From: Halothiobacillus sp.
Lineage (GTDB): Bacteria > Pseudomonadota > Gammaproteobacteria > Halothiobacillales > Halothiobacillaceae
Length of the DNA stretch: 59,648 bases
Assembly: GCA_011389965.1 (NCBI GenBank)
Contig: JAABTF010000009.1
Location: forward strand, 1-59,648
Reading direction: 5' to 3'
Shown: positions 1 to 59,648 of the stretch, piece after piece
Numbering within the stretch: position 1 is the stretch's first letter
Layout of the letters: each line of letters opens with the position of its first letter
Position numbers and translations under genes: made by a program
The notes under the pieces: model-generated
What the model was told of the DNA's origin: nothing
The model's database searches: none
The model's input: only the letters and a program-made list of their open reading frames with translations

Positions 1-65
1 CAGTCCGCGGCCGCCACGCTGGCGGCAGGCTGGATGGGACGATCACGATCCGACGGTCTGTTCAA
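1..65 (-). CDS. 5' end of an unidentified CDS, cut by the window edge
   Basis: Just downstream of the MFS gene on the minus strand, a GGGAGG Shine-Dalgarno-like stretch (plus-strand positions 71-76) lies five bases before an in-frame TTG at 65-63. The frame then stays open to the window edge, reading M-N-R-P-S-D-R-D-R-P and so on. An ATG inside the ribosome-binding region is useless because it meets a stop two codons later. About 21 residues are visible and I recognise no family. It would be the third gene of an aroC-MFS-X operon. Confidence 0.35.
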   Translation of the reverse strand, partial: MNRPSDRDRPIQPAASVAAAD

Positions 66-82
66 GGCATCCTCCCTGCGAA

Positions 83-1300
83 TTAGCCACCGGCACGGGC
101 TTCATGGGCGGCCGGCGACCAGCGCACCACCCGCCGGCTCGCCAGCATCACGCCCAGCGCGATCAGGCTGGCCGCCGTCATGGCGGCAAAGGCGATCTCG
201 GCGCCTACTCTACCCCACAGCAGGCCGGCGAGGTACAGGCCCAGCGCCGCGCCGCCGCCGTAACTGATCGCCGAGAGAGTGGCCTGGCCACGGGCATGAG
301 CCCGACCGGGGAACTGGTGATCGATCACCCAGATGCCCACCGCATGGGTCATACCGAAGCTTGCCGCGTGGAGCAGCTGGGCGAACAGCAGCCAGCCGAT
401 CACGTCCGCCTGAAAACCGATCAGCAACCAGCGCAGCGCCATCAAGCCTATGGCGATCAGCAACAGGCCCAGCGGAGCGAAGCGGTTACGCAGCCCCGGC
501 AGCAGAAAGAACAGCACGATCTCCGCGATCACGCCCAGGGCCCACAACAGCCCGATGGCGGTGGCCGAATAGCCCAGCTCGGCCAGGTGGACACTGAAAA
601 AAGCGTAGTAGACACCATGGGAGAGATTGATCAGGAAGTGGCCGGCGAAAAAACCCAGCATGGCCGGTTCCTTGAGGCGCGCGCGGATCGACACGGGAAA
701 CACCTGGTCATGGCGCGGCACGCCCGGCTCGGGCACACGCATCAGGACCACGGCCAGACCCACCAGGGTCAGGGCCATGATCCATGGAACGAAACTCAGC
801 CCGATGCGGTCAATCAGGGCACCCAGCCCCACCGAGGCGACGATGAAACCGATAGACCCCCAGGCACGCAGCGCGGGGTAGCGTTGCGGTTCGGGACCGG
901 TGAGCCGCAGGGCGGCCACGTCCAGTTGCGAGAGCAGGGGTTGCCAGAAAAAGCCGAAAAGCAGCAGGACGACCAGCCAGCCGATCAGGCCGCTGTCCAT
1001 CCCGGCGAGCAATGCCAGGCCGGCGGCGAGGAAGGCGCTGACGACCGTGGCCATGATCAGCCAGACGATCAACCGGCCGCTGTGGTCCACCAGCCAGCCC
1101 AGCAACGGCGGCGCGAACAGTTTGGCGGCCATCACCATCGCCAGCATGGCGCCGACCGTATCGGGCGTGAAGCCCTGTTCGATCAGGTAAGGGCTGAAAT
1201 AGGGAAGGTAAATGCCCAGCCCGAGAAAGAAGGCGAAGTAGCCCAGTCGGATGGGGTTGAGGTCCGCCACCCCGTTCGCGTCGGCCGCTCCGCGGCTCAT
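83..1300 (-). CDS. MFS transporter, HcaT-like
   Basis: A 405-residue inner-membrane protein of the major facilitator superfamily, with about 12 hydrophobic segments. The N-terminal part ([18 protein letters not shown], then a loop containing GWLVDHSG) resembles the 3-phenylpropionate transporter HcaT branch; the loop between helices 2 and 3 is the usual MFS motif A position. The open frame extends upstream, but the ATG at 1300 overlaps the aroC stop as ATGA, so translational coupling favours this start, and the extra upstream residues are Arg/Gly/Pro-rich and not transporter-like. The substrate cannot be deduced. Aromatic acids are the family's best-known cargo, and the neighbour makes chorismate, but that link is only suggestive. 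Confidence 0.85.
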
Positions 1301-2418
1301 TCGCCCCGCGGCGGGTGGCCCCCGGCCGGGACCACCGGGGTTTCGGGATCGACATCGCCGCACTGGCCGCGCTGGCGCAGCGCGTGGTCCATCAGGGTCA
1401 GGGCAAGCATGGCCTCGGCAATCGGAGTGGCCCGGATGCCGACGCAGGGGTCGTGCCGGCCGGTAGTCACCACCTCGCAGGACTGTCCCGACACGTCCAC
1501 GGACTGGCCGGGCAGACGGATGCTGGAGGTGGGCTTCAGTGCCAGATGGGCGACGATATCCTGGCCGCTGGAGATACCGCCGAGAATGCCGCCGGCGTGG
1601 TTGCTCAGGAACCCATCGGGACTGATCTCGTCGCGAAACTGCGTGCCGCGCGCATCGACGCAGTCGAAGCCGTCACCGATCTCCACTCCCTTGACGGCGT
1701 TGATGCTCATCAAGCCGTGGGCGATCTCGGCATCGAGACGGTCGAACACCGGCTCACCCCAGCCCGGCGGGCAGCCTTCGGCGCGAACCGTAACCTTCGC
1801 GCCGACCGAGTCGCCGGAACGGCGCAGGTCGTCCATGAACGATTCGAGCTCCGGCACCTGGGCGGCGCAGGGCCAGAAGAACGGGTTCTCGCCCACCGCT
1901 TGCCAGTCGAAACAGGCCTCGTCGAGGCGGATGGGACCGAGCTGCGAGAGGTGCCCTCGCACCGACACGCCATAACGCGCGGCCAGCCACTTCTTGGCGA
2001 TCGCCCCGGCGGCCACCCGCATGGCCGTCTCGCGCGCCGAGGAGCGCCCGCCGCCGCGGTAGTCACGCCGGCCATATTTCATGCGGTAGCTGTAGTCGGC
2101 ATGGCCCGGGCGGAACTGCTCGCTGATCTTGGAGTAGTCCTTGGAACGCTGATCGACGTTCTCGATGGACAGCCCGATCGGGGTCCCGGTGGTCTCGCCC
2201 TCGAAAACGCCGGAGAGAATGCGCACCCGGTCGGGTTCGCGCCGCTGGGTGGTGTGGCGGGAAGTGCCAGGGCGGCGCCGATCGAGATCGGCCTGCAGGT
2301 CTTCCTCGGTCAGCGGCAGGCCCGGCGGACAGCCATCGACAATCGCGCCGAGCGCCGCCCCGTGAGATTCGCCGAATGTCGTGACCCGAAACAGGGTGCC
2401 GAAGGTGTTGCCCGCCAT
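1297..2418 (-). CDS. aroC: chorismate synthase
   Basis: Chorismate synthase (373 residues) converts 5-enolpyruvylshikimate-3-phosphate to chorismate, the last step of the shikimate pathway, using reduced FMN. All three family signatures are visible: [18 protein letters not shown] near the N-terminus, [20 protein letters not shown] around residues 125-145, and [17 protein letters not shown] near residue 335. The frame is open further upstream, but the family begins MAGNTFG-like, which places the start at 2418. The gene overlaps the downstream MFS start by four bases. aroQ and aroE, two earlier pathway enzymes, lie elsewhere in this window in separate transcription units. Confidence 0.97.
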
Positions 2419-2510
2419 AAACCCAACCTGAAGCTGTTGCCAATAGATGCTTTCCACCGAACCGCGCGCCCGCAGGCCGCGCTTCGGGGCATGGTAAACT
2501 GCGCGCCTGT

Positions 2511-2542
2511 CCGAGCCCCGGGTTTCCTCCCGCCGGGCTCGG
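2511..2542. other. 8-bp stem-loop in the aroC/ligase divergent region
   Basis: A perfect 8-bp inverted repeat (2511-2518 with 2535-2542, loop of 16 bases) sits between the divergent aroC and acyl-ligase genes, about 70 bases before the ligase start. It has no T-tract, so it does not look like a terminator. It could be an operator or a leader hairpin. Confidence 0.35.
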
Positions 2543-2612
2543 GGCGTCGCACATCCCGAATGACCGCAGAGTATACCTGCCCCGTCCGGACACTGGCCAA
2601 GACCGTTCGCCC

Positions 2613-4139
2613 ATGCCTCTCGACCTGATCACCGCCATTGCCCGGCACGCCGAGGGACGGCCCTCGGCAAACGCCCTGGGCGATCGACGCGAATGGCTCG
2701 ACTACGCCACCCTCGCCGGTCGCATTGCCGCGGCGCGCGCGACACTCGATCGCCTCGGTTTGGAAGCCGGCGACCGGGTGGTGCTCTGGGCGGGCAAGGA
2801 CACGCAGACGGTGGTCTGGCTGCTGGCCATGCTTGCCGGAGACATCGTCCCGGCCCCGGCCCACCCGGGCCTGCGCACCGAGCAGGTGGCCCACCAACTG
2901 CGACAATGTGGGGCGAAAGGGCTGCTGGTCGACCGGCCACGTCTGGCCCAATGGCAACCCGACCGGAACGCCGAGGGTGCCTGGCACTGGCTGGCTGCCG
3001 CGTCGCCCGACGCCCCCCTGACCGTCGACCCGCCGGTCCAGAAAAGCCCTCTGCCGCGAGCCGACCGACAGGACGCCCGTCCAGAGCGGCTGGCGATGCT
3101 GTTCTTCACCTCCGGCAGCACCGGCCTGCCCAAAGGGGTCATGGTCAGCGAGGGCAACCTGAACACCGGGGCACGCATCGTTGCCGACTATCTCGGGCTG
3201 GGCGCGGACGACGTATTGGCCGCCATCCTGCCCCTGGCCTTCGATTACGGCTTCTCGCAGGTGACCACCGGCCTGCTGCGGGGCGCGGCGGTCTATCTGG
3301 ACGACTACCTGCTGCCCGCCGACCTCAAGCGCCCGTTGTTGCGGCAGAAGGCGACGATATTGGCCGGCACGCCCGGCTTGCTGATCCCGCTGGCCCGGCA
3401 GCCCTGGTTGGCCGAGGCGCCCGCCCTGCGCGCGGTGACCAACTCCGGTGGCAGCCTGCCGGTCGCGACCATCCGGCGCTTGCGCGCGGCGCGGCCGGAG
3501 ACCGAGCTGTTCCTGATGTACGGCCTGACCGAGGGCTTTCGGGCCACCTACCTGCCACCGGAGGAGGTCGACCGGCATCCCGATTCCATCGGCTATGCCC
3601 TCCCCCAAACCCCCATTGGCCTGGTGGACGCGGCGGGAAGACTCCTCGAACCGGGACAGACCGGAGAACTCGTCCAGGGAGGACCCCTGGTCGCCCTGGG
3701 CTACATCAACGACCCCGAAGGGAGTCGGGCTCGCTTTCGCCCGCCGCTGGCCGGTTGGCCCCATCCCGATGACCAACGCGTGGTTTTCAGCGGCGATCGC
3801 GTGCACATGGATGCCCAAGGCCGCCTGTTCTTCGCCGGGCGGCTGGATGAACAGATCAAGGTTGCCGGCTTTCGCATCAGCCCCGAGGAGATCGAGACGG
3901 TAGCCCTGGACGCCCCGGGCGTGGAGGAGGCCGTGGCCCTGGGGCTGCCCGATCCGGCCAGCGGCAACCAGCGGCTAGTGTTGCACGTGGCCCCGGCAGA
4001 GGCGGACATGGAGGCGCTCCGCCATCACCTGCGCATCCACCTGGCCGGCCATCAGCAACCTGCAAAGATCCAGGCGCATGCCGCCCTGCCCCGCTCGAAC
4101 AATGGCAAACTCGACCGGCTCGCCCTCAAGGAGGCCTGA
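2613..4139 (+). CDS. AMP-forming acyl/amino-acyl ligase, exosortase-A-associated type
   Basis: A 508-residue ANL-superfamily adenylating enzyme that activates a carboxylic acid with ATP and probably passes it to CoA or a carrier protein. Visible motifs are the phosphate loop [13 protein letters not shown] (about 163-175), the [21 protein letters not shown] hinge region split around residue 400, the [13 protein letters not shown] linker, and the C-terminal NGKLDR with catalytic Lys near 499. Overall it resembles the family named after its occurrence beside exosortase A (TIGR03098-like, assigned from memory). The next gene, a PLP decarboxylase starting four bases after this stop, is that family's usual partner. 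No carrier-protein gene lies between or beside them, and no exosortase is in the window. The substrate is unknown. Confidence 0.82.
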
Positions 4140-4143
4140 CTTG

Positions 4144-5427
4144 ATGACCCCGCCCGATCCGAAACCCGGCGCTACCGGCTGTGAGGTACTCGCCCAGACC
4201 CTCGGGCCGCTGGCCGACTGTTGGGGTAGTGAGCAGGCCCTGTCGATCGACGGTCAGCCCCTGTCGGCGCGGATCCCGCACACACCGGCCTTCCTCTACA
4301 ACCGTCGCTGCCTCGACCGGGCGGTCACCCACCTGCGGGACCACTTGCCGGCAGAACTGGGCATCCATTACGCGATCAAGGCCAACCCCTTCGCCCCGCT
4401 GGTCCGGCACATGGCCGGATTGATCGACGGTTTCGACTGTGCCTCGCTCGCGGAAATGCAGCTGGCGCAGGGCATGGCCCAGCCCGGCCAGCAGCTGTCG
4501 ATCGCCGGACCGGCCAAGTCGCGCGCCGAACATCGCTTCGCCATCGAGCAGGGCATCACCATCAATGCCGAGTCGACCGGCGAGATCGAGCGCATCGCCG
4601 CGGCGGCACAGACCGTAGGATGCCAGGCCCGCGTGGCCCTGCGGGTCAACCCGCCGTTCGGACTCAAGGGCTCGGGCATGCACATGGGAGGCGGGGCGCG
4701 GCCCTTCGGCATCGACAGCGAAGCCATCCCCGCCCTATTGGAACGACGTCACCAGCTTGCCGAGGCAGGTATCGATCTGGTCGGGCTGCATCTGTTCGCC
4801 GGCTCGCAAAGCCTCGACAGCGATGCCATCGGCAAGGCGCTGGATGCCTGGATGGATCTGCTCGAGCAGTGGCAGTTGACCACGGCATTCACCCCCCGCG
4901 AGCTGATCGTCGGCCCGGGACTGGGTGTGGCCTATCATCCGGGTGATCGACCGCTGGACCTGGCGCAGTTGGCACCGACGTTCAGCCGACTGGGAAACCG
5001 TATCCGCGCGTTGGGCGAGCGTGAGGGCATCAGGATCGACGCCCGGCTGGAGTTGGGCCGGTTCCTGGTGGCCGGCGCCGGCGTCTATCTCACGCGGGTG
5101 GTCGATCGCAAGATCTCCCGTGGCACGACCTATCTGCTCTGCGATGGTGGCATGCACCATCATCTGGCCCTGTCGGGCAACCTCGGGGCGGTGCTGCGGC
5201 GCAACTGGCCACTGGTGGCGGTCGATCGTATGGACGAGCCGGCCACCGAGGAAGTCGACCTGGCCGGACCGCTGTGTACCCCGCTGGACGTGCTCGGCAA
5301 GTCCCAGGCCCTGCCGTCGCTGGCGCCGGGCGACTGGGTGGCGATACTCCAATCCGGGGCCTATGCGGCCAGCGCCTCACCCAGCGGATTTCTCTCCCGG
5401 GATACGGCAATCGAGTATTTGATTTGA
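4144..5427 (+). CDS. PLP-dependent decarboxylase, exosortase-A-associated type
   Basis: A 427-residue fold-III (alanine racemase-like) PLP enzyme of the diaminopimelate/ornithine decarboxylase superfamily. The PLP lysine is in HYAIKANPFAPL (Lys79). A glycine-rich phosphate-binding region is IVGPGLGVAYHPG, the usual EPGR is ELGR here, and the dimer-partner active-site motif is GPLCTPLDVLG with Cys378. The C-terminus ends in a YAASASPSGFLSR segment typical of these enzymes. The ATG at 4144 follows the ligase stop by four bases; a TTG at 4141 is an alternative. It resembles the decarboxylase paired with the preceding ligase in exosortase loci (TIGR03099-like). It is not lysA by context. A plausible role is decarboxylating an amino acid, or one that has been carrier-loaded by the ligase, but the substrate is unknown. 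Confidence 0.82.
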   Translation: MTPPDPKPGATGCEVLAQTLGPLADCWGSEQALSIDGQPLSARIPHTPAFLYNRRCLDRAVTHLRDHLPAELGIHYAIKANPFAPLVRHMAGLIDGFDCASLAEMQLAQGMAQPGQQLSIAGPAKSRAEHRFAIEQGITINAESTGEIERIAAAAQTVGCQARVALRVNPPFGLKGSGMHMGGGARPFGIDSEAIPALLERRHQLAEAGIDLVGLHLFAGSQSLDSDAIGKALDAWMDLLEQWQLTTAFTPRELIVGPGLGVAYHPGDRPLDLAQLAPTFSRLGNRIRALGEREGIRIDARLELGRFLVAGAGVYLTRVVDRKISRGTTYLLCDGGMHHHLALSGNLGAVLRRNWPLVAVDRMDEPATEEVDLAGPLCTPLDVLGKSQALPSLAPGDWVAILQSGAYAASASPSGFLSRDTAIEYLI

Positions 5428-5476
5428 ACCCTTGTCCGAAACAGGGCCCGCATCGGGCCCGCACCGAGCGATACTC

Positions 5477-5725
5477 ATGACCCGAGAGGCCATGCCCCCG
5501 CCAGGCGACGGGAGCACCGACCGCTCCCCCGAACGCACCAGGGTGATGACACGCCCTGATCCCGGCCTGCACTTTCGTCGCTTTCTGGCGGTAAATGTCG
5601 GCCTGCTGGTCTTGTCTCTGGTGGCCAATCTGTTCATCGAGCGGCCGGTTTTCTCGGCGGTGCATGCGCTGATGCTGGGCGCCGTGGGCATCTCCTGGTG
5701 GATACAGTCCAGATGGGGCTGGTAG
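5477..5725 (+). CDS. small two-helix membrane protein
   Basis: A protein of about 82 residues with a polar N-terminus and two hydrophobic helices (FLAVNVGLLVLSLVANLFIE and VFSAVHALMLGAVGISWWIQ), ending in SRWGW. It looks like a 2TM-domain protein. The start is uncertain: ATG 5477 is used here, while ATG 5546 would leave a 59-residue protein that still holds both helices and has AGGG just upstream. The stop is immediately followed, with no gap, by the GTG of the HD-GYP gene, so the two are almost certainly co-translated. This protein may pair with the membrane part of that enzyme. No direct functional evidence is visible. Confidence 0.65.
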   Translation: MTREAMPPPGDGSTDRSPERTRVMTRPDPGLHFRRFLAVNVGLLVLSLVANLFIERPVFSAVHALMLGAVGISWWIQSRWGW

Positions 5726-6715
5726 GTGGCCAAGCGCTGGTATCTGGCCGCATTGATGCCCTACCTGCTCAGCTTCGCCTTCATCGGCCAGATCGAGACT
5801 TTCGACATCCTCTGGATGCTGCTCTTTCCACCCATCGCGGCGTTCCTCGTCGATCGGCCGCGGAGCCTGGTGCTCTGGGACGCCTCCTTTCTGCTATTGG
5901 TGACGGGCGTCTACACCCTCCACTGGACCCGCGTGCTGCCACTGATGTACACCGACACGGCACTGGGCAGCCAGCTGACCGCGCTCTTCTTCCTCGCCGT
6001 CCTCAGCTGGTTCATGCAGGGCTACAAGGCGCGTTTCGCCCGGATGCAGGACGCCTTTCAGGAACAGTTGGAAGGCCAGGTGGCGGAAGGGCTGCATCAG
6101 ATCCGCGGGCTTAACCGCGAGCTCGAATCCACCCAGACCGATCTGGTGCGCCTTTTGGGCGAACTATGCGAGGCCCGCTCGAAGGAAACCGGCAACCACG
6201 TCGCGCGCGTGGCAGCCTACAGCCGACAATTGGCCGGTCTGGTCGGTCTGCCGGATACGCAGGTGCACTCCATCTACCAGGCCTCGCCACTGCATGACGT
6301 GGGCAAGATCGCGATCCCCGACCACATCCTCAACAAGCCCGGCCGCCTGACCGACGCGGAGTTCAATGAGATCAAGACGCATACATCACGGGGCCACGAG
6401 ATCCTGCAAGCCTCGGGCCGACCACTACTGCAGGCCGCCGCCCGCATTGCCCATGAGCATCACGAGCGCTGGGACGGCAACGGTTATCCGCGCGGCCTGG
6501 CAGGGAACGGCATATCGCTGGAGGGACGCGTGGTGGCCATCGCCGACGTCTTCGATGCCCTGTCATTCGCCCGCGCCTACAAACCGGCCTGGGCCGACGA
6601 ACACATCCGGGCGCTGTTCGAGGAAGAGCGCGGCCGGCAGTTCGATCCCGAACTGACCGACCTGTTTCTGGCCAATTACGAGACCTTCGTCACCCTGCGC
6701 GACCAAACGGGGTGA
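5726..6715 (+). CDS. membrane-bound HD-GYP domain phosphodiesterase
   Basis: A 329-residue protein likely to hydrolyse cyclic di-GMP (or a related dinucleotide). Residues 5-110 hold about five hydrophobic segments, 110-150 a coiled-coil-like linker, and 150-320 an HD-GYP domain. Its motifs are the HD pair in HDVGKIAIPDH (His190-Asp191), EHHERWDGNGYPRGL (about 244-257, containing the GYP), and a downstream IADVFDALS. The GTG start at 5726 directly abuts the previous stop. The sensory membrane region matches no domain I recognise. It lies far from the flagellar block and is the only visible candidate to oppose the diguanylate cyclase at 49.4 kb, but a functional link is inference. Confidence 0.88.
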   Translation: MAKRWYLAALMPYLLSFAFIGQIETFDILWMLLFPPIAAFLVDRPRSLVLWDASFLLLVTGVYTLHWTRVLPLMYTDTALGSQLTALFFLAVLSWFMQGYKARFARMQDAFQEQLEGQVAEGLHQIRGLNRELESTQTDLVRLLGELCEARSKETGNHVARVAAYSRQLAGLVGLPDTQVHSIYQASPLHDVGKIAIPDHILNKPGRLTDAEFNEIKTHTSRGHEILQASGRPLLQAAARIAHEHHERWDGNGYPRGLAGNGISLEGRVVAIADVFDALSFARAYKPAWADEHIRALFEEERGRQFDPELTDLFLANYETFVTLRDQTG

Positions 6716-6818
6716 CACCACAAGATCGTTCGGCACGCCACCGTCGCACGGATGAAGCCTACATCGAGACTCGCGTACCAGTCGCCGATCGGCCGACGGC
6801 AACGAGAGCGCCCGGCGT

Positions 6819-7361
6819 TTAGTGCCCCTTGCCCTGCAACCGGTCCATGGCAGCGTAGAGCACGCCCGAGGCGACGAAGGTCAGGTGAATCCCCACCATC
6901 CAGGCCAGATGGCGATCGGTCAGGTTCTCGACGTTCATGAACGACTTGAGCAACTCGATCCCCGAGATGGCGACGATCGAGCCGATCACCTTGATCTTGA
7001 GATCCGTGAAGCTGATGTGACCCATCCATTCGGGCCGGTCACGGTGGCTGTGGAGATCCTCCATCTTGGAGACGAAGTTCTCGTAGCCAGAGAAGATGAT
7101 GATGATCAGCAGGTTCATGATCAGGGCCACGTCCACCAGCGTCAGTACACCGATGATGATCTCGCTTTCCTTGAGCACGAACACGTGGCTGACCAGGTGC
7201 CAGAGCTCGAAACCGAATTTCACCAGCAGGATGAGCATCGCTCCGACCAGCCCGAAGTAGACCGGCGCCATGATCCAGCGGCTGCCGAAAAGGATGTGCT
7301 CGAAGTAGTGCTCGACGTCGCCCGAACGTCGCGCGGCGGGGGGAGTCGGTTCGGATTCCAC
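6819..7361 (-). CDS. yqhA: YqhA/UPF0114 family inner-membrane protein
   Basis: A 180-residue protein with three or four hydrophobic helices, matching the YqhA/TIGR00645 family. Characteristic stretches are HYFEHILFGSRWIMAPVYFG near the N-terminus, LTLVDVALIMNLLIIIIFSGYENFVSK in the middle, and WMGHISFTDLKIKVIGSIVAISGI. The family is widespread in proteobacteria and has no established biochemical role. It converges with the HD-GYP gene across 103 bases, in which I found no clear terminator. Upstream lie 251 noncoding bases with two hairpins. Confidence 0.88.
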   Translation of the reverse strand: MESEPTPPAARRSGDVEHYFEHILFGSRWIMAPVYFGLVGAMLILLVKFGFELWHLVSHVFVLKESEIIIGVLTLVDVALIMNLLIIIIFSGYENFVSKMEDLHSHRDRPEWMGHISFTDLKIKVIGSIVAISGIELLKSFMNVENLTDRHLAWMVGIHLTFVASGVLYAAMDRLQGKGH

Positions 7362-7453
7362 AGTCAGACCTCTCGATGCTTGGATTCAAAAGACCCATCG
7401 GCGGCCGCCAGGGCGACCGGCGTTGGATCGGGAAGATGCAGAACATAATGTGC

Positions 7454-7528
7454 GGTTTCGATCAGCGAAACCCTGAACGACACCATGCCCCGCTCGCCGA
7501 GCCGGGCAGGCATTCGAGGTCGTTCAGG
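7454..7528. repeat. two adjacent hairpins upstream of yqhA
   Basis: In the 251-base gap between yqhA and the NDUFA9-like gene there are two inverted repeats. One is a 7-bp stem (about 7454-7460 with 7466-7472). The other is a 10-bp perfect stem (7472-7481 with 7519-7528) whose loop contains further pairing (ATGCCC with GGGCAGGCAT). Neither is followed by a T-run in either direction. They could be a REP-like repeat, an RNA-processing hairpin after the NDUFA9-like gene, or an operator. The rest of the gap shows no convincing gene. Confidence 0.4.
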
Positions 7529-7612
7529 ACGCGCTCAGCAAGGTCTGCAATCCTACCACTCCCGAATACTGCTGACGCGCCACGCCACTGCCAGACGGGC
7601 GGTCCGCCGGGA

Positions 7613-8602
7613 TCAGTCGTGACGGCGGGATGCGTTCCCGAGATAGTCCGGGGCAACGTCCTCGAGCCGGGTGGGTTCACGCGGATGGTCGGGTGAACAG
7701 ACATTGGGACGACGCAGGGAATCGTAATTGTCCCGACTGAACGGCTTGCCGGGCAAAAATTCCAGCAACCGCGCCTGTACGCGCGAAAGCCAGTCGGGCA
7801 GACCGATGACCCAACGTGGATGGCCGCTGGTGCGGGCGGCGTAGCGCGCCAGATCACCCAGCGAATAGTCGTGGGGTCCACAGAGGTCATAGCGCTCGCC
7901 GAAGGTGCTCTCATCGTCGATGGCGCGCACGAACCGGTCGACAACGTCGCCGACGTAGACCGGCGAGAACCGGGCCCCCGCACAGGCGAGCGGGAATACG
8001 CCCGGCATTATCCGGGCAAGATCGGCAAAACGGTTCAGGAATGAATCGCCAGGACCGAAGATGACCGACGGACGGAAACTGGTCACCGCGATGTCGTGCT
8101 TGCGGCCGAAGCGATGCACCCAGTTCTCCGCCTTGCCCTTGCTGCGCTGATAGAAGCTTGTGCCTTCTTCCTCGTCGGCGCCAAGCGCGCTCATGTGCAG
8201 ATAACGGGGCACACCCGCATCGGCGGCGGCCCGCAAGGCGGCCTTGGCCAGCTTGATGTGCACCCGCTCGAAGGTTTTGCCGTTGTGACGCGGCTCGTTG
8301 AGGATGCCCACCAGATTGACCAGCAGATCCGCTCCTTCCAGCAGCTGCGGCAACGCCGGGGTATCGCGCTGCGTGGCCAGATCGGAATCGGCCGGCGTAT
8401 TCATGTCGCAAAGCACTACGCTTGGCCACAACGCCATGTCGCGATGGCGAGCGGCATGCCGACTAGGCACCACCACTTCGTAGCCTTTGTGAGATAGCTC
8501 CCGAACCAGGTAGCGCCCAACAAAGCCGGTGCCGCCCAACACCACGGCGCGGGGAAGCCCTTCGGGGCGGTTCGTGCCGCCCACTGCGTGCGATTCGTCC
8601 AT
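7613..8602 (-). CDS. NAD(P)-binding atypical SDR, NDUFA9-like
   Basis: A 329-residue NAD(P)-binding protein of the extended/atypical short-chain dehydrogenase group. The dinucleotide motif is GGTGFVGRYLV (about 23-33) and a YxxxK motif is seen in FYQRSKGKAE. It resembles the bacterial homologues of the complex I accessory subunit NDUFA9 (for example FRPSVIFGPGDSFLNRF and the HMSALGADEEEGTSFY segment). In bacteria these are not proven complex I subunits, and no nuo genes are in the window. The ORF extends far upstream, but the ATG at 8602 precedes the first recognisable family residues and leaves a normal 118-base divergent promoter region facing hemY. The substrate is unknown. Confidence 0.82.
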   Translation of the reverse strand: MDESHAVGGTNRPEGLPRAVVLGGTGFVGRYLVRELSHKGYEVVVPSRHAARHRDMALWPSVVLCDMNTPADSDLATQRDTPALPQLLEGADLLVNLVGILNEPRHNGKTFERVHIKLAKAALRAAADAGVPRYLHMSALGADEEEGTSFYQRSKGKAENWVHRFGRKHDIAVTSFRPSVIFGPGDSFLNRFADLARIMPGVFPLACAGARFSPVYVGDVVDRFVRAIDDESTFGERYDLCGPHDYSLGDLARYAARTSGHPRWVIGLPDWLSRVQARLLEFLPGKPFSRDNYDSLRRPNVCSPDHPREPTRLEDVAPDYLGNASRRHD

Positions 8603-8720
8603 ACGGTCCCTGACAGCATCACTGTCCAAGTGGATTTGAGCGGTTAGAGTACACTCTGCCCGCTTGCTTCCATAGCCGCACACCGGGCAGCCGACAACCT
8701 CAAGCTTAGATGAAGAGACC

Positions 8721-10160
8721 ATGACCGCGACTGAGAAAAACACCGACCCGGCCGCCGCAAAAGCCGCGGAGACGCTCGTCATCGGTGCTGGCGCCAGCGG
8801 CCTGGCGGCCGCCTGGGAACTGGCACGAACCGGACACGCCGTCACCGTGCTCGAACAACGGCCCACCCCCGGCGGCAATATCCAGAGCCAGCGAGAAGAC
8901 GGCTGGCAGATCGAGATCGGTCCCAACACCCTGATGGTCAAGCCGCCGCTCTACGAGCTCCTGTGCGAGCTGGATCTCGACGGCGAGGCGGTGTTTGCCG
9001 GGGCGGCGGGCAAGAAACGCTACATCGCCAAGGGTGGCAGGACACTGGCGTTGCCCACGCACCCCCTCAATGCCCCCTTCAACCCCATCATCGGGCTGGG
9101 CAGCTGGGGCAAGATCCTGCGTGAGCCCTGGGTCAAGCCGCCGAAAGGTCACCAGGAAGAAAGCCTGGCCGCTTTTGTCGAGCGGCGCCTGGGCCGCAAT
9201 ATTCTCGACTACCTGGTGGACCCGTTCGTCTCGGGCGTCTACGCCGGCGATCCGCGTCGGCTGTCGGTCAAAGCAGCGATGCCCAAGCTCCATGCGCTTG
9301 AGCGCGAGCACGGGTCACTGATTCGGGGCGGGCTCGCCGCCATGCGTCAAGCCCGCCAGCGGGCAAAGGCAGGCACAGAGAAGATGCCCAGCGATTGGCG
9401 CGGCAAGCTGATCAGCTTTCCCCAGGGCATCCAGACACTCACCGACCGGCTGGCCGAGCACATCGACGCCCAACCGAACGCGGCCATCCATTGCGATCAT
9501 GCCATCCAGTCGGTGCGCCCCCATGGCGGGGGTTGGCAGGTCGAGGATGCCCGCGGGGAGATCTGGCAGGCGCGACATCTCGTCCTGGCGACGCCGGCCC
9601 ACGTCAGCGCCAAGCTGCTCGCCCCGCTCGATCCAATGCTGGCCGAGCCGCTCGACGAGATCGTCTATCCCCCGGTTGCCGCCGTGGCCCTGGGATTCCC
9701 GCCAGGGCTGATCGCCCACCCGCTGGACGGCTTCGGTGTGCTCATCCCCCGGCGCGAACAGCGCCGCAGCCTGGGCGCCCTGTTTTCTTCAACGCTGTTT
9801 TCGGATCGCGCACCGGAAGGCCACAAGCTGATCACGGCATTCATCGGCGGTCGGCAGGACCCCGATGCCTTCGAAATGAGCGATGAGGAAATGGCACGCC
9901 AGGTGGTCAATGATCTGGGCGGTCTACTCGGCATCGAGGGTCCGCCGGTGTGGCAACGAGTCAATCGCTGGCCCAAGGCCATCCCGCAGTACGAGCTGGG
10001 GCACCTGGCCCGGGTAGAGCGACTGGACCAGGCACTGTCGCATCACCCGGGACTGTCACTCATCGGCAACTGGCGAGACGGCATTGCCGTGGGCGACTGT
10101 CTGGAAAACGGCCGGGCGTTGGCCAAAAGGATTCTGGGCACGGAGACGGCGAGCCACTGA
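8721..10160 (+). CDS. hemY: oxygen-dependent protoporphyrinogen oxidase, HemY/HemG-type
   Basis: A 479-residue FAD flavoprotein that oxidises protoporphyrinogen IX to protoporphyrin IX in haem synthesis. The FAD-binding motif is VIGAGASGLAAAWEL (about 21-35), followed by VLEQRPTPGGNIQS. The central region includes DPFVSGVYAGDPRRLSVKAA, a typical PPO segment. The C-terminal flavin motif is SLIGNWRDGIAVGDCLENG. Length matches the family. It is divergent from the NDUFA9-like gene and convergent with fxsA, so it appears monocistronic. Many gammaproteobacteria use the unrelated flavodoxin-like HemG or HemJ; this lineage carries the FAD enzyme. Confidence 0.92.
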   Translation: MTATEKNTDPAAAKAAETLVIGAGASGLAAAWELARTGHAVTVLEQRPTPGGNIQSQREDGWQIEIGPNTLMVKPPLYELLCELDLDGEAVFAGAAGKKRYIAKGGRTLALPTHPLNAPFNPIIGLGSWGKILREPWVKPPKGHQEESLAAFVERRLGRNILDYLVDPFVSGVYAGDPRRLSVKAAMPKLHALEREHGSLIRGGLAAMRQARQRAKAGTEKMPSDWRGKLISFPQGIQTLTDRLAEHIDAQPNAAIHCDHAIQSVRPHGGGWQVEDARGEIWQARHLVLATPAHVSAKLLAPLDPMLAEPLDEIVYPPVAAVALGFPPGLIAHPLDGFGVLIPRREQRRSLGALFSSTLFSDRAPEGHKLITAFIGGRQDPDAFEMSDEEMARQVVNDLGGLLGIEGPPVWQRVNRWPKAIPQYELGHLARVERLDQALSHHPGLSLIGNWRDGIAVGDCLENGRALAKRILGTETASH

Positions 10161-10183
10161 GTCGTGGGGCGATCCCGCCCTGG

Positions 10184-10672
10184 TCAACGCCAGTCGTCGC
10201 GCTCCAAACGCTCGCGTTCACGTTCGCGATGGGTGACGTCCTCTGCCTCACCGTCAAAGACATTGCCACCGCCACGAGCCGTGGGGCCGTTGCCGAAACC
10301 ACCGCGCTCGACCACCACATGCTGCAGATGTCCGGCGAGCCAGGCCCCGAAGGCGAGCCGACGTAGGAAGGGGGTCACCAGCACCAGGCCGAACAGGTCG
10401 GTGATCGGCCCGGGCACCAGCAGCATCAGGCCGCCAACAAAGTTGGCCGCCACCCCCAGCCCGTCGACCTCGCCACGGCCCGTCTGGGCCATTTCCCGAC
10501 GGGCACGCGCCATGGCGTTCGGCCCGGCGGTGCGCATCAGCCAGACCCCCCAGACACCGGTGGCCACGATCCACAACAGCGTGGGAAGAAAGCCCATGGC
10601 CGCACCCATGGCGATCAGCAGCACCAGCTCGATCAGGGGCAGCAGGAGAATGAATCCGGACAGTTTGCGCAT
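10184..10672 (-). CDS. fxsA: FxsA family cytoplasmic-membrane protein
   Basis: A 162-residue protein with hydrophobic helices in FILLLPLIELVLLIAMGAAMG and LPTLLWIVATGVWGVWLM, then GLMLLVPGPITDLFGLVLV, the FxsA (suppressor of F exclusion of phage T7) pattern. The C-terminal third is polar and Arg/Glu-rich. In Escherichia coli the gene neighbours groESL and the cutA-dsbD pair is close by; here fxsA is divergent from cutA-dsbD, so part of that synteny survives without groESL. The molecular role of FxsA is poorly known. Confidence 0.88.
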   Translation of the reverse strand: MRKLSGFILLLPLIELVLLIAMGAAMGFLPTLLWIVATGVWGVWLMRTAGPNAMARARREMAQTGRGEVDGLGVAANFVGGLMLLVPGPITDLFGLVLVTPFLRRLAFGAWLAGHLQHVVVERGGFGNGPTARGGGNVFDGEAEDVTHRERERERLERDDWR

Positions 10673-10815
10673 TTGCTCTACTTAATGTTGATTTGTTTGC
10701 CGACTAACGATTGGAACGCTACGCTCTCCACGGAACTCGTGCCCGACAACCGGGCCCAACCCTGGCGCCTCGCCAGACGATCCCGAGAAAGCGCTCCACC
10801 TTGCGATGGACTGTA

Positions 10816-11151
10816 ATGACGATTGAGCAGAGCACAATAGCACTGGTAATCACCACCCTGGACGACTCCCACGCCGCCGACGAGTTCAGTGGCCGTCTTC
10901 TCGACGAAGGATTGATCGCCTGCGTGAACCGGGTGGGACCGGTGGTCTCGGCCTACCGGTGGCAGGGAAAGGTCTGCCGCGACGAGGAGTACCAGCTTCA
11001 CATGAAGACCAGCCTTGACCGTATCGACGACCTCAAGGCGGCGATAGAGCGTCTGCACCCCTACGAATGTCCCGAGGTGGTCATCCTGCCGGCGCAGAGC
11101 AGCCAATCCTACTCAGAATGGGTACAACAATGCGTTCAAACCAGTCCCTGA
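10816..11151 (+). CDS. cutA: divalent-cation tolerance protein CutA
   Basis: A 111-residue CutA1-family protein, a small trimeric ferredoxin-like fold linked to copper tolerance. Conserved stretches are IALVITTLDD at the start, GLIACVNRVGPVVSAYRW, EYQLHMKTS, and the C-terminal HPYECPEVVILPAQSSQSYSEWV segment. The ATG at 10816 gives a family-length protein; the longer ORF upstream is Arg/Pro-rich and unlikely to be translated. The dsbD start lies inside the last 22 bases, so the two are co-transcribed and probably coupled. This cutA-dsbD pairing is conserved in enterobacteria. Confidence 0.93.
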   Translation: MTIEQSTIALVITTLDDSHAADEFSGRLLDEGLIACVNRVGPVVSAYRWQGKVCRDEEYQLHMKTSLDRIDDLKAAIERLHPYECPEVVILPAQSSQSYSEWVQQCVQTSP

Positions 11152-13469
11152 CGCCCACCTTCCCCTCAGTCGTTGCTCGCCAGCGACTGCTGACCGCGGT
11201 CCTGGTCCTGCTAACCTTGGCCTGGGCCGGCGTCGCTGCGGCGCAGCCGGAACTACTCTCCCCGGAAGAGGCCTTCGGCGTCGAGGCGCAGGCCGAAGAC
11301 GGTGCGATCCGGCTGGATTTCGAGGTCGCCGAGGGCTACCACCTCTATCGAGATAAGCTCGAGATCGAATCGGCCAGTGACGAATTGCGTCTCGGCGCCG
11401 TCGAACTGCCCGAGGCAGTCATTGAGGACGACCCGGTTTTCGGCAAGACCCCGGTCTACAAGACCGACTTCACTGCTCGCCTTCCGATCGAATCGAGTGC
11501 TGGCGGTGAATCTCGCATCACGGTCGAATACCAGGGCTGCTCGGACATCCACGGTGTCTGTTACCCGCCCGAAACCCATGAACTGGTCGTCGATCTGCCC
11601 TCCAGCGAGCCGGCATCGGCCAACGCCCGAGACGGCGGCATCAGCCTGGGTGGCCTCATGGGTGGCAACGCCCAGCCGCTGGACCCCGAAAAGGCCTTCC
11701 GTCCCGAGATCACGGTGGATGGCGACTCTGTCCATGTCCGTTTCGAAATCGCCCCCGCCTACTACCTCTACCGGGATCGGATCAAGGCAGGCGTTGATGG
11801 CGCCGAGATCCGAGCGACCCACATCGGCGAAGGGGAGCGTAAGGACGATCCCAATTTCGGCACGGTTTTCGTCTTCCACGATCAACTCGAGGCCGAACTG
11901 GCCGTCACGGCCAGCACCCCCTACACACTGGTGATTGGCTACCAGGGCTGTGCCGACATGGGGCTGTGCTACCCGCCGATGGAAAAAGCATGGCGCATTG
12001 ACCCGGCCGCCGGCACCGCCGACTCCCTCGACACTGTTCCGGATGGCCTGGACGAACTGACCCCGCTCGAAGATCTGCCGGGCATCGAGGAAGGCGCTGA
12101 AACCGCGGCGGGACAGGCTGGCGGAACGGACGCGGCCGCCTCCAGACAGCCCGCCGTCGGTTCGGAGACAGACCAGATCACCCAGCGGCTTATCTCCGGT
12201 AATGTCTGGGCCATCGTCCTGGGCTTCTTGGTATTCGGCCTGCTGCTGGCGCTGACCCCCTGCGTCTTTCCCATGATCCCGATCCTGTCGGGCATCATCG
12301 CCGGTCATGGCGAGCACATCACGACCCGCAAGGCTTTTGTCCTTTCGCTGGTCTACGTGCTGGCCATGGCGATCACCTACACCATCGCCGGGGTGCTGGC
12401 CGGCCTCTTCGGCGCCAATCTGCAGGCGGCCTTCCAGAACCCCTGGGTCTTGAGCATCTTCGCCGCCATTTTCGTCGCACTGTCGCTCTCGATGTTCGGC
12501 TTCTACGAGCTGCAGCTGCCCTCCTCGGTCCAGTCACGGATCATGCAGGCCCAGAATCGCCAGCAGGGCGGCACCCTGGCCGGCGTTGCAGTAATGGGCT
12601 TTCTCTCAGCACTGATCGTGGGCCCCTGCATGGCACCGCCCCTGGCGGGAGCGTTGATCTACATCGGCCAGACCGGCGATGCGGTGATCGGCGGGCTGGC
12701 GTTGTTCGCGCTGTCGATCGGCATGGGTCTGCCCCTGATCGCGGTAGGCACACTGGGTGGAAAGTACATGCCGCGCGCGGGCACCTGGATGGATGCGGTC
12801 AAGGGCGTGTTTGGCGTACTGCTGCTGGGCGTGGCGATCTGGATGCTCGAGCGCATCCTGCCCGCCGGCATCACCCAGTTGCTGTGGGCCGTGTTGATCA
12901 TCGCCTCGGCGGTCTACATGGGCACCCTCGAATCCCTGCGCGAAGGGGCCTCGGGATGGCTCAAGCTGTGGAAATCGCTCGGGGTGGTGCTGCTACTCTG
13001 GGGGGCATTGATCCTCATCGGCGTGGCCGCCGGATCGAAAGGCACGGCGCTCGCCCCCCTGTCCGGCATCTCGCTGGGGAGTGGTGGCAGCCAAGCAGCC
13101 GAACTGACTTTCCGCCAGATCGACAACGAGCAGGAACTCGACGAGGCCCTGGCTCAGGCCAAAGCCGCCGGGCAGCCGGTGATGCTCGACTTCTATGCCG
13201 ACTGGTGCGTGTCCTGCAAGGAGTTGGAACACAACACCTTCAGCGATCCGCGCGTTATCGAGGCGCTGGACGGCTTTATGGTGCTGCAGGCGGACGTGAC
13301 CGCCAACAACGCCCAGCACAAGGCTCTGCTCAAGCGCTTCGATCTCTTCGGCCCGCCCGGCATCATCTTCTGGGATGCCAATGGTGAGCGCGTCCGCCAG
13401 CACTGGGTGGTCGGCTACCAGCCACCCGAGCAATTCCTCACCCACGTCACGGCAGTGGCTACCCGCTGA
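11130..13469 (+). CDS. dsbD: thiol:disulfide interchange protein DsbD with a duplicated N-terminal domain
   Basis: A 779-residue protein that carries electrons from cytoplasmic thioredoxin across the inner membrane to periplasmic partners such as DsbC. Order: signal sequence (about 18-42); first nDsbD domain (about 45-165) with Cys137 and Cys144 in GCSDIHGVCYPP; second nDsbD domain (about 180-295) with Cys274 and Cys280 in GCADMGLCYPP; an acidic/Ala linker; an eight-helix membrane domain (about 350-620) with Cys378 (LTPCVFP) and Cys500 (VGPCMAPP); and a C-terminal thioredoxin domain with Cys693-Cys696 (ADWCVSC). Standard DsbD has one nDsbD domain. The second copy keeps the usual CxxxxxC spacing, while the first has an extra residue. 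ATG 11130 is chosen from the signal peptide; ATG 11118 is possible. Confidence 0.95.
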   Translation: MRSNQSLTPTFPSVVARQRLLTAVLVLLTLAWAGVAAAQPELLSPEEAFGVEAQAEDGAIRLDFEVAEGYHLYRDKLEIESASDELRLGAVELPEAVIEDDPVFGKTPVYKTDFTARLPIESSAGGESRITVEYQGCSDIHGVCYPPETHELVVDLPSSEPASANARDGGISLGGLMGGNAQPLDPEKAFRPEITVDGDSVHVRFEIAPAYYLYRDRIKAGVDGAEIRATHIGEGERKDDPNFGTVFVFHDQLEAELAVTASTPYTLVIGYQGCADMGLCYPPMEKAWRIDPAAGTADSLDTVPDGLDELTPLEDLPGIEEGAETAAGQAGGTDAAASRQPAVGSETDQITQRLISGNVWAIVLGFLVFGLLLALTPCVFPMIPILSGIIAGHGEHITTRKAFVLSLVYVLAMAITYTIAGVLAGLFGANLQAAFQNPWVLSIFAAIFVALSLSMFGFYELQLPSSVQSRIMQAQNRQQGGTLAGVAVMGFLSALIVGPCMAPPLAGALIYIGQTGDAVIGGLALFALSIGMGLPLIAVGTLGGKYMPRAGTWMDAVKGVFGVLLLGVAIWMLERILPAGITQLLWAVLIIASAVYMGTLESLREGASGWLKLWKSLGVVLLLWGALILIGVAAGSKGTALAPLSGISLGSGGSQAAELTFRQIDNEQELDEALAQAKAAGQPVMLDFYADWCVSCKELEHNTFSDPRVIEALDGFMVLQADVTANNAQHKALLKRFDLFGPPGIIFWDANGERVRQHWVVGYQPPEQFLTHVTAVATR

Positions 13470-13661
13470 TGTCGCCCAAGACAGCGCCGCAAACTATATC
13501 CAGGATAAACTTCGTGGAAAATCGGCCAATTGGCATCGATCGGTAAAAAAACGCCGGGCAACACGTGGACTTCATGACCGCCAACCGGCACAATGCGGAA
13601 AAATCACTGGCCACGACCGTGACGGTCTCGTCGCGGGCGTGGCTGCCAGCAGCGAGTTTCC

Positions 13662-14102
13662 ATGCAACGGATTCTGGTACTCAACGGCCCCAATCTCAAT
13701 CGCTTAGGTAGCCGCGAGCCCGAGCGCTACGGACGCCTGACGCTTGCGGACATCTCCGCGCGACTCGACCGGGCGGCCTCGTCCGCTGGCGTCCAACTGG
13801 AGCACTTCCAGAGCAACCATGAGGGCGAGGCGATCGACCGTCTGCACCAGGCGGCCGACACCGGCATCGACGGCGTGCTGATCAATCCCGGAGCCTGGAC
13901 CCATACCAGCGTCGCCATCCGCGATGCCCTGCTGGCTATCGATCGACCCTTCATCGAGATCCACCTCTCCAACATCCATGCCCGCGAGGCGTTCCGGCAG
14001 CATTCCTATTTTTCGGACATTGCGCTGGGAAGCATCGTCGGGCTGGGCGCGCTTGGCTACGAGCTGGCCCTGACCGCCCTGACCGAACACCTGGGCGCCT
14101 GA
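13662..14102 (+). CDS. aroQ: type II 3-dehydroquinate dehydratase
   Basis: A 146-residue dodecameric-type dehydroquinase that converts 3-dehydroquinate to 3-dehydroshikimate, the third step of the shikimate pathway. The N-terminus [17 protein letters not shown] leads to catalytic Tyr23 (REPERYG), and the catalytic His is His101 in [11 protein letters not shown]. Full length. accB follows after 39 bases, an aroQ-accB-accC arrangement common in gammaproteobacteria. The 192-base gap before it, after dsbD, holds no recognisable gene and probably contains the promoter, which I could not place with confidence. Confidence 0.96.
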
Positions 14103-14141
14103 ACGCCCGCCCGACAAAGCAAAAACCGCAAGAGAAACGCC

Positions 14142-14585
14142 ATGGACATTCGCAAGGTCAAGAAGCTGATTGAACTGCTCGAGGAATCGGGCGTCGCCGA
14201 AATCGAGATCCGCGAGGGCGAGGAATCCGTCCGCATTTCCCGGGGAGTGCAGCAACAACCGATGATGCAGGCACCGGCACCGGCCGCTCCTGCTGCACCG
14301 GCACCTGCGCCGGCCGCCCCGGCCGAGGAGGCACCCCCCACTGAAGCCAGCGGCAAGACCATCGACTCGCCGATGGTGGGCACGTTCTACCGCTCCTCAT
14401 CACCGGAGGCCAGCCCCTTCGTCGAGGTCGGCAGCACCGTGAAGAAGGGCGACACCATCTGCATTATCGAGGCGATGAAGATGTTCAACCAGATCGAGGC
14501 CGAAGTCGATGGCACGATCAAGTCGATCCTGGTGGAAAACGGTCAGCCGGTGGAATACGACCAGCCGATGTTCGTAATCGAGTAA
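14142..14585 (+). CDS. accB: acetyl-CoA carboxylase biotin carboxyl carrier protein
   Basis: A 147-residue BCCP subunit that carries biotin between the carboxylase and transferase sites of acetyl-CoA carboxylase, the first committed step of fatty-acid synthesis. An N-terminal helical segment ([17 protein letters not shown]) is followed by an Ala/Pro-rich flexible linker (about 45-70) and a biotinyl domain with the biotinylated Lys113 in EAMKM. The Ala-Pro linker is the family's normal mobile arm. accC follows 54 bases downstream in the same direction. Confidence 0.97.
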
Positions 14586-14639
14586 AACCCGCTTGCGACA
14601 CGATTCGGCCCTACCCGTATTTCCAGGAGTCTTTCGAAG

Positions 14640-15983
14640 ATGCTCAACAAGGTTCTGATCGCCAATCGGGGCGAGATCGCCCTGCGTATCCTGCGCGCCT
14701 GCCGGGAACTCGATATCGGCACCGTGGCGGTCCATTCCACCGCCGACCGCGACCTCAAGCACGTCCGCCTCGCCGACGAGTCGGTCTGCATCGGCGGGCC
14801 GCGCTCCAACGAGTCCTATCTCAATATCCCGGCGCTGATTGCCGCCGCCGAGCTGACCGATTCCTCGGCCATCCACCCCGGTTACGGCTTTCTCTCGGAG
14901 AACGCCGACTTCGCCGAACGCGTCGAGGAGTCTGGCTTCATCTTCATCGGCCCGACCGCCGAGTCCATCCGCATGATGGGTGACAAGGTCACCGCCAAGG
15001 AAACCATGCGGGCAGCCAACGTCCCCTGCGTCCCCGGCTCCGAGGGTGCCCTGAGCGACGACGCGGAAGAGAACCACCGGCTGGGGCGAGAGGTCGGCTA
15101 CCCGGTGATCATCAAGGCCGCTGGCGGCGGCGGTGGTCGTGGCATGCGCGTGGTACACACCGAGGCGCATCTTCACCACGCCATCGAGATGACCAAGAGC
15201 GAAGCCGGAGCGGCCTTCGGCAATCCCGAGGTCTACATGGAGAAGTTCCTCGAACACCCGCGCCACATCGAGGTACAGATACTCTCCGACGGGCAGGGCA
15301 ATGCCATCCACCTGGGCGAGCGCGACTGCTCCATGCAGCGCCGCCACCAGAAGGTCATCGAGGAGGCCCCCGCACCGGGCATCACTCCCGAGCAACGCGC
15401 CGAGATCGGCGCCGTCTGCGTCGAGGCCTGCAAGCGGATGAACTACCGCGGCGCCGGCACCTTCGAATTTCTCTACGAGAAGGGCAACTTCTACTTCATC
15501 GAGATGAACACTCGCCTCCAGGTCGAGCATCCCGTGACCGAAATGGTCACCGGCATCGACCTGGTCAAGGAGCAACTGGCGATTGCCGCCGGCATCCCGC
15601 TGTCGCTGACCCAAGACGACGTGGAATTCCGCGGCCACGCGGTCGAGTGCCGCATCAACGCCGAGGACCCGGCCACGTTCGTGCCCAGTCCCGGCAAGAT
15701 AAGCAGCGTGCACTTCCCGGGCGGGCTCGGCGTGCGGGTCGACTCGCACATCTACAACGGCTACTCCGTGCCGCCCTACTACGACTCCATGATCGGCAAG
15801 CTGATCACGCACGCTGGCGACCGCGAAGGTGCCATTCGTCGCATGCACGGGGCACTCGAGGAAATGGCGGTCGACGGGATCAAGACCAACATCCCGCTGC
15901 ACCGCGAACTGATGGCGGATGGCAATTTCATCGCCGGCGGCATGGATATCCACTTCCTGCACAAGCGTCTCGGCCTGTCGTGA
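14640..15983 (+). CDS. accC: acetyl-CoA carboxylase biotin carboxylase subunit
   Basis: A 447-residue ATP-grasp enzyme that carboxylates the biotin on AccB using bicarbonate and ATP. It begins [17 protein letters not shown], the standard N-terminus. The ATP-grasp glycine loop is [14 protein letters not shown] (about 159-172) and the metal/catalytic segment is [14 protein letters not shown] (about 288-301), with the C-terminal biotin-carboxylase domain after it. Length is normal. AccA and AccD are not in this window, as is usual. prmA starts 10 bases after the stop. Confidence 0.97.
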
Positions 15984-15993
15984 AGGCCCACTG

Positions 15994-16896
15994 ATGGCAG
16001 GCGAATGGCAACACCTCTGGCTGGACGTGCCACAGCAGGACGTCGAGGACTGCGAGGCGGCACTCGGTGACGCCGGCGCGCTGTGCGTGACGCTCGAGGA
16101 GCTAGGTGACGACCCCGTCCTCGAGCCCGCGCCGGGCGAGTCCCCACTGTGGGCCGAAGTGCGCGTGGTCGGCCTGTTCGACGGCACCGTTTCGCCGGCA
16201 GCGATCGTTGGCGCGCTGCATGCCCGGATCCGCCCGGCCCTTCTAGACCGGCTGGGCCACGAGACCTTCGACGAAGACGACTGGGTCCGGCGCACGCAGG
16301 CCGACTTCACCGCCATGCCCATCGGCGAACGGCTGCTGATCCAGCCGGCCTGGGAAGCGGTGGACACCGCATCGGGGCGCTTGCCGATTCGGCTCGACCC
16401 GGGACTCGCCTTCGGGACCGGCAAGCACCAGACCACCCAACTCTGTTTGGAGTGGCTGGAAAAGCAAGGAATCGCCGGAGAGCACTGGCTGGACGCCGGT
16501 TGCGGTTCGGGCATTCTCGCCATTGGCGCCCTGCTGCTGGGGGCCGGCCGGGTCGACGGCACCGACATCGACCCCCAGGCGCTCACCGCCAGCCGCAACA
16601 ACGCCGAGCTCAACGACATCGACCCCGATCGCCTGCAGCTCTTTCTGGCCCAGGAATATCCCGCCGAGATCCGCTTCGACGGCCTGCTGGCCAACATTCT
16701 CGCCCCCACCCTGATCGAACTTGCGCCGATGCTCACTGGCCACTTGAAGCCCGGTGGGCGGTTCGCACTCTCCGGGATTCTCGGCCACCAGGCCGAGGCC
16801 GTGGCCGCCGCCTGGACGGCCGCCGGCAATGAGGTCACCACCTTCCGCACGCTGGGGGACTGGGCGCTGGTAGCCGGCCACCGCGCCTCGGACTGA
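15994..16896 (+). CDS. prmA: ribosomal protein L11 methyltransferase
   Basis: A 300-residue SAM-dependent methyltransferase that trimethylates ribosomal protein L11. The N-terminal substrate-recognition domain starts MAGEWQHLWLDVPQQDVE. The Rossmann SAM loop is WLDAGCGSGILAIGALLLGA (about 165-184) and the family motif DGLLANILAPTLIEL is near 230-243. ATG 15994 is ten bases after accC; the ORF extends upstream into accC but family similarity begins here. The accBC-prmA order is conserved in gammaproteobacteria. It converges tail to tail with the channel gene, eight bases away. Confidence 0.94.
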   Translation: MAGEWQHLWLDVPQQDVEDCEAALGDAGALCVTLEELGDDPVLEPAPGESPLWAEVRVVGLFDGTVSPAAIVGALHARIRPALLDRLGHETFDEDDWVRRTQADFTAMPIGERLLIQPAWEAVDTASGRLPIRLDPGLAFGTGKHQTTQLCLEWLEKQGIAGEHWLDAGCGSGILAIGALLLGAGRVDGTDIDPQALTASRNNAELNDIDPDRLQLFLAQEYPAEIRFDGLLANILAPTLIELAPMLTGHLKPGGRFALSGILGHQAEAVAAAWTAAGNEVTTFRTLGDWALVAGHRASD

Positions 16897-16904
16897 ATCC
16901 GCGA

Positions 16905-17795
16905 CTAACGCCCGGGTGGCGATTCGCTCTGTTCCTTCGGCTTGCCCATATCCCGACGGGCCTCCCGATCCTGCTCCAGAAGCGATTCGATCCGATCGAG
17001 GCGGTGAAGGATTTGCGTGTCGATCCGCTCCTCATCCTCGCTGCCTGCCTCCATCTTCAAGCCCACCAGAAAGGCAGCAATGGAGGCGCTGATGAGACTT
17101 AGCCAGATAACCGCCATACTGACGAACAAAAATCCCATGGCTCTGCCCGCCTCGGTCTGCGGGACCATGTCGCCGTAACCGACGCTGGACAGGGTTACCA
17201 GGACCCACCAAGCGCCGTCCTCGAAGTCCTGAAAGGTCTCGGGCTCGAGGACCGGCATCAACGAGCCGCCCAGCACTACCAGAAAGGCAGTCATCAACCC
17301 GATGGCAAAAAAAACGTGCCGGCCGAGCTCGCGAAAATAGCGCCGACCGATTCGCACGGCCGTGATCAGGATCAGCAGCCCCCGTAGCAATCTCAGGCTT
17401 AGCAGGAAGTGCGACGCCTGAAGGAATATCAGCGGCAGACCGGCCAAGACGACTGTTGCCAGCAACCAGTTGGTCTTGAGGTAGAACGCCTTGTCCTTGA
17501 CGAGGAAAAGAAGAATCAGTTGCTCGATCAGGAAAAAGCCCCAGATCAGCTGGTCGACCCAGAACCCTTGCCCCTCCTCCAGTTGTCCAGCATGCACCAG
17601 ATACCACTGGAACGGGACCCAGAGCGTGATCAGCAACAAAGGCAGCTCCAGTCGCATGGCCCAACGTTGCGCGGTCCGACTCTCGTAGTCGGCCACCCCG
17701 GCGATGCCCAGCGCACGGGTCAGCTTCAGCCCCCAACTGATCAACAGCCGGGCGTTGTTTTTTTTCGGCAAGCTGGAGGGGTGTCTAGTCGCCAA
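16905..17795 (-). CDS. voltage-gated-like potassium channel protein
   Basis: A 296-residue six-helix cation channel. A short cytoplasmic N-terminus (about 48 residues) leads to hydrophobic S1 (LELPLLLITLWVPFQWYL) and further helices. An Arg-containing S4-like segment is LRLLRGLLILITAVRIGRR, and the pore loop carries the K+ selectivity filter TLSSVGYGDMVP (GYGD at 206-209). A charged helical C-terminus (about 256-285) could form a coiled coil. It starts inside the last 11 bases of the upstream hydroxylase gene, so it is the last gene of the pepP-ubiH operon, though functionally unrelated. Gating ligand and ion are inferred from the filter only. Confidence 0.87.
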   Translation of the reverse strand: MATRHPSSLPKKNNARLLISWGLKLTRALGIAGVADYESRTAQRWAMRLELPLLLITLWVPFQWYLVHAGQLEEGQGFWVDQLIWGFFLIEQLILLFLVKDKAFYLKTNWLLATVVLAGLPLIFLQASHFLLSLRLLRGLLILITAVRIGRRYFRELGRHVFFAIGLMTAFLVVLGGSLMPVLEPETFQDFEDGAWWVLVTLSSVGYGDMVPQTEAGRAMGFLFVSMAVIWLSLISASIAAFLVGLKMEAGSEDEERIDTQILHRLDRIESLLEQDREARRDMGKPKEQSESPPGR

Positions 17796-18993
17796 GCCGC
17801 TGCCCCCCGGCCATGCGCGTCATCCAGCGGCGTAGTGGCGGCAGGCCGGCAACCAGCTGCGTGGCGGCGGTGCGGGCGGCCACCGTCAGGGGATCCCGGC
17901 GGCGATAGCCCCGGTCGAACCCGTCCATCAAGGATTGCACCAACTGGTTGTCCGCCCGGCGCATGCGTTCGTAGCGTCGCGCGATCCGCTCATCGCCCAG
18001 CCGCCGACCGCGACCGATTTCTTCGGCGACGACCGTGTCCAGCGCGGCGACATCGGCAAAGCCCAGGTTGGCCCCCTGCCCTGCAAGCGGATGAATCGAG
18101 TGGGCGGCGTCTCCGACGAGAATGACGCGCTCGGCTCCGTAGCGGTGCGCGTGCAACCGTCGAATGGGAAACCAGCCTTGTCCGGCGACCGACTCGAGCT
18201 CGCCCAGCTCGGGGGGAAAATGCTTCATCGCCTCGACACGCAGGGCCTCGGGCTCCAGGGCATGCCGGGCACGGACCTGCTCGGGTCGGTCATACCAGAC
18301 CAGCGAACCGCGCGCGCCGGCCAGTGGCAGGAAAGCCTGGGGGCCATCCGGCGTGAAGCGTTGCCAGGTGATGTCCTGCTGCGGATAGGCGGTTTCTACC
18401 GAGAGTATCTGCGCGGCCACCGTGTAATCGTGGGTATCGGCTCCGATACCGGCCGCCTCGCGCACCCAGGACCGCTGGCCATCGGCGCCGATGACCACAT
18501 CGGCGCTCACCTCGCGTCCGTCCTCGAGGACAAGGCGCGCGGCCTGCGATGACTGCTCCAGACGCGAGGGCTGGCTGCCGGTCACCGAAACGACGTTGTC
18601 GCAGTCCGCCAATTGGTCCCATATCGCCAGTTGGACACGGCGATTCTCGACGATGTAGCCCAGGTAGGGCCGACCGATCTCGGCGGCATCGAAGGTCAGA
18701 TCACCGGGACCGACGGCATCGAACACGCGCATCCGACGATACAGCGCGGCACGCTCGCTGCGGATTGACGCCCAGGCGCCGATCCGATCGAGCAGCGCGA
18801 TGCTGGCCGGTGCCAGCGCCGAAACACGCAGATCAAAGGGGTCCGAGCCGGACAACGACCGGGGAGGATCGCGCTCGACCAGCACCACGTCGATATCCTG
18901 ACGCCCCAGGGCCAGTGCCGCCGCAGCGCCGACCATCCCGCCACCGACCACCACGACCTGGCCACGGATCACGGTTTGCTGGGACGCGGCCAT
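17785..18993 (-). CDS. FAD-dependent ubiquinone biosynthesis hydroxylase, UbiI/UbiF type
   Basis: A 402-residue class A flavoprotein monooxygenase that hydroxylates the ring of a ubiquinone precursor. It has GxGxxG at VVVGGGMVGAAAALALG (about 14-30), the DG motif VIGADGQRSWVREAAG and the GD motif RVILVGDAAHSIHPLAGQG. It is a paralogue of the next gene upstream, and tandem UbiH plus VisC/UbiI-like genes are the rule in this locus. Which ring position it hydroxylates (C5 by UbiI or C6 by UbiF) cannot be decided from motifs alone. Start and upstream stop overlap as TGATG, indicating tight coupling with ubiH. Confidence 0.9.
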   Translation of the reverse strand: MAASQQTVIRGQVVVVGGGMVGAAAALALGRQDIDVVLVERDPPRSLSGSDPFDLRVSALAPASIALLDRIGAWASIRSERAALYRRMRVFDAVGPGDLTFDAAEIGRPYLGYIVENRRVQLAIWDQLADCDNVVSVTGSQPSRLEQSSQAARLVLEDGREVSADVVIGADGQRSWVREAAGIGADTHDYTVAAQILSVETAYPQQDITWQRFTPDGPQAFLPLAGARGSLVWYDRPEQVRARHALEPEALRVEAMKHFPPELGELESVAGQGWFPIRRLHAHRYGAERVILVGDAAHSIHPLAGQGANLGFADVAALDTVVAEEIGRGRRLGDERIARRYERMRRADNQLVQSLMDGFDRGYRRRDPLTVAARTAATQLVAGLPPLRRWMTRMAGGQRLGD

Positions 18994-20234
18994 CAGGCGA
19001 TCCCCCGAGTGGCGCGGACCAGACGGTTTTTGAGCGGCGCCACGCCATCGAACAGCGAGAGGGTCGCGCCGCGCAGGTGCCCCAGCAGGGGCAGGTCGAG
19101 CGAGAAACCGCGCACCAGACCGTCGGTCAGGCCGATGGTGCGTCGATAGTCGGCCTGGCGCAGTGACTGATACCGCGCCAGACGCTCCGGTGCACCCGGA
19201 TCGATACGGGCGCCGCGATCCGCCCGCAACACCCGGGTCAGGTCGCGGATGTCCCGCAAGCAGAGATTGAATCCCTGTCCGGCCACCGGGTGCAGGGCAT
19301 GAGCGGCATTGCCCAGCACCACCAAGCGATCGGCCACTGCCTCGCTGGCGGTCACCAGGCTCAAGGGGTACTGCGCCCGCGGGCTGATGGCGGAAAAGCC
19401 CCCGAGGCGATGACCGAACGCGGTGTCGACCGCTTGGGCAACGCCGGTATCGTCCAGCCGGGCGATCCGCTCCGCCTCGTCACCGCGAGCGACCCAGACC
19501 AGCGACACCCGCCCACCCGTGGCAGGCAACACCGCCAAGGGGCCGCCCGTGGTGAAACACTCGAAGGCCACGCCTCGATGGGGGCGTGCCGGCATGGCCG
19601 TGGCCACGGTTGCCACCTGATCGTATTCGCGCCGGTGCACCGACAGGCCCGCCTGCTCGCGAACGGGAGACTCGGCGCCGTCGGCTGCCACCATCAGCCG
19701 GGCACGCAACCAGGTGGGTTGCGCCCCGCCCTGACCGTCTGAAGCGATCTGCACACTCACGCCCGCATCGTCGGTTTCATGAGACAGGTAGCGGGCCGGA
19801 CGGTGGTAGCGAACCGCAGCCTGCCCCGCCGGTGGGTGCTGGAGCAGCGTCTCCAGGCGTTCACCCAGTTCGCGATTGGGCATGACGTAGCCCAGCGCCT
19901 CGACCCCGGCCGACCGCGCCGTGATACGCGTCAGCCCAAAATGCCCGCGGTCGAAGACCCGCACCTCGCGAATGCCTTGGGCCGCGGCGGCCAGCGGCTG
20001 ATCGATCAACCCGAGCGTGTCCATGTATTGCCAGCCGGCATCGGCGACGGCAGTCAGGCGCCGATCGAAACTCGAGGAACTCTGGGGCGCCCGCTGCTCG
20101 ACCACCTCGACACGCCAGCCGTCGAGCGCCAGCGCCCGTGCCAGCACACCGCCGACCATACCGCCGCCGACAATCACGACGTCGGTGTCATGGTCGGCAC
20201 CCGGGGTTTGCTGCGACTGCGTGGATTGAGTCAT
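18993..20234 (-). CDS. ubiH: ubiquinone hydroxylase UbiH
   Basis: A 413-residue flavoprotein monooxygenase, assigned as 2-octaprenyl-6-methoxyphenol hydroxylase from its position directly after pepP. The FAD motif is VVIVGGGMVGGVLARAL, the DG motif MVAADGAESPVREQAG and the GD motif LVVLGNAAHALHPVAGQGFNL. In this last motif the usual GD is GN (LGNAAH), as in many UbiH proteins. ATG 20234 is preferred over the upstream ORF start because it gives a normal N-terminus seven bases after pepP. UbiH acts in the membrane-associated Ubi complex. Confidence 0.9.
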   Translation of the reverse strand: MTQSTQSQQTPGADHDTDVVIVGGGMVGGVLARALALDGWRVEVVEQRAPQSSSSFDRRLTAVADAGWQYMDTLGLIDQPLAAAAQGIREVRVFDRGHFGLTRITARSAGVEALGYVMPNRELGERLETLLQHPPAGQAAVRYHRPARYLSHETDDAGVSVQIASDGQGGAQPTWLRARLMVAADGAESPVREQAGLSVHRREYDQVATVATAMPARPHRGVAFECFTTGGPLAVLPATGGRVSLVWVARGDEAERIARLDDTGVAQAVDTAFGHRLGGFSAISPRAQYPLSLVTASEAVADRLVVLGNAAHALHPVAGQGFNLCLRDIRDLTRVLRADRGARIDPGAPERLARYQSLRQADYRRTIGLTDGLVRGFSLDLPLLGHLRGATLSLFDGVAPLKNRLVRATRGIA

Positions 20235-20241
20235 GGGCGGG

Positions 20242-21594
20242 CTACTCCAGCGGCTGGTTGACCGGATCACGGTGACTGTTCATCAATGCCTCCACCTCTT
20301 CAACTTGCTTGGGCACCTGGCGGGTAAGCACCTCACGGCCCTCCTCGGTGACCAACACGTCGTCCTCGATGCGGATGCCGATGCCGCGGAACTCGGCCGG
20401 CACGTCCGCCTCGTCGTTGACGTAGATACCTGGCTCGACGGTCATCACCATGCCCGGCTCGAGTTCGCGCCAGTCGCCGTCGACGCGATAGCGGCCCACA
20501 TCGTGGACGTCCGACCCCAGCCAATGGCCGGTACGATGCATGAAAAACCGCCGGTAGCGACCGACCTCGATGGCCTCCTCCATGGACCCCTCGATCAGGC
20601 CCAGATCGATCAGGCCCTGCGTGATCACGCGCACCGCTTCCTGGTGAGGATCATCGAAGGACACGCCGGGAGCGATGGTCTCGATGGCGGCCATTTGCGC
20701 GTCGAGAACCACTTGATAGAGCTGTCGCTGCGGCTGGCTGAACCGGCCACTGACCGGCCAGGTTCGGGTGATGTCGCCGGCATAGTAGTCGACCTCGGCC
20801 CCGGCATCGATCAAGACCAGGTCCCCGTCCTTGAGCTCGGCGGCATTGGCACGGTAGTGCAGCACACAGGCATTCGAGCCGCCGGCAACGATGGGGGCGA
20901 ACGAGGGCTCGCCGTGAGCGCTGGCAAATTCCTTGAGCAGGGTCGCGGCAATCTCGTACTCGTAGATGCCGTCCTGCACGCCGCGGGCGGCCGCCAGATG
21001 GGCCTCCGCGGAAACCGCGGCCGCCTTGCGCAACCGATCGATCTCTTTCGCCGATTTGGTCAAGCGCAATTCGTGCAGCGGACCGGCCAGATCCTTGAGC
21101 GTGCCCGGCGGCTGGACACCGGCGCGAGCGCCTTGGCGCAATGCGTCGAACCAGCTGAGGGCCCGCCCCACCCACTCGTGCTCGGCAAAGGGCAGGTAGA
21201 GCTTGCCGTAGCCGCTCAGCAGTTCGGGCAGCCGCTCATCGAGCTCGTCGATGGCGAAGGCCTGGTCCACGCCGAGTACCCGCGGGGCATCGTCGACCCC
21301 CAGTTGCGGACCTTCCCATCGCTCTCGCTCTGGGTCGCGGGGACTCACAAAACAAACCACTTCCCCCTCGATCCGTTTGGGGCAGAGCACCAGCAGCGCA
21401 TCGGGCTCGACCAGGCCGGTAAGGTAATGAAAATCGCTCGACTGGCGGAACGGCCAGGGGTTGTCATGGTTGCGTAACTGCTCTGTGGCCGCCGGGATCA
21501 CGGCGACGCCACGCTTGCCGATCGCCTTGACCAGCCGCTTGCGGCGACGTTGGTATTCGTTTCGCTCGGTGGGAGACGGACCGATAGCCTGCAT
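20242..21594 (-). CDS. pepP: Xaa-Pro aminopeptidase
   Basis: A 450-residue dinuclear-metal M24B peptidase that removes N-terminal residues preceding proline. The N-terminal aminopeptidase-P domain contains FRQSSDFHYLTGLVEPDA. The catalytic pita-bread domain carries the metal ligands: two Asp in LIDAGAEVDYYAGDITRTW (around 260-275), His in HRTGHWLGSDVHDVG, and two Glu in VEPGIYV and GIRIEDD. It is the second gene of the UPF0149-pepP-ubiH-ubiI unit, in the same order as in Escherichia coli (ygfB-pepP-ubiH-ubiI). Confidence 0.96.
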   Translation of the reverse strand: MQAIGPSPTERNEYQRRRKRLVKAIGKRGVAVIPAATEQLRNHDNPWPFRQSSDFHYLTGLVEPDALLVLCPKRIEGEVVCFVSPRDPERERWEGPQLGVDDAPRVLGVDQAFAIDELDERLPELLSGYGKLYLPFAEHEWVGRALSWFDALRQGARAGVQPPGTLKDLAGPLHELRLTKSAKEIDRLRKAAAVSAEAHLAAARGVQDGIYEYEIAATLLKEFASAHGEPSFAPIVAGGSNACVLHYRANAAELKDGDLVLIDAGAEVDYYAGDITRTWPVSGRFSQPQRQLYQVVLDAQMAAIETIAPGVSFDDPHQEAVRVITQGLIDLGLIEGSMEEAIEVGRYRRFFMHRTGHWLGSDVHDVGRYRVDGDWRELEPGMVMTVEPGIYVNDEADVPAEFRGIGIRIEDDVLVTEEGREVLTRQVPKQVEEVEALMNSHRDPVNQPLE

Positions 21595-21627
21595 GCCTTG
21601 CCTTTCCCCTGTCTCTGTCGAAAGTGT

Positions 21628-22176
21628 CTACTGCAACCGCTGGGAACCGGCACTCTCCGGTACCGGCGGATGCAACTGCAAGTACATGACCAGCAGGGCC
21701 GAACTGAGGTATTCCTCGATCTGGTGCAGGTCAAAGGCGTCGTTCTCGGTCTTGACGGATTCGGTGTCCAGCTGGGCGATATCGCCCAGGTCATCGAACA
21801 CCTCGCGGGCCTCCTCCGACAACGCTCGACGCGCCGGTCCGTTCTCGATGGCATAGCCATAGAGCACGCCTTGGGCGAAATCGACCAAGCCCTCCACCTG
21901 TGTCTTCAGGGAGGCATCCTCGCCGGGTAGCACAAGGTCCAGGCCCAGATTGTCCGCGCCGGTCAGCTGTTCGACGAAATGGCGATACAGGTCGGCCAGT
22001 TCCTCCGGAACGACGGGCGATCGATCCTCGTCTTCGGCCAGCTCGTCGATCCAGCGTGACTGCTCAGCCGGACCGCCGCCGATCCACATGCCGATCAGCA
22101 CGCCCTGCGCTTCGCTGGGATTGGCCAAGGCACCCATGGAATCGAGCGCCTGCTGGAGTCTTTCGTAATCGGTCAT
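21628..22176 (-). CDS. UPF0149 (YgfB/YecA-like) family protein
   Basis: A 182-residue acidic, all-helical protein of the UPF0149 family. It begins MTDYERLQQALDSMG and contains EAQGVLIGMWIGGGP and GLVDFAQGVLYGYAIENGP, the family's recognisable blocks. The ATG at 22176 is preferred over one four codons upstream because of the family start. It heads the pepP-ubiH operon. In Pseudomonas, YgfB has been described as a regulator affecting ampDh3; whether that applies here is unknown. No DNA-binding motif is visible. Confidence 0.88.
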   Translation of the reverse strand: MTDYERLQQALDSMGALANPSEAQGVLIGMWIGGGPAEQSRWIDELAEDEDRSPVVPEELADLYRHFVEQLTGADNLGLDLVLPGEDASLKTQVEGLVDFAQGVLYGYAIENGPARRALSEEAREVFDDLGDIAQLDTESVKTENDAFDLHQIEEYLSSALLVMYLQLHPPVPESAGSQRLQ

Positions 22177-22188
22177 TCCGCTTCCCAA

Positions 22189-22340
22189 AAGCCTGTTTGT
22201 TTGCCTTGCCCCTCGTCGGCAATCTCCAGGTGCCCCCGGAATGCCCCACCCTCAGGCGGGCGGGGTCCACGGGCCGGAGACTCCGGGCAACATTGTCACC
22301 GCTAAGACGGCTAAATGATAGACTCCGGCATAGGCAAACT
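22189..22340. other. intergenic stretch between UPF0149 and the repeat element
   Basis: The 482-base gap before the TIGR02449-like gene starts here. These first 150 bases should hold the divergent promoters of the UPF0149 operon and the zapA operon. A TTGTCA at about 22297 is a possible -35 for the rightward unit, but the matching -10 is poor, so no promoter is called. The GC-rich part around 22240-22280 can form weak hairpins. The remainder of the gap is the inverted-repeat element and a short leader with two small hairpins (around 22605-22618 and 22622-22636). Confidence 0.4.
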
Positions 22341-22592
22341 CTGCACGATTCGATGACGTCTCTGCGGGACCTCCAAGGGACTAGATGCAAGGCGCAGCCC
22401 GCCGTGAAGGGCCGTCGCCCTTTACAAGGGCTGCAACGCCGCAGATGGGCCCTTGGAGGCCCGCCCGGACGGGGCACGCGGGTTTGCCCGCACTCGGCGT
22501 TGCCGTCCCTCGACGGGCAATGAGCCCGTCTTCGGTCCGGCGCCTTGATTGCGGGCAAACCCGCGTGCCAGAGATGCCATCGAATCGTGCAG
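22341..22592. repeat. 252-bp nested inverted-repeat element, MITE- or REP-like
   Basis: The ends form a 24-bp terminal inverted repeat (22341-22364 with 22569-22592, 22 of 24 paired). Nested inside are a 19-bp perfect inverted repeat (22473-22491 with 22551-22569), a 10-bp repeat (22370-22379 with 22450-22459), a hairpin near 22408-22423, a bulged stem around 22391-22440, and a small hairpin near 22512-22530. The whole can fold as two multi-stem domains closed by one terminal stem. It contains no plausible gene. It lies between UPF0149 and the zapA operon leader. A non-autonomous transposable element is the simplest reading. A structured RNA leader is the alternative. Confidence 0.7.
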
Positions 22593-22670
22593 GGTTTCCA
22601 TAGGGAACCGTTGGTTCCATCGGACCGGCCCGGTCCCAGCAGGACCAGCCAAACGCGGAGCACGACAGCC

Positions 22671-22889
22671 ATGGCCGAACGGCTTGCCGAGAAGATCGAG
22701 CGATTGCTGACCCTGTCTCAGCAAGTGAATGAAGAGCGTCTGGACCTGCGGCGACAGGCCCAGCTGCTGACCCAGGAAAACCGGGAGCTCCGGCACCTGA
22801 TCGAGCACAGTCACGCCCGGATCGAGGAGCTGGCCGCTCAACTGCGGCGCCTCGAGGATCAGGCGGCCGACATCGAACGCGAGGACTGA
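22671..22889 (+). CDS. TIGR02449-like small coiled-coil protein (ZapB-like)
   Basis: A 72-residue protein that is almost entirely heptad-like: LAEKIERLLTLSQQVNEER, then LLTQENRELRHLIEHSHARI and EELAAQLRRLEDQAADIE. It matches the small TIGR02449-type coiled-coil proteins that sit directly upstream of zapA in Pseudomonas and relatives. A role in Z-ring organisation with ZapA is often presumed because of similarity to ZapB, but that is inference. ATG 22671 gives the family length; the ORF upstream runs through the repeat element and is not coding. zapA starts four bases after the stop. Confidence 0.85.
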   Translation: MAERLAEKIERLLTLSQQVNEERLDLRRQAQLLTQENRELRHLIEHSHARIEELAAQLRRLEDQAADIERED

Positions 22890-22893
22890 CCCG

Positions 22894-23211
22894 ATGCCCC
22901 AGTCGAATCACCCCGTCACCGTGCGGGTCATGGAAAAGGATTACCGCATTGTCTGCCCGCCCGAGGAGCAAGGGATGCTTCTGCGGACGGCCGAGTATCT
23001 CAACGACGAGATGGCCCAGATCCGCCAGACCAGCAAGGTATTGAGCACCGAGCGCATCGCGGTGCTCGCCGCCCTGAACATCACCCGGCAACTACTCGAA
23101 GGCCGCGAACTCACACTGCCGGACGAGCTCGACAACGGCGAGCTGGAAGGCCGGATCAACACCCTCATCCGCGCCATGCAAGAACCGGAAAGCCCGCAAT
23201 CGACAAAATGA
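22894..23211 (+). CDS. zapA: cell division protein ZapA
   Basis: A 105-residue ZapA-family protein that binds and cross-links FtsZ protofilaments. The N-terminal globular part has VTVRVMEKDYRIVCPPEEQ, the middle TAEYLNDEMAQIRQT, and the C-terminal helix STERIAVLAALNITRQLL, which is the ZapA dimerisation/coiled-coil segment. It directly follows the coiled-coil gene and precedes the 6S RNA gene, the standard zapA-ssrS-ygfA order in gammaproteobacteria. Confidence 0.95.
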   Translation: MPQSNHPVTVRVMEKDYRIVCPPEEQGMLLRTAEYLNDEMAQIRQTSKVLSTERIAVLAALNITRQLLEGRELTLPDELDNGELEGRINTLIRAMQEPESPQSTK

Positions 23212-23223
23212 TGCGATTGCCCC

Positions 23224-23252
23224 TTGCAAGCCCCCGCCGCCATCCTTAGCAT
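23224..23252 (+). promoter_or_regulatory. predicted sigma-70 promoter of 6S RNA
   Basis: TTGCAA (23224-23229) and TAGCAT (23247-23252) are separated by 17 bases; each hexamer matches the consensus at four of six positions. The -10 ends seven bases before the predicted 6S RNA 5' end at 23260, which independently fits the pairing of the RNA ends. Confidence 0.55.
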
Positions 23253-23259
23253 TAAGTCA

Positions 23260-23441
23260 GTCTTCTGGGACGTGCGCCAGGCAGCGCTCTATCCCTTGAG
23301 CCTTAATTTGCGACCCAGGGGGCGACAAGCGGTTCTGTGTGCATGTCCGTTCCGACGGAAAGCCTAATGAGCCGGGCGGAGCCCCCGACTTGAACCCTAT
23401 CGGTTCAAGGTCGTAGCGTTGCCAGCGGCGCCCTGGAAGAC
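23260..23441 (+). ncRNA. ssrS: 6S RNA
   Basis: 6S RNA binds the RNA polymerase sigma-70 holoenzyme as a promoter mimic in stationary phase. The call rests on position between zapA and ygfA and on sequence and structure. The two ends pair over about 25 bases with a few bulges (from 23260 and from about 23415-23441). The 5' strand has CCCTTGAGCCTTAATTT, the 3' half has the GTCCGTTCCGACGGAAAGCCTAA hairpin (split at 23346-23368), and near the 3' side is the CTTGAACC...GGTTCAAGG hairpin. All are recognisable 6S landmarks. The length, 182 bases, is close to the 184 of Escherichia coli. It is probably co-processed with ygfA, which starts 17 bases later. Confidence 0.88.
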
Positions 23442-23458
23442 ACCTCATTCATCGAATC

Positions 23459-24073
23459 ATGCAATATTCGAACAAGCCCGCCCTGAGAAAAGCACTGCGC
23501 GCGCGCCGACGAGCGCTGGGCGGCTTTCCTCGCTATCTGGCCATCCGCCGCATCGAGGCCCGACTCGAACGCCTGGCTCGCAAACTGGGCCTGATCGAGG
23601 TGGCCGCCTACTGTGCCTTCGACGGCGAGCCCGAACTCAATGGCTGGCTGCGCCGCCATCGCGGCCACATCTGGCTGCCGCGCGTCCTGCCCGATCGTCG
23701 TCTCGCCTTCCATCGCGCCGACCCGCGCACCGCCTGTTCCCGACACAATATGCCGCGTTTGCGCACCAACCGGTTCGGCATCGTCGAATCTGGCGATCAC
23801 CGCCAACGTGGACTCAACAGCCTTGATGCCCTGCTGATCCCGTTGGTGGGTTTCGATACCCAGGGCAACCGACTCGGTATGGGAGCCGGCTTTTACGACC
23901 GCGCGCTGGCACTGCGCCACGGCCGCCGTCCGCTGGCCATTGGCGTGGCCTTCGGCTGCCAGGAGGTGCCATCCCTGCCGACCGATGCCTGGGATCAGCC
24001 ACTGGACTACATCGTCACCGACACAGCCATTATCGACACGCGCCTCTCGGCCGCCGGCAAGATACCGACCTAA
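23459..24073 (+). CDS. ygfA: 5-formyltetrahydrofolate cyclo-ligase
   Basis: A 204-residue ATP-dependent enzyme that converts 5-formyl-THF to 5,10-methenyl-THF, clearing a dead-end folate. The N-terminus KPALRKALRARRRAL is the Arg/Lys-rich helix of the family. The active-site region is LLIPLVGFDTQGNRLGMGAG followed by FYDRAL, and the end has LDYIVTDTAII. Lying directly after 6S RNA is the canonical ssrS-ygfA arrangement, so the transcript probably includes both. Confidence 0.94.
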   Translation: MQYSNKPALRKALRARRRALGGFPRYLAIRRIEARLERLARKLGLIEVAAYCAFDGEPELNGWLRRHRGHIWLPRVLPDRRLAFHRADPRTACSRHNMPRLRTNRFGIVESGDHRQRGLNSLDALLIPLVGFDTQGNRLGMGAGFYDRALALRHGRRPLAIGVAFGCQEVPSLPTDAWDQPLDYIVTDTAIIDTRLSAAGKIPT

Positions 24074-24101
24074 ACCCGCACTAACTCACAGGAGCCCCGT
24101 C

Positions 24102-24563
24102 ATGGCCTACTGGCTGATGAAATCCGAGCCCGATGCCTTCTCCATCGACGACCTCGAACGGGTCGGCACCGAACCCTGGGATGGCATCCGCAATTACCAG
24201 GCGCGCAACATGATCCGCGATCAGATGCAGCCGGGCGATCGGGCCTTCTTCTATCACTCCAACACCAAGGTGCCGGGCGTCGTGGGCATCATGGAGATCG
24301 CCAGCCAGCCGCGCCCCGATCAGACGGCATTCGACCCGGACGAGAAGTATTACGACCCGAAATCCGATCCCGACAAGCCCCGCTGGTACCTGGTCGACGT
24401 CAAGTACGTCCGCCATACCAAGCGCGTCATCCCGCTGACCGAGCTCAAGGCCGACCCGGTCCTCGAAGAGATGCCCCTGGTCCGGCGCGGCAATCGCCTG
24501 TCGATCATGCCGGTGAGCAAGGAACATTTCGAGCACATCCTGTCGCTCGAAGAACGGGGCTGA
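24102..24563 (+). CDS. EVE domain-containing protein
   Basis: A 153-residue single-domain EVE protein, the PUA-like fold that includes human THYN1 and is thought to bind modified bases in DNA or RNA. It starts MAYWLMKSEPDAFSIDDL, with WDGIRNYQARNMIRDQM, a DRAFFYHSN segment and LVRRGNRLSIMPVS, all family blocks. GGAGCCCCGTC before the ATG is a reasonable ribosome-binding site. It follows ygfA by 28 bases and ends at a strong terminator. Its substrate modification is unknown. Confidence 0.92.
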   Translation: MAYWLMKSEPDAFSIDDLERVGTEPWDGIRNYQARNMIRDQMQPGDRAFFYHSNTKVPGVVGIMEIASQPRPDQTAFDPDEKYYDPKSDPDKPRWYLVDVKYVRHTKRVIPLTELKADPVLEEMPLVRRGNRLSIMPVSKEHFEHILSLEERG

Positions 24564-24590
24564 GACAGCTCCCTGCCGGCGATGAGGACA

Positions 24591-24631
24591 AAAAAACCGC
24601 GCCTCAGAGTCATCCCAGGGCGCGGTTTTTT
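24591..24631. terminator. bidirectional rho-independent terminator
   Basis: A perfect 13-base inverted repeat, AAAAAACCGCGCC (24591-24603) with GGCGCGGTTTTTT (24619-24631), with a 15-base loop. It gives a GC stem with a T-run on both strands, between the convergent EVE and ilvA genes, and should stop transcription from both sides. Confidence 0.92.
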
Positions 24632-24649
24632 GAATCCGTTCAACCGTTT

Positions 24650-26173
24650 CTAGGCGAGGAAGAGCGGGTAGACGGGATTGTCGCTTTCGGGCCAGTAGGG
24701 ATAGCGGAGGGCTTCGAGATAGGCCGTCAGTTCACCGACTTCTGCCTCAGGGACCTGGATGCCGACCAGCACGCGGCCGTAATCGGCCCCGTGGTTACGA
24801 TAGTGGAACAGGCTGATATTCCAGCGCGCTCCCAGTTGGGAGAGGAATTTCAGCAGCGCGCCGGGACGCTCGGGAAATTCGAACCGGAACAAGCGTTCCT
24901 CGGGAATGTCGCCGGCATGCCCACCCACCATGTGCCGACCGTGGAGCTTGGCCATCTCGTTGTCGGTCAGATCGATCACCGGGTAATCAGCGGCGGCCAG
25001 TCGTTCCAGCACCCGATAGCGGTCGTCCTGCTCGGGTAGCTTGATGCCGACGAAGATGTGCGCTTGCTCGGCATCGGCGTAGCGGTAGTTGAACTCGGTG
25101 ATCTGGCGCCGTCCCAGCAGTTCACAGAAGGCCAGGAAACTGCCCGGCCGCTCAGGGATGGTCACCGCGTAGAGGGCCTCGCGCCGCTCGCCGATTTCCG
25201 AGCGCTCCGCGACGAATCGCAGCCGGTCGAAGTTCATGTTGGCGCCCGACGCGATCGCCACCAGCGTCTCACCGCTCAGGTTGTGCAGGCGGGCATACTT
25301 CTTGAGACCGGCGGTGGCCAATGCCCCGGCCGGTTCGTCGATGCTGCGGGTGTCGTCGAAGATGTCCTTGATGGCCGCGGCCATTTCGTCGGTGTTGACG
25401 GTGACTACCTCGTCGACCGCCTCGCGTGCCACCTTGAAGGTGTGCTCGCCGATCTGACGCACGGCGACCCCGTCCGCGAACAGGCCCACCTGGTCGAGAA
25501 TGACCCGCTCTTCGGCCTTCATCGCCGCATCCAGACAGGCCGCGTCCTCCGGCTCGACCCCGATCACCCGGATATCAGGCCGCAGGGCCTTAACGTAGGC
25601 GGCCACGCCGGCAATCAGCCCTCCCCCGCCGACGGGAACGAAGATCGCGTGAATCGGATCGGGGTGATGACGCAGGATCTCGGCACCGACGGTGCCCTGC
25701 CCGGCAATGATGTCCGGGTCGTCGTAAGGCGGGATGTAGGTCAACCCCTCGGAAGCGATCAACTGCTTGGCATGGGCGAAGGCATCATCGAAGGCATCAC
25801 CCACCAGCACGGCCTCGGCACCGCGGCGGCGCACGGCATCCACCTTGATCGGCGGCGTCGTCTCCGGCATCACGATCACGGCGCGCAAACCCAGTGTCTG
25901 CGCGGCCAGGGCCACGCCCTGGGCGTGGTTGCCGGCGGAAGCGGCGATCACGCCCTTGCCCAGCTGGCCGGCGGACCAGAGCTTGTGAATCTTGTGGTAG
26001 GCGCCGCGCAGCTTGAAGGAGAACACCGGCTGCATGTCCTCGCGCTTGAGCAACACCCGGTTGCCGATGCGCTCGGAGAGCAGCGGCGCCTGCTGGAGTG
26101 GCGACTCGATAGCCACGTCATAGACTCGGGCCTTGAGGATTTCCTCGAGATAGTCGCGCAGCAGCGGCGTCAA
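24650..26173 (-). CDS. ilvA: biosynthetic threonine ammonia-lyase (threonine deaminase)
   Basis: A 507-residue PLP enzyme that deaminates threonine to 2-oxobutanoate, the first step of isoleucine synthesis. The PLP lysine is Lys54 in PVFSFKLRGAY and the phosphate-binding glycine loop is VGGGGLIAG (about 183-191). The C-terminal third holds two ACT-like regulatory domains (about 325-410 with ERPGSFLAFCELLG, and 425-505 with ERPGALLKFLSQLG), so it is the long, isoleucine-inhibited form rather than the short catabolic TdcB. It diverges from rpiA across a 145-base region. The ilvA/rpiA pairing is common in gammaproteobacteria. Confidence 0.95.
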   Translation of the reverse strand: MTPLLRDYLEEILKARVYDVAIESPLQQAPLLSERIGNRVLLKREDMQPVFSFKLRGAYHKIHKLWSAGQLGKGVIAASAGNHAQGVALAAQTLGLRAVIVMPETTPPIKVDAVRRRGAEAVLVGDAFDDAFAHAKQLIASEGLTYIPPYDDPDIIAGQGTVGAEILRHHPDPIHAIFVPVGGGGLIAGVAAYVKALRPDIRVIGVEPEDAACLDAAMKAEERVILDQVGLFADGVAVRQIGEHTFKVAREAVDEVVTVNTDEMAAAIKDIFDDTRSIDEPAGALATAGLKKYARLHNLSGETLVAIASGANMNFDRLRFVAERSEIGERREALYAVTIPERPGSFLAFCELLGRRQITEFNYRYADAEQAHIFVGIKLPEQDDRYRVLERLAAADYPVIDLTDNEMAKLHGRHMVGGHAGDIPEERLFRFEFPERPGALLKFLSQLGARWNISLFHYRNHGADYGRVLVGIQVPEAEVGELTAYLEALRYPYWPESDNPVYPLFLA

Positions 26174-26318
26174 ATCGGCACCTCATGGATGGGGTTGAGA
26201 CGGACGATCTTGCCCGCCCGATGGTTGGAGTGATATACCATAAAGGTTAACAGAAACGCGACGCGCGCGGCGGCCGGCCACCGCGTCGTCTCTTTGCAAG
26301 CATCAGAGTGACAAGAAC

Positions 26319-26984
26319 ATGAATAACACCGACCAAGGCAAGCAGCTGGCCGCTCAGGCAGCGATCGATTACGTTCCATCCGGCAGCGTGGTGGGCGTGG
26401 GCACCGGCTCGACCGTCAACTTCTTCATTGACGAACTGGCCAAGATCAAGAACCGCATCGAAGGGGCGGTTTCGAGCTCCGAGGCCAGCACAAAGCGTCT
26501 GCGCGACCACGGCATCGAGGTGTTCGATCTCAACAGCGTCAACGAGATCCCCGTCTATGTGGATGGCGCCGACGAGTCCAACGAGAACCTGCAACTGATC
26601 AAGGGCGGCGGTGGCGCACTGACCCGCGAGAAGATCATCGCCCACATGGCGAAAAAATTCGTCTGCATCGCGGACGAAACCAAGCTGGTCGACGTGCTCG
26701 GCGCCTTTCCCCTGCCGGTGGAGGTGATCCCCATGGCCCGCAGCATGATCGCCCGCGAGCTGGTCAAGCGCGGCGGCCAGCCGGTCTATCGCGACGGCTT
26801 CGTCACCGACAATGGCAACCAGATCCTCGACGTGCACAACCTGCGCATCATGGAACCTGCCAAGCTGGAAACCGAACTCAACGACATCCCCGGAGTCGTA
26901 ACCGTTGGCATTTTCGCCCTCCGCCCGGCGGATGTGCTGATCCTGGGCACCGCAGACGGAGACATTCGCAAGATTGACGGGTAA
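26319..26984 (+). CDS. rpiA: ribose-5-phosphate isomerase A
   Basis: A 221-residue isomerase interconverting ribose 5-phosphate and ribulose 5-phosphate in the non-oxidative pentose phosphate pathway. The phosphate-binding motif is [16 protein letters not shown] near residue 27, with catalytic loops [11 protein letters not shown] and [12 protein letters not shown]. Full family length. The next gene, a secreted retropepsin-like protein, begins four bases after the stop, so rpiA appears to be translationally linked to a functionally unrelated cluster. Confidence 0.96.
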
Positions 26985-26988
26985 ATCC

Positions 26989-27519
26989 ATGCGCGGATAT
27001 CGAATCGCGCGTTCCGGCCTACTGAGCGCTGCCATGCTGGCCTGTTTTCTGGCCGTCTCTTTTCTGGCCGCCCCGGCCCAGGCCAAAGACAAGACGCACA
27101 AGCAGATTTTCGGCTACATCGAGGATGTGCGGGTCATGGAGCTGGAGCGCCACATGCGCGCGAAGCTCGATACCGGGGCGACCACCTCGTCGATCGATGC
27201 CCGCGAGATCGAAAAGTTCGAAAAGGACGACGAAGACTGGGTTCGCTTCACGGTAGTCAACCGCGACACCGAAGAACGCCAGATCCTCGAAGAGCCGATC
27301 ACCCGCATCGTCCACATCAAGCGTCATGGCAAGGACTCGCAGGAACGCTATGTGGTGGATCTGGATTTCTGCATTGGCGATCGACTCATATCCGATGAGG
27401 TCAGCCTGACCTCGCGCAAGAAGTGGAACTATCCTCTGCTGGTGGGTCGAAATCACCTCGCGGGCCACGTGCTGGTGGACTCCTCCGTCAAGAACACCCG
27501 CGCGCCAAGCTGCGATTGA
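26989..27519 (+). CDS. periplasmic retropepsin-like aspartic protease homologue
   Basis: A 176-residue exported protein. A signal peptide (Arg-rich start, hydrophobic LLSAAMLACFLAVSFLAA, APAQA cleavage site near residue 32) precedes a domain with the single aspartic-protease motif AKLDTGATTSSIDA (Asp61-Thr-Gly). Later come VVDLDFCIGDRL and KKWNYPLLVGRNHLAGHVLVD, the pattern of the PF05618 family. One Asp motif in a small domain implies that two chains form an active site, as in retroviral proteases. Databases call this family ATP-dependent zinc protease, but I see no HExxH and no ATP-binding motif. It is the first gene of a trio with the transglutaminase/7TM protein and an ATP-grasp ligase. 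ATG 26989 follows rpiA by four bases. Confidence 0.88.
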   Translation: MRGYRIARSGLLSAAMLACFLAVSFLAAPAQAKDKTHKQIFGYIEDVRVMELERHMRAKLDTGATTSSIDAREIEKFEKDDEDWVRFTVVNRDTEERQILEEPITRIVHIKRHGKDSQERYVVDLDFCIGDRLISDEVSLTSRKKWNYPLLVGRNHLAGHVLVDSSVKNTRAPSCD

Positions 27520-27643
27520 TCGCCGCGGCCACCGGCCCAGATCCTGGGGAAACCGGATACTGGGGGAACTTGCGACCGGGCCACGGTCTACCCCCTCCTG
27601 ACAACCCTTTCCTGCCGCCCCGCCCGGAGTCCTGCCCGCGATC

Positions 27644-29203
27644 ATGAGACGTCTTCACCTACTGTTCGTTGTGCTGCTGCTGACCGTCGTCGGCTTGTCG
27701 GTCGCCTGGTACAAATACAACACCCTGGGCTTCCCCTTGACGCCGGACCGGGAGACAGAGACCTGGACGGTCGAGGCACAGATCGCGGTGAATCCGGGCC
27801 AGGCACCGGCCTCGGTGCATTTCGCCCTCCCCACCGATCCGCCGCATTACTCGGTGCTCGACGAAAGCTATGTCTCCCGCGGCTGGGGGCTGACCAACCA
27901 GTTCACCAAACGGCAGCGGGAAGCGGTCTGGACCAAGCGCGACCCCGAGGGCAAGCAGACGCTCTACTACCAGGCCACCGTCTATCGGGCCCAGGAAGAG
28001 ATCCAGCCCTCTCCCTACCCCGGACCGGCGGATCCACCGCAACTCGAGGAACCGCTCAAGTCTGCAGCCGAGGCGTTCATCGAGGAGATTCGCGCCACCT
28101 CGGCAGACATCCAGACCTTCGCCACCCTGCTGGTCAAGGAAGTCAATGCCGCCAACCCGCACGAGAACATCGCCGCGTTTCTCAAACCCGATGCTACCGA
28201 GACCGAGCGGACCCGCTTGGCCATCCGCCTGCTCTCGATCGCGCGCATCCCGGCCCGCATGACACACGGCGTGACGCTCACCGACGAGGGGCGCAATCTA
28301 CGCCCGACCACCTGGCTCGAGGTGCACAATTCGCGGCGCTGGGTACCGATCGATCCGCGCACTGGCAGCTTGGGCTATCCGCGCCACTTCCTGGTCTGGT
28401 GGCACGGCGACCGGCCGGCGCTGGACAGCTCGGGACTCAAGGGGGCCGAACTGACGTTCGCCAGCACGCGCAACCTGCGTGATGCGGTGGAAACCGCCCG
28501 GCTCCAGTCAAGCATCGTCAATTCGCGGCTGATCGACTTCTCGCTGCTCGACCTGCCGATCGACGCCCAGAATACCTACCGGGTGCTGCTACTGGTGCCC
28601 CTGGGCGCCTTGATCATCGTGTTGCTGCGCAATGTGATCGGCATCCGCACCTTTGGCACCTTTATGCCGGTACTGATCGCGCTGTCATTTCGTGAGACGC
28701 AGCTGATCGGTGGCGTGATGCTGTTCACGCTGATCGTGGCAATGGGGCTGGTGATCCGCTTCTACCTCGAGCACCTCAAGCTGCTGCTCGTGCCGCGACT
28801 GGCGTCGGTGGTGATCGTGGTGATCCTGCTGATGGCGCTGACCAGCATCGTCTCGCATCGCCTCGGCATCGAGATCGGCCTGTCGGTCGGCCTGTTCCCC
28901 ATGGTCATCCTCGCGATGACCATCGAACGGGTGTCAATCGTTTGGGAGGAGCACGGACCAGCGGACGCCCTCACCCAGGGGGCCGGCTCACTTGCCGTCG
29001 CCGCGCTCGCCTATCTGGTCATGGTCAATGACTACGTGACCCATCTGTTCTTCGTCTTCCCGGAACTACTGCTGGTGGTGCTTGCCGTGACGCTGCTGCT
29101 GGGCCGGTACACCGGCTACCGGCTGACCGAGTTGTTCCGGTTCCGCGCCTTCAAGACGCTGGCCCAGGCACGTCGTCCCGACTCAGCCGGGGACAACCGC
29201 TGA
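27644..29203 (+). CDS. inactive transglutaminase fused to a 7TM membrane domain
   Basis: A 519-residue membrane protein. An N-terminal signal/anchor helix (about 5-23) is followed by an extracytoplasmic transglutaminase-like domain (about 30-290) and then about seven hydrophobic helices (about 305-500: for example VLLLVPLGALIIVLL and LFTLIVAMGLVIRFYL). The TGase core segment IARIPARMTHGVTL is recognisable, and I find no cysteine anywhere in the chain, so the Cys-His-Asp triad cannot form; the domain is probably a binding module. This matches the known inactive-transglutaminase/7TM family (PF14400 plus PF14402). It lies between the retropepsin and the ATP-grasp ligase, its constant partners. 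The stop overlaps the ligase start by one base. Confidence 0.9.
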   Translation: MRRLHLLFVVLLLTVVGLSVAWYKYNTLGFPLTPDRETETWTVEAQIAVNPGQAPASVHFALPTDPPHYSVLDESYVSRGWGLTNQFTKRQREAVWTKRDPEGKQTLYYQATVYRAQEEIQPSPYPGPADPPQLEEPLKSAAEAFIEEIRATSADIQTFATLLVKEVNAANPHENIAAFLKPDATETERTRLAIRLLSIARIPARMTHGVTLTDEGRNLRPTTWLEVHNSRRWVPIDPRTGSLGYPRHFLVWWHGDRPALDSSGLKGAELTFASTRNLRDAVETARLQSSIVNSRLIDFSLLDLPIDAQNTYRVLLLVPLGALIIVLLRNVIGIRTFGTFMPVLIALSFRETQLIGGVMLFTLIVAMGLVIRFYLEHLKLLLVPRLASVVIVVILLMALTSIVSHRLGIEIGLSVGLFPMVILAMTIERVSIVWEEHGPADALTQGAGSLAVAALAYLVMVNDYVTHLFFVFPELLLVVLAVTLLLGRYTGYRLTELFRFRAFKTLAQARRPDSAGDNR

Positions 29204-30183
29204 TGGCGATCAACTGGCCGATATCACCTCGACGGCTGCGCGAACTTGGCGTGCTGGGCATGAACCAGCGCAATGGGGAGTTCATCGCCGAGTTGAATAC
29301 GCGGCGCTATTACCCGCTGGTCGACGACAAGCTATTGAGCAAAGAGCTAGCCGTCGAGGCGGGCCTCTACGTACCGGAACTCTACGGAGTGATCCGAACC
29401 ACCCACGAATTCAAGGGGCTCTCAAAGCTGGTCGGCCAGCACGAGGAATTCGTCATCAAGCCGGCCAACGGCGCCGGTGGCGACGGCATCCTGGTAATCG
29501 ACGGCAAGCAGTCCGATCACCCCCTGGTCTACCGGCGGGGGTCGGGCCGACCGATCGACATCGACGCGATTGCGCTCCACATATCCAACATCCTCGCCGG
29601 GGCCTACAGCCTGGGCGGCCGGCCCGACGTGGCCATGATCGAATACCGGGTCAAGTTCTCGCCACTGTTTGCCAAGATCAGTTTCCAGGGCGTGCCGGAC
29701 ATCCGCACGATCGTCTACAAGGGCTACCCGGTGATGGCCATGGTACGGCTGCCCACCAGCCAGTCCGATGGCAAGGCGAACCTTCACCAGGGTGCCATCG
29801 GAGCGGGCGTCGACATGGCCCTAGGCCGCACCCTCGATGGGGTGGCCCACAATGCGCAGGTGATCCACCATCCGGACACCCTCGAGCCAATCCAGGGAGT
29901 AGAGATTCCGGGGTGGCAGTCACTGCTCGAGATGGCCGCCACTTGCAGCGACATCACCGGCTTGGGGTACATCGGGGTGGACGTGGTCCTCGACCGGGAC
30001 CGGGGTCCGCTAATCCTCGAACTCAATGCCCGTCCGGGGCTCTCCATCCAGGTTGCAAACGGTGAGGGATTACGTCACCGTATCGAACGCATCGACCGGC
30101 ACTTGAAGTATCTGAATCGCCCGGAGAACGCCGCCGAGCGGGCCTGCTGGTCGCGTGAGAATCTCGCCCCCCTGAACCTTTGA
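29203..30183 (+). CDS. RimK-related ATP-grasp alpha-L-glutamate ligase-like protein
   Basis: A 326-residue cytoplasmic ATP-grasp enzyme resembling the TIGR02291 family (RimK-related glutamate ligase). Motifs are EEFVIKPANGAGGDGILV (nucleotide-binding Lys and glycine loop, about 85-102), the central KISFQGVPDIRTIVYKGYPV, and the Mg-binding GPLILELNARPGLSIQV (about 269-285). RimK relatives add amino acids through an acyl-phosphate; the acceptor here is unknown. The ATG overlaps the upstream stop as TGATG, so it is tightly coupled to the 7TM protein. A simple reading is that the ligase makes a peptide-like product inside the cell, and the membrane protein and protease act on or sense it outside. 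That is inference. Confidence 0.9.
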   Translation: MAINWPISPRRLRELGVLGMNQRNGEFIAELNTRRYYPLVDDKLLSKELAVEAGLYVPELYGVIRTTHEFKGLSKLVGQHEEFVIKPANGAGGDGILVIDGKQSDHPLVYRRGSGRPIDIDAIALHISNILAGAYSLGGRPDVAMIEYRVKFSPLFAKISFQGVPDIRTIVYKGYPVMAMVRLPTSQSDGKANLHQGAIGAGVDMALGRTLDGVAHNAQVIHHPDTLEPIQGVEIPGWQSLLEMAATCSDITGLGYIGVDVVLDRDRGPLILELNARPGLSIQVANGEGLRHRIERIDRHLKYLNRPENAAERACWSRENLAPLNL

Positions 30184-30195
30184 CAAGACACCATC

Positions 30196-31050
30196 ATGTC
30201 CCAGCTTTTCGCCGTAATCGGCAATCCGATCGAGCATTCGCGCTCCCCCATGATTCACCAGAGCTTTGCCCGGCAACTAGGCATCGACCTGACCTATGAA
30301 AAGCTCTGGGCCGCCATCGACGGCTTCGAAGAAGCGGTGAATGCGTTCCGCGAGCGGGGCGGCCGGGGAATGAACGTCACGGTCCCATTCAAGCTCGAGG
30401 CGTTTGACCTTGCCGAACGCCGCAGCCCGCGGGCTGAGCGGGCTCTGGCAGCGAATACCCTGGTATTCCCCGACTCGGCCGACAAGCCTGTCTACGCCGA
30501 CAACACCGACGGCGTCGGGCTGGTCAACGATCTTGCCTTCCACGGGGTCACGCTTGACGACAAGCGGATCCTGATCCTGGGTGCCGGTGGGGCGACCCGC
30601 GGCGTGCTCGCCCCGCTGCTCGAGCAAGCACCGCAGGAGGTCCTGATCGCCAACCGCAATCCGGAGCGCGCCTACGGCCTGGTGGAGGAATTCCGCGACG
30701 CGGCGGGCGAATGCCGTCTTTCCGGCTCTCCGCTCGAAGGCATCGAGGAAAGCCTGTTCGACCTGATTGTCAACGCCACTCCCGCCAGCCTCACGGCCCA
30801 GCTTCCGCCCCTGCCGGATGGGTTGGTGGGCGCACACACCGTCGCCTACGACATGGCTTACGGCGCCGAACCGACTGTGTTCATGCAGTGGGCCGAGGCC
30901 CGCGGCGGACGGCCGCTCGACGGGCTGGGCATGTTGGTCGAACAGGCTGCCGAGAGCTTCTATCTCTGGCATGCCCAACGCCCCGACACCACGCCGGTGC
31001 GCGAGGCCTTGCGCCAAAACATCCGAAAGAAGGCGGATCAGGAAGAATAG
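30196..31050 (+). CDS. aroE: shikimate dehydrogenase
   Basis: A 284-residue NADP-dependent enzyme reducing 3-dehydroshikimate to shikimate. Shikimate-binding residues are in NPIEHSRSPMIH. The catalytic Lys is Lys66 in MNVTVPFK with partner Asp in YADNTDGVGLVNDL. The NADP Rossmann loop is LILGAGGATRGVLAPL, then NATPAS and GLGMLVEQAAESFYLW. It starts 12 bases after the ATP-grasp gene and is probably co-transcribed with that trio, though no functional link is known. Confidence 0.96.
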   Translation: MSQLFAVIGNPIEHSRSPMIHQSFARQLGIDLTYEKLWAAIDGFEEAVNAFRERGGRGMNVTVPFKLEAFDLAERRSPRAERALAANTLVFPDSADKPVYADNTDGVGLVNDLAFHGVTLDDKRILILGAGGATRGVLAPLLEQAPQEVLIANRNPERAYGLVEEFRDAAGECRLSGSPLEGIEESLFDLIVNATPASLTAQLPPLPDGLVGAHTVAYDMAYGAEPTVFMQWAEARGGRPLDGLGMLVEQAAESFYLWHAQRPDTTPVREALRQNIRKKADQEE

Positions 31051-31055
31051 ATCGA

Positions 31056-31097
31056 GGCCGGCGACGGAATCGGCCGGCCATCAATAGAGGGGATCCC
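31056..31097. terminator. possible terminator stem-loops between aroE and the DUF2802 gene
   Basis: A 7-bp GC stem (31056-31062 with 31073-31079, 10-base loop) is followed by a short GGGGATCCCC palindrome (31088-31097) in the 63-base gap between convergent genes. There is no T-run, so factor-independent termination is uncertain. Confidence 0.35.
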
Positions 31098-31113
31098 CCA
31101 CGCAGAGGGATGT

Positions 31114-31551
31114 TCAACGCCCCGAGGCGCGTTCCTCGTCGGGGCGGTTGACACGCATCAACAGGAGCGCTTCGCTTTCGGACAGACCGAAATCATCGAT
31201 CAGTTCCTCGACGCTCACCCGCCCCTGGGCCGCCAGGCGCAGCGCGTGCCCGAACCCGGGCTCGTCGTCGTCCGCGGCGGCAACCGCGTCAATCCGCGCA
31301 TTGAGTTGCGTCACCCGCTCCTCAAGTTGCCCGGCACGCTCGTCCACGTGGTCAAGATGACGCCCGAATCCCGCCAAGGCGGACTCCAGACCGCGATGCT
31401 CGCGCTCCAGTCGCTCCATCTGGTGCTGGAACCAGCGCTCTCGGGTCAGCTGGGCGTGGCGCAAGCCACGGTAGCTACGCAGTGTCACCAGCAGACCGAT
31501 CAGCGCGAGAACCAGCGCGACGGCGGTAACCCAGATCACGGGGACAGTCAT
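31114..31551 (-). CDS. DUF2802 membrane-anchored protein, end of the chemotaxis operon
   Basis: A 145-residue protein. One N-terminal helix (VIWVTAVALVLALIGLLVTL) precedes a long charged coiled-coil segment (about 30-90: ERWFQHQMERLEREHRGLES, then ERAGQLEERVTQLNARID). The C-terminal domain AAQGRVSVEELIDDFGLSES has the look of a small helix-turn-helix. This matches DUF2802, typically the last gene of polar-flagellum chemotaxis operons after cheW. Its start overlaps the cheW stop as ATGA, so it is translated with it. The function is unestablished; a pole-associated membrane factor is one guess. Confidence 0.82.
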   Translation of the reverse strand: MTVPVIWVTAVALVLALIGLLVTLRSYRGLRHAQLTRERWFQHQMERLEREHRGLESALAGFGRHLDHVDERAGQLEERVTQLNARIDAVAAADDDEPGFGHALRLAAQGRVSVEELIDDFGLSESEALLLMRVNRPDEERASGR

Positions 31552-32054
31552 GTGGCGGTAATGTCGGAAAGACTCTTCATGTCGACGAGGATAATCAATT
31601 TCTCATCCTGGGGCACGATGCCGAGAATATGTCGCGCCCGGTCGTCGTTCACTGACATCATCGCCTGATCGACCACCGACTCCGGAAAGGCGATCACCTC
31701 GGCGACGCTGTCGACAACCAGACCGACGATCTCCCCTGACGCCACCTCGATCACCATGACGCGGCTGTTCTCGTCGTGCTTCTTTTCCTCGAGACCGAAG
31801 AAGATCCGCGCATCCACCACGGTAACCACGTTGCCACGCAGATTGATGATGCCGAGGATGGAGTCCGGCGCGCCCGGGATAGGCGTGATCTCGGCATCCC
31901 TTAGCACCTCCTGGACATCCAGGACATTGAGCGCGTAGATTTCCTCGTCCACCGTGAAGCTGACCCAGCGCGACAGCGGCCCCTTGTCCTGCGCCTCGAA
32001 CTCCTCGTCGTATTCTTCCGGGGTTTGCCGCTGTTGCATTGCTTGTTCCGTCAT
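31548..32054 (-). CDS. cheW: chemotaxis coupling protein CheW
   Basis: A 168-residue CheW that links receptors to the CheA kinase. After an acidic N-terminal tail of about 25 residues (EEYDEEFEAQDKG), the SH3-like CheW fold has WVSFTVDEEIYALNVLDVQEVL, a PGAPDSILGIINLRGNVVTVVD block (about 60-82) and GIVPQDEKLIILVD near the end, all typical. It follows the ParP-like gene by 41 bases and overlaps the DUF2802 gene. A full-length single-domain CheW beside the ParP CheW-like protein shows division of labour rather than duplication. Confidence 0.96.
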   Translation of the reverse strand: MTEQAMQQRQTPEEYDEEFEAQDKGPLSRWVSFTVDEEIYALNVLDVQEVLRDAEITPIPGAPDSILGIINLRGNVVTVVDARIFFGLEEKKHDENSRVMVIEVASGEIVGLVVDSVAEVIAFPESVVDQAMMSVNDDRARHILGIVPQDEKLIILVDMKSLSDITAT

Positions 32055-32095
32055 CTCTCAACCCTCGTTTTCTTGCCCTGGCGACCGACAGCCGC

Positions 32096-33022
32096 TCAGT
32101 TACGGTTCTTCAACGCCGCTCTCAGTCCCTGCGCGTCCAGCACGGCCACGCCGGCCGAGGGGGCGGTGCCGGCCAACCAGCCGCGACGCGCTTGTCGTTG
32201 TTCGTCCGAACGCCATTCCACCGCTTTGGCTTTCAGCGCGGCCGGTTGCTCGACCCGTTCTCCCATCACGCCCCACAGGCCGCCGTTGCCGAGAAGGAAT
32301 ACTTCCTGATCCGCGTCCGCTCGTGAACGCGCTCCCGTGAGACCGGCAAGCGACAGAATCAGCCGCGGACGGCCGTCTACCTCCAATGAGCCGGCAATAT
32401 GTGCCGGTGCACCGGGTACCGGCGTCAACGTCGGCTCGGGATGTCGGGAAACGATGTCTTGTGCAGGCAATGCCATCAGCATCTTTCCGACACGCAACCA
32501 GCCCCAAGGAGACGCCTCTCCGATCTCAGCCGACCCAGCAGGCTCTTCTGTCTGCTCCACCTCCGTGGGCTGATCGACGACTGCATTTTCCACGCCGAAA
32601 GCCTCGGAGGCCACGTCTTCGGCGTCGGCGTCGGCGTCTGTTGGAGCCTCAAGCATTGGCTCCTCAGCGGTTTCCTCGGCACTATCAGCAGACTGCTCGA
32701 CAATCGCCTCCGGATCGGCAGTGACCGTATCCGATGGCGTCTCCGGTGCTTGCGAGGCAGACGAAGGCGTTACCTCGGAAGGCGAGTCGGCCGTGGTGGT
32801 GTCGGTCGGGTCCGGCAGATCCTCGGTGAGCGCCTCCTCCTCGACCGATTCGGCGACATTGATCACCTTCAGGCCGGGGGCCCGGCGAGTCCGAGGCGGC
32901 TGCGGCGAGATTGGCTCGGGACCATCCGGATCGCGCAGCAGCCCATCGAGGTAGTCGGTGATGGCGGCGTCCTGGTCCACCATCGAATGGCGCTCCCCAG
33001 CATGCTGTTTTTCGATTGCCAT
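32096..33022 (-). CDS. ParP-like protein with C-terminal CheW-like domain
   Basis: A 308-residue protein with three parts: a short N-terminal segment (MVDQDAAITDYLDGLLRD around 14-31), a long low-complexity acidic Glu/Thr/Pro/Ala region (about 60-180), and a C-terminal CheW-like domain (WLRVGKMLMALPAQDIVSRH, then PGAPAHIAGSLEVDGRPRLI). This layout and the place between a ParA-like gene and cheW match ParP of Vibrio, which tethers CheA/receptor arrays to ParC at the pole. ATG 33022 overlaps the parA stop as TGATG; the ORF extends 46 codons upstream into parA and that part is not used. The CheW-like domain is divergent, so it probably binds CheA without being a standard coupler. Confidence 0.8.
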   Translation of the reverse strand: MAIEKQHAGERHSMVDQDAAITDYLDGLLRDPDGPEPISPQPPRTRRAPGLKVINVAESVEEEALTEDLPDPTDTTTADSPSEVTPSSASQAPETPSDTVTADPEAIVEQSADSAEETAEEPMLEAPTDADADAEDVASEAFGVENAVVDQPTEVEQTEEPAGSAEIGEASPWGWLRVGKMLMALPAQDIVSRHPEPTLTPVPGAPAHIAGSLEVDGRPRLILSLAGLTGARSRADADQEVFLLGNGGLWGVMGERVEQPAALKAKAVEWRSDEQRQARRGWLAGTAPSAGVAVLDAQGLRAALKNRN

Positions 33023-33858
33023 CAGCGTGACTCCTTGACCTGAGCACTCGGCGAGGGCGGAATGGTCTCCATGTCGGGAGCGGCCTCGCTCACGTGTGAC
33101 TCCAGCCAACCCAGGAATGCCCCATATGCCTGGCTGCCGCGTGCGCTCGGGTTGATCCACGGCAAGGGCTTGCCCAGCCGGCTGGCTTCGCGGAATTGGG
33201 TATCGACCGGTATTACGTCCGGCCAGACATCGTCATCGTAGCGATCATGCAAGATGCGGAGCGTGTCATGGGAGGCGCGTGTGCGACGGTCAAACATGGT
33301 CGGCAAGATCACGTATTCCAGCCGCTGCTGTCGCGAGCGCTGCACCATCGCCAATGTGCGCAGCATGCGCTCGAGACCCTTGAGGGCAAGAAATTCGGTC
33401 TGCACCGGCACGATCAGAAACTCGGCCAGGGCAAGCGCATTGACCATGGTCACGCCCAGAATGGGCGGGCAGTCGATCAGCACGTAGTCGTAGTCGTCGC
33501 GGATGCGCTCGATCGCCCGCTTGAGCACCAGACCCATACCGTCGCGCATGCCGAGTTGGCGATCGAGGGTGGCCAACGCGGTCGATGCCGGCATCAGGCT
33601 GATGCCGTCGAAGGAGGTGGGATGCACCACGCGCGTGGGGTCGAGTGGCTGACCGTCGGCGGCCGACTTGAACAGCGAGTACACGCTCGCCCCCGGCGCC
33701 TCCGGCTCCATGCCGAAATAGACCGTCATCGAGCCATGCGGGTCGAGATCGACCAGCAGGACACGACGGCCCTGGCGGGCGAGATGACCGGCGAGCGAGA
33801 CGCTGGTGGTGGTTTTACCCACCCCGCCCTTCTGGTTGGCAACCGCCCATATCTTCAT
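33022..33858 (-). CDS. ParA-like ATPase, ParC type
   Basis: A 278-residue deviant Walker ATPase. The Walker A motif is NQKGGVGKTTTSVSL with the signature Lys10 and Lys15, Walker B-like RVLLVDLDPHGS, and DYVLIDCPPILG. Position after cheB and before the ParP/CheW genes fits ParC, which positions chemotaxis arrays at the pole, rather than a chromosome-partition ParA; there is no parB here. It overlaps cheB by four bases (ATGA). It is distinct from the other MinD-like ATPase in the window, FleN. Confidence 0.87.
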   Translation of the reverse strand: MKIWAVANQKGGVGKTTTSVSLAGHLARQGRRVLLVDLDPHGSMTVYFGMEPEAPGASVYSLFKSAADGQPLDPTRVVHPTSFDGISLMPASTALATLDRQLGMRDGMGLVLKRAIERIRDDYDYVLIDCPPILGVTMVNALALAEFLIVPVQTEFLALKGLERMLRTLAMVQRSRQQRLEYVILPTMFDRRTRASHDTLRILHDRYDDDVWPDVIPVDTQFREASRLGKPLPWINPSARGSQAYGAFLGWLESHVSEAAPDMETIPPSPSAQVKESR

Positions 33859-34952
33859 CGCAATGCTCCTCCAATGGCCGCGCCGATCTGCGTCAGCGGC
33901 AGGATGGCTTCCGCCAGATTGGCCTTGGCGATCGCCGCCGGCATGCCGTAGATGACACTGCTCGCCTGATCCTGGGACCAGACGTGCCCATTTTTCGCCA
34001 CCACGTCGCGGGCGCCGTCAGCGCCGTCATCACCCATACCGGTAAGGACGACCGCCAGCAGGTCGTCCCCCGCCACCCGGGCCGCCGAGGAAAAGGCAAG
34101 GGTGACGCTGGGACGGTAATGTTCATTGCTCACGGGCGCGCGCAGGTTCAGCTTATAAGCGCCGTGGCGTCCCGCTATCTCGCCGTGCTGACCGCCGGGA
34201 ATCACGTAACCGACCCCCGGGCGCAGGACCTCGCCGTCCTTGGCCTCGATCACCTGGATGGGCATGGAATCATTAAGGCGCTGGGCAAACGGTCCGGTAA
34301 ACGCTCCAGGCATGTGCTGAGCGATGAGAATCGGCAGGGGAAAACCGGTCGGCAGTTTGCCTAGAACCGCCGGCACCGCCGCCGGGCCACCGGTCGAGGC
34401 ACCGATCACGACAAGACCCTGACGACTGAGAAAACCGCTGGGCGCCGCCCTTTGCTGGCGCGTTCCCGCGGAATACGTGGCGGGTCTTGGCGGGGGGGCC
34501 GCCCTCTCCGTGGCCGCCGGTGCCGATCCGCCAGCGCGGCCATTTTCGCGCTGGGAGCGCAGCGCCAGCATGCGCACCCGCGAACACAGCCGGCGCCCCG
34601 AACGCGCCAGGGTGTCGTCCGGGTCGTCGCCATTCTTGGGGAAGAAGTCCACCGCGCCGGCATCGAGGGCATCGAGGGTTGCCTCGGCACCGGCCTTGGT
34701 CAGCGCGGACAGCATCAGGATCGCCGTGGGGCAACGTTCGGTGATGCGCCGGACCGCGGAGATGCCGTCCATGATCGGCATCTCCACGTCCATGGTCATG
34801 ATGTCCGGCTTGAGCTCGCAGGCCTTGAGGACGGCCTGGCGGCCATTGGATGCCTCACCGACCACTTCCAGCCGGGGGTCGCTGGAGAAAACTTCTCGCA
34901 GCGCCCGGCGGAAAAACAGGGAATCATCAACGATCAGAATCCGGATGGGCAT
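33855..34952 (-). CDS. cheB: protein-glutamate methylesterase CheB
   Basis: A 365-residue response regulator that demethylates and deamidates chemoreceptors for adaptation. The receiver domain has DDSLFFRRAL and phosphoacceptor Asp55 in DIMTMDVEMPIMDG. A Ser/Ala/Pro linker (about 130-170) precedes the methylesterase domain with catalytic Ser in VVIGASTGGPAAV, His in IAQHMPGAFTGPFA and Asp in GMGDDGADGARDV. The partner methyltransferase cheR is not in the window and may be elsewhere in the genome. The gene starts three bases after cheA ends. Confidence 0.96.
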   Translation of the reverse strand: MPIRILIVDDSLFFRRALREVFSSDPRLEVVGEASNGRQAVLKACELKPDIMTMDVEMPIMDGISAVRRITERCPTAILMLSALTKAGAEATLDALDAGAVDFFPKNGDDPDDTLARSGRRLCSRVRMLALRSQRENGRAGGSAPAATERAAPPPRPATYSAGTRQQRAAPSGFLSRQGLVVIGASTGGPAAVPAVLGKLPTGFPLPILIAQHMPGAFTGPFAQRLNDSMPIQVIEAKDGEVLRPGVGYVIPGGQHGEIAGRHGAYKLNLRAPVSNEHYRPSVTLAFSSAARVAGDDLLAVVLTGMGDDGADGARDVVAKNGHVWSQDQASSVIYGMPAAIAKANLAEAILPLTQIGAAIGGALR

Positions 34953-34955
34953 GGA

Positions 34956-37061
34956 TCAGGCCACCGATCGCATGCGTTGATGCCCGCGGCCGGCATTGCG
35001 TCGCACCATGCCTGGCAGGTCGAGGATCAGCGCGATATGCCCGTCGCCGGTGATGGTCGCGCCGGCAAACCCTTCCACGATGCGAAGCAACTCGCCCAGC
35101 GGCTTGATCACCACCTCTTCCTGACCGATGACCGAATCGACCACCAGGGCCATCAGCTGCGCGCCATGCTGAACCATGACGACCTGATCGGTCTCCGAGC
35201 GCTGACCGGGCGGCTCGCCTCGCAGGCCGAGCCAATCGGTCATGCGGAACAGGGGAACCGCGCGATCCCGAACCGTGATGGTCGTCTGGCCATCGACCAC
35301 GTTGATCTCCTTGTCGGCCATCTCGAATATCTCATTGACCACGGAAAGGGCCACGGCGTACTTGCGACCACTGACGATCACCATCAGGGTCGGCAGAATC
35401 GCCAGGGTCAACGGCACCTTGATGTTGATCTGGGTGCCCTCGCCCATGCTTGAATCGATGCTGATGGTCCCCGAGAGTTTGGTGATCGCGGTCTTGACCA
35501 CGTCCATACCCACGCCACGTCCGGAAATATCGGAGATCTGGTCCTTGGTGGAGAAACCCGGGTGGAGAATCAGCTCGAAGCATTCCTGGTCAGTCAGTCG
35601 CTCGGCAGCGTCCGGGTCGACAATCCCTTTATCCACACCCTTGCGACGCAGGACCTCGGCATCCATGCCCGAACCGTCATCGCGGATGGACAAGCGGATA
35701 TGATCGCCTTCCTGGGCCGCCGAGAGCAGCACCGTACCTGCCCGGGGCTTGCCGGCCTGCTCGCGCTGGTCGGGCATCTCGATGCCGTGATCGACAGCAT
35801 TGCGCACCAAGTGGATCAGCGGATCGGCCAGCGCCTCGACCAGATTCTTGTCCAGATCGGTATCCTCGCCCTCGAGCTCGAGATTGACCTCCTTGCCCAA
35901 GGTGCGCGCGGTGTCTCGGACCACGCGCGGGAAGCGCCCGAAAACCTTCTTGACCGGCTGCATGCGCGTCTTCATCACGGCACCCTGCAGATCGGAAGTG
36001 ACCATATCTAGGGTGGCGATCACCGAGGAGATTTCCTCGTTCTCGAAGGTCGACTTGAGCGTATTCATGCGGTTGCGCACCAACACGAGCTCGCCCACCA
36101 GGTTCATAATGCTGTCTAGGCGTTCGGTATCGACACGCACCGTGGTTTCGACCGGCGGCTTGTGGGCCTCGGGCGATTTGGCCTTGGCTGCCGGCTCGGC
36201 CTTCTTTTCCGAGCCGGCGGATGCTGATGACTTGGAGGGCGGCTTGGGCTGAGGCGCGGCCTTGGGCGCCGCGTCGCTCGCCGGAGCCACTGCCGATTCG
36301 TCATCTGCCGTGGGGGATTTGCCTTTGCCGTACAACTCGTCGAGCACGGCTTCGAATTCCTCGTCGGTGATCTCGTCGGACTCGGCCGTCGCCGAGGCGA
36401 CCTTTTCGGCCTCCGGACTGGCTTGGGGGGCTTGAAACTGCCCCTTGCCATGCAGTTCATCCAGCAGGTTTTCGAATTCGTCGTCGGTGATCAGATCATC
36501 ATCAGCGGCGTTTGAAGCCTCTGGAGCCACTGAATCCGCCCCGGAGGACTCCGCGGCATCGAGATCGGCAAGCATGCGGTCGAAGGCGTCATCTTCTGTG
36601 GCCACTGCCGCCTCGGCGGCGGGCACAGGATTGGACTCAGGCTCGGCTTTCGGCTTTACAGGTGCCGCCGCCTCGGGACGAGCAAGCGCCTCGATCTCCT
36701 TGAGGAATTCCGGGGAAACCGATTCGGGGTACTGGCCGGCACGCAATCGGTCGAACATGCCGTTGAGGGAGTCGATCACCTGCAGCATGACATCCATGAT
36801 CCGGCTATTCATGCGGATCTCGTGGTTGCGCAGCAGGTTGAAGGTGTCCTCGGCACCGTGGCAAATCTCGACCAACGGATGGACTTCGAGGAAGCCCGCC
36901 CCGCCCTTGATGGTGTGGAACGCCCGAAACACCGAATTGAGTCGGTCCGCGTCATCGGGGGACTGCTCAAGTTCGATCAGTTGTTCGTCCAGGCCATTGA
37001 GCAGTTCGCCGGCCTCAATCAGGAAGTCCTGCAACAGCTCGTTGTCGGGTTCGAATGCCAT
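34956..37061 (-). CDS. cheA: chemotaxis histidine kinase CheA
   Basis: A 701-residue kinase. The Hpt domain has phosphoaccepting His49 in FRAFHTIKGGAGFLEV. Residues about 130-300 are a long acidic and then Ala/Lys/Pro-rich linker instead of a clear folded P2 domain, carrying repeated motifs (DDEFENLLDELHGKG, DEEFEAVLDELYGKG, and a weaker DDAFDRMLADLD). The dimerisation helix follows (RLDSIMNLVGELVLVRNRMN), then the ATPase with N box HLVRNAVDHGIE, G1 RDDGSGMD and G2 GRGVGMDVVK, and a C-terminal CheW-like domain. The repeats resemble the CheY-binding tail of CheZ and may replace P2. It is separated from cheZ by 121 bases in which I could not place a promoter. Confidence 0.96.
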   Translation of the reverse strand: MAFEPDNELLQDFLIEAGELLNGLDEQLIELEQSPDDADRLNSVFRAFHTIKGGAGFLEVHPLVEICHGAEDTFNLLRNHEIRMNSRIMDVMLQVIDSLNGMFDRLRAGQYPESVSPEFLKEIEALARPEAAAPVKPKAEPESNPVPAAEAAVATEDDAFDRMLADLDAAESSGADSVAPEASNAADDDLITDDEFENLLDELHGKGQFQAPQASPEAEKVASATAESDEITDEEFEAVLDELYGKGKSPTADDESAVAPASDAAPKAAPQPKPPSKSSASAGSEKKAEPAAKAKSPEAHKPPVETTVRVDTERLDSIMNLVGELVLVRNRMNTLKSTFENEEISSVIATLDMVTSDLQGAVMKTRMQPVKKVFGRFPRVVRDTARTLGKEVNLELEGEDTDLDKNLVEALADPLIHLVRNAVDHGIEMPDQREQAGKPRAGTVLLSAAQEGDHIRLSIRDDGSGMDAEVLRRKGVDKGIVDPDAAERLTDQECFELILHPGFSTKDQISDISGRGVGMDVVKTAITKLSGTISIDSSMGEGTQINIKVPLTLAILPTLMVIVSGRKYAVALSVVNEIFEMADKEINVVDGQTTITVRDRAVPLFRMTDWLGLRGEPPGQRSETDQVVMVQHGAQLMALVVDSVIGQEEVVIKPLGELLRIVEGFAGATITGDGHIALILDLPGMVRRNAGRGHQRMRSVA

Positions 37062-37182
37062 GCTTGCCTCTCAATCGCTCTGTGCCATCCACTACCGGCC
37101 ATCGGTACTGGTCACGGTGTTTGCTTTTTGCCAGGTGGAACGCCCGCTCTCGCGTACGACACTCTCCAACCTAAAATTGCGA

Positions 37183-37941
37183 TCAAAAACCCAGGCTTTC
37201 CAGCAGGTCGTCGACATCGTCCTGGTTCTTGACCACGCTGTCGCCCGCGGTCGGCAGTTGCGGCCCGACACCGTCTTCCACCCGCTCGGATTGCTTGGAT
37301 GCAGTATTTCCGCCGCCCACGGGGGCGGTGATCTGCAACAGGCTAACCAGTTTGTTTTCCAGCTGTTCCAGCAGGTCGATCACGCGCATCAGCAATTGCC
37401 CGGAAAGATCCTGAAACTCCTGGGCCATCATGACCTCCGTCAATTGGGCCTTGAGCTGTTCGCTGCGACGGCTGGTCGAGTCCAGGTAACGGCTCATGGA
37501 GTCGACCACACCTGCCAGCCTGGGATTATCGGCCTCGCTGGCCGCGACTTTAGCCAACTCGTCCTTGAGCCGCTGGGAGCGATCCACGATCTGCTCGGCG
37601 ATCGGGGTGGCCTCTTCCGTGATCGAGAGCGTTCGCGTTGCCGCTTGCTCGGTGAGGGTGATCACGTAGCGCAACCGGTCGCGTGCGTCGGGCATCTCTT
37701 CCTCGGTCAATGCCCCCAGGCGCTGGTCTTCGGCAAAGCTCCGCAGGGTGTCATGCACCTCGCGAGTCATGCGCCCGACTTCGTCGAAGATGTTGCCCGA
37801 ATAAGCGGCGGTGAGTTCGCCGATCAGGGCCGCCTCGCGGCCGTTATCTTCGTTTTCGATGGCGTCGACTAGGGCGCGGGCATCGGCGAGGCGTTTCTCG
37901 CGGTCGACGAGCGGCTCGAATTCTTGTGGTTTTTCGCTCAT
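37183..37941 (-). CDS. cheZ: CheY-P phosphatase CheZ
   Basis: A 252-residue helical protein that dephosphorylates CheY. The conserved catalytic block is MMAQEFQDLSGQLL, containing the active-site Gln. The last residues DDVDDLLESLGF are the C-terminal helix that docks on CheY. Length is slightly greater than the roughly 214 of Escherichia coli owing to a longer linker before the tail. It starts nine bases after cheY ends. CheZ is typical of beta- and gammaproteobacteria. Confidence 0.95.
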   Translation of the reverse strand: MSEKPQEFEPLVDREKRLADARALVDAIENEDNGREAALIGELTAAYSGNIFDEVGRMTREVHDTLRSFAEDQRLGALTEEEMPDARDRLRYVITLTEQAATRTLSITEEATPIAEQIVDRSQRLKDELAKVAASEADNPRLAGVVDSMSRYLDSTSRRSEQLKAQLTEVMMAQEFQDLSGQLLMRVIDLLEQLENKLVSLLQITAPVGGGNTASKQSERVEDGVGPQLPTAGDSVVKNQDDVDDLLESLGF

Positions 37942-37950
37942 GCCGCCGCC

Positions 37951-38337
37951 TTAGGACTCGACCCGTTCGAAGATCTTCTCGATCTTGCCTTTGAGTGTTG
38001 CCCCATTGAACGGTTTGACGATGTAGCCGTTGACGCCTTCCTGGGCCGCGAAAATGATCTGTTCGCGCTTGGCCTCGGCTGTCACCATCAATACCGGCAG
38101 CTTCGCCAGATTCTCTTCGGCACGCACCGCCCGCAGCAGGTCGATACCGGTCATGCCCGGCATGTTCCAATCGGTGATCAGGAAGTCGAAATTGCCTTTA
38201 CGGAGTAACGGCAGCGCCGTCTGGCCGTCATCGGCTTCCTCGATATTGGTGAAACCAAGCTCCTTGAGCAGGTTCTTGATGATCCGGCGCATCGTGGAGA
38301 AGTCATCAACCACAAGGATCTTCATGTTTCGGTCCAT
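37951..38337 (-). CDS. cheY: chemotaxis response regulator CheY
   Basis: A 128-residue single receiver domain that, once phosphorylated, binds FliM to switch flagellar rotation. The acidic pocket is VVDDFS (Asp11-Asp12), the phosphoacceptor Asp56 is in [14 protein letters not shown], and the conserved Lys is in GYIVKPF. Ser/Thr and Tyr switch residues are in place (MVTAEAK and NGYIVKP). It opens the chemotaxis segment and has a sigma-28 type promoter about 70 bases upstream. Confidence 0.97.
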
Positions 38338-38404
38338 TTTCGCCCCTGGATTTTATGTGTCAGTGCCAGGCATGTTGCCTTGTTCAAAAATTCGCTATTC
38401 CGAG

Positions 38405-38431
38405 TTATCGGCCGCGGCGGAAAAAGATTGA
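38405..38431 (-). promoter_or_regulatory. predicted sigma-28 (FliA) promoter of cheY
   Basis: On the minus strand the exact -10 element GCCGATAA (38405-38412) is preceded, after an 11-base spacer, by TCAATCTT (38424-38431) in the -35 position. The consensus is TAAAGTTT-N11-GCCGATAA. It lies in the 111-base gap between fliA and cheY, about 70 bases before the cheY start, and would let FliA control the chemotaxis genes. Confidence 0.8.
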
Positions 38432-38448
38432 GCCCGACTACCGAAAGG

Positions 38449-39171
38449 TCATCGCCAGGCGTTCATGGCCGTCTTCAGGCGCATGATCGCCTTGTTGTGG
38501 ATCTGGCATACCCGCGACTCACTTACACCGAGTACCGCGCCGATCTCTCTCTGGTTGAGTTCATCGACATAATATAGCGACATCACCAGTCGCTCCCGCT
38601 CGGGGAGTTCGTCGATGTGCGCGGCGAGATCCTGCTGGAAATCGTTCTCGGCCAATTCCTCATCGGGCCGACGGCTGGCATGATCGCCGACGTCGAAGGT
38701 TTCATCCTCCTGGTCCCCGCCGTGATCAAGGGAGGTCACGTGCACGACCGAGGAGTCGCTCAGAGCGGCATGATACTCGTCGAGGGTAATGCCCATCCGC
38801 TCGCACACCTCGACATCCCGCGCCTCGCGACCCGTTTCAGCCTCGATCGTGGCAACGGTCTGACCAATCTCCCGTTGACGACGATACACCGATCGGGGCG
38901 CCCAGTCGTTGCGACGCACCTCGTCGAGCATGGCACCACGGATGCGCAGACCGGCGTAGGTCTCGAAGGAGGCGCCCTTTTCGCCATCGAACAGGCGGGC
39001 GGCGTCGAGCAATCCCACCATGCCGGCCTGAATCAGATCCTCGGCCTGGACGTGGGAAGGCAACCGGCTCAACAGGTGAAAGGCCACCCGTTTGACCAGA
39101 TCGGCATGCCGGGCGATAAGCGCCTCTGTCGATCCGGCCTGCACGTTCTGATACATGGCGCGTGCGTTCAT
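38449..39171 (-). CDS. fliA: flagellar RNA polymerase sigma-28 factor FliA
   Basis: A 240-residue sigma factor that transcribes late flagellar and chemotaxis genes. Region 2 shows SHVQAEDLIQAGMVGLLDAA and FETYAGLRIRGAMLDEVRR; region 4 shows ERERLVMSLYYVDELNQREI followed by GAVLGVSESRVCQIHNKAI, the helix-turn-helix for the -35. ATG 39171 overlaps the fleN stop as ATGA, so translation is coupled. Its own target-like promoter is found just downstream of the gene, ahead of cheY. Confidence 0.96.
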   Translation of the reverse strand: MNARAMYQNVQAGSTEALIARHADLVKRVAFHLLSRLPSHVQAEDLIQAGMVGLLDAARLFDGEKGASFETYAGLRIRGAMLDEVRRNDWAPRSVYRRQREIGQTVATIEAETGREARDVEVCERMGITLDEYHAALSDSSVVHVTSLDHGGDQEDETFDVGDHASRRPDEELAENDFQQDLAAHIDELPERERLVMSLYYVDELNQREIGAVLGVSESRVCQIHNKAIMRLKTAMNAWR

Positions 39172-40058
39172 AGCAAATTCTCGGGATCCAGCTCGGCGTT
39201 GTTGACCAACCGTTCGACGAAAAACTGCAGTTGTCCCTCGGGTCCGCGCGGCTGAGGCCACTGGTGCACCCGGTCGGCCATGGCGGTGAACGCCCGGGTC
39301 GACTTGGCCCCACCGTAGAGACTGACGACGGTCTTCTGGCGCTGCACCGCGCGGCGCAGGTAGTCGTCGAAGGGCACCGACCCCATGTGCGTCAGCGTCA
39401 CGTCAAGAAACCGCTTGGAGGCTACCGCCAACTTCTCGAACAAGCGCCGCCCTTCGGCGGCATCGCGCACCATGTTGGCGATCACGTGAAAGCGCGTCAC
39501 GTCGTGATCTCGTGACAGCACCTTGATGACGGCGTAGGCATCGGTGATCGAGGCCGGCTCGTCGCAGACCACCACGACCACCTCGCTGGCCGCCTGGGCG
39601 AACCGCACCACCGAGTCGGCGATGCCGGCGGCCGAATCGACGATCAGGGTATCCACCGGCCACCGCATCTCGGAAAACGCCGAGATCAGGCCGGCATTTT
39701 CCGCCGCGGTCAGGCTCGCCATGTGCTCCACACCACTGGCCGCGGGCAGGATGCCGATACCTTCCGGCCCTTCCAGCATGATCTCGTCGAGTGTGGCCTC
39801 GCCGGAGAGCACGTGGGACAAATTGCCCCGTGACTGTAGACCAAGCAACACGTCGACATTGCCCAGACCGAGGTCGGCGTCCATCAGCACTACCCTCTCG
39901 CCGCTGCGGGCAAGGGACACGGCCAGGTTCACCGAGACATTGGTCTTGCCCACGCCGCCCTTGCCGCTGGTCACGGCAATTACCCTCACCGGGCGATTGG
40001 CCACCGCCTGACGGGCACCGGCCGCCTGATCATGCCCTCCGGGCAAATGCGTCATCAT
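39168..40058 (-). CDS. fleN: flagellar number regulator FleN/FlhG
   Basis: A 296-residue MinD-like ATPase that limits flagellar number, in Pseudomonas by antagonising FleQ and with FlhF. The deviant Walker A is VTSGKGGVGKTNVSVNLAV, with Walker B-like VVLMDADLGLGNVDVLLG. ATG 40058 overlaps the flhF stop as ATGA; an ATG at 40079 gives seven more residues. The flhF-fleN-fliA order is the standard polar-flagellum arrangement. fleQ is not in the window. Confidence 0.94.
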   Translation of the reverse strand: MMTHLPGGHDQAAGARQAVANRPVRVIAVTSGKGGVGKTNVSVNLAVSLARSGERVVLMDADLGLGNVDVLLGLQSRGNLSHVLSGEATLDEIMLEGPEGIGILPAASGVEHMASLTAAENAGLISAFSEMRWPVDTLIVDSAAGIADSVVRFAQAASEVVVVVCDEPASITDAYAVIKVLSRDHDVTRFHVIANMVRDAAEGRRLFEKLAVASKRFLDVTLTHMGSVPFDDYLRRAVQRQKTVVSLYGGAKSTRAFTAMADRVHQWPQPRGPEGQLQFFVERLVNNAELDPENLL

Positions 40059-41611
40059 CCTGCTTGCTTGAGCATCCACAGCGGATCATCCCGGTCGGTT
40101 TGTTCAAGTTGCGACTGGCCCATTTCCAGAGCCTGCTTAATGAGGTCGGCAGCCTGCGGGAACCAAAGGTCCTCGGGCACCCGTTGCCCCACACCCGCGC
40201 AAATCAGCGGCAGTCGGCGCGGCTCGCCGTCGGTGCCGGCGAGGGGGCGCACCAGGGCGGCCAGGCCGCCGCCGAGCAGTACCGTCTCGTCCAGCTTGGT
40301 AAGCACGGTGCCATGCAAGGGCAGCCCAGCGAAACGCTGCTTGACGTCTTCGAGTGCCGGGTACTGGGCGTTGGCAGACAGCACCAACAGCAGATTGACC
40401 GCCGCGCCCGCCCCCATCAGTGCCTCGAGCTTCTGCATCATGCGGAAGTCACGCTGCGACATGCCGGAGGTGTCGATCAGCACCAGGTGGCGGTCGGATA
40501 CGGCGTCCAGCAACTGGGCCAGATGGGCCTCGTCCCGCGCGATATGCAACGGCACATTAAGTATACGGGCGTAATTGCGCAACTGCTCCTGCGCGCCGAT
40601 ACGGAACCGGTCGGTGCTTATCAGTGCCACGCTGTCACGGCCACGATGCAGCACCGCTCGAGCGGCGAGCTTGGCCAGCGTGGTGGTCTTGCCCACGCCG
40701 GTGGGGCCGACAAAGGCATAGACCCCGCCGGCCTCGACCGGGTCGGCCGCCTCGCTCTCCAGTTGCTCGCCCAGCATCCGCAGCGCCTCGACGAAGGCAC
40801 GTTCGGGCTGGGCCTCCACGGCCTTGCGACCCAGTTCACGCGCCAAACTCGAGGGCAGCCCCAGTCCCTGCAGGCGTTGAACCGTGGCCACTTCTGCCGG
40901 GTGCGCCTGGCTGAATCGGTGCCATTCCATGACCGACAGTTGCCGCTCGAACAGATCGCGCAATTGGGCGACCTCCTGGGTCAAGGTCGAGAGCTGCCCC
41001 TGTGCGGCATCCTGATCATCGACCAACCAATCCCAGTTCGAGGGCGTCGCGGGACGCTCGGCGGGCTGGCGGGCTTTGGCCGACGGCTCTGCTTCACCGA
41101 GGCCCTGAGTGGAATGCTGGCCTTTTTCCGCCAAGGCGGCCAGGGCCTCGGAAAAGGCGAACCGATCCTCCTCGGATTCGCCCGCCTCCTCGTCACTCAC
41201 CGACTTGGCCGCGGTATCCGTGGGTGCGGGCGTTTGCGCCTTGCCTGTTTGCGACTCGGCCTTCTGCGCGCGCTCGGCAAGCATCTCGGCGGTGGTTCGC
41301 GGCGAGGCGGTCTGCTCGGGTGGCACGCCCGCCGAGCTCTCCTCCGACGACGGCTTGGCGCCGCTTTCGTGGCGGCGTGCCTTCGCGGCGGTTGGCGCCT
41401 GCTCGGTCGACGATCCGCCGGCAATCCGGCTCGCCGACTGCTGCGCAGCGGCCAACTGGATGGCCTTCTCGTCGAAGTCCATGGCGGCGATCACCTCCAC
41501 GCCGCCGGCAACCGGCTTGTTGGAGAGGATGACGGCATCGTCACCGAACACGCGCCGTACCTGGCGCATGGCCTCGCGCATGTCACTGGCGATGATTCGC
41601 TTTATCTTCAT
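40055..41611 (-). CDS. flhF: flagellar biosynthesis GTPase FlhF
   Basis: A 518-residue SRP-type GTPase that places the flagellum at the pole. The N-terminal basic domain begins MKIKRIIASDMREAMRQVRRVFGDDAVILSN (split here). A long, poorly conserved Ala/Glu/Pro-rich linker spans about 55-220. The NG domain has G1 YAFVGPTGVGKTTTLAKLAA near residue 297, then VLIDTSGMSQRD (G3) and TKLDETVLLGG (G4). The linker is longer than in many FlhF proteins. It is coupled to fleN by ATGA. Confidence 0.94.
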   Translation of the reverse strand: MKIKRIIASDMREAMRQVRRVFGDDAVILSNKPVAGGVEVIAAMDFDEKAIQLAAAQQSASRIAGGSSTEQAPTAAKARRHESGAKPSSEESSAGVPPEQTASPRTTAEMLAERAQKAESQTGKAQTPAPTDTAAKSVSDEEAGESEEDRFAFSEALAALAEKGQHSTQGLGEAEPSAKARQPAERPATPSNWDWLVDDQDAAQGQLSTLTQEVAQLRDLFERQLSVMEWHRFSQAHPAEVATVQRLQGLGLPSSLARELGRKAVEAQPERAFVEALRMLGEQLESEAADPVEAGGVYAFVGPTGVGKTTTLAKLAARAVLHRGRDSVALISTDRFRIGAQEQLRNYARILNVPLHIARDEAHLAQLLDAVSDRHLVLIDTSGMSQRDFRMMQKLEALMGAGAAVNLLLVLSANAQYPALEDVKQRFAGLPLHGTVLTKLDETVLLGGGLAALVRPLAGTDGEPRRLPLICAGVGQRVPEDLWFPQAADLIKQALEMGQSQLEQTDRDDPLWMLKQAG

Positions 41612-41654
41612 GTTTCACCAGACCCTAATCTGCGTTGGGTTTTCGATCGAGTCG

Positions 41655-43769
41655 TCAGTCTTCGTTCTGGTTGCCGACACTCGCCACCACACGTATTTCC
41701 TTGTTGTCCGGGACCTCGTGGTAACTCAGCACACTGAGCGTCGGGATCGAATGCCGGACCATGCGCGAGAGCCAGGTTCGAATCTGGGGAGCCACCAGGA
41801 GGATGGCCGGCTTGCCACTCTGCTCCTGGCGCTCGCTGGCATCCCGGAGCGACTTGTGTAGCCGCTCGGCCAGACCGGGCTCGATTCCGGGGGCCTGATT
41901 CCCGCGCTGGGTACTATTAAGCAAGAGCTGTTCCAACTGTGGATCGAGCGTGATCACCGGCACGATTGGCGCCAACCCGTTGATGTGCTGAACAATCATC
42001 CGCCCCAGCGCCATGCGCACGCTCTCTGTCAATTCCGTGACGTCCTGGGTGCGCTGCCCCTGGATCGTCAAGGTTTCGGCAATCGTGCGGATATCGCGGA
42101 TGGGAATGCGCTCGGAGAGCAACTGGCCCAGCACCTCGACGATGGTGGTCATGGGCAGGGTCTTGGGCACCAGGTCTTCCACCAGCTTGGGCGAATTCTG
42201 CTTGAGCGTGTCGAGCAGCTGCTGCGCCTGCTCGTAACCGAACAGGTCAGCGGCGTTGTCGCCCAGGATCTGCGAGAGGTGGGTGGCGACCACGGTGGCG
42301 GGGTCGACCACCGTGTAGCCCAGCGCCTGCGCCTCTTCCTTCTGACCGCGATCGATCCAATAGGCCTTCAGGCCGAAGGCCGGATCGGTGGTCTCGATGC
42401 CCTTGATATCGCCCGAGACCTGGCCCGGATTGATGGCCATGTCGCGGTCGGCAAAGATCTCGGCGGTGCCGATGGGCACACCGTTGAGGCTGATGCGGTA
42501 TTCGTTGGGCTTGAGATCGAGGTTGTCGCGAATGTGGACCGTGGAGACGAGAAAGCCCAGGTCCTGCGAAAGCTTCTTGCGCACACCCTTGATCCGCGGC
42601 ATCAGTTGACCGCCCTGATTGCGGTCGACCAACGGGATCAATCCGTAGCCCACCTCCAGGCCGATCAGGTCGACCGGCGGCACGTCGTCCCAGGTCAACT
42701 CCTTCACTTCGGGCTTGGCCTCGGCCGGTGCCGCCTGGGCGGCCGCCTTCTCGACGACCTCCGCCGCGTTACGTCGCGCGATCAGGTAGGCCCCGGCCCC
42801 GGCGAGGGCGGCCAGCGTCAGGAAGGCCAGATTGGGCATGCCCGGCACGACACCCAGCCCCGCCATCAGGCCGGCGGCAATCCCCAACACCCGGGGGTCG
42901 GAGAACATCTGCGTTTTGACCTGCTTGCCCATGTCCTGGGAAGTAGTCACACGAGTGACGATGATCGCCGTGGCGGTGGAAATCAGCAGTGAGGGAATCG
43001 TCGCAACCAAGCCGTCGCCGATGGTCAGCAGCACGTAGGTCTCGGCCGCCTTGCCGAACGGCATGCCGTGCTGGGCCACGCCGATCAGCAGGCCACCGAT
43101 GACGTTGATGAACACGATCAGGATCCCGGCAATGGCATCACCGCGGACGAACTTGGAGGCACCATCCATCGAGCCGTAGAAATCCGCCTCGGAGGCAATC
43201 TCCTCGCGCCGGTCGCGGGCCTGCTCCTGGTTGAGCACGCCGGCATTGAGGTCCGCGTCAATCGCCATCTGCTTGCCCGGCAGCGAGTCGAGAGTAAAGC
43301 GGGCCGAGACCTCGGAAACACGCCCCGCGCCCTTGGTGATCACCACGAAGTTGATCACCATCAGGATGATGAATACCACCAGGCCCACGGCATAGTTGCC
43401 GCCGATCACGAAGTTGCCGAAGGCCTCGATGACATTGCCCGCCGCACCCGGACCCTCGTGACCATTGAGCAGCACCACCCGGGTCGAGGCCACGTTGAGC
43501 GCCAGGCGCAGCAGGGTGGCAATCAGAATGATGGTCGGGAAGATGGCGAAGTCCAGCGGGCGGCCCACGTAGACCACCACCATCAGGATGATCAGCGACA
43601 GCGTGATATTGAAGGTGAACAATGCATCCAGGCCCAGCGGCGGCATGGGCACGATTACCATCGCCAACAGCATGACGACCATGATTGGCGGGCCGATGCC
43701 TTCGCCGCGGTACTGACGCAGCCCTTGCCCCATCCGGGCGAGACTGAAATTGTTCAGGTCGGGTTTCAT
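41655..43769 (-). CDS. flhA: flagellar export gate protein FlhA
   Basis: A 704-residue core component of the flagellar type III export gate. The N-terminal half has about eight membrane helices (including GPPIMVVMLLAMVIVPMPPL and VVVYVGRPLDFAIFPTIIL), with the conserved FHIPEP-like region TRVVLLNGHEGPGAAGNVIE. The C-terminal cytosolic domain receives chaperone-substrate complexes (VQHINGLAPIVPVITLDPQL). ATG 43769 is chosen over an upstream TTG. It follows flhB by 42 bases. Confidence 0.97.
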   Translation of the reverse strand: MKPDLNNFSLARMGQGLRQYRGEGIGPPIMVVMLLAMVIVPMPPLGLDALFTFNITLSLIILMVVVYVGRPLDFAIFPTIILIATLLRLALNVASTRVVLLNGHEGPGAAGNVIEAFGNFVIGGNYAVGLVVFIILMVINFVVITKGAGRVSEVSARFTLDSLPGKQMAIDADLNAGVLNQEQARDRREEIASEADFYGSMDGASKFVRGDAIAGILIVFINVIGGLLIGVAQHGMPFGKAAETYVLLTIGDGLVATIPSLLISTATAIIVTRVTTSQDMGKQVKTQMFSDPRVLGIAAGLMAGLGVVPGMPNLAFLTLAALAGAGAYLIARRNAAEVVEKAAAQAAPAEAKPEVKELTWDDVPPVDLIGLEVGYGLIPLVDRNQGGQLMPRIKGVRKKLSQDLGFLVSTVHIRDNLDLKPNEYRISLNGVPIGTAEIFADRDMAINPGQVSGDIKGIETTDPAFGLKAYWIDRGQKEEAQALGYTVVDPATVVATHLSQILGDNAADLFGYEQAQQLLDTLKQNSPKLVEDLVPKTLPMTTIVEVLGQLLSERIPIRDIRTIAETLTIQGQRTQDVTELTESVRMALGRMIVQHINGLAPIVPVITLDPQLEQLLLNSTQRGNQAPGIEPGLAERLHKSLRDASERQEQSGKPAILLVAPQIRTWLSRMVRHSIPTLSVLSYHEVPDNKEIRVVASVGNQNED

Positions 43770-43811
43770 TGGCAATGGATCTTCTCGAGCATGCGTTTAC
43801 GGTTGGCGTGA

Positions 43812-44951
43812 TCAGTCCAGCGGCGGCACATCGAGGTCGTCCGGCACCTCGGGGTCGGGGCGTCCCGGCATCGGGCCGGCGCCGCGGGCCGCCTCGCTCA
43901 CCTGGTAGACATAGGCCAGCACCTGGGCCACGGCGGTGTACAGCGCCGCCGGAATCACCTCGTCTATCTCGACGTGGGCGTAGAGGGCCCGCGCCAGCGG
44001 CGGGGCCTCGAACAGGGTCACATCGTGGGCCTTGGCGATCTTGCGCAGATTGAACGCCATCTCATCCACTCCCTTGGCCACCACGATGGGCGCGCCGACA
44101 CCTTCGGCGTCGTACTTGAGCGCCACCGCGAAGTGGGTGGGGTTGGTGACCACGACATCGGCCTCGGGCACCGCCTCCATCATCCGTCGCTGCGACATCT
44201 GCATCTGCGTCTGACGAATGCGCTGCTTGATCTCCGGACGCCCCTCGGTGTCCTTGAACTCGTCCTTGACCTCCTGGAAGGTCATGCGCTGCTGCTTGTT
44301 GTGCTGCCAGACCTGGAACGGGACATCGACGAACGCCACCAGCAGCAGCCCCAGCGAGACCGCCAGGAACCCCCAGCCAACCAGCCAGCCCGCGTGCGCC
44401 AGAGCCGAATCGAACGGCTGCAACCCCAGGCTGAGAAATTCCGCCTCGAAGGTGAAGAAGACCGCGATGCCGATCCCCGTGATCAAGGTGAACTTGGCGA
44501 AGGTCTTGCCCAGTTCCATCAACGCCTTGACGCCGAAGATGCGCTTGAGTCCCGCGATGGGATCCATCTTGGACAGCTTCGGCGCCATTGCCTGAGTGGA
44601 GAAGTTCCAGCCACCCACCGAGATCGAGGCGACGATGGCGAGGATCACGGTGGCGAAAAAGATCGGCACGAACGAGAGAAAGCCGTCGGCGAAGGCATTG
44701 GCCAGGCGCGAGAACATCGCCGCCTGGTCGTAGATATCGGCGCGAGGAATGATGAACGAGTCGCGTACCACCTCGCCCAGCCCCAGCATCATCTGGCCGC
44801 CGAAGACCAGAAACACCACGGCCGAACCGACCGTCAGCAGAAAGGAATTGAGCTCGCGGGAACGCGCGACCTGGCCCTTCTCGCGGGCATCGCGTAATCG
44901 TTTCTCGGTCGGTTCTTCGGTTTTCTCCTGACCGTTCTCGTTTTCCGCCAC
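43812..44951 (-). CDS. flhB: flagellar export switch protein FlhB
   Basis: A 379-residue export-gate protein that switches substrate specificity from hook to filament. The N-terminus is charged (MAENENGQEKTEEPTEKRLR), followed by four membrane helices. The cytosolic domain has the autocleavage site VVTNPTHFAVALKYD (Asn-Pro near residue 269). The tail is Pro/Asp-rich. It starts four bases after fliR ends. The hook-length ruler FliK is not in the window. Confidence 0.97.
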   Translation of the reverse strand: MAENENGQEKTEEPTEKRLRDAREKGQVARSRELNSFLLTVGSAVVFLVFGGQMMLGLGEVVRDSFIIPRADIYDQAAMFSRLANAFADGFLSFVPIFFATVILAIVASISVGGWNFSTQAMAPKLSKMDPIAGLKRIFGVKALMELGKTFAKFTLITGIGIAVFFTFEAEFLSLGLQPFDSALAHAGWLVGWGFLAVSLGLLLVAFVDVPFQVWQHNKQQRMTFQEVKDEFKDTEGRPEIKQRIRQTQMQMSQRRMMEAVPEADVVVTNPTHFAVALKYDAEGVGAPIVVAKGVDEMAFNLRKIAKAHDVTLFEAPPLARALYAHVEIDEVIPAALYTAVAQVLAYVYQVSEAARGAGPMPGRPDPEVPDDLDVPPLD

Positions 44952-44955
44952 CGGT

Positions 44956-45726
44956 TCACCTCAGGATTTCCGTGATCAGGACAAATGCCTCTTGCACGAA
45001 CTGTTCCAAATTGGGGAACCAGAGGGGGGCTGCGAGAAACAACAGAAAGAAACCGATCATCAGCGTGGCCGGGAAACCCACGGAAAAGATGTTCATCTGC
45101 GGCGCGGCCCGCGTGATCACGCCCATGGCGAGGTTGACCATCATCAGGGTGGCCACGATCGGCAGCGCGACCAGCACGGCATTGATGTACATCTGCTGGC
45201 CGAACCAGGCGATGGCACGAAAGTCCTCCGGCGTCAGCCCGATGGGCGAGATCGGCAGGATACTGAACGAGTCCGCCAGCATCTTGACGATCATGCCGGG
45301 CACATTCATGGTCACCATCAGCAGGGTGACCACGATGGTGAGAAACTGCGATACCAGCGGCACGCTGACGCCATTCTGAGGATCGACTGTCTGGGCGAAG
45401 CCCAACCCCATGCTCATGGCGATCGATTCGCCGGCGATGATGAAGGCCGAGAGCACCAGGGTGAGGATGAACCCCATCGCCACCCCGATCAGGAGCTGCT
45501 GGACGATCATGGTGAGGCCAGCGATCGAGAGCGGATCGACGGCAGGTATGTCGGGCACCATCGGGGTGAGAATCAGGGTGATCACCACCGCGATCAATAG
45601 ACGAATCCGCATGGGCAGGGACTGCGAGCCGAAGATCGGCGCCACCATCAGCATCGCACCGACGCGCACCAGCACCCACAGGTAGGTCACGGCCCAGCCG
45701 AGGAGCTGGTCGATGGCCAGTTCCAC
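44956..45726 (-). CDS. fliR: flagellar export gate protein FliR
   Basis: A 256-residue membrane protein, part of the FliPQR export channel. It has about six hydrophobic helices, beginning LLGWAVTYLWVLVRVGAMLM and including the conserved APIFGSQSLPMRIRLLIAV. The start codon is GTG at 45726, nine bases after the fliQ stop; no better in-frame ATG is nearby. Confidence 0.95.
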   Translation of the reverse strand: MELAIDQLLGWAVTYLWVLVRVGAMLMVAPIFGSQSLPMRIRLLIAVVITLILTPMVPDIPAVDPLSIAGLTMIVQQLLIGVAMGFILTLVLSAFIIAGESIAMSMGLGFAQTVDPQNGVSVPLVSQFLTIVVTLLMVTMNVPGMIVKMLADSFSILPISPIGLTPEDFRAIAWFGQQMYINAVLVALPIVATLMMVNLAMGVITRAAPQMNIFSVGFPATLMIGFFLLFLAAPLWFPNLEQFVQEAFVLITEILR

Positions 45727-45735
45727 GGCCCGACC

Positions 45736-46005
45736 CTACGAGATCAGCGAGGGGATGTTGTGAAACAGCCGCTCGGTGAAATCAACGATCACCTGCAGCA
45801 TCCAGGGAGCCGCCAGGAGAATGGCGACCACCACTGCGATCATCTTAGGGATGAAGCTCAGGGTCATTTCGTTGATCTGGGTGGCCGCCTGGAACATGCC
45901 GATCAAAAGCCCCACGGCCAGCGCCGTCAGCAGGATCGGCATGGCCAGATAGAGGATGACCGTCAGGGCCTGACGAGTCAGATCGATAACGGTATCCGGA
46001 CTCAT
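45736..46005 (-). CDS. fliQ: flagellar export gate protein FliQ
   Basis: An 89-residue protein with two membrane helices (ALTVILYLAMPILLTALAVG and IPKMIAVVVAILLAAPWMLQ) joined by the conserved FQAATQINEMTLSFIPK loop. It belongs to the FliPQR channel. It starts two bases after fliP stops. Confidence 0.96.
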   Translation of the reverse strand: MSPDTVIDLTRQALTVILYLAMPILLTALAVGLLIGMFQAATQINEMTLSFIPKMIAVVVAILLAAPWMLQVIVDFTERLFHNIPSLIS

Positions 46006-46007
46006 CC

Positions 46008-46769
46008 TCAGCCTCCCATGTAGAAGCTGGACGCGAGCGTGCCCATCAGGAGCGCCCAGCCGTCGACCAGCACGAACAACATGATCTTGAACGGCAGCGA
46101 CACGATCATCGGCGAGAGCATCATCATGCCCATCGACATCAGCACCGAGGCGACCACCAGGTCGATGATCAGAAACGGGATGAAGATCAGAAAGCCGATC
46201 TGGAAGGCCGTCTTGAGCTCAGAGGTGACGAAGGCGGCCATCAGCACCGTCAGGGGCACGTCCGCCGGGGTCTCGAAGTCCGGATAGTCACCGATCTCCT
46301 GATACAGGGCGATATCGGTCTCGCGGGTCTGGTTGAGCATGAAGGTGCGCAATGGCTGCGCGGCGCGGTCGATCGCCTCCATCGCACCGATCTCCTCGGC
46401 CATGTACGGACCGACGCCCTCGTCGTAGGCGGTCTGGAATACCGGCGCCATGATGAACAGTGTCAGAAACAACGCCAAACCCAGCAGAATCTGGTTCGAG
46501 GGTGTCTGCACCGTTCCGAGCGCCTGGCGCAACAAGGCGAGCACGATAATGATCCGAGTGAAGGAGGTCATCATCAGCAGCATCGACGGCAGCAACGTAA
46601 GCACCGTCATCAACGCCAGAATCTGCAGCGTCAGACTGTATTGCTGCTCCCCGCCCTCGCCTTCAGTGAGGGTTACGGCGGGCAGGCCGGTCTGGGCCCA
46701 TGCAGGCAGACCGACCGACAGCAATCCCAGCGCGAGCAGCACCCCAACCCAGATCCGCTTCGTCGTCAT
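46008..46769 (-). CDS. fliP: flagellar export gate protein FliP
   Basis: A 253-residue channel subunit. A cleavable signal peptide (VGVLLALGLLSVGLPAWAQ) precedes the mature protein. Conserved family blocks are LTVLTLLPSMLLMMTSFTRI, IIVLALLRQALGTVQTPSNQ and FIPFLIIDLVVASVLMSMGM. FliP pentamers form the core of the export gate with FliQ and FliR. It overlaps the fliO stop by four bases. Confidence 0.96.
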   Translation of the reverse strand: MTTKRIWVGVLLALGLLSVGLPAWAQTGLPAVTLTEGEGGEQQYSLTLQILALMTVLTLLPSMLLMMTSFTRIIIVLALLRQALGTVQTPSNQILLGLALFLTLFIMAPVFQTAYDEGVGPYMAEEIGAMEAIDRAAQPLRTFMLNQTRETDIALYQEIGDYPDFETPADVPLTVLMAAFVTSELKTAFQIGFLIFIPFLIIDLVVASVLMSMGMMMLSPMIVSLPFKIMLFVLVDGWALLMGTLASSFYMGG

Positions 46770-47203
46770 TCGGGCCCTCCTTTGCCGCGGCGGCCGAAGC
46801 GGGCCGCCAGCTGCTCCTGGAAGGCCTCGCTGAAACTGGGATTGCCATCGCCCCGCTTGCTCGGCTCAAGCGGCGGGTCGACCCAGCCCAGCGACTCGAT
46901 CGCCCCCTGGCTCACACCCACGAGCATCTGTCGGTCACCCACGGCCACCAGGAGAATGCGCTCGCGCGGGCCGATCGACATCTGGGTGAGCACATGCATC
47001 GGGTAATTGCCCGCCCGGGCGTCCAGCCGGCCCACTCGCTTGATGACCCAGACGATCGCAAACATCAGCACCAGCACCAGCACCAGGCTAACCACCAGCT
47101 TTAGCAGGTAGCCCGGGGCGAGGGGATCGATGGCCTCGGCCGCCCGTGCCGGGGCGGTGGACAGCAGCAGTATCACCGCCGCATAGACTGCACGCATACC
47201 CAT
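46766..47203 (-). CDS. fliO: flagellar assembly protein FliO
   Basis: A 145-residue bitopic membrane protein that helps assemble the FliP ring. It has a signal-like N-terminus (VYAAVILLLSTAPARA), a membrane helix (LVVSLVLVLVLMFAIVWVIKRV), and a SpoA-like cytosolic part (NYPMHVLTQMSIGPRERILLV). ATG 47203 overlaps the fliN stop as TGATG; a TTG one codon upstream is less likely. Confidence 0.92.
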   Translation of the reverse strand: MGMRAVYAAVILLLSTAPARAAEAIDPLAPGYLLKLVVSLVLVLVLMFAIVWVIKRVGRLDARAGNYPMHVLTQMSIGPRERILLVAVGDRQMLVGVSQGAIESLGWVDPPLEPSKRGDGNPSFSEAFQEQLAARFGRRGKGGPE

Positions 47204-47598
47204 CAACTCAGCTTGCGCAGGCGCTCGGCCGGACTGATTACGTCGGTCAGGCGGATGCCGAACTTTTCGTTAACCACGACCACCTCGCCGCGAGCGATCA
47301 GGGTGCCGTTGACCAGCACATCCAGCGGCTCGCCGGCCAGCCGATCGAGCTCCACGATAGAACCCTGGTTGAGTTGCAGCAGGTTGCGGATATTGATCGA
47401 GGTGCGCCCGATCTCCATCGAGATATTGACGGGCACGTCCATGATCACGTCGAAATTGACGGGATTCTCGCCCTCGTCGAGAGGACTGCCGGTCTGGAAT
47501 TGTTCCATCTCTACCTTCTCGTCGGCATCATCTCCACCGCTTTCCGTCTGGGCCTGTTCGGCCATGGCGGCGGCCCAGTCGTCCTCTTCTTCAGCCAT
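47203..47598 (-). CDS. fliN: flagellar motor switch protein FliN
   Basis: A 131-residue C-ring protein. The N-terminal 45 residues are acidic (AEEEDDWAAAMAEQAQ), and the C-terminal SpoA domain has ILDVPVNIS-like MDVPVNISMEIGRTSINIRN, then LNQGSIVELDRLAGEPLDV and GEVVVVNEKFGIRLTDV. It starts inside the last eight bases of fliM, so the two C-ring proteins are co-translated. FliN also binds FliH during export. Confidence 0.95.
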   Translation of the reverse strand: MAEEEDDWAAAMAEQAQTESGGDDADEKVEMEQFQTGSPLDEGENPVNFDVIMDVPVNISMEIGRTSINIRNLLQLNQGSIVELDRLAGEPLDVLVNGTLIARGEVVVVNEKFGIRLTDVISPAERLRKLS

Positions 47599-48643
47599 TG
47601 TCGTCTTCTCCTGATTGCTTGGCCCCGGGGATCTGCGCCCGCAGGATCTCGTTGGGATGGGTGGCCCGTTCCAGCCGCTCGGGAACCGGCTCTTCTATCC
47701 GGATGGCCTTGTTGCCCTTGTAAACACCCATCTTGCCGTGAAACAGCGGTAGGCCGTCGCTGGTCAAGGTGGAGTACTCGGGCATCTCGAAGGGAATCAC
47801 CTGGCCGACTTCCATCTTGGCGGCATCCTTGAGTGACATCCGCACGTCGGCCAACTTCGCGGTCAACTCGATCTCGGCAAAACCCAACTCGCGCTTCAAG
47901 GCCCTGGTCCAGCGCTCGTCGACCTCGAGACGGTCGCCCTGCATACCACCATCGAGCAAGTCGCGGATGGGCTCGACCATGGAATAAGGCACCACGAAAT
48001 CGAACTTGCCGGAGCCGCCCTCGACCTCTAGCCGGAAACTGGAAACCACCACCACTTCCGTGGCCGAGACGATGTTCGCCAGTTGCGGATTCATTTCGTG
48101 GCTGACCGTTTCGAACATGATCGGGTAGATCGGCCCCCAGGAGTTCTGCATCTCCTCGGTGGCCTGCTCCAGCACCCGCTTGATCACCCGCAGCTCGGTG
48201 GGGGTGAAATCCCGCCCCTCGATCTTGGAGTGCATACCGAAGCCGCCGAAGAAGTTGTCCACCAGCGAGAAGACCAGCCGGGATTCCATCATGAACATGC
48301 TCAGCCCCTTGAGCGGGCGAACATGCATCAGGGTCATCGAGGTGGGTACGAAAAGCGTGTGGATGTAGTCGGAGAATTTGCTCATCTCCACGCCTTCGAT
48401 CGTGATCTCGACTGAGCGACGCAGCATGGAAACCAGCCGAATGCGCAGATTGCGGGCAAAGCGCTCGTTGAGCATTTCCAGGGTAGGCAGGCGGCCACGA
48501 ACGATGCGTTCCTGGGTAGTGAGATCAAAGGACTGGGCCTGGTTGGGATCCCCTACCCCTTGCTCGGTCTCGACGTCCCCTTCGTCCACGCCATTGAGGA
48601 GCGCGTCGATCTCGTCCTGGGAGAGGATATCTGCGTCAGCCAT
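47591..48643 (-). CDS. fliM: flagellar motor switch protein FliM
   Basis: A 350-residue C-ring protein. The N-terminal LSQDEIDALLNGV is the peptide that binds CheY-P. The middle domain has RLPTLEMLNERFARNLRIRL and RPLKGLSMFMMESRLVFSLV followed by FGGFGMHSKIEGRDFTPTE. The C-terminal SpoA domain ends the protein. It follows fliL by 54 bases. This protein receives the output of the chemotaxis genes encoded 10 kb downstream. Confidence 0.97.
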   Translation of the reverse strand: MADADILSQDEIDALLNGVDEGDVETEQGVGDPNQAQSFDLTTQERIVRGRLPTLEMLNERFARNLRIRLVSMLRRSVEITIEGVEMSKFSDYIHTLFVPTSMTLMHVRPLKGLSMFMMESRLVFSLVDNFFGGFGMHSKIEGRDFTPTELRVIKRVLEQATEEMQNSWGPIYPIMFETVSHEMNPQLANIVSATEVVVVSSFRLEVEGGSGKFDFVVPYSMVEPIRDLLDGGMQGDRLEVDERWTRALKRELGFAEIELTAKLADVRMSLKDAAKMEVGQVIPFEMPEYSTLTSDGLPLFHGKMGVYKGNKAIRIEEPVPERLERATHPNEILRAQIPGAKQSGEDDNG

Positions 48644-48697
48644 AACCGCCCTTCGTCCTGTATCGCCCTGAGTGGATGGAAGCCCGTCGGCCTGCCG

Positions 48698-49225
48698 TCA
48701 CTGCATCAAAAGCTTGGTGAAGTACACGTTTTCGACCGGCTCTTCCAAATCGCCGCCCTCGGCAAGGATGCGATTGAGCTCGTCGGTCAGGGTCTGCTGG
48801 AGAGCCTCCTTGCCGGCCCGGCTGCGCAACTCGGCGGCATCCACCTCACTGAGCACCAGCATTACGTCATTGATGATTCGCGAGCGCTGCGCCTGGATCA
48901 TTTTCTCGACCTCGGGGTGCCGAGTGACCATGTCGAGCTTCACCTGCAACACATTGGCATCATTGGGTTTACTCAGGTTGACCGTGATCGGCTCGCCCAG
49001 AGAGACGGTGATCGGCGGCCCCTTGGGCGCCTCCTTCTCTTCTTCGGTCACCTCTTCGGTGCCCTGCTCATCGTTCGCGGCCTTGTCCCCACCGGTCAGC
49101 AGCACGGTTGTGACCACTGCGCCGATCAGCAGAATCACTACGATAAGCACGGAGAGAAGAATCACGAGCAGTTTGCTGCCACCCTTCTTCTCCGGAGTTG
49201 TCTCTTCGCCTTCTGCCTCTGCCAT
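48698..49225 (-). CDS. fliL: flagellar basal-body protein FliL
   Basis: A 175-residue single-pass membrane protein associated with the stator ring. A short cytoplasmic N-terminus (EGEETTPEKKGG) leads to the helix LLVILLSVLIVVILLIGAVV (about 20-40). An acidic linker and periplasmic stomatin-like domain follow, containing GPPITVSLGEPITVNLSKPN and VTRHPEVEKMIQAQRSRIIN. ATG 49225 is preferred to the preceding GTG. It is the first gene of the flagellar block and has a sigma-54-like promoter upstream. Confidence 0.94.
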   Translation of the reverse strand: MAEAEGEETTPEKKGGSKLLVILLSVLIVVILLIGAVVTTVLLTGGDKAANDEQGTEEVTEEEKEAPKGPPITVSLGEPITVNLSKPNDANVLQVKLDMVTRHPEVEKMIQAQRSRIINDVMLVLSEVDAAELRSRAGKEALQQTLTDELNRILAEGGDLEEPVENVYFTKLLMQ

Positions 49226-49302
49226 CACTGTTACCTCGATTATTTCTGACCCCGACCGTTATCGACCGCGGATTGCACAAATGACCGCGATTCTCACGCC
49301 TT

Positions 49303-49319
49303 TGCGCGGATATTGCCAA
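49303..49319 (-). promoter_or_regulatory. predicted sigma-54 promoter of the fliL operon
   Basis: On the minus strand TTGGCAATATCCGCGCAAA has GG and GC separated by ten bases, the -24/-12 spacing of sigma-54 promoters. The TGGCA half matches the consensus fully and the GCA half matches its core. It lies about 78 bases before fliL. In Pseudomonas and Vibrio this operon is sigma-54/FleQ(FlrC)-dependent, which supports the call. Confidence 0.65.
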
Positions 49320-49365
49320 TCCTTTGCGAGATCTTCCCGAGCCCCGTCGCGCTCGATGCGGGCAC

Positions 49366-50298
49366 TCAGGCGAGCCGGCCGAGCTCGCGATGCCCGCCTG
49401 ATCGCTCGTCTCCATACAGCTCCTGATCGGCATGGCGAAACCAGTCCTCGCGGGATTCGCCTTCCTGCCACTGCGCCATGCCGATCCGGGCACGCAGCAC
49501 CAGATGCTCCCCGCCGCCGACGGGCAACGGATGCTGACCGAACCACTCCACCAGCCGATCGCTGAGACGACTAGCCCCTTGTCGGGGTGTCTCCGGCAGG
49601 ATCACGGCGAACTCGTCCCCGCCCAACCGGAACGCGCTGTCGGTCTGCCGGATGCAGCGCGTCAGCCCCTCGGCCACCTTGACCAGGGCCCGGTCCCCGA
49701 CGTCGTGACCGTAGGTGTCGTTGATGTTCTTGAACCGGGTCATGTCGAGAATCAGAAGACTCGCTTGGCCGCCATACCGACTGACGCGGGCATAGGCCTC
49801 CTGCAGTTGCATGTCGAAAGCGCGGCGGTTTTTCAGCCCCGTCAGCCCGTCGTGTTCCGCCGCGATCAGGGCGTGGCTGAGCAGGCGCAGATTGCGCAGG
49901 GGGTAGGCCATCACGTCGAGCACACGGCGGATACAGCCCAATGTCTCTTCGTTGACCGGGCGGGAGCTATGCAGCAACAAGCGGCCGAATGGCTGCTCGT
50001 CCAGCGACAGAGAGACCGGGATGGTGTGGTCGGACAGCGAGGCATCGCTGCAGACATAACGCTCGTCGCCAAGCTGCCAGGAAATTGACGTCACCGACAG
50101 CATTCCCTCGATCTGCTCGCGAGCCACATCCAAGGCCGCCGAGACGCTCACGCAACGTAGAAGCGATTCCACCAAGGCGTTGCGGCGGGCGTTGATTTCG
50201 CCAAGCGAAAATGGCAAGACCCTTCGCCCCCGCGACTGAGTCAGCCCCGCGGGGCTCTGTCCACAAAGTGATTCGCCATAGGTCTGATAATAGGCCAT
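49366..50298 (-). CDS. GGDEF diguanylate cyclase
   Basis: A 310-residue soluble cyclase that makes cyclic di-GMP from GTP. Residues about 30-135 are an N-terminal domain I do not recognise (possibly GAF-like). The cyclase domain begins HDGLTGLKNRRAFD, followed by MTRFKNINDTYGHDVGD, and carries the active-site RLGGDEFAVILPE with an inhibitory-site RQTD five residues before GGDEF. Both catalysis and product feedback therefore look intact. AGGGGG precedes the ATG. It is immediately upstream of the fliL promoter and on the same strand, so a role in motility control is possible but not shown. Confidence 0.93.
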   Translation of the reverse strand: MAYYQTYGESLCGQSPAGLTQSRGRRVLPFSLGEINARRNALVESLLRCVSVSAALDVAREQIEGMLSVTSISWQLGDERYVCSDASLSDHTIPVSLSLDEQPFGRLLLHSSRPVNEETLGCIRRVLDVMAYPLRNLRLLSHALIAAEHDGLTGLKNRRAFDMQLQEAYARVSRYGGQASLLILDMTRFKNINDTYGHDVGDRALVKVAEGLTRCIRQTDSAFRLGGDEFAVILPETPRQGASRLSDRLVEWFGQHPLPVGGGEHLVLRARIGMAQWQEGESREDWFRHADQELYGDERSGGHRELGRLA

Positions 50299-50397
50299 CT
50301 GATAACCCCCTCGAATGTCGTTGCCGACACGTCCGGCGAGCGGAAGTGGCAGCGCTGAACGAGGGGATGCATCAAGCGTGCCATGAACGATGCCGAC

Positions 50398-51312
50398 TCA
50401 GCGGGAGTCTCGGCGGGACAGTACCTCGGCATACACCTGATTGCGGGAGAGCGCGGTTGTGCGCGACACCACTCGGGCAATCGTCTTGGGCGCGACACCT
50501 TCCTCGATCAGCGCATCGATCAGGGCATCGGCCGACGCCCCGGCCGGGCTGGCCGAGGTTTCCGGCGACGGGGGACCGATCAGGATCACGAATTCGCCTC
50601 GGGCGGGAATTTCCCCCTCAGCCAGTTGCCGGCAGAGGCTTGCCAGGGTGCCCGAGGCGATCTGCTCGAAACGCTTGGTCAACTCCCGCGCCAACACCGC
50701 CGGGCGCTCGCTACCCAGTCGATCGGCGCAGTCCGCCATGCTTTTGACGATCCGGTGCGGCGCTTCGTAGAAGCTTAAGGTGGCCTCAAGCTTTGCCAAG
50801 GCACCCAGCCGGTTGCGGCGGCCCTTGCCCTGCGCGGGGAGAAATCCCTCGAACCAGAAAGGCCGAGTGGGCAAGCCAGATGCGCTCAGAGCGGCAATGG
50901 CCGCCGAGGCACCCGGAATCGGCGAAACCACCACCCCGGCCTCGACCAGCACCGAGACCAATATCTGACCGGGGTCGCTGATGGCCGGGGTGCCGGCGTC
51001 GCTGATCAACGCCGCGGAACACCCCGCCAGCAGGCGATCGCGCAGTGCCTGACTGGCACCGCGCTCGTTATGTTCATGCAGCGCGAGCAACTCCTTGCGC
51101 ACTCCCAAGTGGTCGAGCAGCACCCGGGCATGACGCGTGTCTTCACAGGCAATCAGGTCGACCCCCCGCAACACCGAAGCAGCCCGCTCCGTGATATCCG
51201 CCAGGTTGCCGATCGGCGTGGCCACGACGTACAAGTGGCCGGGCTCCACCCAGCGCCCCCGGCTCGCCCCTGCATCGTTCTCGCCGCCCTCACCCGCATT
51301 CAGACTGGACAT
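50398..51312 (-). CDS. rsmI: 16S rRNA 2'-O-ribose C1402 methyltransferase
   Basis: A 304-residue SAM-dependent tetrapyrrole-methylase-fold enzyme that modifies C1402 of 16S rRNA. Family blocks are LYVVATPIGNLADITERA, DLIACEDTRHARVLLDHLG, ALISDAGTPAISDPG and FYEAPHRIVKSMADC. ATG 51312 is used here. However, a near-consensus promoter ends only three bases before that ATG, so translation may start inside, for example at GTG 51249 just ahead of the conserved block with a GGGGG stretch upstream. It diverges from lpoA, matching yraL-yraM in Escherichia coli. Confidence 0.93.
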   Translation of the reverse strand: MSSLNAGEGGENDAGASRGRWVEPGHLYVVATPIGNLADITERAASVLRGVDLIACEDTRHARVLLDHLGVRKELLALHEHNERGASQALRDRLLAGCSAALISDAGTPAISDPGQILVSVLVEAGVVVSPIPGASAAIAALSASGLPTRPFWFEGFLPAQGKGRRNRLGALAKLEATLSFYEAPHRIVKSMADCADRLGSERPAVLARELTKRFEQIASGTLASLCRQLAEGEIPARGEFVILIGPPSPETSASPAGASADALIDALIEEGVAPKTIARVVSRTTALSRNQVYAEVLSRRDSR

Positions 51313-51315
51313 TTC

Positions 51316-51343
51316 GTTATACTCACTCCGCAATTTATGTCAT
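51316..51343 (-). promoter_or_regulatory. predicted sigma-70 promoter of rsmI
   Basis: On the minus strand ATGACA (51338-51343, five of six matches) and TATAAC (51316-51321, five of six) are 16 bases apart. The expected transcription start falls at or inside the first codons of the ORF. This implies either a leaderless transcript or a downstream start codon. Confidence 0.55.
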
Positions 51344-51412
51344 CGGCCGCCCGACCCGCCTGCCGGCCGGGAGCGCACCACCCACCCAGGACAGATGCCG
51401 GAGACGGACTGC

Positions 51413-53404
51413 ATGTCGATACGTCAATACCCGCACCCCCACCGGGACACCCCAGCGATCACACCACGGCCAAGGCATCTCCGCACCCTGGCCGGCCGTG
51501 CCGCCGGCTTGGCCGCCATTGGCATGCTCCTGCTCGCCGGCTGTGCCCAGATGCCCACCTCGGTGGACAAGAGCGAGCGGGCCGCAGCGCAGGCGCAGAT
51601 CGACCAGGCGATAGAGCAGGCCGACCCGGCCGCGCTCGCCCGGGCCCGCATGGATCTCTCCCGGGCACTGGCGGGCACGGCTCGGGCCCAACAGCAACTC
51701 GCGGCCATCGAGACCGCCGTGGACGCCCACGAGATGGCACTGGCCCGCGAACTCTACCAGCAGGCGGACTCCCGGGGGCAGTGGACGAACATCGACAGCC
51801 GCCGCGCGGCGATCGCCCGGGGCGTGGGGCAGTGGAGCCAGGGCGAGCTTGACGCGGCCATGCACACCATCCGCAACCTGCCATTGCCCCTGGGTATCGA
51901 CGTCGAACGCCGCCGGCTGCTGCTTCTCGGCGCCCTGAATGCCGAAGCCGGCAACCCCCTTGCCGCGATTCGCTATTACACGGCCGTCGATGATCAGTTC
52001 AGCGGTCGTTGGCTCGAGCAGAATCATGCCCGGATTTGGGATCTGCTTACCCAACTGGATGCCAACCGCTTGGCGAACGAGGCCGAACAGGCCGCCGACG
52101 CCGAACGTTCCGGCTGGTTCGAACTGGCCTTGACCTACCGTCGGCAGCCGGGCCAAGTCGACGACTGGATCGACCGCAATTCGACCCACCCGGCGGTCCA
52201 GAGCGGTTTTGTCGAGATGCTGACTACGGAGAAGGCCATCAGCACGATCCGCTCGCCGCGCGCCTCAGGCCCGATTGCCGTCCTGCTGCCAGAAGACGAG
52301 CGTTACGCCGCCATCAGCCGGGAGATCCGGCAAGGGATCGAATACAGCCGAGAGACCTCGGCCATTGACCTCGACCGCGAGTTGATCCAAATCGATACCG
52401 GCACCACCCTTTTGGGCGCCCAGGCGGCGCTCGAACAGGCACAGAGAGCCAAGGCGGCGGTGATCATCGGTCCACTGCTCAAGAAGCAGATCGGGGCTCT
52501 AGCAAGCCTGCCTGACGATGGCCCTCTCGCCATCGCCCTCAACACCCCCGCGGAGGATATGCCGCTGCCACGAGGGGTGATCAGCTACTCGCTTTCTCCC
52601 GAACAAGATGCAGCCGCGGTCGCCGCACGCATGTTGGCCGCGGGGCATCGGCGCGTCGTGGTTTTTGCGGCCAGCAACCCGCTCGGTCAACGGGCCGGGT
52701 CGACCTTCACCGAGGAGTTCACCCTGCAAGGCGGGGAAGTCGTGGACAGGGAAACCTTCGCGACCGACCAGACGGATTTCTCCACCGAGCTTCGTTCCCT
52801 GCTGCAGGTGGAAACCGAGGAAGACGGCCCTTTTCAACCCGAGATCCGCGATGACGTCGATGCGATCTTCATCGCCTCGAGCGGCAGCGAGCTCTCCCTG
52901 GTGGTACCGCAGCTCGACTATTTCGGCGCCGAGGACCTGCCTCGCTATTCGCTGGGACTAACCTATTCGGGCAACCGGGACCCCCAAGGTGACGCAGACA
53001 AGGATGGGGTGATCATCCCGATCGCCCCGCTGCTGCTCGCGAGCACTGCCGGTCCCGACCACCCGCTGCGCAGCCCTTACGAGCGCGCCCAGCTGGCCGG
53101 TTCTCTGCCCCGGCTATTCGCCTTCGGAGCAGATGCCGCCCGGTTGGCCTCGCGAGTCGACACCCTGCTCAAAGGCGGGGTGGTCGCCGGCTTTACCGGT
53201 GACCTCTCCGTCACGTCCACGGGCCTGGTTCATCGCGAGCCCCACTGGGGGCAGTTTCAGGATGGATTGCTGCAGCCGGTGGAGCCGGTTCAGGAGGACG
53301 GACTCCCCGCGTCACCGGTTGACCCGAACCAGATGCAGCCATTATCCGGATCCGCAAATGAGGGGCTGCCGACGGCCCACACCTCGCAACCGGGCGAGGA
53401 GTAG
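51413..53404 (+). CDS. lpoA: outer-membrane lipoprotein LpoA, activator of PBP1a
   Basis: A 663-residue lipoprotein that stimulates the peptidoglycan synthase PBP1a from the outer membrane. The N-terminus is unusually long and Pro/His-rich before the signal helix, ending in the lipobox LLLAGC with Cys44; Ala follows the Cys, so outer-membrane sorting is expected. An N-terminal TPR-like helical half (about 55-260) precedes a C-terminal periplasmic-binding-protein fold (about 275-600: GPIAVLLPEDERYAAISREI, GLTYSGNRDPQGDAD). ATG 51413 has GGAG nine bases upstream; ATG 51395 is an alternative with AGGA closer than usual. The order lpoA-yraN-SIS is conserved. Confidence 0.92.
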   Translation: MSIRQYPHPHRDTPAITPRPRHLRTLAGRAAGLAAIGMLLLAGCAQMPTSVDKSERAAAQAQIDQAIEQADPAALARARMDLSRALAGTARAQQQLAAIETAVDAHEMALARELYQQADSRGQWTNIDSRRAAIARGVGQWSQGELDAAMHTIRNLPLPLGIDVERRRLLLLGALNAEAGNPLAAIRYYTAVDDQFSGRWLEQNHARIWDLLTQLDANRLANEAEQAADAERSGWFELALTYRRQPGQVDDWIDRNSTHPAVQSGFVEMLTTEKAISTIRSPRASGPIAVLLPEDERYAAISREIRQGIEYSRETSAIDLDRELIQIDTGTTLLGAQAALEQAQRAKAAVIIGPLLKKQIGALASLPDDGPLAIALNTPAEDMPLPRGVISYSLSPEQDAAAVAARMLAAGHRRVVVFAASNPLGQRAGSTFTEEFTLQGGEVVDRETFATDQTDFSTELRSLLQVETEEDGPFQPEIRDDVDAIFIASSGSELSLVVPQLDYFGAEDLPRYSLGLTYSGNRDPQGDADKDGVIIPIAPLLLASTAGPDHPLRSPYERAQLAGSLPRLFAFGADAARLASRVDTLLKGGVVAGFTGDLSVTSTGLVHREPHWGQFQDGLLQPVEPVQEDGLPASPVDPNQMQPLSGSANEGLPTAHTSQPGEE

Positions 53405-53411
53405 ACCTGCC

Positions 53412-53834
53412 GTGTCATTGGACGGCAAGGGCACCATCAAGCACTGGTGGGACAAGCGTCCGACACGTTGGACGGGAACGCGACAGTCGCGGGGACAGCA
53501 AGCCGAGCGTCTGGCGCGACGCCACTTGGAGCAGGCCGGGCTACAGCATCTGCAATCCAACGCCCGCGCCGGGCGCGGCGAGATCGATTTGATCATGCGT
53601 GAGTGCGACACGCTGGTATTCGTCGAGGTGCGCGCCCGCGGCCAGGAGGCCCTGGTCACGGCTGCCGAGAGCCTTTCGACCCGCAAATGCGCCAAGGTCC
53701 GCGACACCGCCCAGCGGCTGATCACTTCACAACCCGGCTGGCAGTCGATGTACTGTCGCTTTGACGTGATCGCCGTGACCATCCCCGATGATCACGGGCC
53801 GGCAGCCGTAGAATGGCTGGTCGACGCCTTTTGA
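53412..53834 (+). CDS. yraN: YraN family (UPF0102) nuclease-like protein
   Basis: A 140-residue restriction-endonuclease-like-fold protein. The core is GQQAERLARRHLEQAGLQ, then NARAGRGEIDLIMRE and TLVFVEVRARG, which together give the E...D...ExR pattern seen in Holliday-junction resolvase-like nucleases (GEIDLI and FVEVR). The start is GTG at 53412, seven bases after lpoA; the ORF upstream overlaps lpoA in another frame and is not used. The function is not established experimentally for the family. Confidence 0.9.
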   Translation: MSLDGKGTIKHWWDKRPTRWTGTRQSRGQQAERLARRHLEQAGLQHLQSNARAGRGEIDLIMRECDTLVFVEVRARGQEALVTAAESLSTRKCAKVRDTAQRLITSQPGWQSMYCRFDVIAVTIPDDHGPAAVEWLVDAF

Positions 53835-53900
53835 TCAACGTGAAACGCGGCGAGCGATGACTGCCGAAACCACCTGCACCACGCCACGGAAACGACCTGC

Positions 53901-54464
53901 ATGAGCGAGATTCTCGACGGCCTGAAACAACGCATCGGCAATGACCTGACCGAGATCGGTGACCTGCTGGAGCAGGCATCGCCCCAGGCACTGGAGGCGG
54001 CCGGCGTGATTCTCACCGCGGTGCTCAACGGCCAGCGGGTTCTGGCCTGCGGGGCACGCGAGCGCAACGACCTGGCCCACTACTTCGCCCGTCTGATGAC
54101 CGGGCAGTTCGAACATCCCCGTCCCGGGCTGCCCGTCGCCGCCCTCTCGGATTATCCCGGGGGCAAGGAGCCGTTCGCCAAGTCGATCCGGGCACTGGGT
54201 GCCCAGCACGATGTCATGCTGGTGATCGCGCGGCATGCCGTGGAAGGCATCCAGCCGGCCCTGCGCGCCGCCCACGAGCGCGATATGCAGGTGGTGGTTA
54301 TCTCTGCCGGCTCCGAGGAACTGATCGCACCGCAACTGCACAGTCAGGACCGGCTGATCTGCGTGGCGACCGAGCGTCCCGGGATTGCCTACGAGGCGCA
54401 ACTCAAGATCGTGCATACGCTGGTCGACCTGGTCGACCGCCAACTGCTGGGCCTGACGGACTGA
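53901..54464 (+). CDS. degenerate SIS-domain protein, DiaA/GmhA-like
   Basis: A 187-residue SIS-fold protein in the position of yraO/diaA. The overall fold is recognisable (ILTAVLNGQRVLACGARERN, then LAHYFARLMTGQFEHPRPGLP, FAKSIRALGAQHDVMLVIAR and ALRAAHERDMQVVVISAG). But the phosphosugar loops are gone: GNGGSA is GARERN (51-56), STSGNS is ARHAVE, and the TTD...AIAND segment is shortened. It therefore cannot be a normal sedoheptulose-7-phosphate isomerase. DiaA itself is a non-catalytic SIS protein that binds DnaA, which by position is the best guess, but this copy is more eroded than Escherichia coli DiaA. Confidence 0.82.
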   Translation: MSEILDGLKQRIGNDLTEIGDLLEQASPQALEAAGVILTAVLNGQRVLACGARERNDLAHYFARLMTGQFEHPRPGLPVAALSDYPGGKEPFAKSIRALGAQHDVMLVIARHAVEGIQPALRAAHERDMQVVVISAGSEELIAPQLHSQDRLICVATERPGIAYEAQLKIVHTLVDLVDRQLLGLTD

Positions 54465-54466
54465 TC

Positions 54467-55876
54467 ATGACTGCACTCGACGAACTGGGCCGTCATCTGG
54501 CCGACCACCTCCCTGCGGACCGGCTCGCGACGGACGCCGGCTCGACCTGGGCCTACGGGATGGACAACAGCCGAGTGCACCACGCGCCCGGCCTGGTGGT
54601 CTTCCCCGATAGCCATGCCGAGGTGACCGAGGTCATGCGTGCGGCCGCGCGATTCCGGGTGCCGGTGACCACCCGGGGACGCGGCACCGGCACGGCCGGT
54701 GGATCGGTCCCCATCGACGGCGGCATCGTGCTGGTCACCGACCGCATGACCCGGGTGATCGATTTTCGCCCGGAGGACCGTCTGATCGTGGTCGAGGCCG
54801 GCCTGATCAACGCGGATCTGCAGCGCATCGTGGGCGAAAAGGGCTTTTTCTGGCCTCCGGACCCGACCAGCAACGCCCTGTGCACCATCGGTGGCAACCT
54901 GGGTTGCAACGCCGCCGGCCCGCACGCGGTCAAGTACGGCACCACCCGTGAGAACGTCCTCGGCCTGCGCGCGGTGGGCGGTGAGGGACAGACCATCAAG
55001 GCGGGCTCGCAGACCACCAAGGGCGTGGTCGGCCACGACCTCACCCGACTGCTGATCGGCTCGGAAGGCACCCTGGGCGTGATCACGGAAGCCACGCTCA
55101 AGCTGACCCCCCTGCCGGAGACCCGCCGGCTGCTGCGGGCCTTCTACTCCGAGATGCACACCGCCTCGGCGGCCGTCTCGCGAGTGATGGCCCAGCCGGC
55201 CACCCCCGCGGCGATAGAGTTCATCGACGGCAACGCCCTCGACCTGTTGCGTCGCAATTCGCGGGTCGACATCCCCGCAGCGGCGGGCGCCATGCTGATG
55301 ATCGAGGTCGACGGCGACGACACGGGCATTGAAGCCCTGGTTAAGCGAATCGTGACAGCCGCCCGCGGCGGCGACCCGCAGGTCGACATTGCCGTGGCCG
55401 AAACCGCCGAGGAACAGGCCAGCCTCTGGGCGGCGCGCAAGGCACTGTCGCCCACCCTCCGACAGGTCGCGCCGAAGAAGATCAACGAAGACGTGGTGGT
55501 CCCGGTTTCGCGCATCCCCCACTTGATCGAGACGCTCGACGAGATTGCCGCACGCCACCGGATCACCATCGTCAGTTTCGGCCACGCCGGCAACGGCAAC
55601 ATCCATGTCAACCTGCTGGTCAATCCCGACGACCCCACGGAGATGGTGGCCGCCGAAACGGCCCTCACGGAGGTCTTCGACGCCGTGCTGGCGCTCGACG
55701 GCACCCTCTCCGGCGAACACGGCATCGGTTACGTCAAACGCGACTTCGTCGCCCGGGAAATCCCGGCCGAGAGTCTGGCCCTCATGCAGGGCATCAAGCG
55801 GGTGTTCGACCCGCTGGGCATCCTCAATCCTCACAAGAAGCTACCGGACCCACCGGCATCGAACGCCAGTCGCTGA
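54467..55876 (+). CDS. FAD-linked oxidase, GlcD/D-lactate dehydrogenase type
   Basis: A 469-residue VAO-family flavoprotein that oxidises a 2-hydroxy acid such as D-lactate, glycolate or D-2-hydroxyglutarate. The FAD-binding part has PGLVVFPDSHAEVTEVMRAA, TTRGRGTGTAGGSVP and PPDPTSNALCTIGGNLGCNA. The C-terminal catalytic cap has VSFGHAGNGNIHVNLL and SGEHGIGYVKRDF, with the histidines expected for this group. No iron-sulfur cysteine pairs are seen, so it is not the fused Dld-II form. It starts two bases after the SIS gene and occupies the place where yraP/dolP lies in Escherichia coli. The substrate is unresolved. Confidence 0.9.
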   Translation: MTALDELGRHLADHLPADRLATDAGSTWAYGMDNSRVHHAPGLVVFPDSHAEVTEVMRAAARFRVPVTTRGRGTGTAGGSVPIDGGIVLVTDRMTRVIDFRPEDRLIVVEAGLINADLQRIVGEKGFFWPPDPTSNALCTIGGNLGCNAAGPHAVKYGTTRENVLGLRAVGGEGQTIKAGSQTTKGVVGHDLTRLLIGSEGTLGVITEATLKLTPLPETRRLLRAFYSEMHTASAAVSRVMAQPATPAAIEFIDGNALDLLRRNSRVDIPAAAGAMLMIEVDGDDTGIEALVKRIVTAARGGDPQVDIAVAETAEEQASLWAARKALSPTLRQVAPKKINEDVVVPVSRIPHLIETLDEIAARHRITIVSFGHAGNGNIHVNLLVNPDDPTEMVAAETALTEVFDAVLALDGTLSGEHGIGYVKRDFVAREIPAESLALMQGIKRVFDPLGILNPHKKLPDPPASNASR

Positions 55877-55921
55877 CTCTGTGGCAGACTGTCCCCCTAC
55901 CCGAACACCGTCCGCCCCATG

Positions 55922-55928
55922 GGAGGAG
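55922..55928 (+). promoter_or_regulatory. Shine-Dalgarno sequence that favours a TTG start for the ypjD-like gene
   Basis: GGAGGAG sits eight bases before TTG 55937, in frame with the ORF. The upstream ATG at 55919 has no comparable site before it. The SD lies inside the ORF's longer version, which argues that the TTG is the real start. Confidence 0.6.
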
Positions 55929-55936
55929 ATTCCGAC

Positions 55937-56758
55937 TTGGACCACAGCGTGACATTTCTCGCCAGCGCCACCATCACCGGCTTCGTCCTCGCCACTCTCC
56001 TGTTGCTGATCGACCAGTCGCAGCGGCTCGAGCGAGTCTCCCTGCGCCTGCCGGCACTGCTGATCGCCAGCGCCGCCCTGGTCGGGCAAGGCGCCCTGCT
56101 CTACCGACTGGGCGTGCACACCGACCCCGCGGCACTCAACCTGACCGTGCTCAACGCCCTGGCGGCGGTGCTCGGCCTGGCCAGCGCCATCACCGTGGTC
56201 AGCAGCTTTCGCGAACGGGTGGAAGGCATCGCGGTGGTACTGCTGCCCACCACGGCATTGACGGTTTTCCTGACCGTTTTCGTGCCCGAGTCCAACGTAC
56301 CCATCCAGACCGGCGAGATGGCGCTCGATGCCCACATCCTGATCTCCCTGGCCGCCTACGCCCTGCTCACGCTCGCCGCACTGCAGGGCGTCATGCTGCT
56401 ATTGCAGCACCGTGCCCTGCACGGACATCAACCTGCCGGCTGGATTCGCCGGCTGCCCCCGATGGAGTCGGTGGAGCAACTGATGTTCCGCTTTATCGTG
56501 ATCGGCTTTCTGCTGCTCACCTTGGCGCTGGTAACCGGCTTTCTGTTCTTCGAGAACATCTTTGCCCAGCACCTGGCCCACAAGACCGCGCTATCGGTAA
56601 TTGCCTGGGTCGTCTTCGCCGTACTGCTGGTCGGTCGGCATGTGGCGGGCTGGCGCGGCCGAACGGCGGTGCAGTGGACGCTGGCGGGCTTTATCCTGAT
56701 GGGCCTGGCCTATTTCGGCAGCAAGATCGTGCTGGAATGGATCCTCGACATTCCCTGA
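55937..56758 (+). CDS. YpjD/CcsA-like inner-membrane protein
   Basis: A 273-residue protein with about eight membrane helices (for example ASATITGFVLATLLLLID and LMFRFIVIGFLLLTLALVTG). It matches the cytochrome-c-assembly/HemX-like family represented by YpjD, next to the CNNM gene as in the Escherichia coli ypjD-yfjD pair. The tryptophan-rich WWD haem-handling motif of true CcsA/CcmC is absent, so cytochrome c assembly is unlikely. Homologues have been linked to magnesium/cobalt transport, which would fit the neighbour. Start TTG 55937 is chosen for its strong SD; ATG 55919 would add six residues. Confidence 0.85.
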   Translation: MDHSVTFLASATITGFVLATLLLLIDQSQRLERVSLRLPALLIASAALVGQGALLYRLGVHTDPAALNLTVLNALAAVLGLASAITVVSSFRERVEGIAVVLLPTTALTVFLTVFVPESNVPIQTGEMALDAHILISLAAYALLTLAALQGVMLLLQHRALHGHQPAGWIRRLPPMESVEQLMFRFIVIGFLLLTLALVTGFLFFENIFAQHLAHKTALSVIAWVVFAVLLVGRHVAGWRGRTAVQWTLAGFILMGLAYFGSKIVLEWILDIP

Positions 56759-56834
56759 GCATGCGATCCCGCCTCGAAATCCCTGTCACTTGGCCGTACA
56801 CTCCCGGTTGGCACAATCTGAAGCGCAAACACCC

Positions 56835-58106
56835 TTGAACGAGATACCCATCGGTTTTCTCTTCACGGCCTTGGCCGTGTTGATCGTATTGTCCGCATTC
56901 TTCTCCAGCTCGGAGACCGCCCTGATGGCGCTCAACCGCTACCGGTTGCGTCACCTGGCAAAGCAGGGACACAGCGGCGCGTTGCGGGCAACTCGCCTGC
57001 TCGATCAGCCCGACCGGCTGATCGGCCTGATCCTGCTGGGCAACAACTTCGTCAATATCCTAGCCTCCTCGCTGGCCACGGTCATCGGCCTGCGCCTGTT
57101 CGGCGACTCCGGCATCGCCATCGCCACGGGGGCCATGACCTTCCTGCTGCTGATTTTCGGCGAGGTCGCGCCCAAGACCGCCGCAGCCGTCTACCCGGAA
57201 CGATTCGCCTTCCCGGCTTCCTGGGTTTACGCCCTGCTGATCCGCCCCATGCGACCGGTCGTCTGGCTGATCAACTGGATGGCCAACGGCCTGCTCTCAT
57301 TGGTGGGCATGCACCCGCGGGATCGCGGATCGAATGCCCTCAGTCGGGCAGAGCTGCACACCGTGGTGCGCGAATCCGGCCACCGCCTTCCAGATCTCGA
57401 CCAGTCCATGCTGCTCTCGGTTCTCGAACTGGGCCAGGCGAACGTCGAGGACATCATGATCCCGCGTGCGGAAATCGCCGGGGTCGACATTACCCAGGAC
57501 TGGAGTGCCATTCTCGACCAGTTGATCCATGCACCCTTCAGCCGACTGCCGGTGTTCGAAGGATCGGTCGAGCACACCATCGGCATTATCAACGTGCGTC
57601 GTCTGATCGCCCCGTTGATTGACCAGAACCTGACCCTGTCCAAGCTCAAGCGCCGCCTGCGCGAGCCCTACTACGTGCCCGAGGGCACGCCGCTGACCAC
57701 CCAGTTGCTCAACTTCCGTCGCCAGGAGCGCCGTTCGGCACTGGTGGTCGACGAGTACGGCGACATTCAGGGGCTGGTCACGCTCGAGGACATCCTCGAG
57801 GAGATCGTCGGCGAATTCACGACGTCTCCCGATTCCGACCACGAGGGGATCACTCTGCAGGACGACGGCCGCTATATCGTGCGCGGCAATCTGCCGATCC
57901 GCGAGATCAACCGCGAGCTCAAGATAGACCTGCCCACCCAGGAGGCCAGCACACTCAACGGCCTGGTGATCGAACAACTCGAATCGCTGCCCACCGTGGG
58001 GGCTACCGTCGAGCTGCCCGATGCCCATATCGAGGTGCGCACCGTGCGCAAACGGGCGGTCGACACGGCCATGATCACCACCTTCCAGCGCGAGGAGACG
58101 GAGTAG
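56835..58106 (+). CDS. CorB/YfjD-like CNNM-CBS transporter-associated protein
   Basis: A 423-residue HlyC/CorC-family membrane protein, implicated in Mg2+ (and Co2+) export. The N-terminal DUF21/CNNM domain (about 10-190) has SAFFSSSETALMALNRYRL and LILLGNNFVNILASSLATVI plus FGEVAPKTAAAVYPE. A tandem CBS pair (about 200-330) includes DIMIPRAEIAGVD and VVDEYGDIQGLVTLEDILEE. A CorC_HlyC domain closes the protein. It closely matches Escherichia coli YfjD. The start is probably TTG 56835, by alignment to the family N-terminus; an upstream TTG at 56790 cannot be excluded and neither has a good ribosome-binding site. radA follows after three bases. Confidence 0.9.
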   Translation: MNEIPIGFLFTALAVLIVLSAFFSSSETALMALNRYRLRHLAKQGHSGALRATRLLDQPDRLIGLILLGNNFVNILASSLATVIGLRLFGDSGIAIATGAMTFLLLIFGEVAPKTAAAVYPERFAFPASWVYALLIRPMRPVVWLINWMANGLLSLVGMHPRDRGSNALSRAELHTVVRESGHRLPDLDQSMLLSVLELGQANVEDIMIPRAEIAGVDITQDWSAILDQLIHAPFSRLPVFEGSVEHTIGIINVRRLIAPLIDQNLTLSKLKRRLREPYYVPEGTPLTTQLLNFRRQERRSALVVDEYGDIQGLVTLEDILEEIVGEFTTSPDSDHEGITLQDDGRYIVRGNLPIREINRELKIDLPTQEASTLNGLVIEQLESLPTVGATVELPDAHIEVRTVRKRAVDTAMITTFQREETE

Positions 58107-58109
58107 CCG

Positions 58110-59492
58110 ATGGCGAAGAAGAGCCAGACGGCATTCGTCTGCCGTGAGTGTGGCGCAGACCATCCCAAGTGGAGCGGACGCTGCAACGACTGCGGCGCCT
58201 GGAACAGCCTGGCGGAAATGCGCTTGCCGGGCGGTAAGTCCCTGGCGCGCGAGGCGGCCGGTTACGCGGGCGAATCGCCAAGCATCACGGCCATCGGCCA
58301 GGTCGAGGTAAGCGAAACGGCTCGCCAGTCCAGCGGACTGGGTGAACTCGACCGTGTCCTTGGCGGTGGCCTCGTGGCCGGCTCGGTGGTCCTGCTGGGC
58401 GGCGATCCGGGCATCGGCAAGTCCACCCTGTTGCTGCAGACCGTCCTCGGTCTGCAGGATCGGCTCGAGTGCCTGTACATCACCGGCGAGGAATCCCTGC
58501 AACAAGTCGCCTTGCGCGGACAGCGGCTGGGCCACGACCTGGCGGGTCGCGCCGGCGAGCTGACGCTGCTGAGCGAGACGCGGATCGAATCGATCCTCGC
58601 GGCCTGCGCCCAGTCCCTCCCCGCCCTGATGGTGATCGACTCCATCCAGACCCTCTACACCGAGGAGTTGTCCGCCGCGCCTGGTTCGGTCTCCCAGTTG
58701 CGCGAGGCCACCGCCCAGCTGGTGCGTTTTGCCAAGCGCCACGACGTGATCGTGCTGATCGTCGGCCACGTCACCAAGGAAGGCGCGCTGGCCGGCCCCC
58801 GGGTCCTCGAGCACATGGTCGACACGGTGCTCTACTTCGAGGGTGATCCCGGCGCGCGCTTCCGCGTCATTCGCGCGGTCAAGAACCGTTTCGGCGCGGC
58901 CAACGAGGTGGGGGTCTTCGGCATGACCGATCACGGCCTCAAGCCGGTGTCGAACCCGTCGGCGATCTTCCTTTCCCGCCACGAAAAACCCGTACCCGGC
59001 AGCGTGGTAATGGTCACCCGCGAGGGCACCCGGCCGATGCTGGTCGAGGTCCAGGCCCTGGTGGCCGATCACCCCGGCGGCGGCTCGCGGCGTCTGACCG
59101 TTGGCCTGGACCAGAACCGCCTGGCGATGCTGCTGGCGGTGCTGCACCGCCACGGCCAGGTCGCGCTGTTCGACCAGGACGTGTTTCTTAACGTGGTCGG
59201 CGGGGTGCGTGTCAACGAGACCGCCGCCGACCTGGCCAGCCTGATCGCCATGCTCTCGAGTTTCCGCGACCGCCCCCTGCCCCAGGGACTGGTGATCTTC
59301 GGCGAGGTGGGGCTGGCCGGGGAGATCCGGCCGGTGCCCGGCGGGCCCGAGCGCCTGACCGAGGCGGCCAAGCACGGTTTCACCCGCGCCATTGTCCCAC
59401 GGGGCAACAAGCCGCCCAAGCCGCTCGAAGGTCTGGAAGTGATTGCGGTGGGCCATCTGGACGAGGCCATCGAGGCGGTCGACACCTTCTGA
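58110..59492 (+). CDS. radA: DNA repair protein RadA
   Basis: A 460-residue RecA-related protein that promotes branch migration in recombinational repair. The N-terminal C4 zinc finger is FVCRECGADHPKWSGRCNDC (about 10-29). The ATPase has Walker A LLGGDPGIGKSTLL near residue 97 and VIDSIQTLYTEE (Walker B). The RadA-specific KNRFG motif is in AVKNRFGAANEVGVFGM (about 258), and the C-terminal Lon-like domain follows. Length matches the family. It is the third gene of the ypjD-corB-radA group. Confidence 0.97.
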   Translation: MAKKSQTAFVCRECGADHPKWSGRCNDCGAWNSLAEMRLPGGKSLAREAAGYAGESPSITAIGQVEVSETARQSSGLGELDRVLGGGLVAGSVVLLGGDPGIGKSTLLLQTVLGLQDRLECLYITGEESLQQVALRGQRLGHDLAGRAGELTLLSETRIESILAACAQSLPALMVIDSIQTLYTEELSAAPGSVSQLREATAQLVRFAKRHDVIVLIVGHVTKEGALAGPRVLEHMVDTVLYFEGDPGARFRVIRAVKNRFGAANEVGVFGMTDHGLKPVSNPSAIFLSRHEKPVPGSVVMVTREGTRPMLVEVQALVADHPGGGSRRLTVGLDQNRLAMLLAVLHRHGQVALFDQDVFLNVVGGVRVNETAADLASLIAMLSSFRDRPLPQGLVIFGEVGLAGEIRPVPGGPERLTEAAKHGFTRAIVPRGNKPPKPLEGLEVIAVGHLDEAIEAVDTF

Positions 59493-59502
59493 ACCCCGGT
59501 TT

Positions 59503-59555
59503 GGGAAGGTCTGCACGAATCCGCAGAAGCCTTGGCGAGTCGCGCAGACCTTCCC
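59503..59555. terminator. long inverted repeat after radA, possible terminator
   Basis: A perfect 12-bp inverted repeat, GGGAAGGTCTGC (59503-59514) with GCAGACCTTCCC (59544-59555), with a 29-base loop that can pair further. It starts ten bases after the radA stop. It is followed by TTGG rather than a T-run, so terminator activity is plausible but unproven; an operator for the next gene is the alternative. Confidence 0.5.
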
Positions 59556-59559
59556 TTGG

Positions 59560-59589
59560 TTGGTCGGACGGCCGGCCCACCCGTATAAT
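59560..59589 (+). promoter_or_regulatory. predicted sigma-70 promoter of the last, truncated gene
   Basis: A perfect TATAAT (59584-59589) is preceded, 18 bases upstream, by TTGGTC (59560-59565). It lies 27 bases before the ATG of the partial CDS at the window end and directly after the radA-side inverted repeat, so a new transcription unit begins here. Confidence 0.7.
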
Positions 59590-59615
59590 CGATTCCCCAA
59601 TTGACGAGGCGCGTT

Positions 59616-59648
59616 ATGGATTTCGACTCCATCCAACCCCAGATGATC
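59616..59648 (+). CDS. first 11 codons of a CDS cut by the window edge
   Basis: ATG 59616 follows GACGAGGCGCGTT (GAGG about seven bases upstream) and a good promoter. The visible residues are MDFDSIQPQMI. Too little is present to recognise a family. The gene forms its own transcription unit separate from radA. Confidence 0.5.
   Translation, partial: MDFDSIQPQMI

Follow-up and report, generated by a model that had tools for sequence, protein, structure and literature searches.

A Guyparkeria rloABC operon and its relatives: a putative membrane-coupled acidic polymer trimmed by a secreted retropepsin

What could a secreted aspartic protease, a membrane protein with a disabled transglutaminase domain and a cytoplasmic ATP-grasp ligase be doing together? 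Three consecutive genes raise this question in the stretch of DNA analysed here (the window, 59,648 nucleotides), whose genome belongs to Guyparkeria, with G. hydrothermalis R3 and others as closest named relatives (85-87% RloB identity). The trio is the rloABC operon, as published for Pseudomonas aeruginosa by Lormand et al. in 2025 (PMC12239564), and its features are as follows.

26319..26984, + strand: rpiA, left border of the presumed inserted block (context; profile match)
26989..27519, + strand: rloA, secreted retropepsin-like aspartic protease (PF05618), 176 aa (ORF and profile match; solved relatives 9g59, 9g58 and 2pma)
26989..27084, + strand: RloA signal peptide, aa 1-32, ending ...AAPAQA/KDK (translation, by inspection)
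27169..27177, + strand: RloA catalytic Asp61-Thr-Gly (Asp and Gly in 66/66 aligned RloA)
27644..29203, + strand: rloB, membrane anchor, pseudo-transglutaminase and 7TM domain, 519 aa (ORF and profile match; AlphaFold2 model)
27755..28483, + strand: RloB periplasmic transglutaminase-like domain, aa 38-280, lacking the catalytic Cys and His (triad columns; model match)
28559..29170, + strand: RloB C-terminal membrane domain, aa 306-509, with FGTFMP and LFP motifs (PF14402; motifs invariant in 72 sequences)
29203..30183, + strand: rloC, cytoplasmic ATP-grasp ligase (TIGR02291, PF14397), 326 aa (ORF and profile matches)
30196..31050, + strand: aroE, right border of the presumed inserted block (context; profile match)

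The five genes run in the order rpiA-rloA-rloB-rloC-aroE and are all co-directional, with the ATG of rloA 4 bases downstream of rpiA. The same A-B-C order was found at three named Guyparkeria loci (L025-L027). A search of the operon for a sigma-70-like promoter or a terminator gave none beyond chance, and RNA folding of the 124-base gap between rloA and rloB showed nothing unusual. Beyond aroE, on the opposite strand (31114-34952), CheW-like, ParA-like and CheB-like genes form a chemotaxis cluster by inspection.

Already known from P. aeruginosa (PMC12239564), besides the operon name, are the hypo-osmotic phenotype of rlo mutants, which is accompanied by cell-shape and cell-wall antibiotic phenotypes, the cleavage of polyglutamate by RloA, which needs runs of at least 8 glutamates in vitro, and a genetic rescue in which deletion of rloB or rloC fully restores growth of an rloA triple mutant. 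In low-salt medium three secreted RloA paralogues are redundantly required, and RloA depends on Arg and Asp residues of its channel both in vitro and in vivo; the authors describe the physiological substrate as unknown (PMC12239564). The initial annotation had linked related Pseudomonas genes to osmotic-stress tolerance, rightly so; with the publication of that link the system has a name and a partial characterisation. The window resembles the P. aeruginosa operon in genes, order and domain architectures and in a retropepsin with DTGA, a Cys pair and an Arg-lined channel. It differs in its place between rpiA and aroE, in the single rloA-type gene detected in Guyparkeria (genome about 85% complete) against three in P. 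aeruginosa, and in its scores: the NCBIfam RloA1/A2/A3 and RloB models match the window proteins strongly, yet under their cut-offs, which appear to be tuned to Pseudomonas.

The initial annotation had staked its reading beforehand on membership of PF05618, PF14400/PF14402 and TIGR02291, and profile searches place all three proteins in these families. RloA, called there a secreted protease with Asp61-Thr-Gly, matches PF05618 (E=2e-38), and the other marks of a secreted RloA are all present in the window, namely a hydrophobic N-terminal signal sequence ending AQA-K (by inspection), the full motif Asp61-Thr62-Gly63-Ala64 (DTGA) and the Cys pair. In the 66 aligned RloA sequences no variation occurs at Asp61, Gly63, Ala64, Arg120 and Arg143; 64 of them have Arg106, the Lys59 column holds K or R, and the two cysteines are kept in 63 (Cys128) and 44 (Cys175). 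On our reading of the alignment with the solved RloA structure, the conserved residues would be the published catalytic Asp, the glutamate-contacting residues and the disulfide; the window protein thus appears to keep every polyglutamate-contact Arg column (R106, R120 and R143, in 64-66 of 66) together with Lys59.

The second protein had been described as a 7TM protein with a cysteine-free transglutaminase domain, and this is what we find. RloB matches PF14402 (E=1e-103) and PF14400 (E=5e-45), giving the inactive-transglutaminase plus 7TM architecture expected of RloB, and comprises an N-terminal membrane helix, the transglutaminase-like domain and a C-terminal helical membrane domain. Its AlphaFold2 model has a mean pLDDT of 84.6, and the transglutaminase-like domain of the model aligns with 3isr at Z 15.5 over 222 residues. 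The triad columns read Glu, Thr and Asp (E/T/D) in place of the Cys-His-Asp of an active transglutaminase or cysteine peptidase. The C-terminal tail of the window protein is basic, which suggests that this end is cytoplasmic.

For the fold of the membrane domain no convincing relative was found among solved structures (best Z 7-8.6), and a PDB sequence search with RloB or with this domain gave no match. NqrD of Na+-NQR, an Rnf subunit and ALMT channels came up when the domain was predicted alone (Z 6-7), and the Rnf subunit again with the whole-protein model (Z 8.6); all are within the noise for helical proteins and were rejected. A match of a protein from genome G396 to PF14402 was taken as false, as the protein resembles a Na+/solute symporter. 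In PgsBCA/CapBCA, a cytoplasmic amide ligase works with a small membrane subunit that exports polyglutamate. The comparison with rlo is one of working principle, since the PgsBCA ligase is of the Mur type and homology of PgsC/CapC with the RloB membrane domain is unproven: by eye GILIPALLAL recalls GTFMPVLIAL, Pfam has no cross-match between the two, and hhalign of PgsC/CapC (PF14102) against the 7TM domain gave at most 2% probability (E 0.02-0.5) in misregistered alignments, with a CapC profile that is shallow (Neff 1.6-2.5) and for whose deepening the relatives are too few. As a separate observation, some genomes of another Pseudomonadota class encode proteins of 1081 aa that carry two CapC domains in tandem (L140:8480-11722; also L014-L024), with a sensor-kinase-like gene upstream and very large secretion-like proteins downstream.

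The third gene had been called a cytoplasmic ATP-grasp ligase whose ATG overlaps the preceding stop; rloB and rloC do overlap by one base (TGATG), and RloC scores 437 bits against TIGR02291 (cut-off 314) and E=1e-88 against PF14397. PF14401 (RLAN), a first guess for its family, was wrong. Against the RimK model TIGR00768 it reaches 41.8 bits over residues 243-281 only (cut-off 143.4), so that by profile RloC is a relative of the RimK family and not a member of it. A profile built from 31 RloC proteins and searched against the PDB (E<=0.001) found only RimK-type ligases, cyanophycin synthase and the tubulin polyglutamylase TTLL7. These three kinds of enzyme all attach acidic amino acids. The motifs that align with RimK are the metal-binding ELNARPG (D/E/N metal ligands), GVD and DxR / NLHxG. 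RloC lacks most of the first 87 residues of RimK (position 30 of the RloC profile aligns with RimK 88), and since most of that N-terminal domain is missing its substrate may differ from that of RimK.

RimK itself forms a regulatory complex with RimB, a cytoplasmic homologue of RloA that cuts polyglutamate and stimulates the synthesis of poly-alpha-glutamate by RimK (PMC11957791). The RimK-RimB pair, which serves S6 glutamylation and poly-alpha-glutamate synthesis, is like rlo in its homologous ligase and protease and in polyglutamate as the protease substrate, but it is cytoplasmic, has no RloB and its RimB has no signal peptide. The window's genome carries a separate RimK/RimB locus (G000:C16 = L143:2644-5257), an operon of RimK, a protein similar to DoeB, the deacetylase of the ectoine pathway, and RimB.

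To see how firmly the three genes are held together, we searched 229 Gammaproteobacteria for PF14402, PF05618 and TIGR02291, leaving out TIGR02291 matches below 50 bits as RimK or other ATP-grasps and counting four third-clade RloB homologues apart. RloB and RloC occurred together in 42 genomes, and none of the remaining 187 had one of them on its own (Fisher p=6e-47); within the canonical and active-transglutaminase clades they were never separated. The initial annotation had supposed that all three genes are co-inherited, which holds for rloB and rloC (42/42 vs 0/187) but not throughout for rloA. A PF05618 protein was present in all 38 genomes with canonical RloB and stood beside RloB in 36, the sole copy in the other two being RimB-type without a signal peptide. 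Among the 104 Guyparkeria-nearest loci (L025-L128), RloA was absent beside RloB in 32, about a third. In 12 genomes that have RloBC with no RloA beside it and were searched genome-wide, secreted RloA was undetected in at least 10 (five had no PF05618 protein and five others had RimB-type only). Since the RloA-less loci are confined to a few clades of the RloB tree, the loss of RloA took place a few times. No replacement protease was seen by eye upstream of rloB at these loci.

The block also appears to have moved as a unit. In each of 10 genomes from sister genera whose flanks were long enough, aroE comes immediately after rpiA, and in Guyparkeria the trio sits between them; PF14402 was absent from the 16 family members outside Guyparkeria, and Guyparkeria RloB clusters with Ectothiorhodospira, Thioalkalivibrio and a few others. 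The simplest reading is that Guyparkeria gained rloABC by transfer, which we prefer to its loss in sister genera.

The RloB tree, built by a quick method and to be read with a warning for long branches, splits into a canonical, an active-triad and a third clade, all of them with SH-aLRT of 98-100. Of 127 tabulated rows, five have the catalytic Cys, and all five belong to the active-triad clade, which spans 8 genomes and has the motifs ASCNGK, SHQW and PFD (the His motif in G611 was not recognised by the search pattern). RloC follows RloB in 8/8 of these genomes and is followed by an inner-membrane-anchored TPR protein in 8/8 and by a predicted outer-membrane barrel in 7/8; in 4 a TPR lipoprotein lies directly upstream of RloB (operons at L153, L154, L137, L186, L187, L188 and L193). 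We predict the barrel from a weak match to OMP_b-brl (E 6e-5, under the cut-off) together with signal sequences and the homology of these proteins to one another. In G493 RloB and RloC are fused into one 853-aa ORF (G493:C24 = L133:3431-5989; also L194), the only case seen, with a triad-intact transglutaminase, the 7TM domain and an RloC-type ATP-grasp ligase joined at the RloB C-terminus. The operon looks like an export system for a product that crosses both membranes. Exopolysaccharides such as alginate, PNAG and Pel are exported through a TPR protein and an outer-membrane barrel. That layout resembles the active-triad operons, not the window, and no glycosyltransferase was seen in those operons. 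Literature searches turned up neither the active-triad operon nor the fusion, and the 2009 amidoligase survey (Iyer et al., cited in PMC10318531) may list some of these contexts.

No RloA stood beside active-triad RloB in any of the 8 genomes, and of the six that have this clade alone, three had no PF05618 protein and three had RimB-type only. The idea that the live transglutaminase simply replaces RloA draws on this contrast (secreted RloA in 0/6 vs linked RloA in 36/38 canonical genomes, p=4e-6) and was set aside, being weakened by canonical RloBC that has neither RloA nor a live triad. The third clade (8 genomes) has no RloC, and secreted RloA lies nearby in most, often convergent. In three of these genomes (G632, G608 and G651; L190, L191 and L192) a RimK lies less than 4 kb from the RloB homologue, where about 0.02 such neighbours are expected by chance (P about 2e-6). 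These are bona fide RimKs (more than 400 bits to the S6 ligase model), in two of the three genomes RimB also adjoins, and the copy in G608 is a second, paralogous RimK apart from the RimB-RimK pair elsewhere. Since RimK makes poly-alpha-glutamate, two distinct ligases that share one type of chemistry appear to accompany RloB-type proteins. In G449, too, a ligase related to RimK but from a different subfamily lies 4 kb from a third-clade RloB homologue (L150:10021-11001).

From these comparisons we put forward, with a probability of roughly one half, that RloB-RloC is an inner-membrane synthase and exporter of an acidic, probably glutamate, chain that RloA trims and that is harmful when untrimmed. 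RloC would join acidic amino acids, most likely as alpha-linked glutamate, and RloB, to which RloC is coupled, would pass or anchor the chain across the inner membrane as it is extended; the dead transglutaminase domain of RloB would hold the chain in the periplasm. There RloA, as a dimeric retropepsin with an arginine-lined channel, would cut the chain and keep it short. Since loss of rloB or rloC rescues rloA mutants, it is the untrimmed product that would build up without RloA and harm the envelope in low osmolarity. The ligase activity, the polymer and the transport step with its direction are what we infer; in support stand the published genetics and biochemistry, the retained polyglutamate-contact columns of RloA, the relatives of RloC, the 42-genome linkage, the fusion, the active-triad operon and the RimK-adjacent third clade. 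Against it count the absence of most of the RimK N-terminal domain from RloC, a membrane domain with no convincing solved relative, and the location of the envelope-spanning operon in a sister clade and not in the window. Trimming would not be universal, because RloBC persists in several lineages where secreted RloA is not detectable. The initial annotation had proposed a product made inside, sensed or bound by the membrane protein and trimmed outside; the route fits the published epistasis and the comparative data, and the role of sensor is less likely, because the fusion and the envelope-spanning sister-clade operon favour RloB as a channel or platform.

An unlikely alternative, though one to be taken seriously, is that RloC glutamylates an envelope protein or a peptidoglycan-linked acceptor, as RimK does ribosomal protein S6, that RloA removes the tail after crossing, and that RloB is an assembly factor or sensor and not a polymer channel. 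Such modification is what RimK/RimB do to RpsF (PMC11957791), and the cell-shape and cell-wall antibiotic phenotypes (PMC12239564) would suit it, but RimK requires a cytoplasmic acceptor, the loci compared showed no additional conserved gene beside rlo that could encode one, and the sister clade, with its TPR protein and predicted outer-membrane barrel, points to a product that is exported. Close to the wording of the initial annotation, and improbable, is a product that is not polyglutamate but a small peptide for signalling or osmoprotection; the transglutaminase-like domain of RloB would sense it and then control RloC, and RloA would degrade it. Pseudoenzyme domains are often ligand-binding and the RloA channel is conserved, which speak for such a peptide, but the long glutamate runs that RloA needs in vitro (PMC12239564) do not, and the active-triad clade is an argument that this domain had a substrate to act on in the past.

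We give least credence to a model in which RloB transports or anchors, its pairing with RloC serves regulation alone, RloC modifies a cytoplasmic protein and the osmotic defect is indirect. The transport role of RloB is putative and the RimK-RimB complex is likewise regulatory (PMC11957791), but losing either RloB or RloC fully restores growth of the triple rloA mutant (PMC12239564), which places the periplasmic protease downstream of both. A broader extension of the preferred polymer reading is tentative and on balance doubtful: RloB-RloC may be the core of a widespread Gram-negative system for poly-amino-acid, probably poly-alpha-glutamate, synthesis and export, with a periplasmic, retropepsin-trimmed chain in the window's branch and, in the other, a chain processed by a live transglutaminase and secreted through a TPR scaffold and outer-membrane barrel.

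In Pseudomonas, tolerance of osmotic stress, biofilm formation and sensitivity to antibiotics are under the control of the rlo operon, and the system is medically relevant. The value of the window trio lies in the comparative frame that it opens for this system, as genome comparison newly adds the inseparability of RloB and RloC with its RloA losses, the rpiA/aroE block, the fusion, the active-triad operon and the RimK-adjacent third clade. The fusion, this third clade and the live-transglutaminase operons point to one answer, a membrane-coupled acidic peptide polymer, which, if true, would give Gram-negative bacteria a polypeptide, periplasmic or secreted, that has gone unrecognised.
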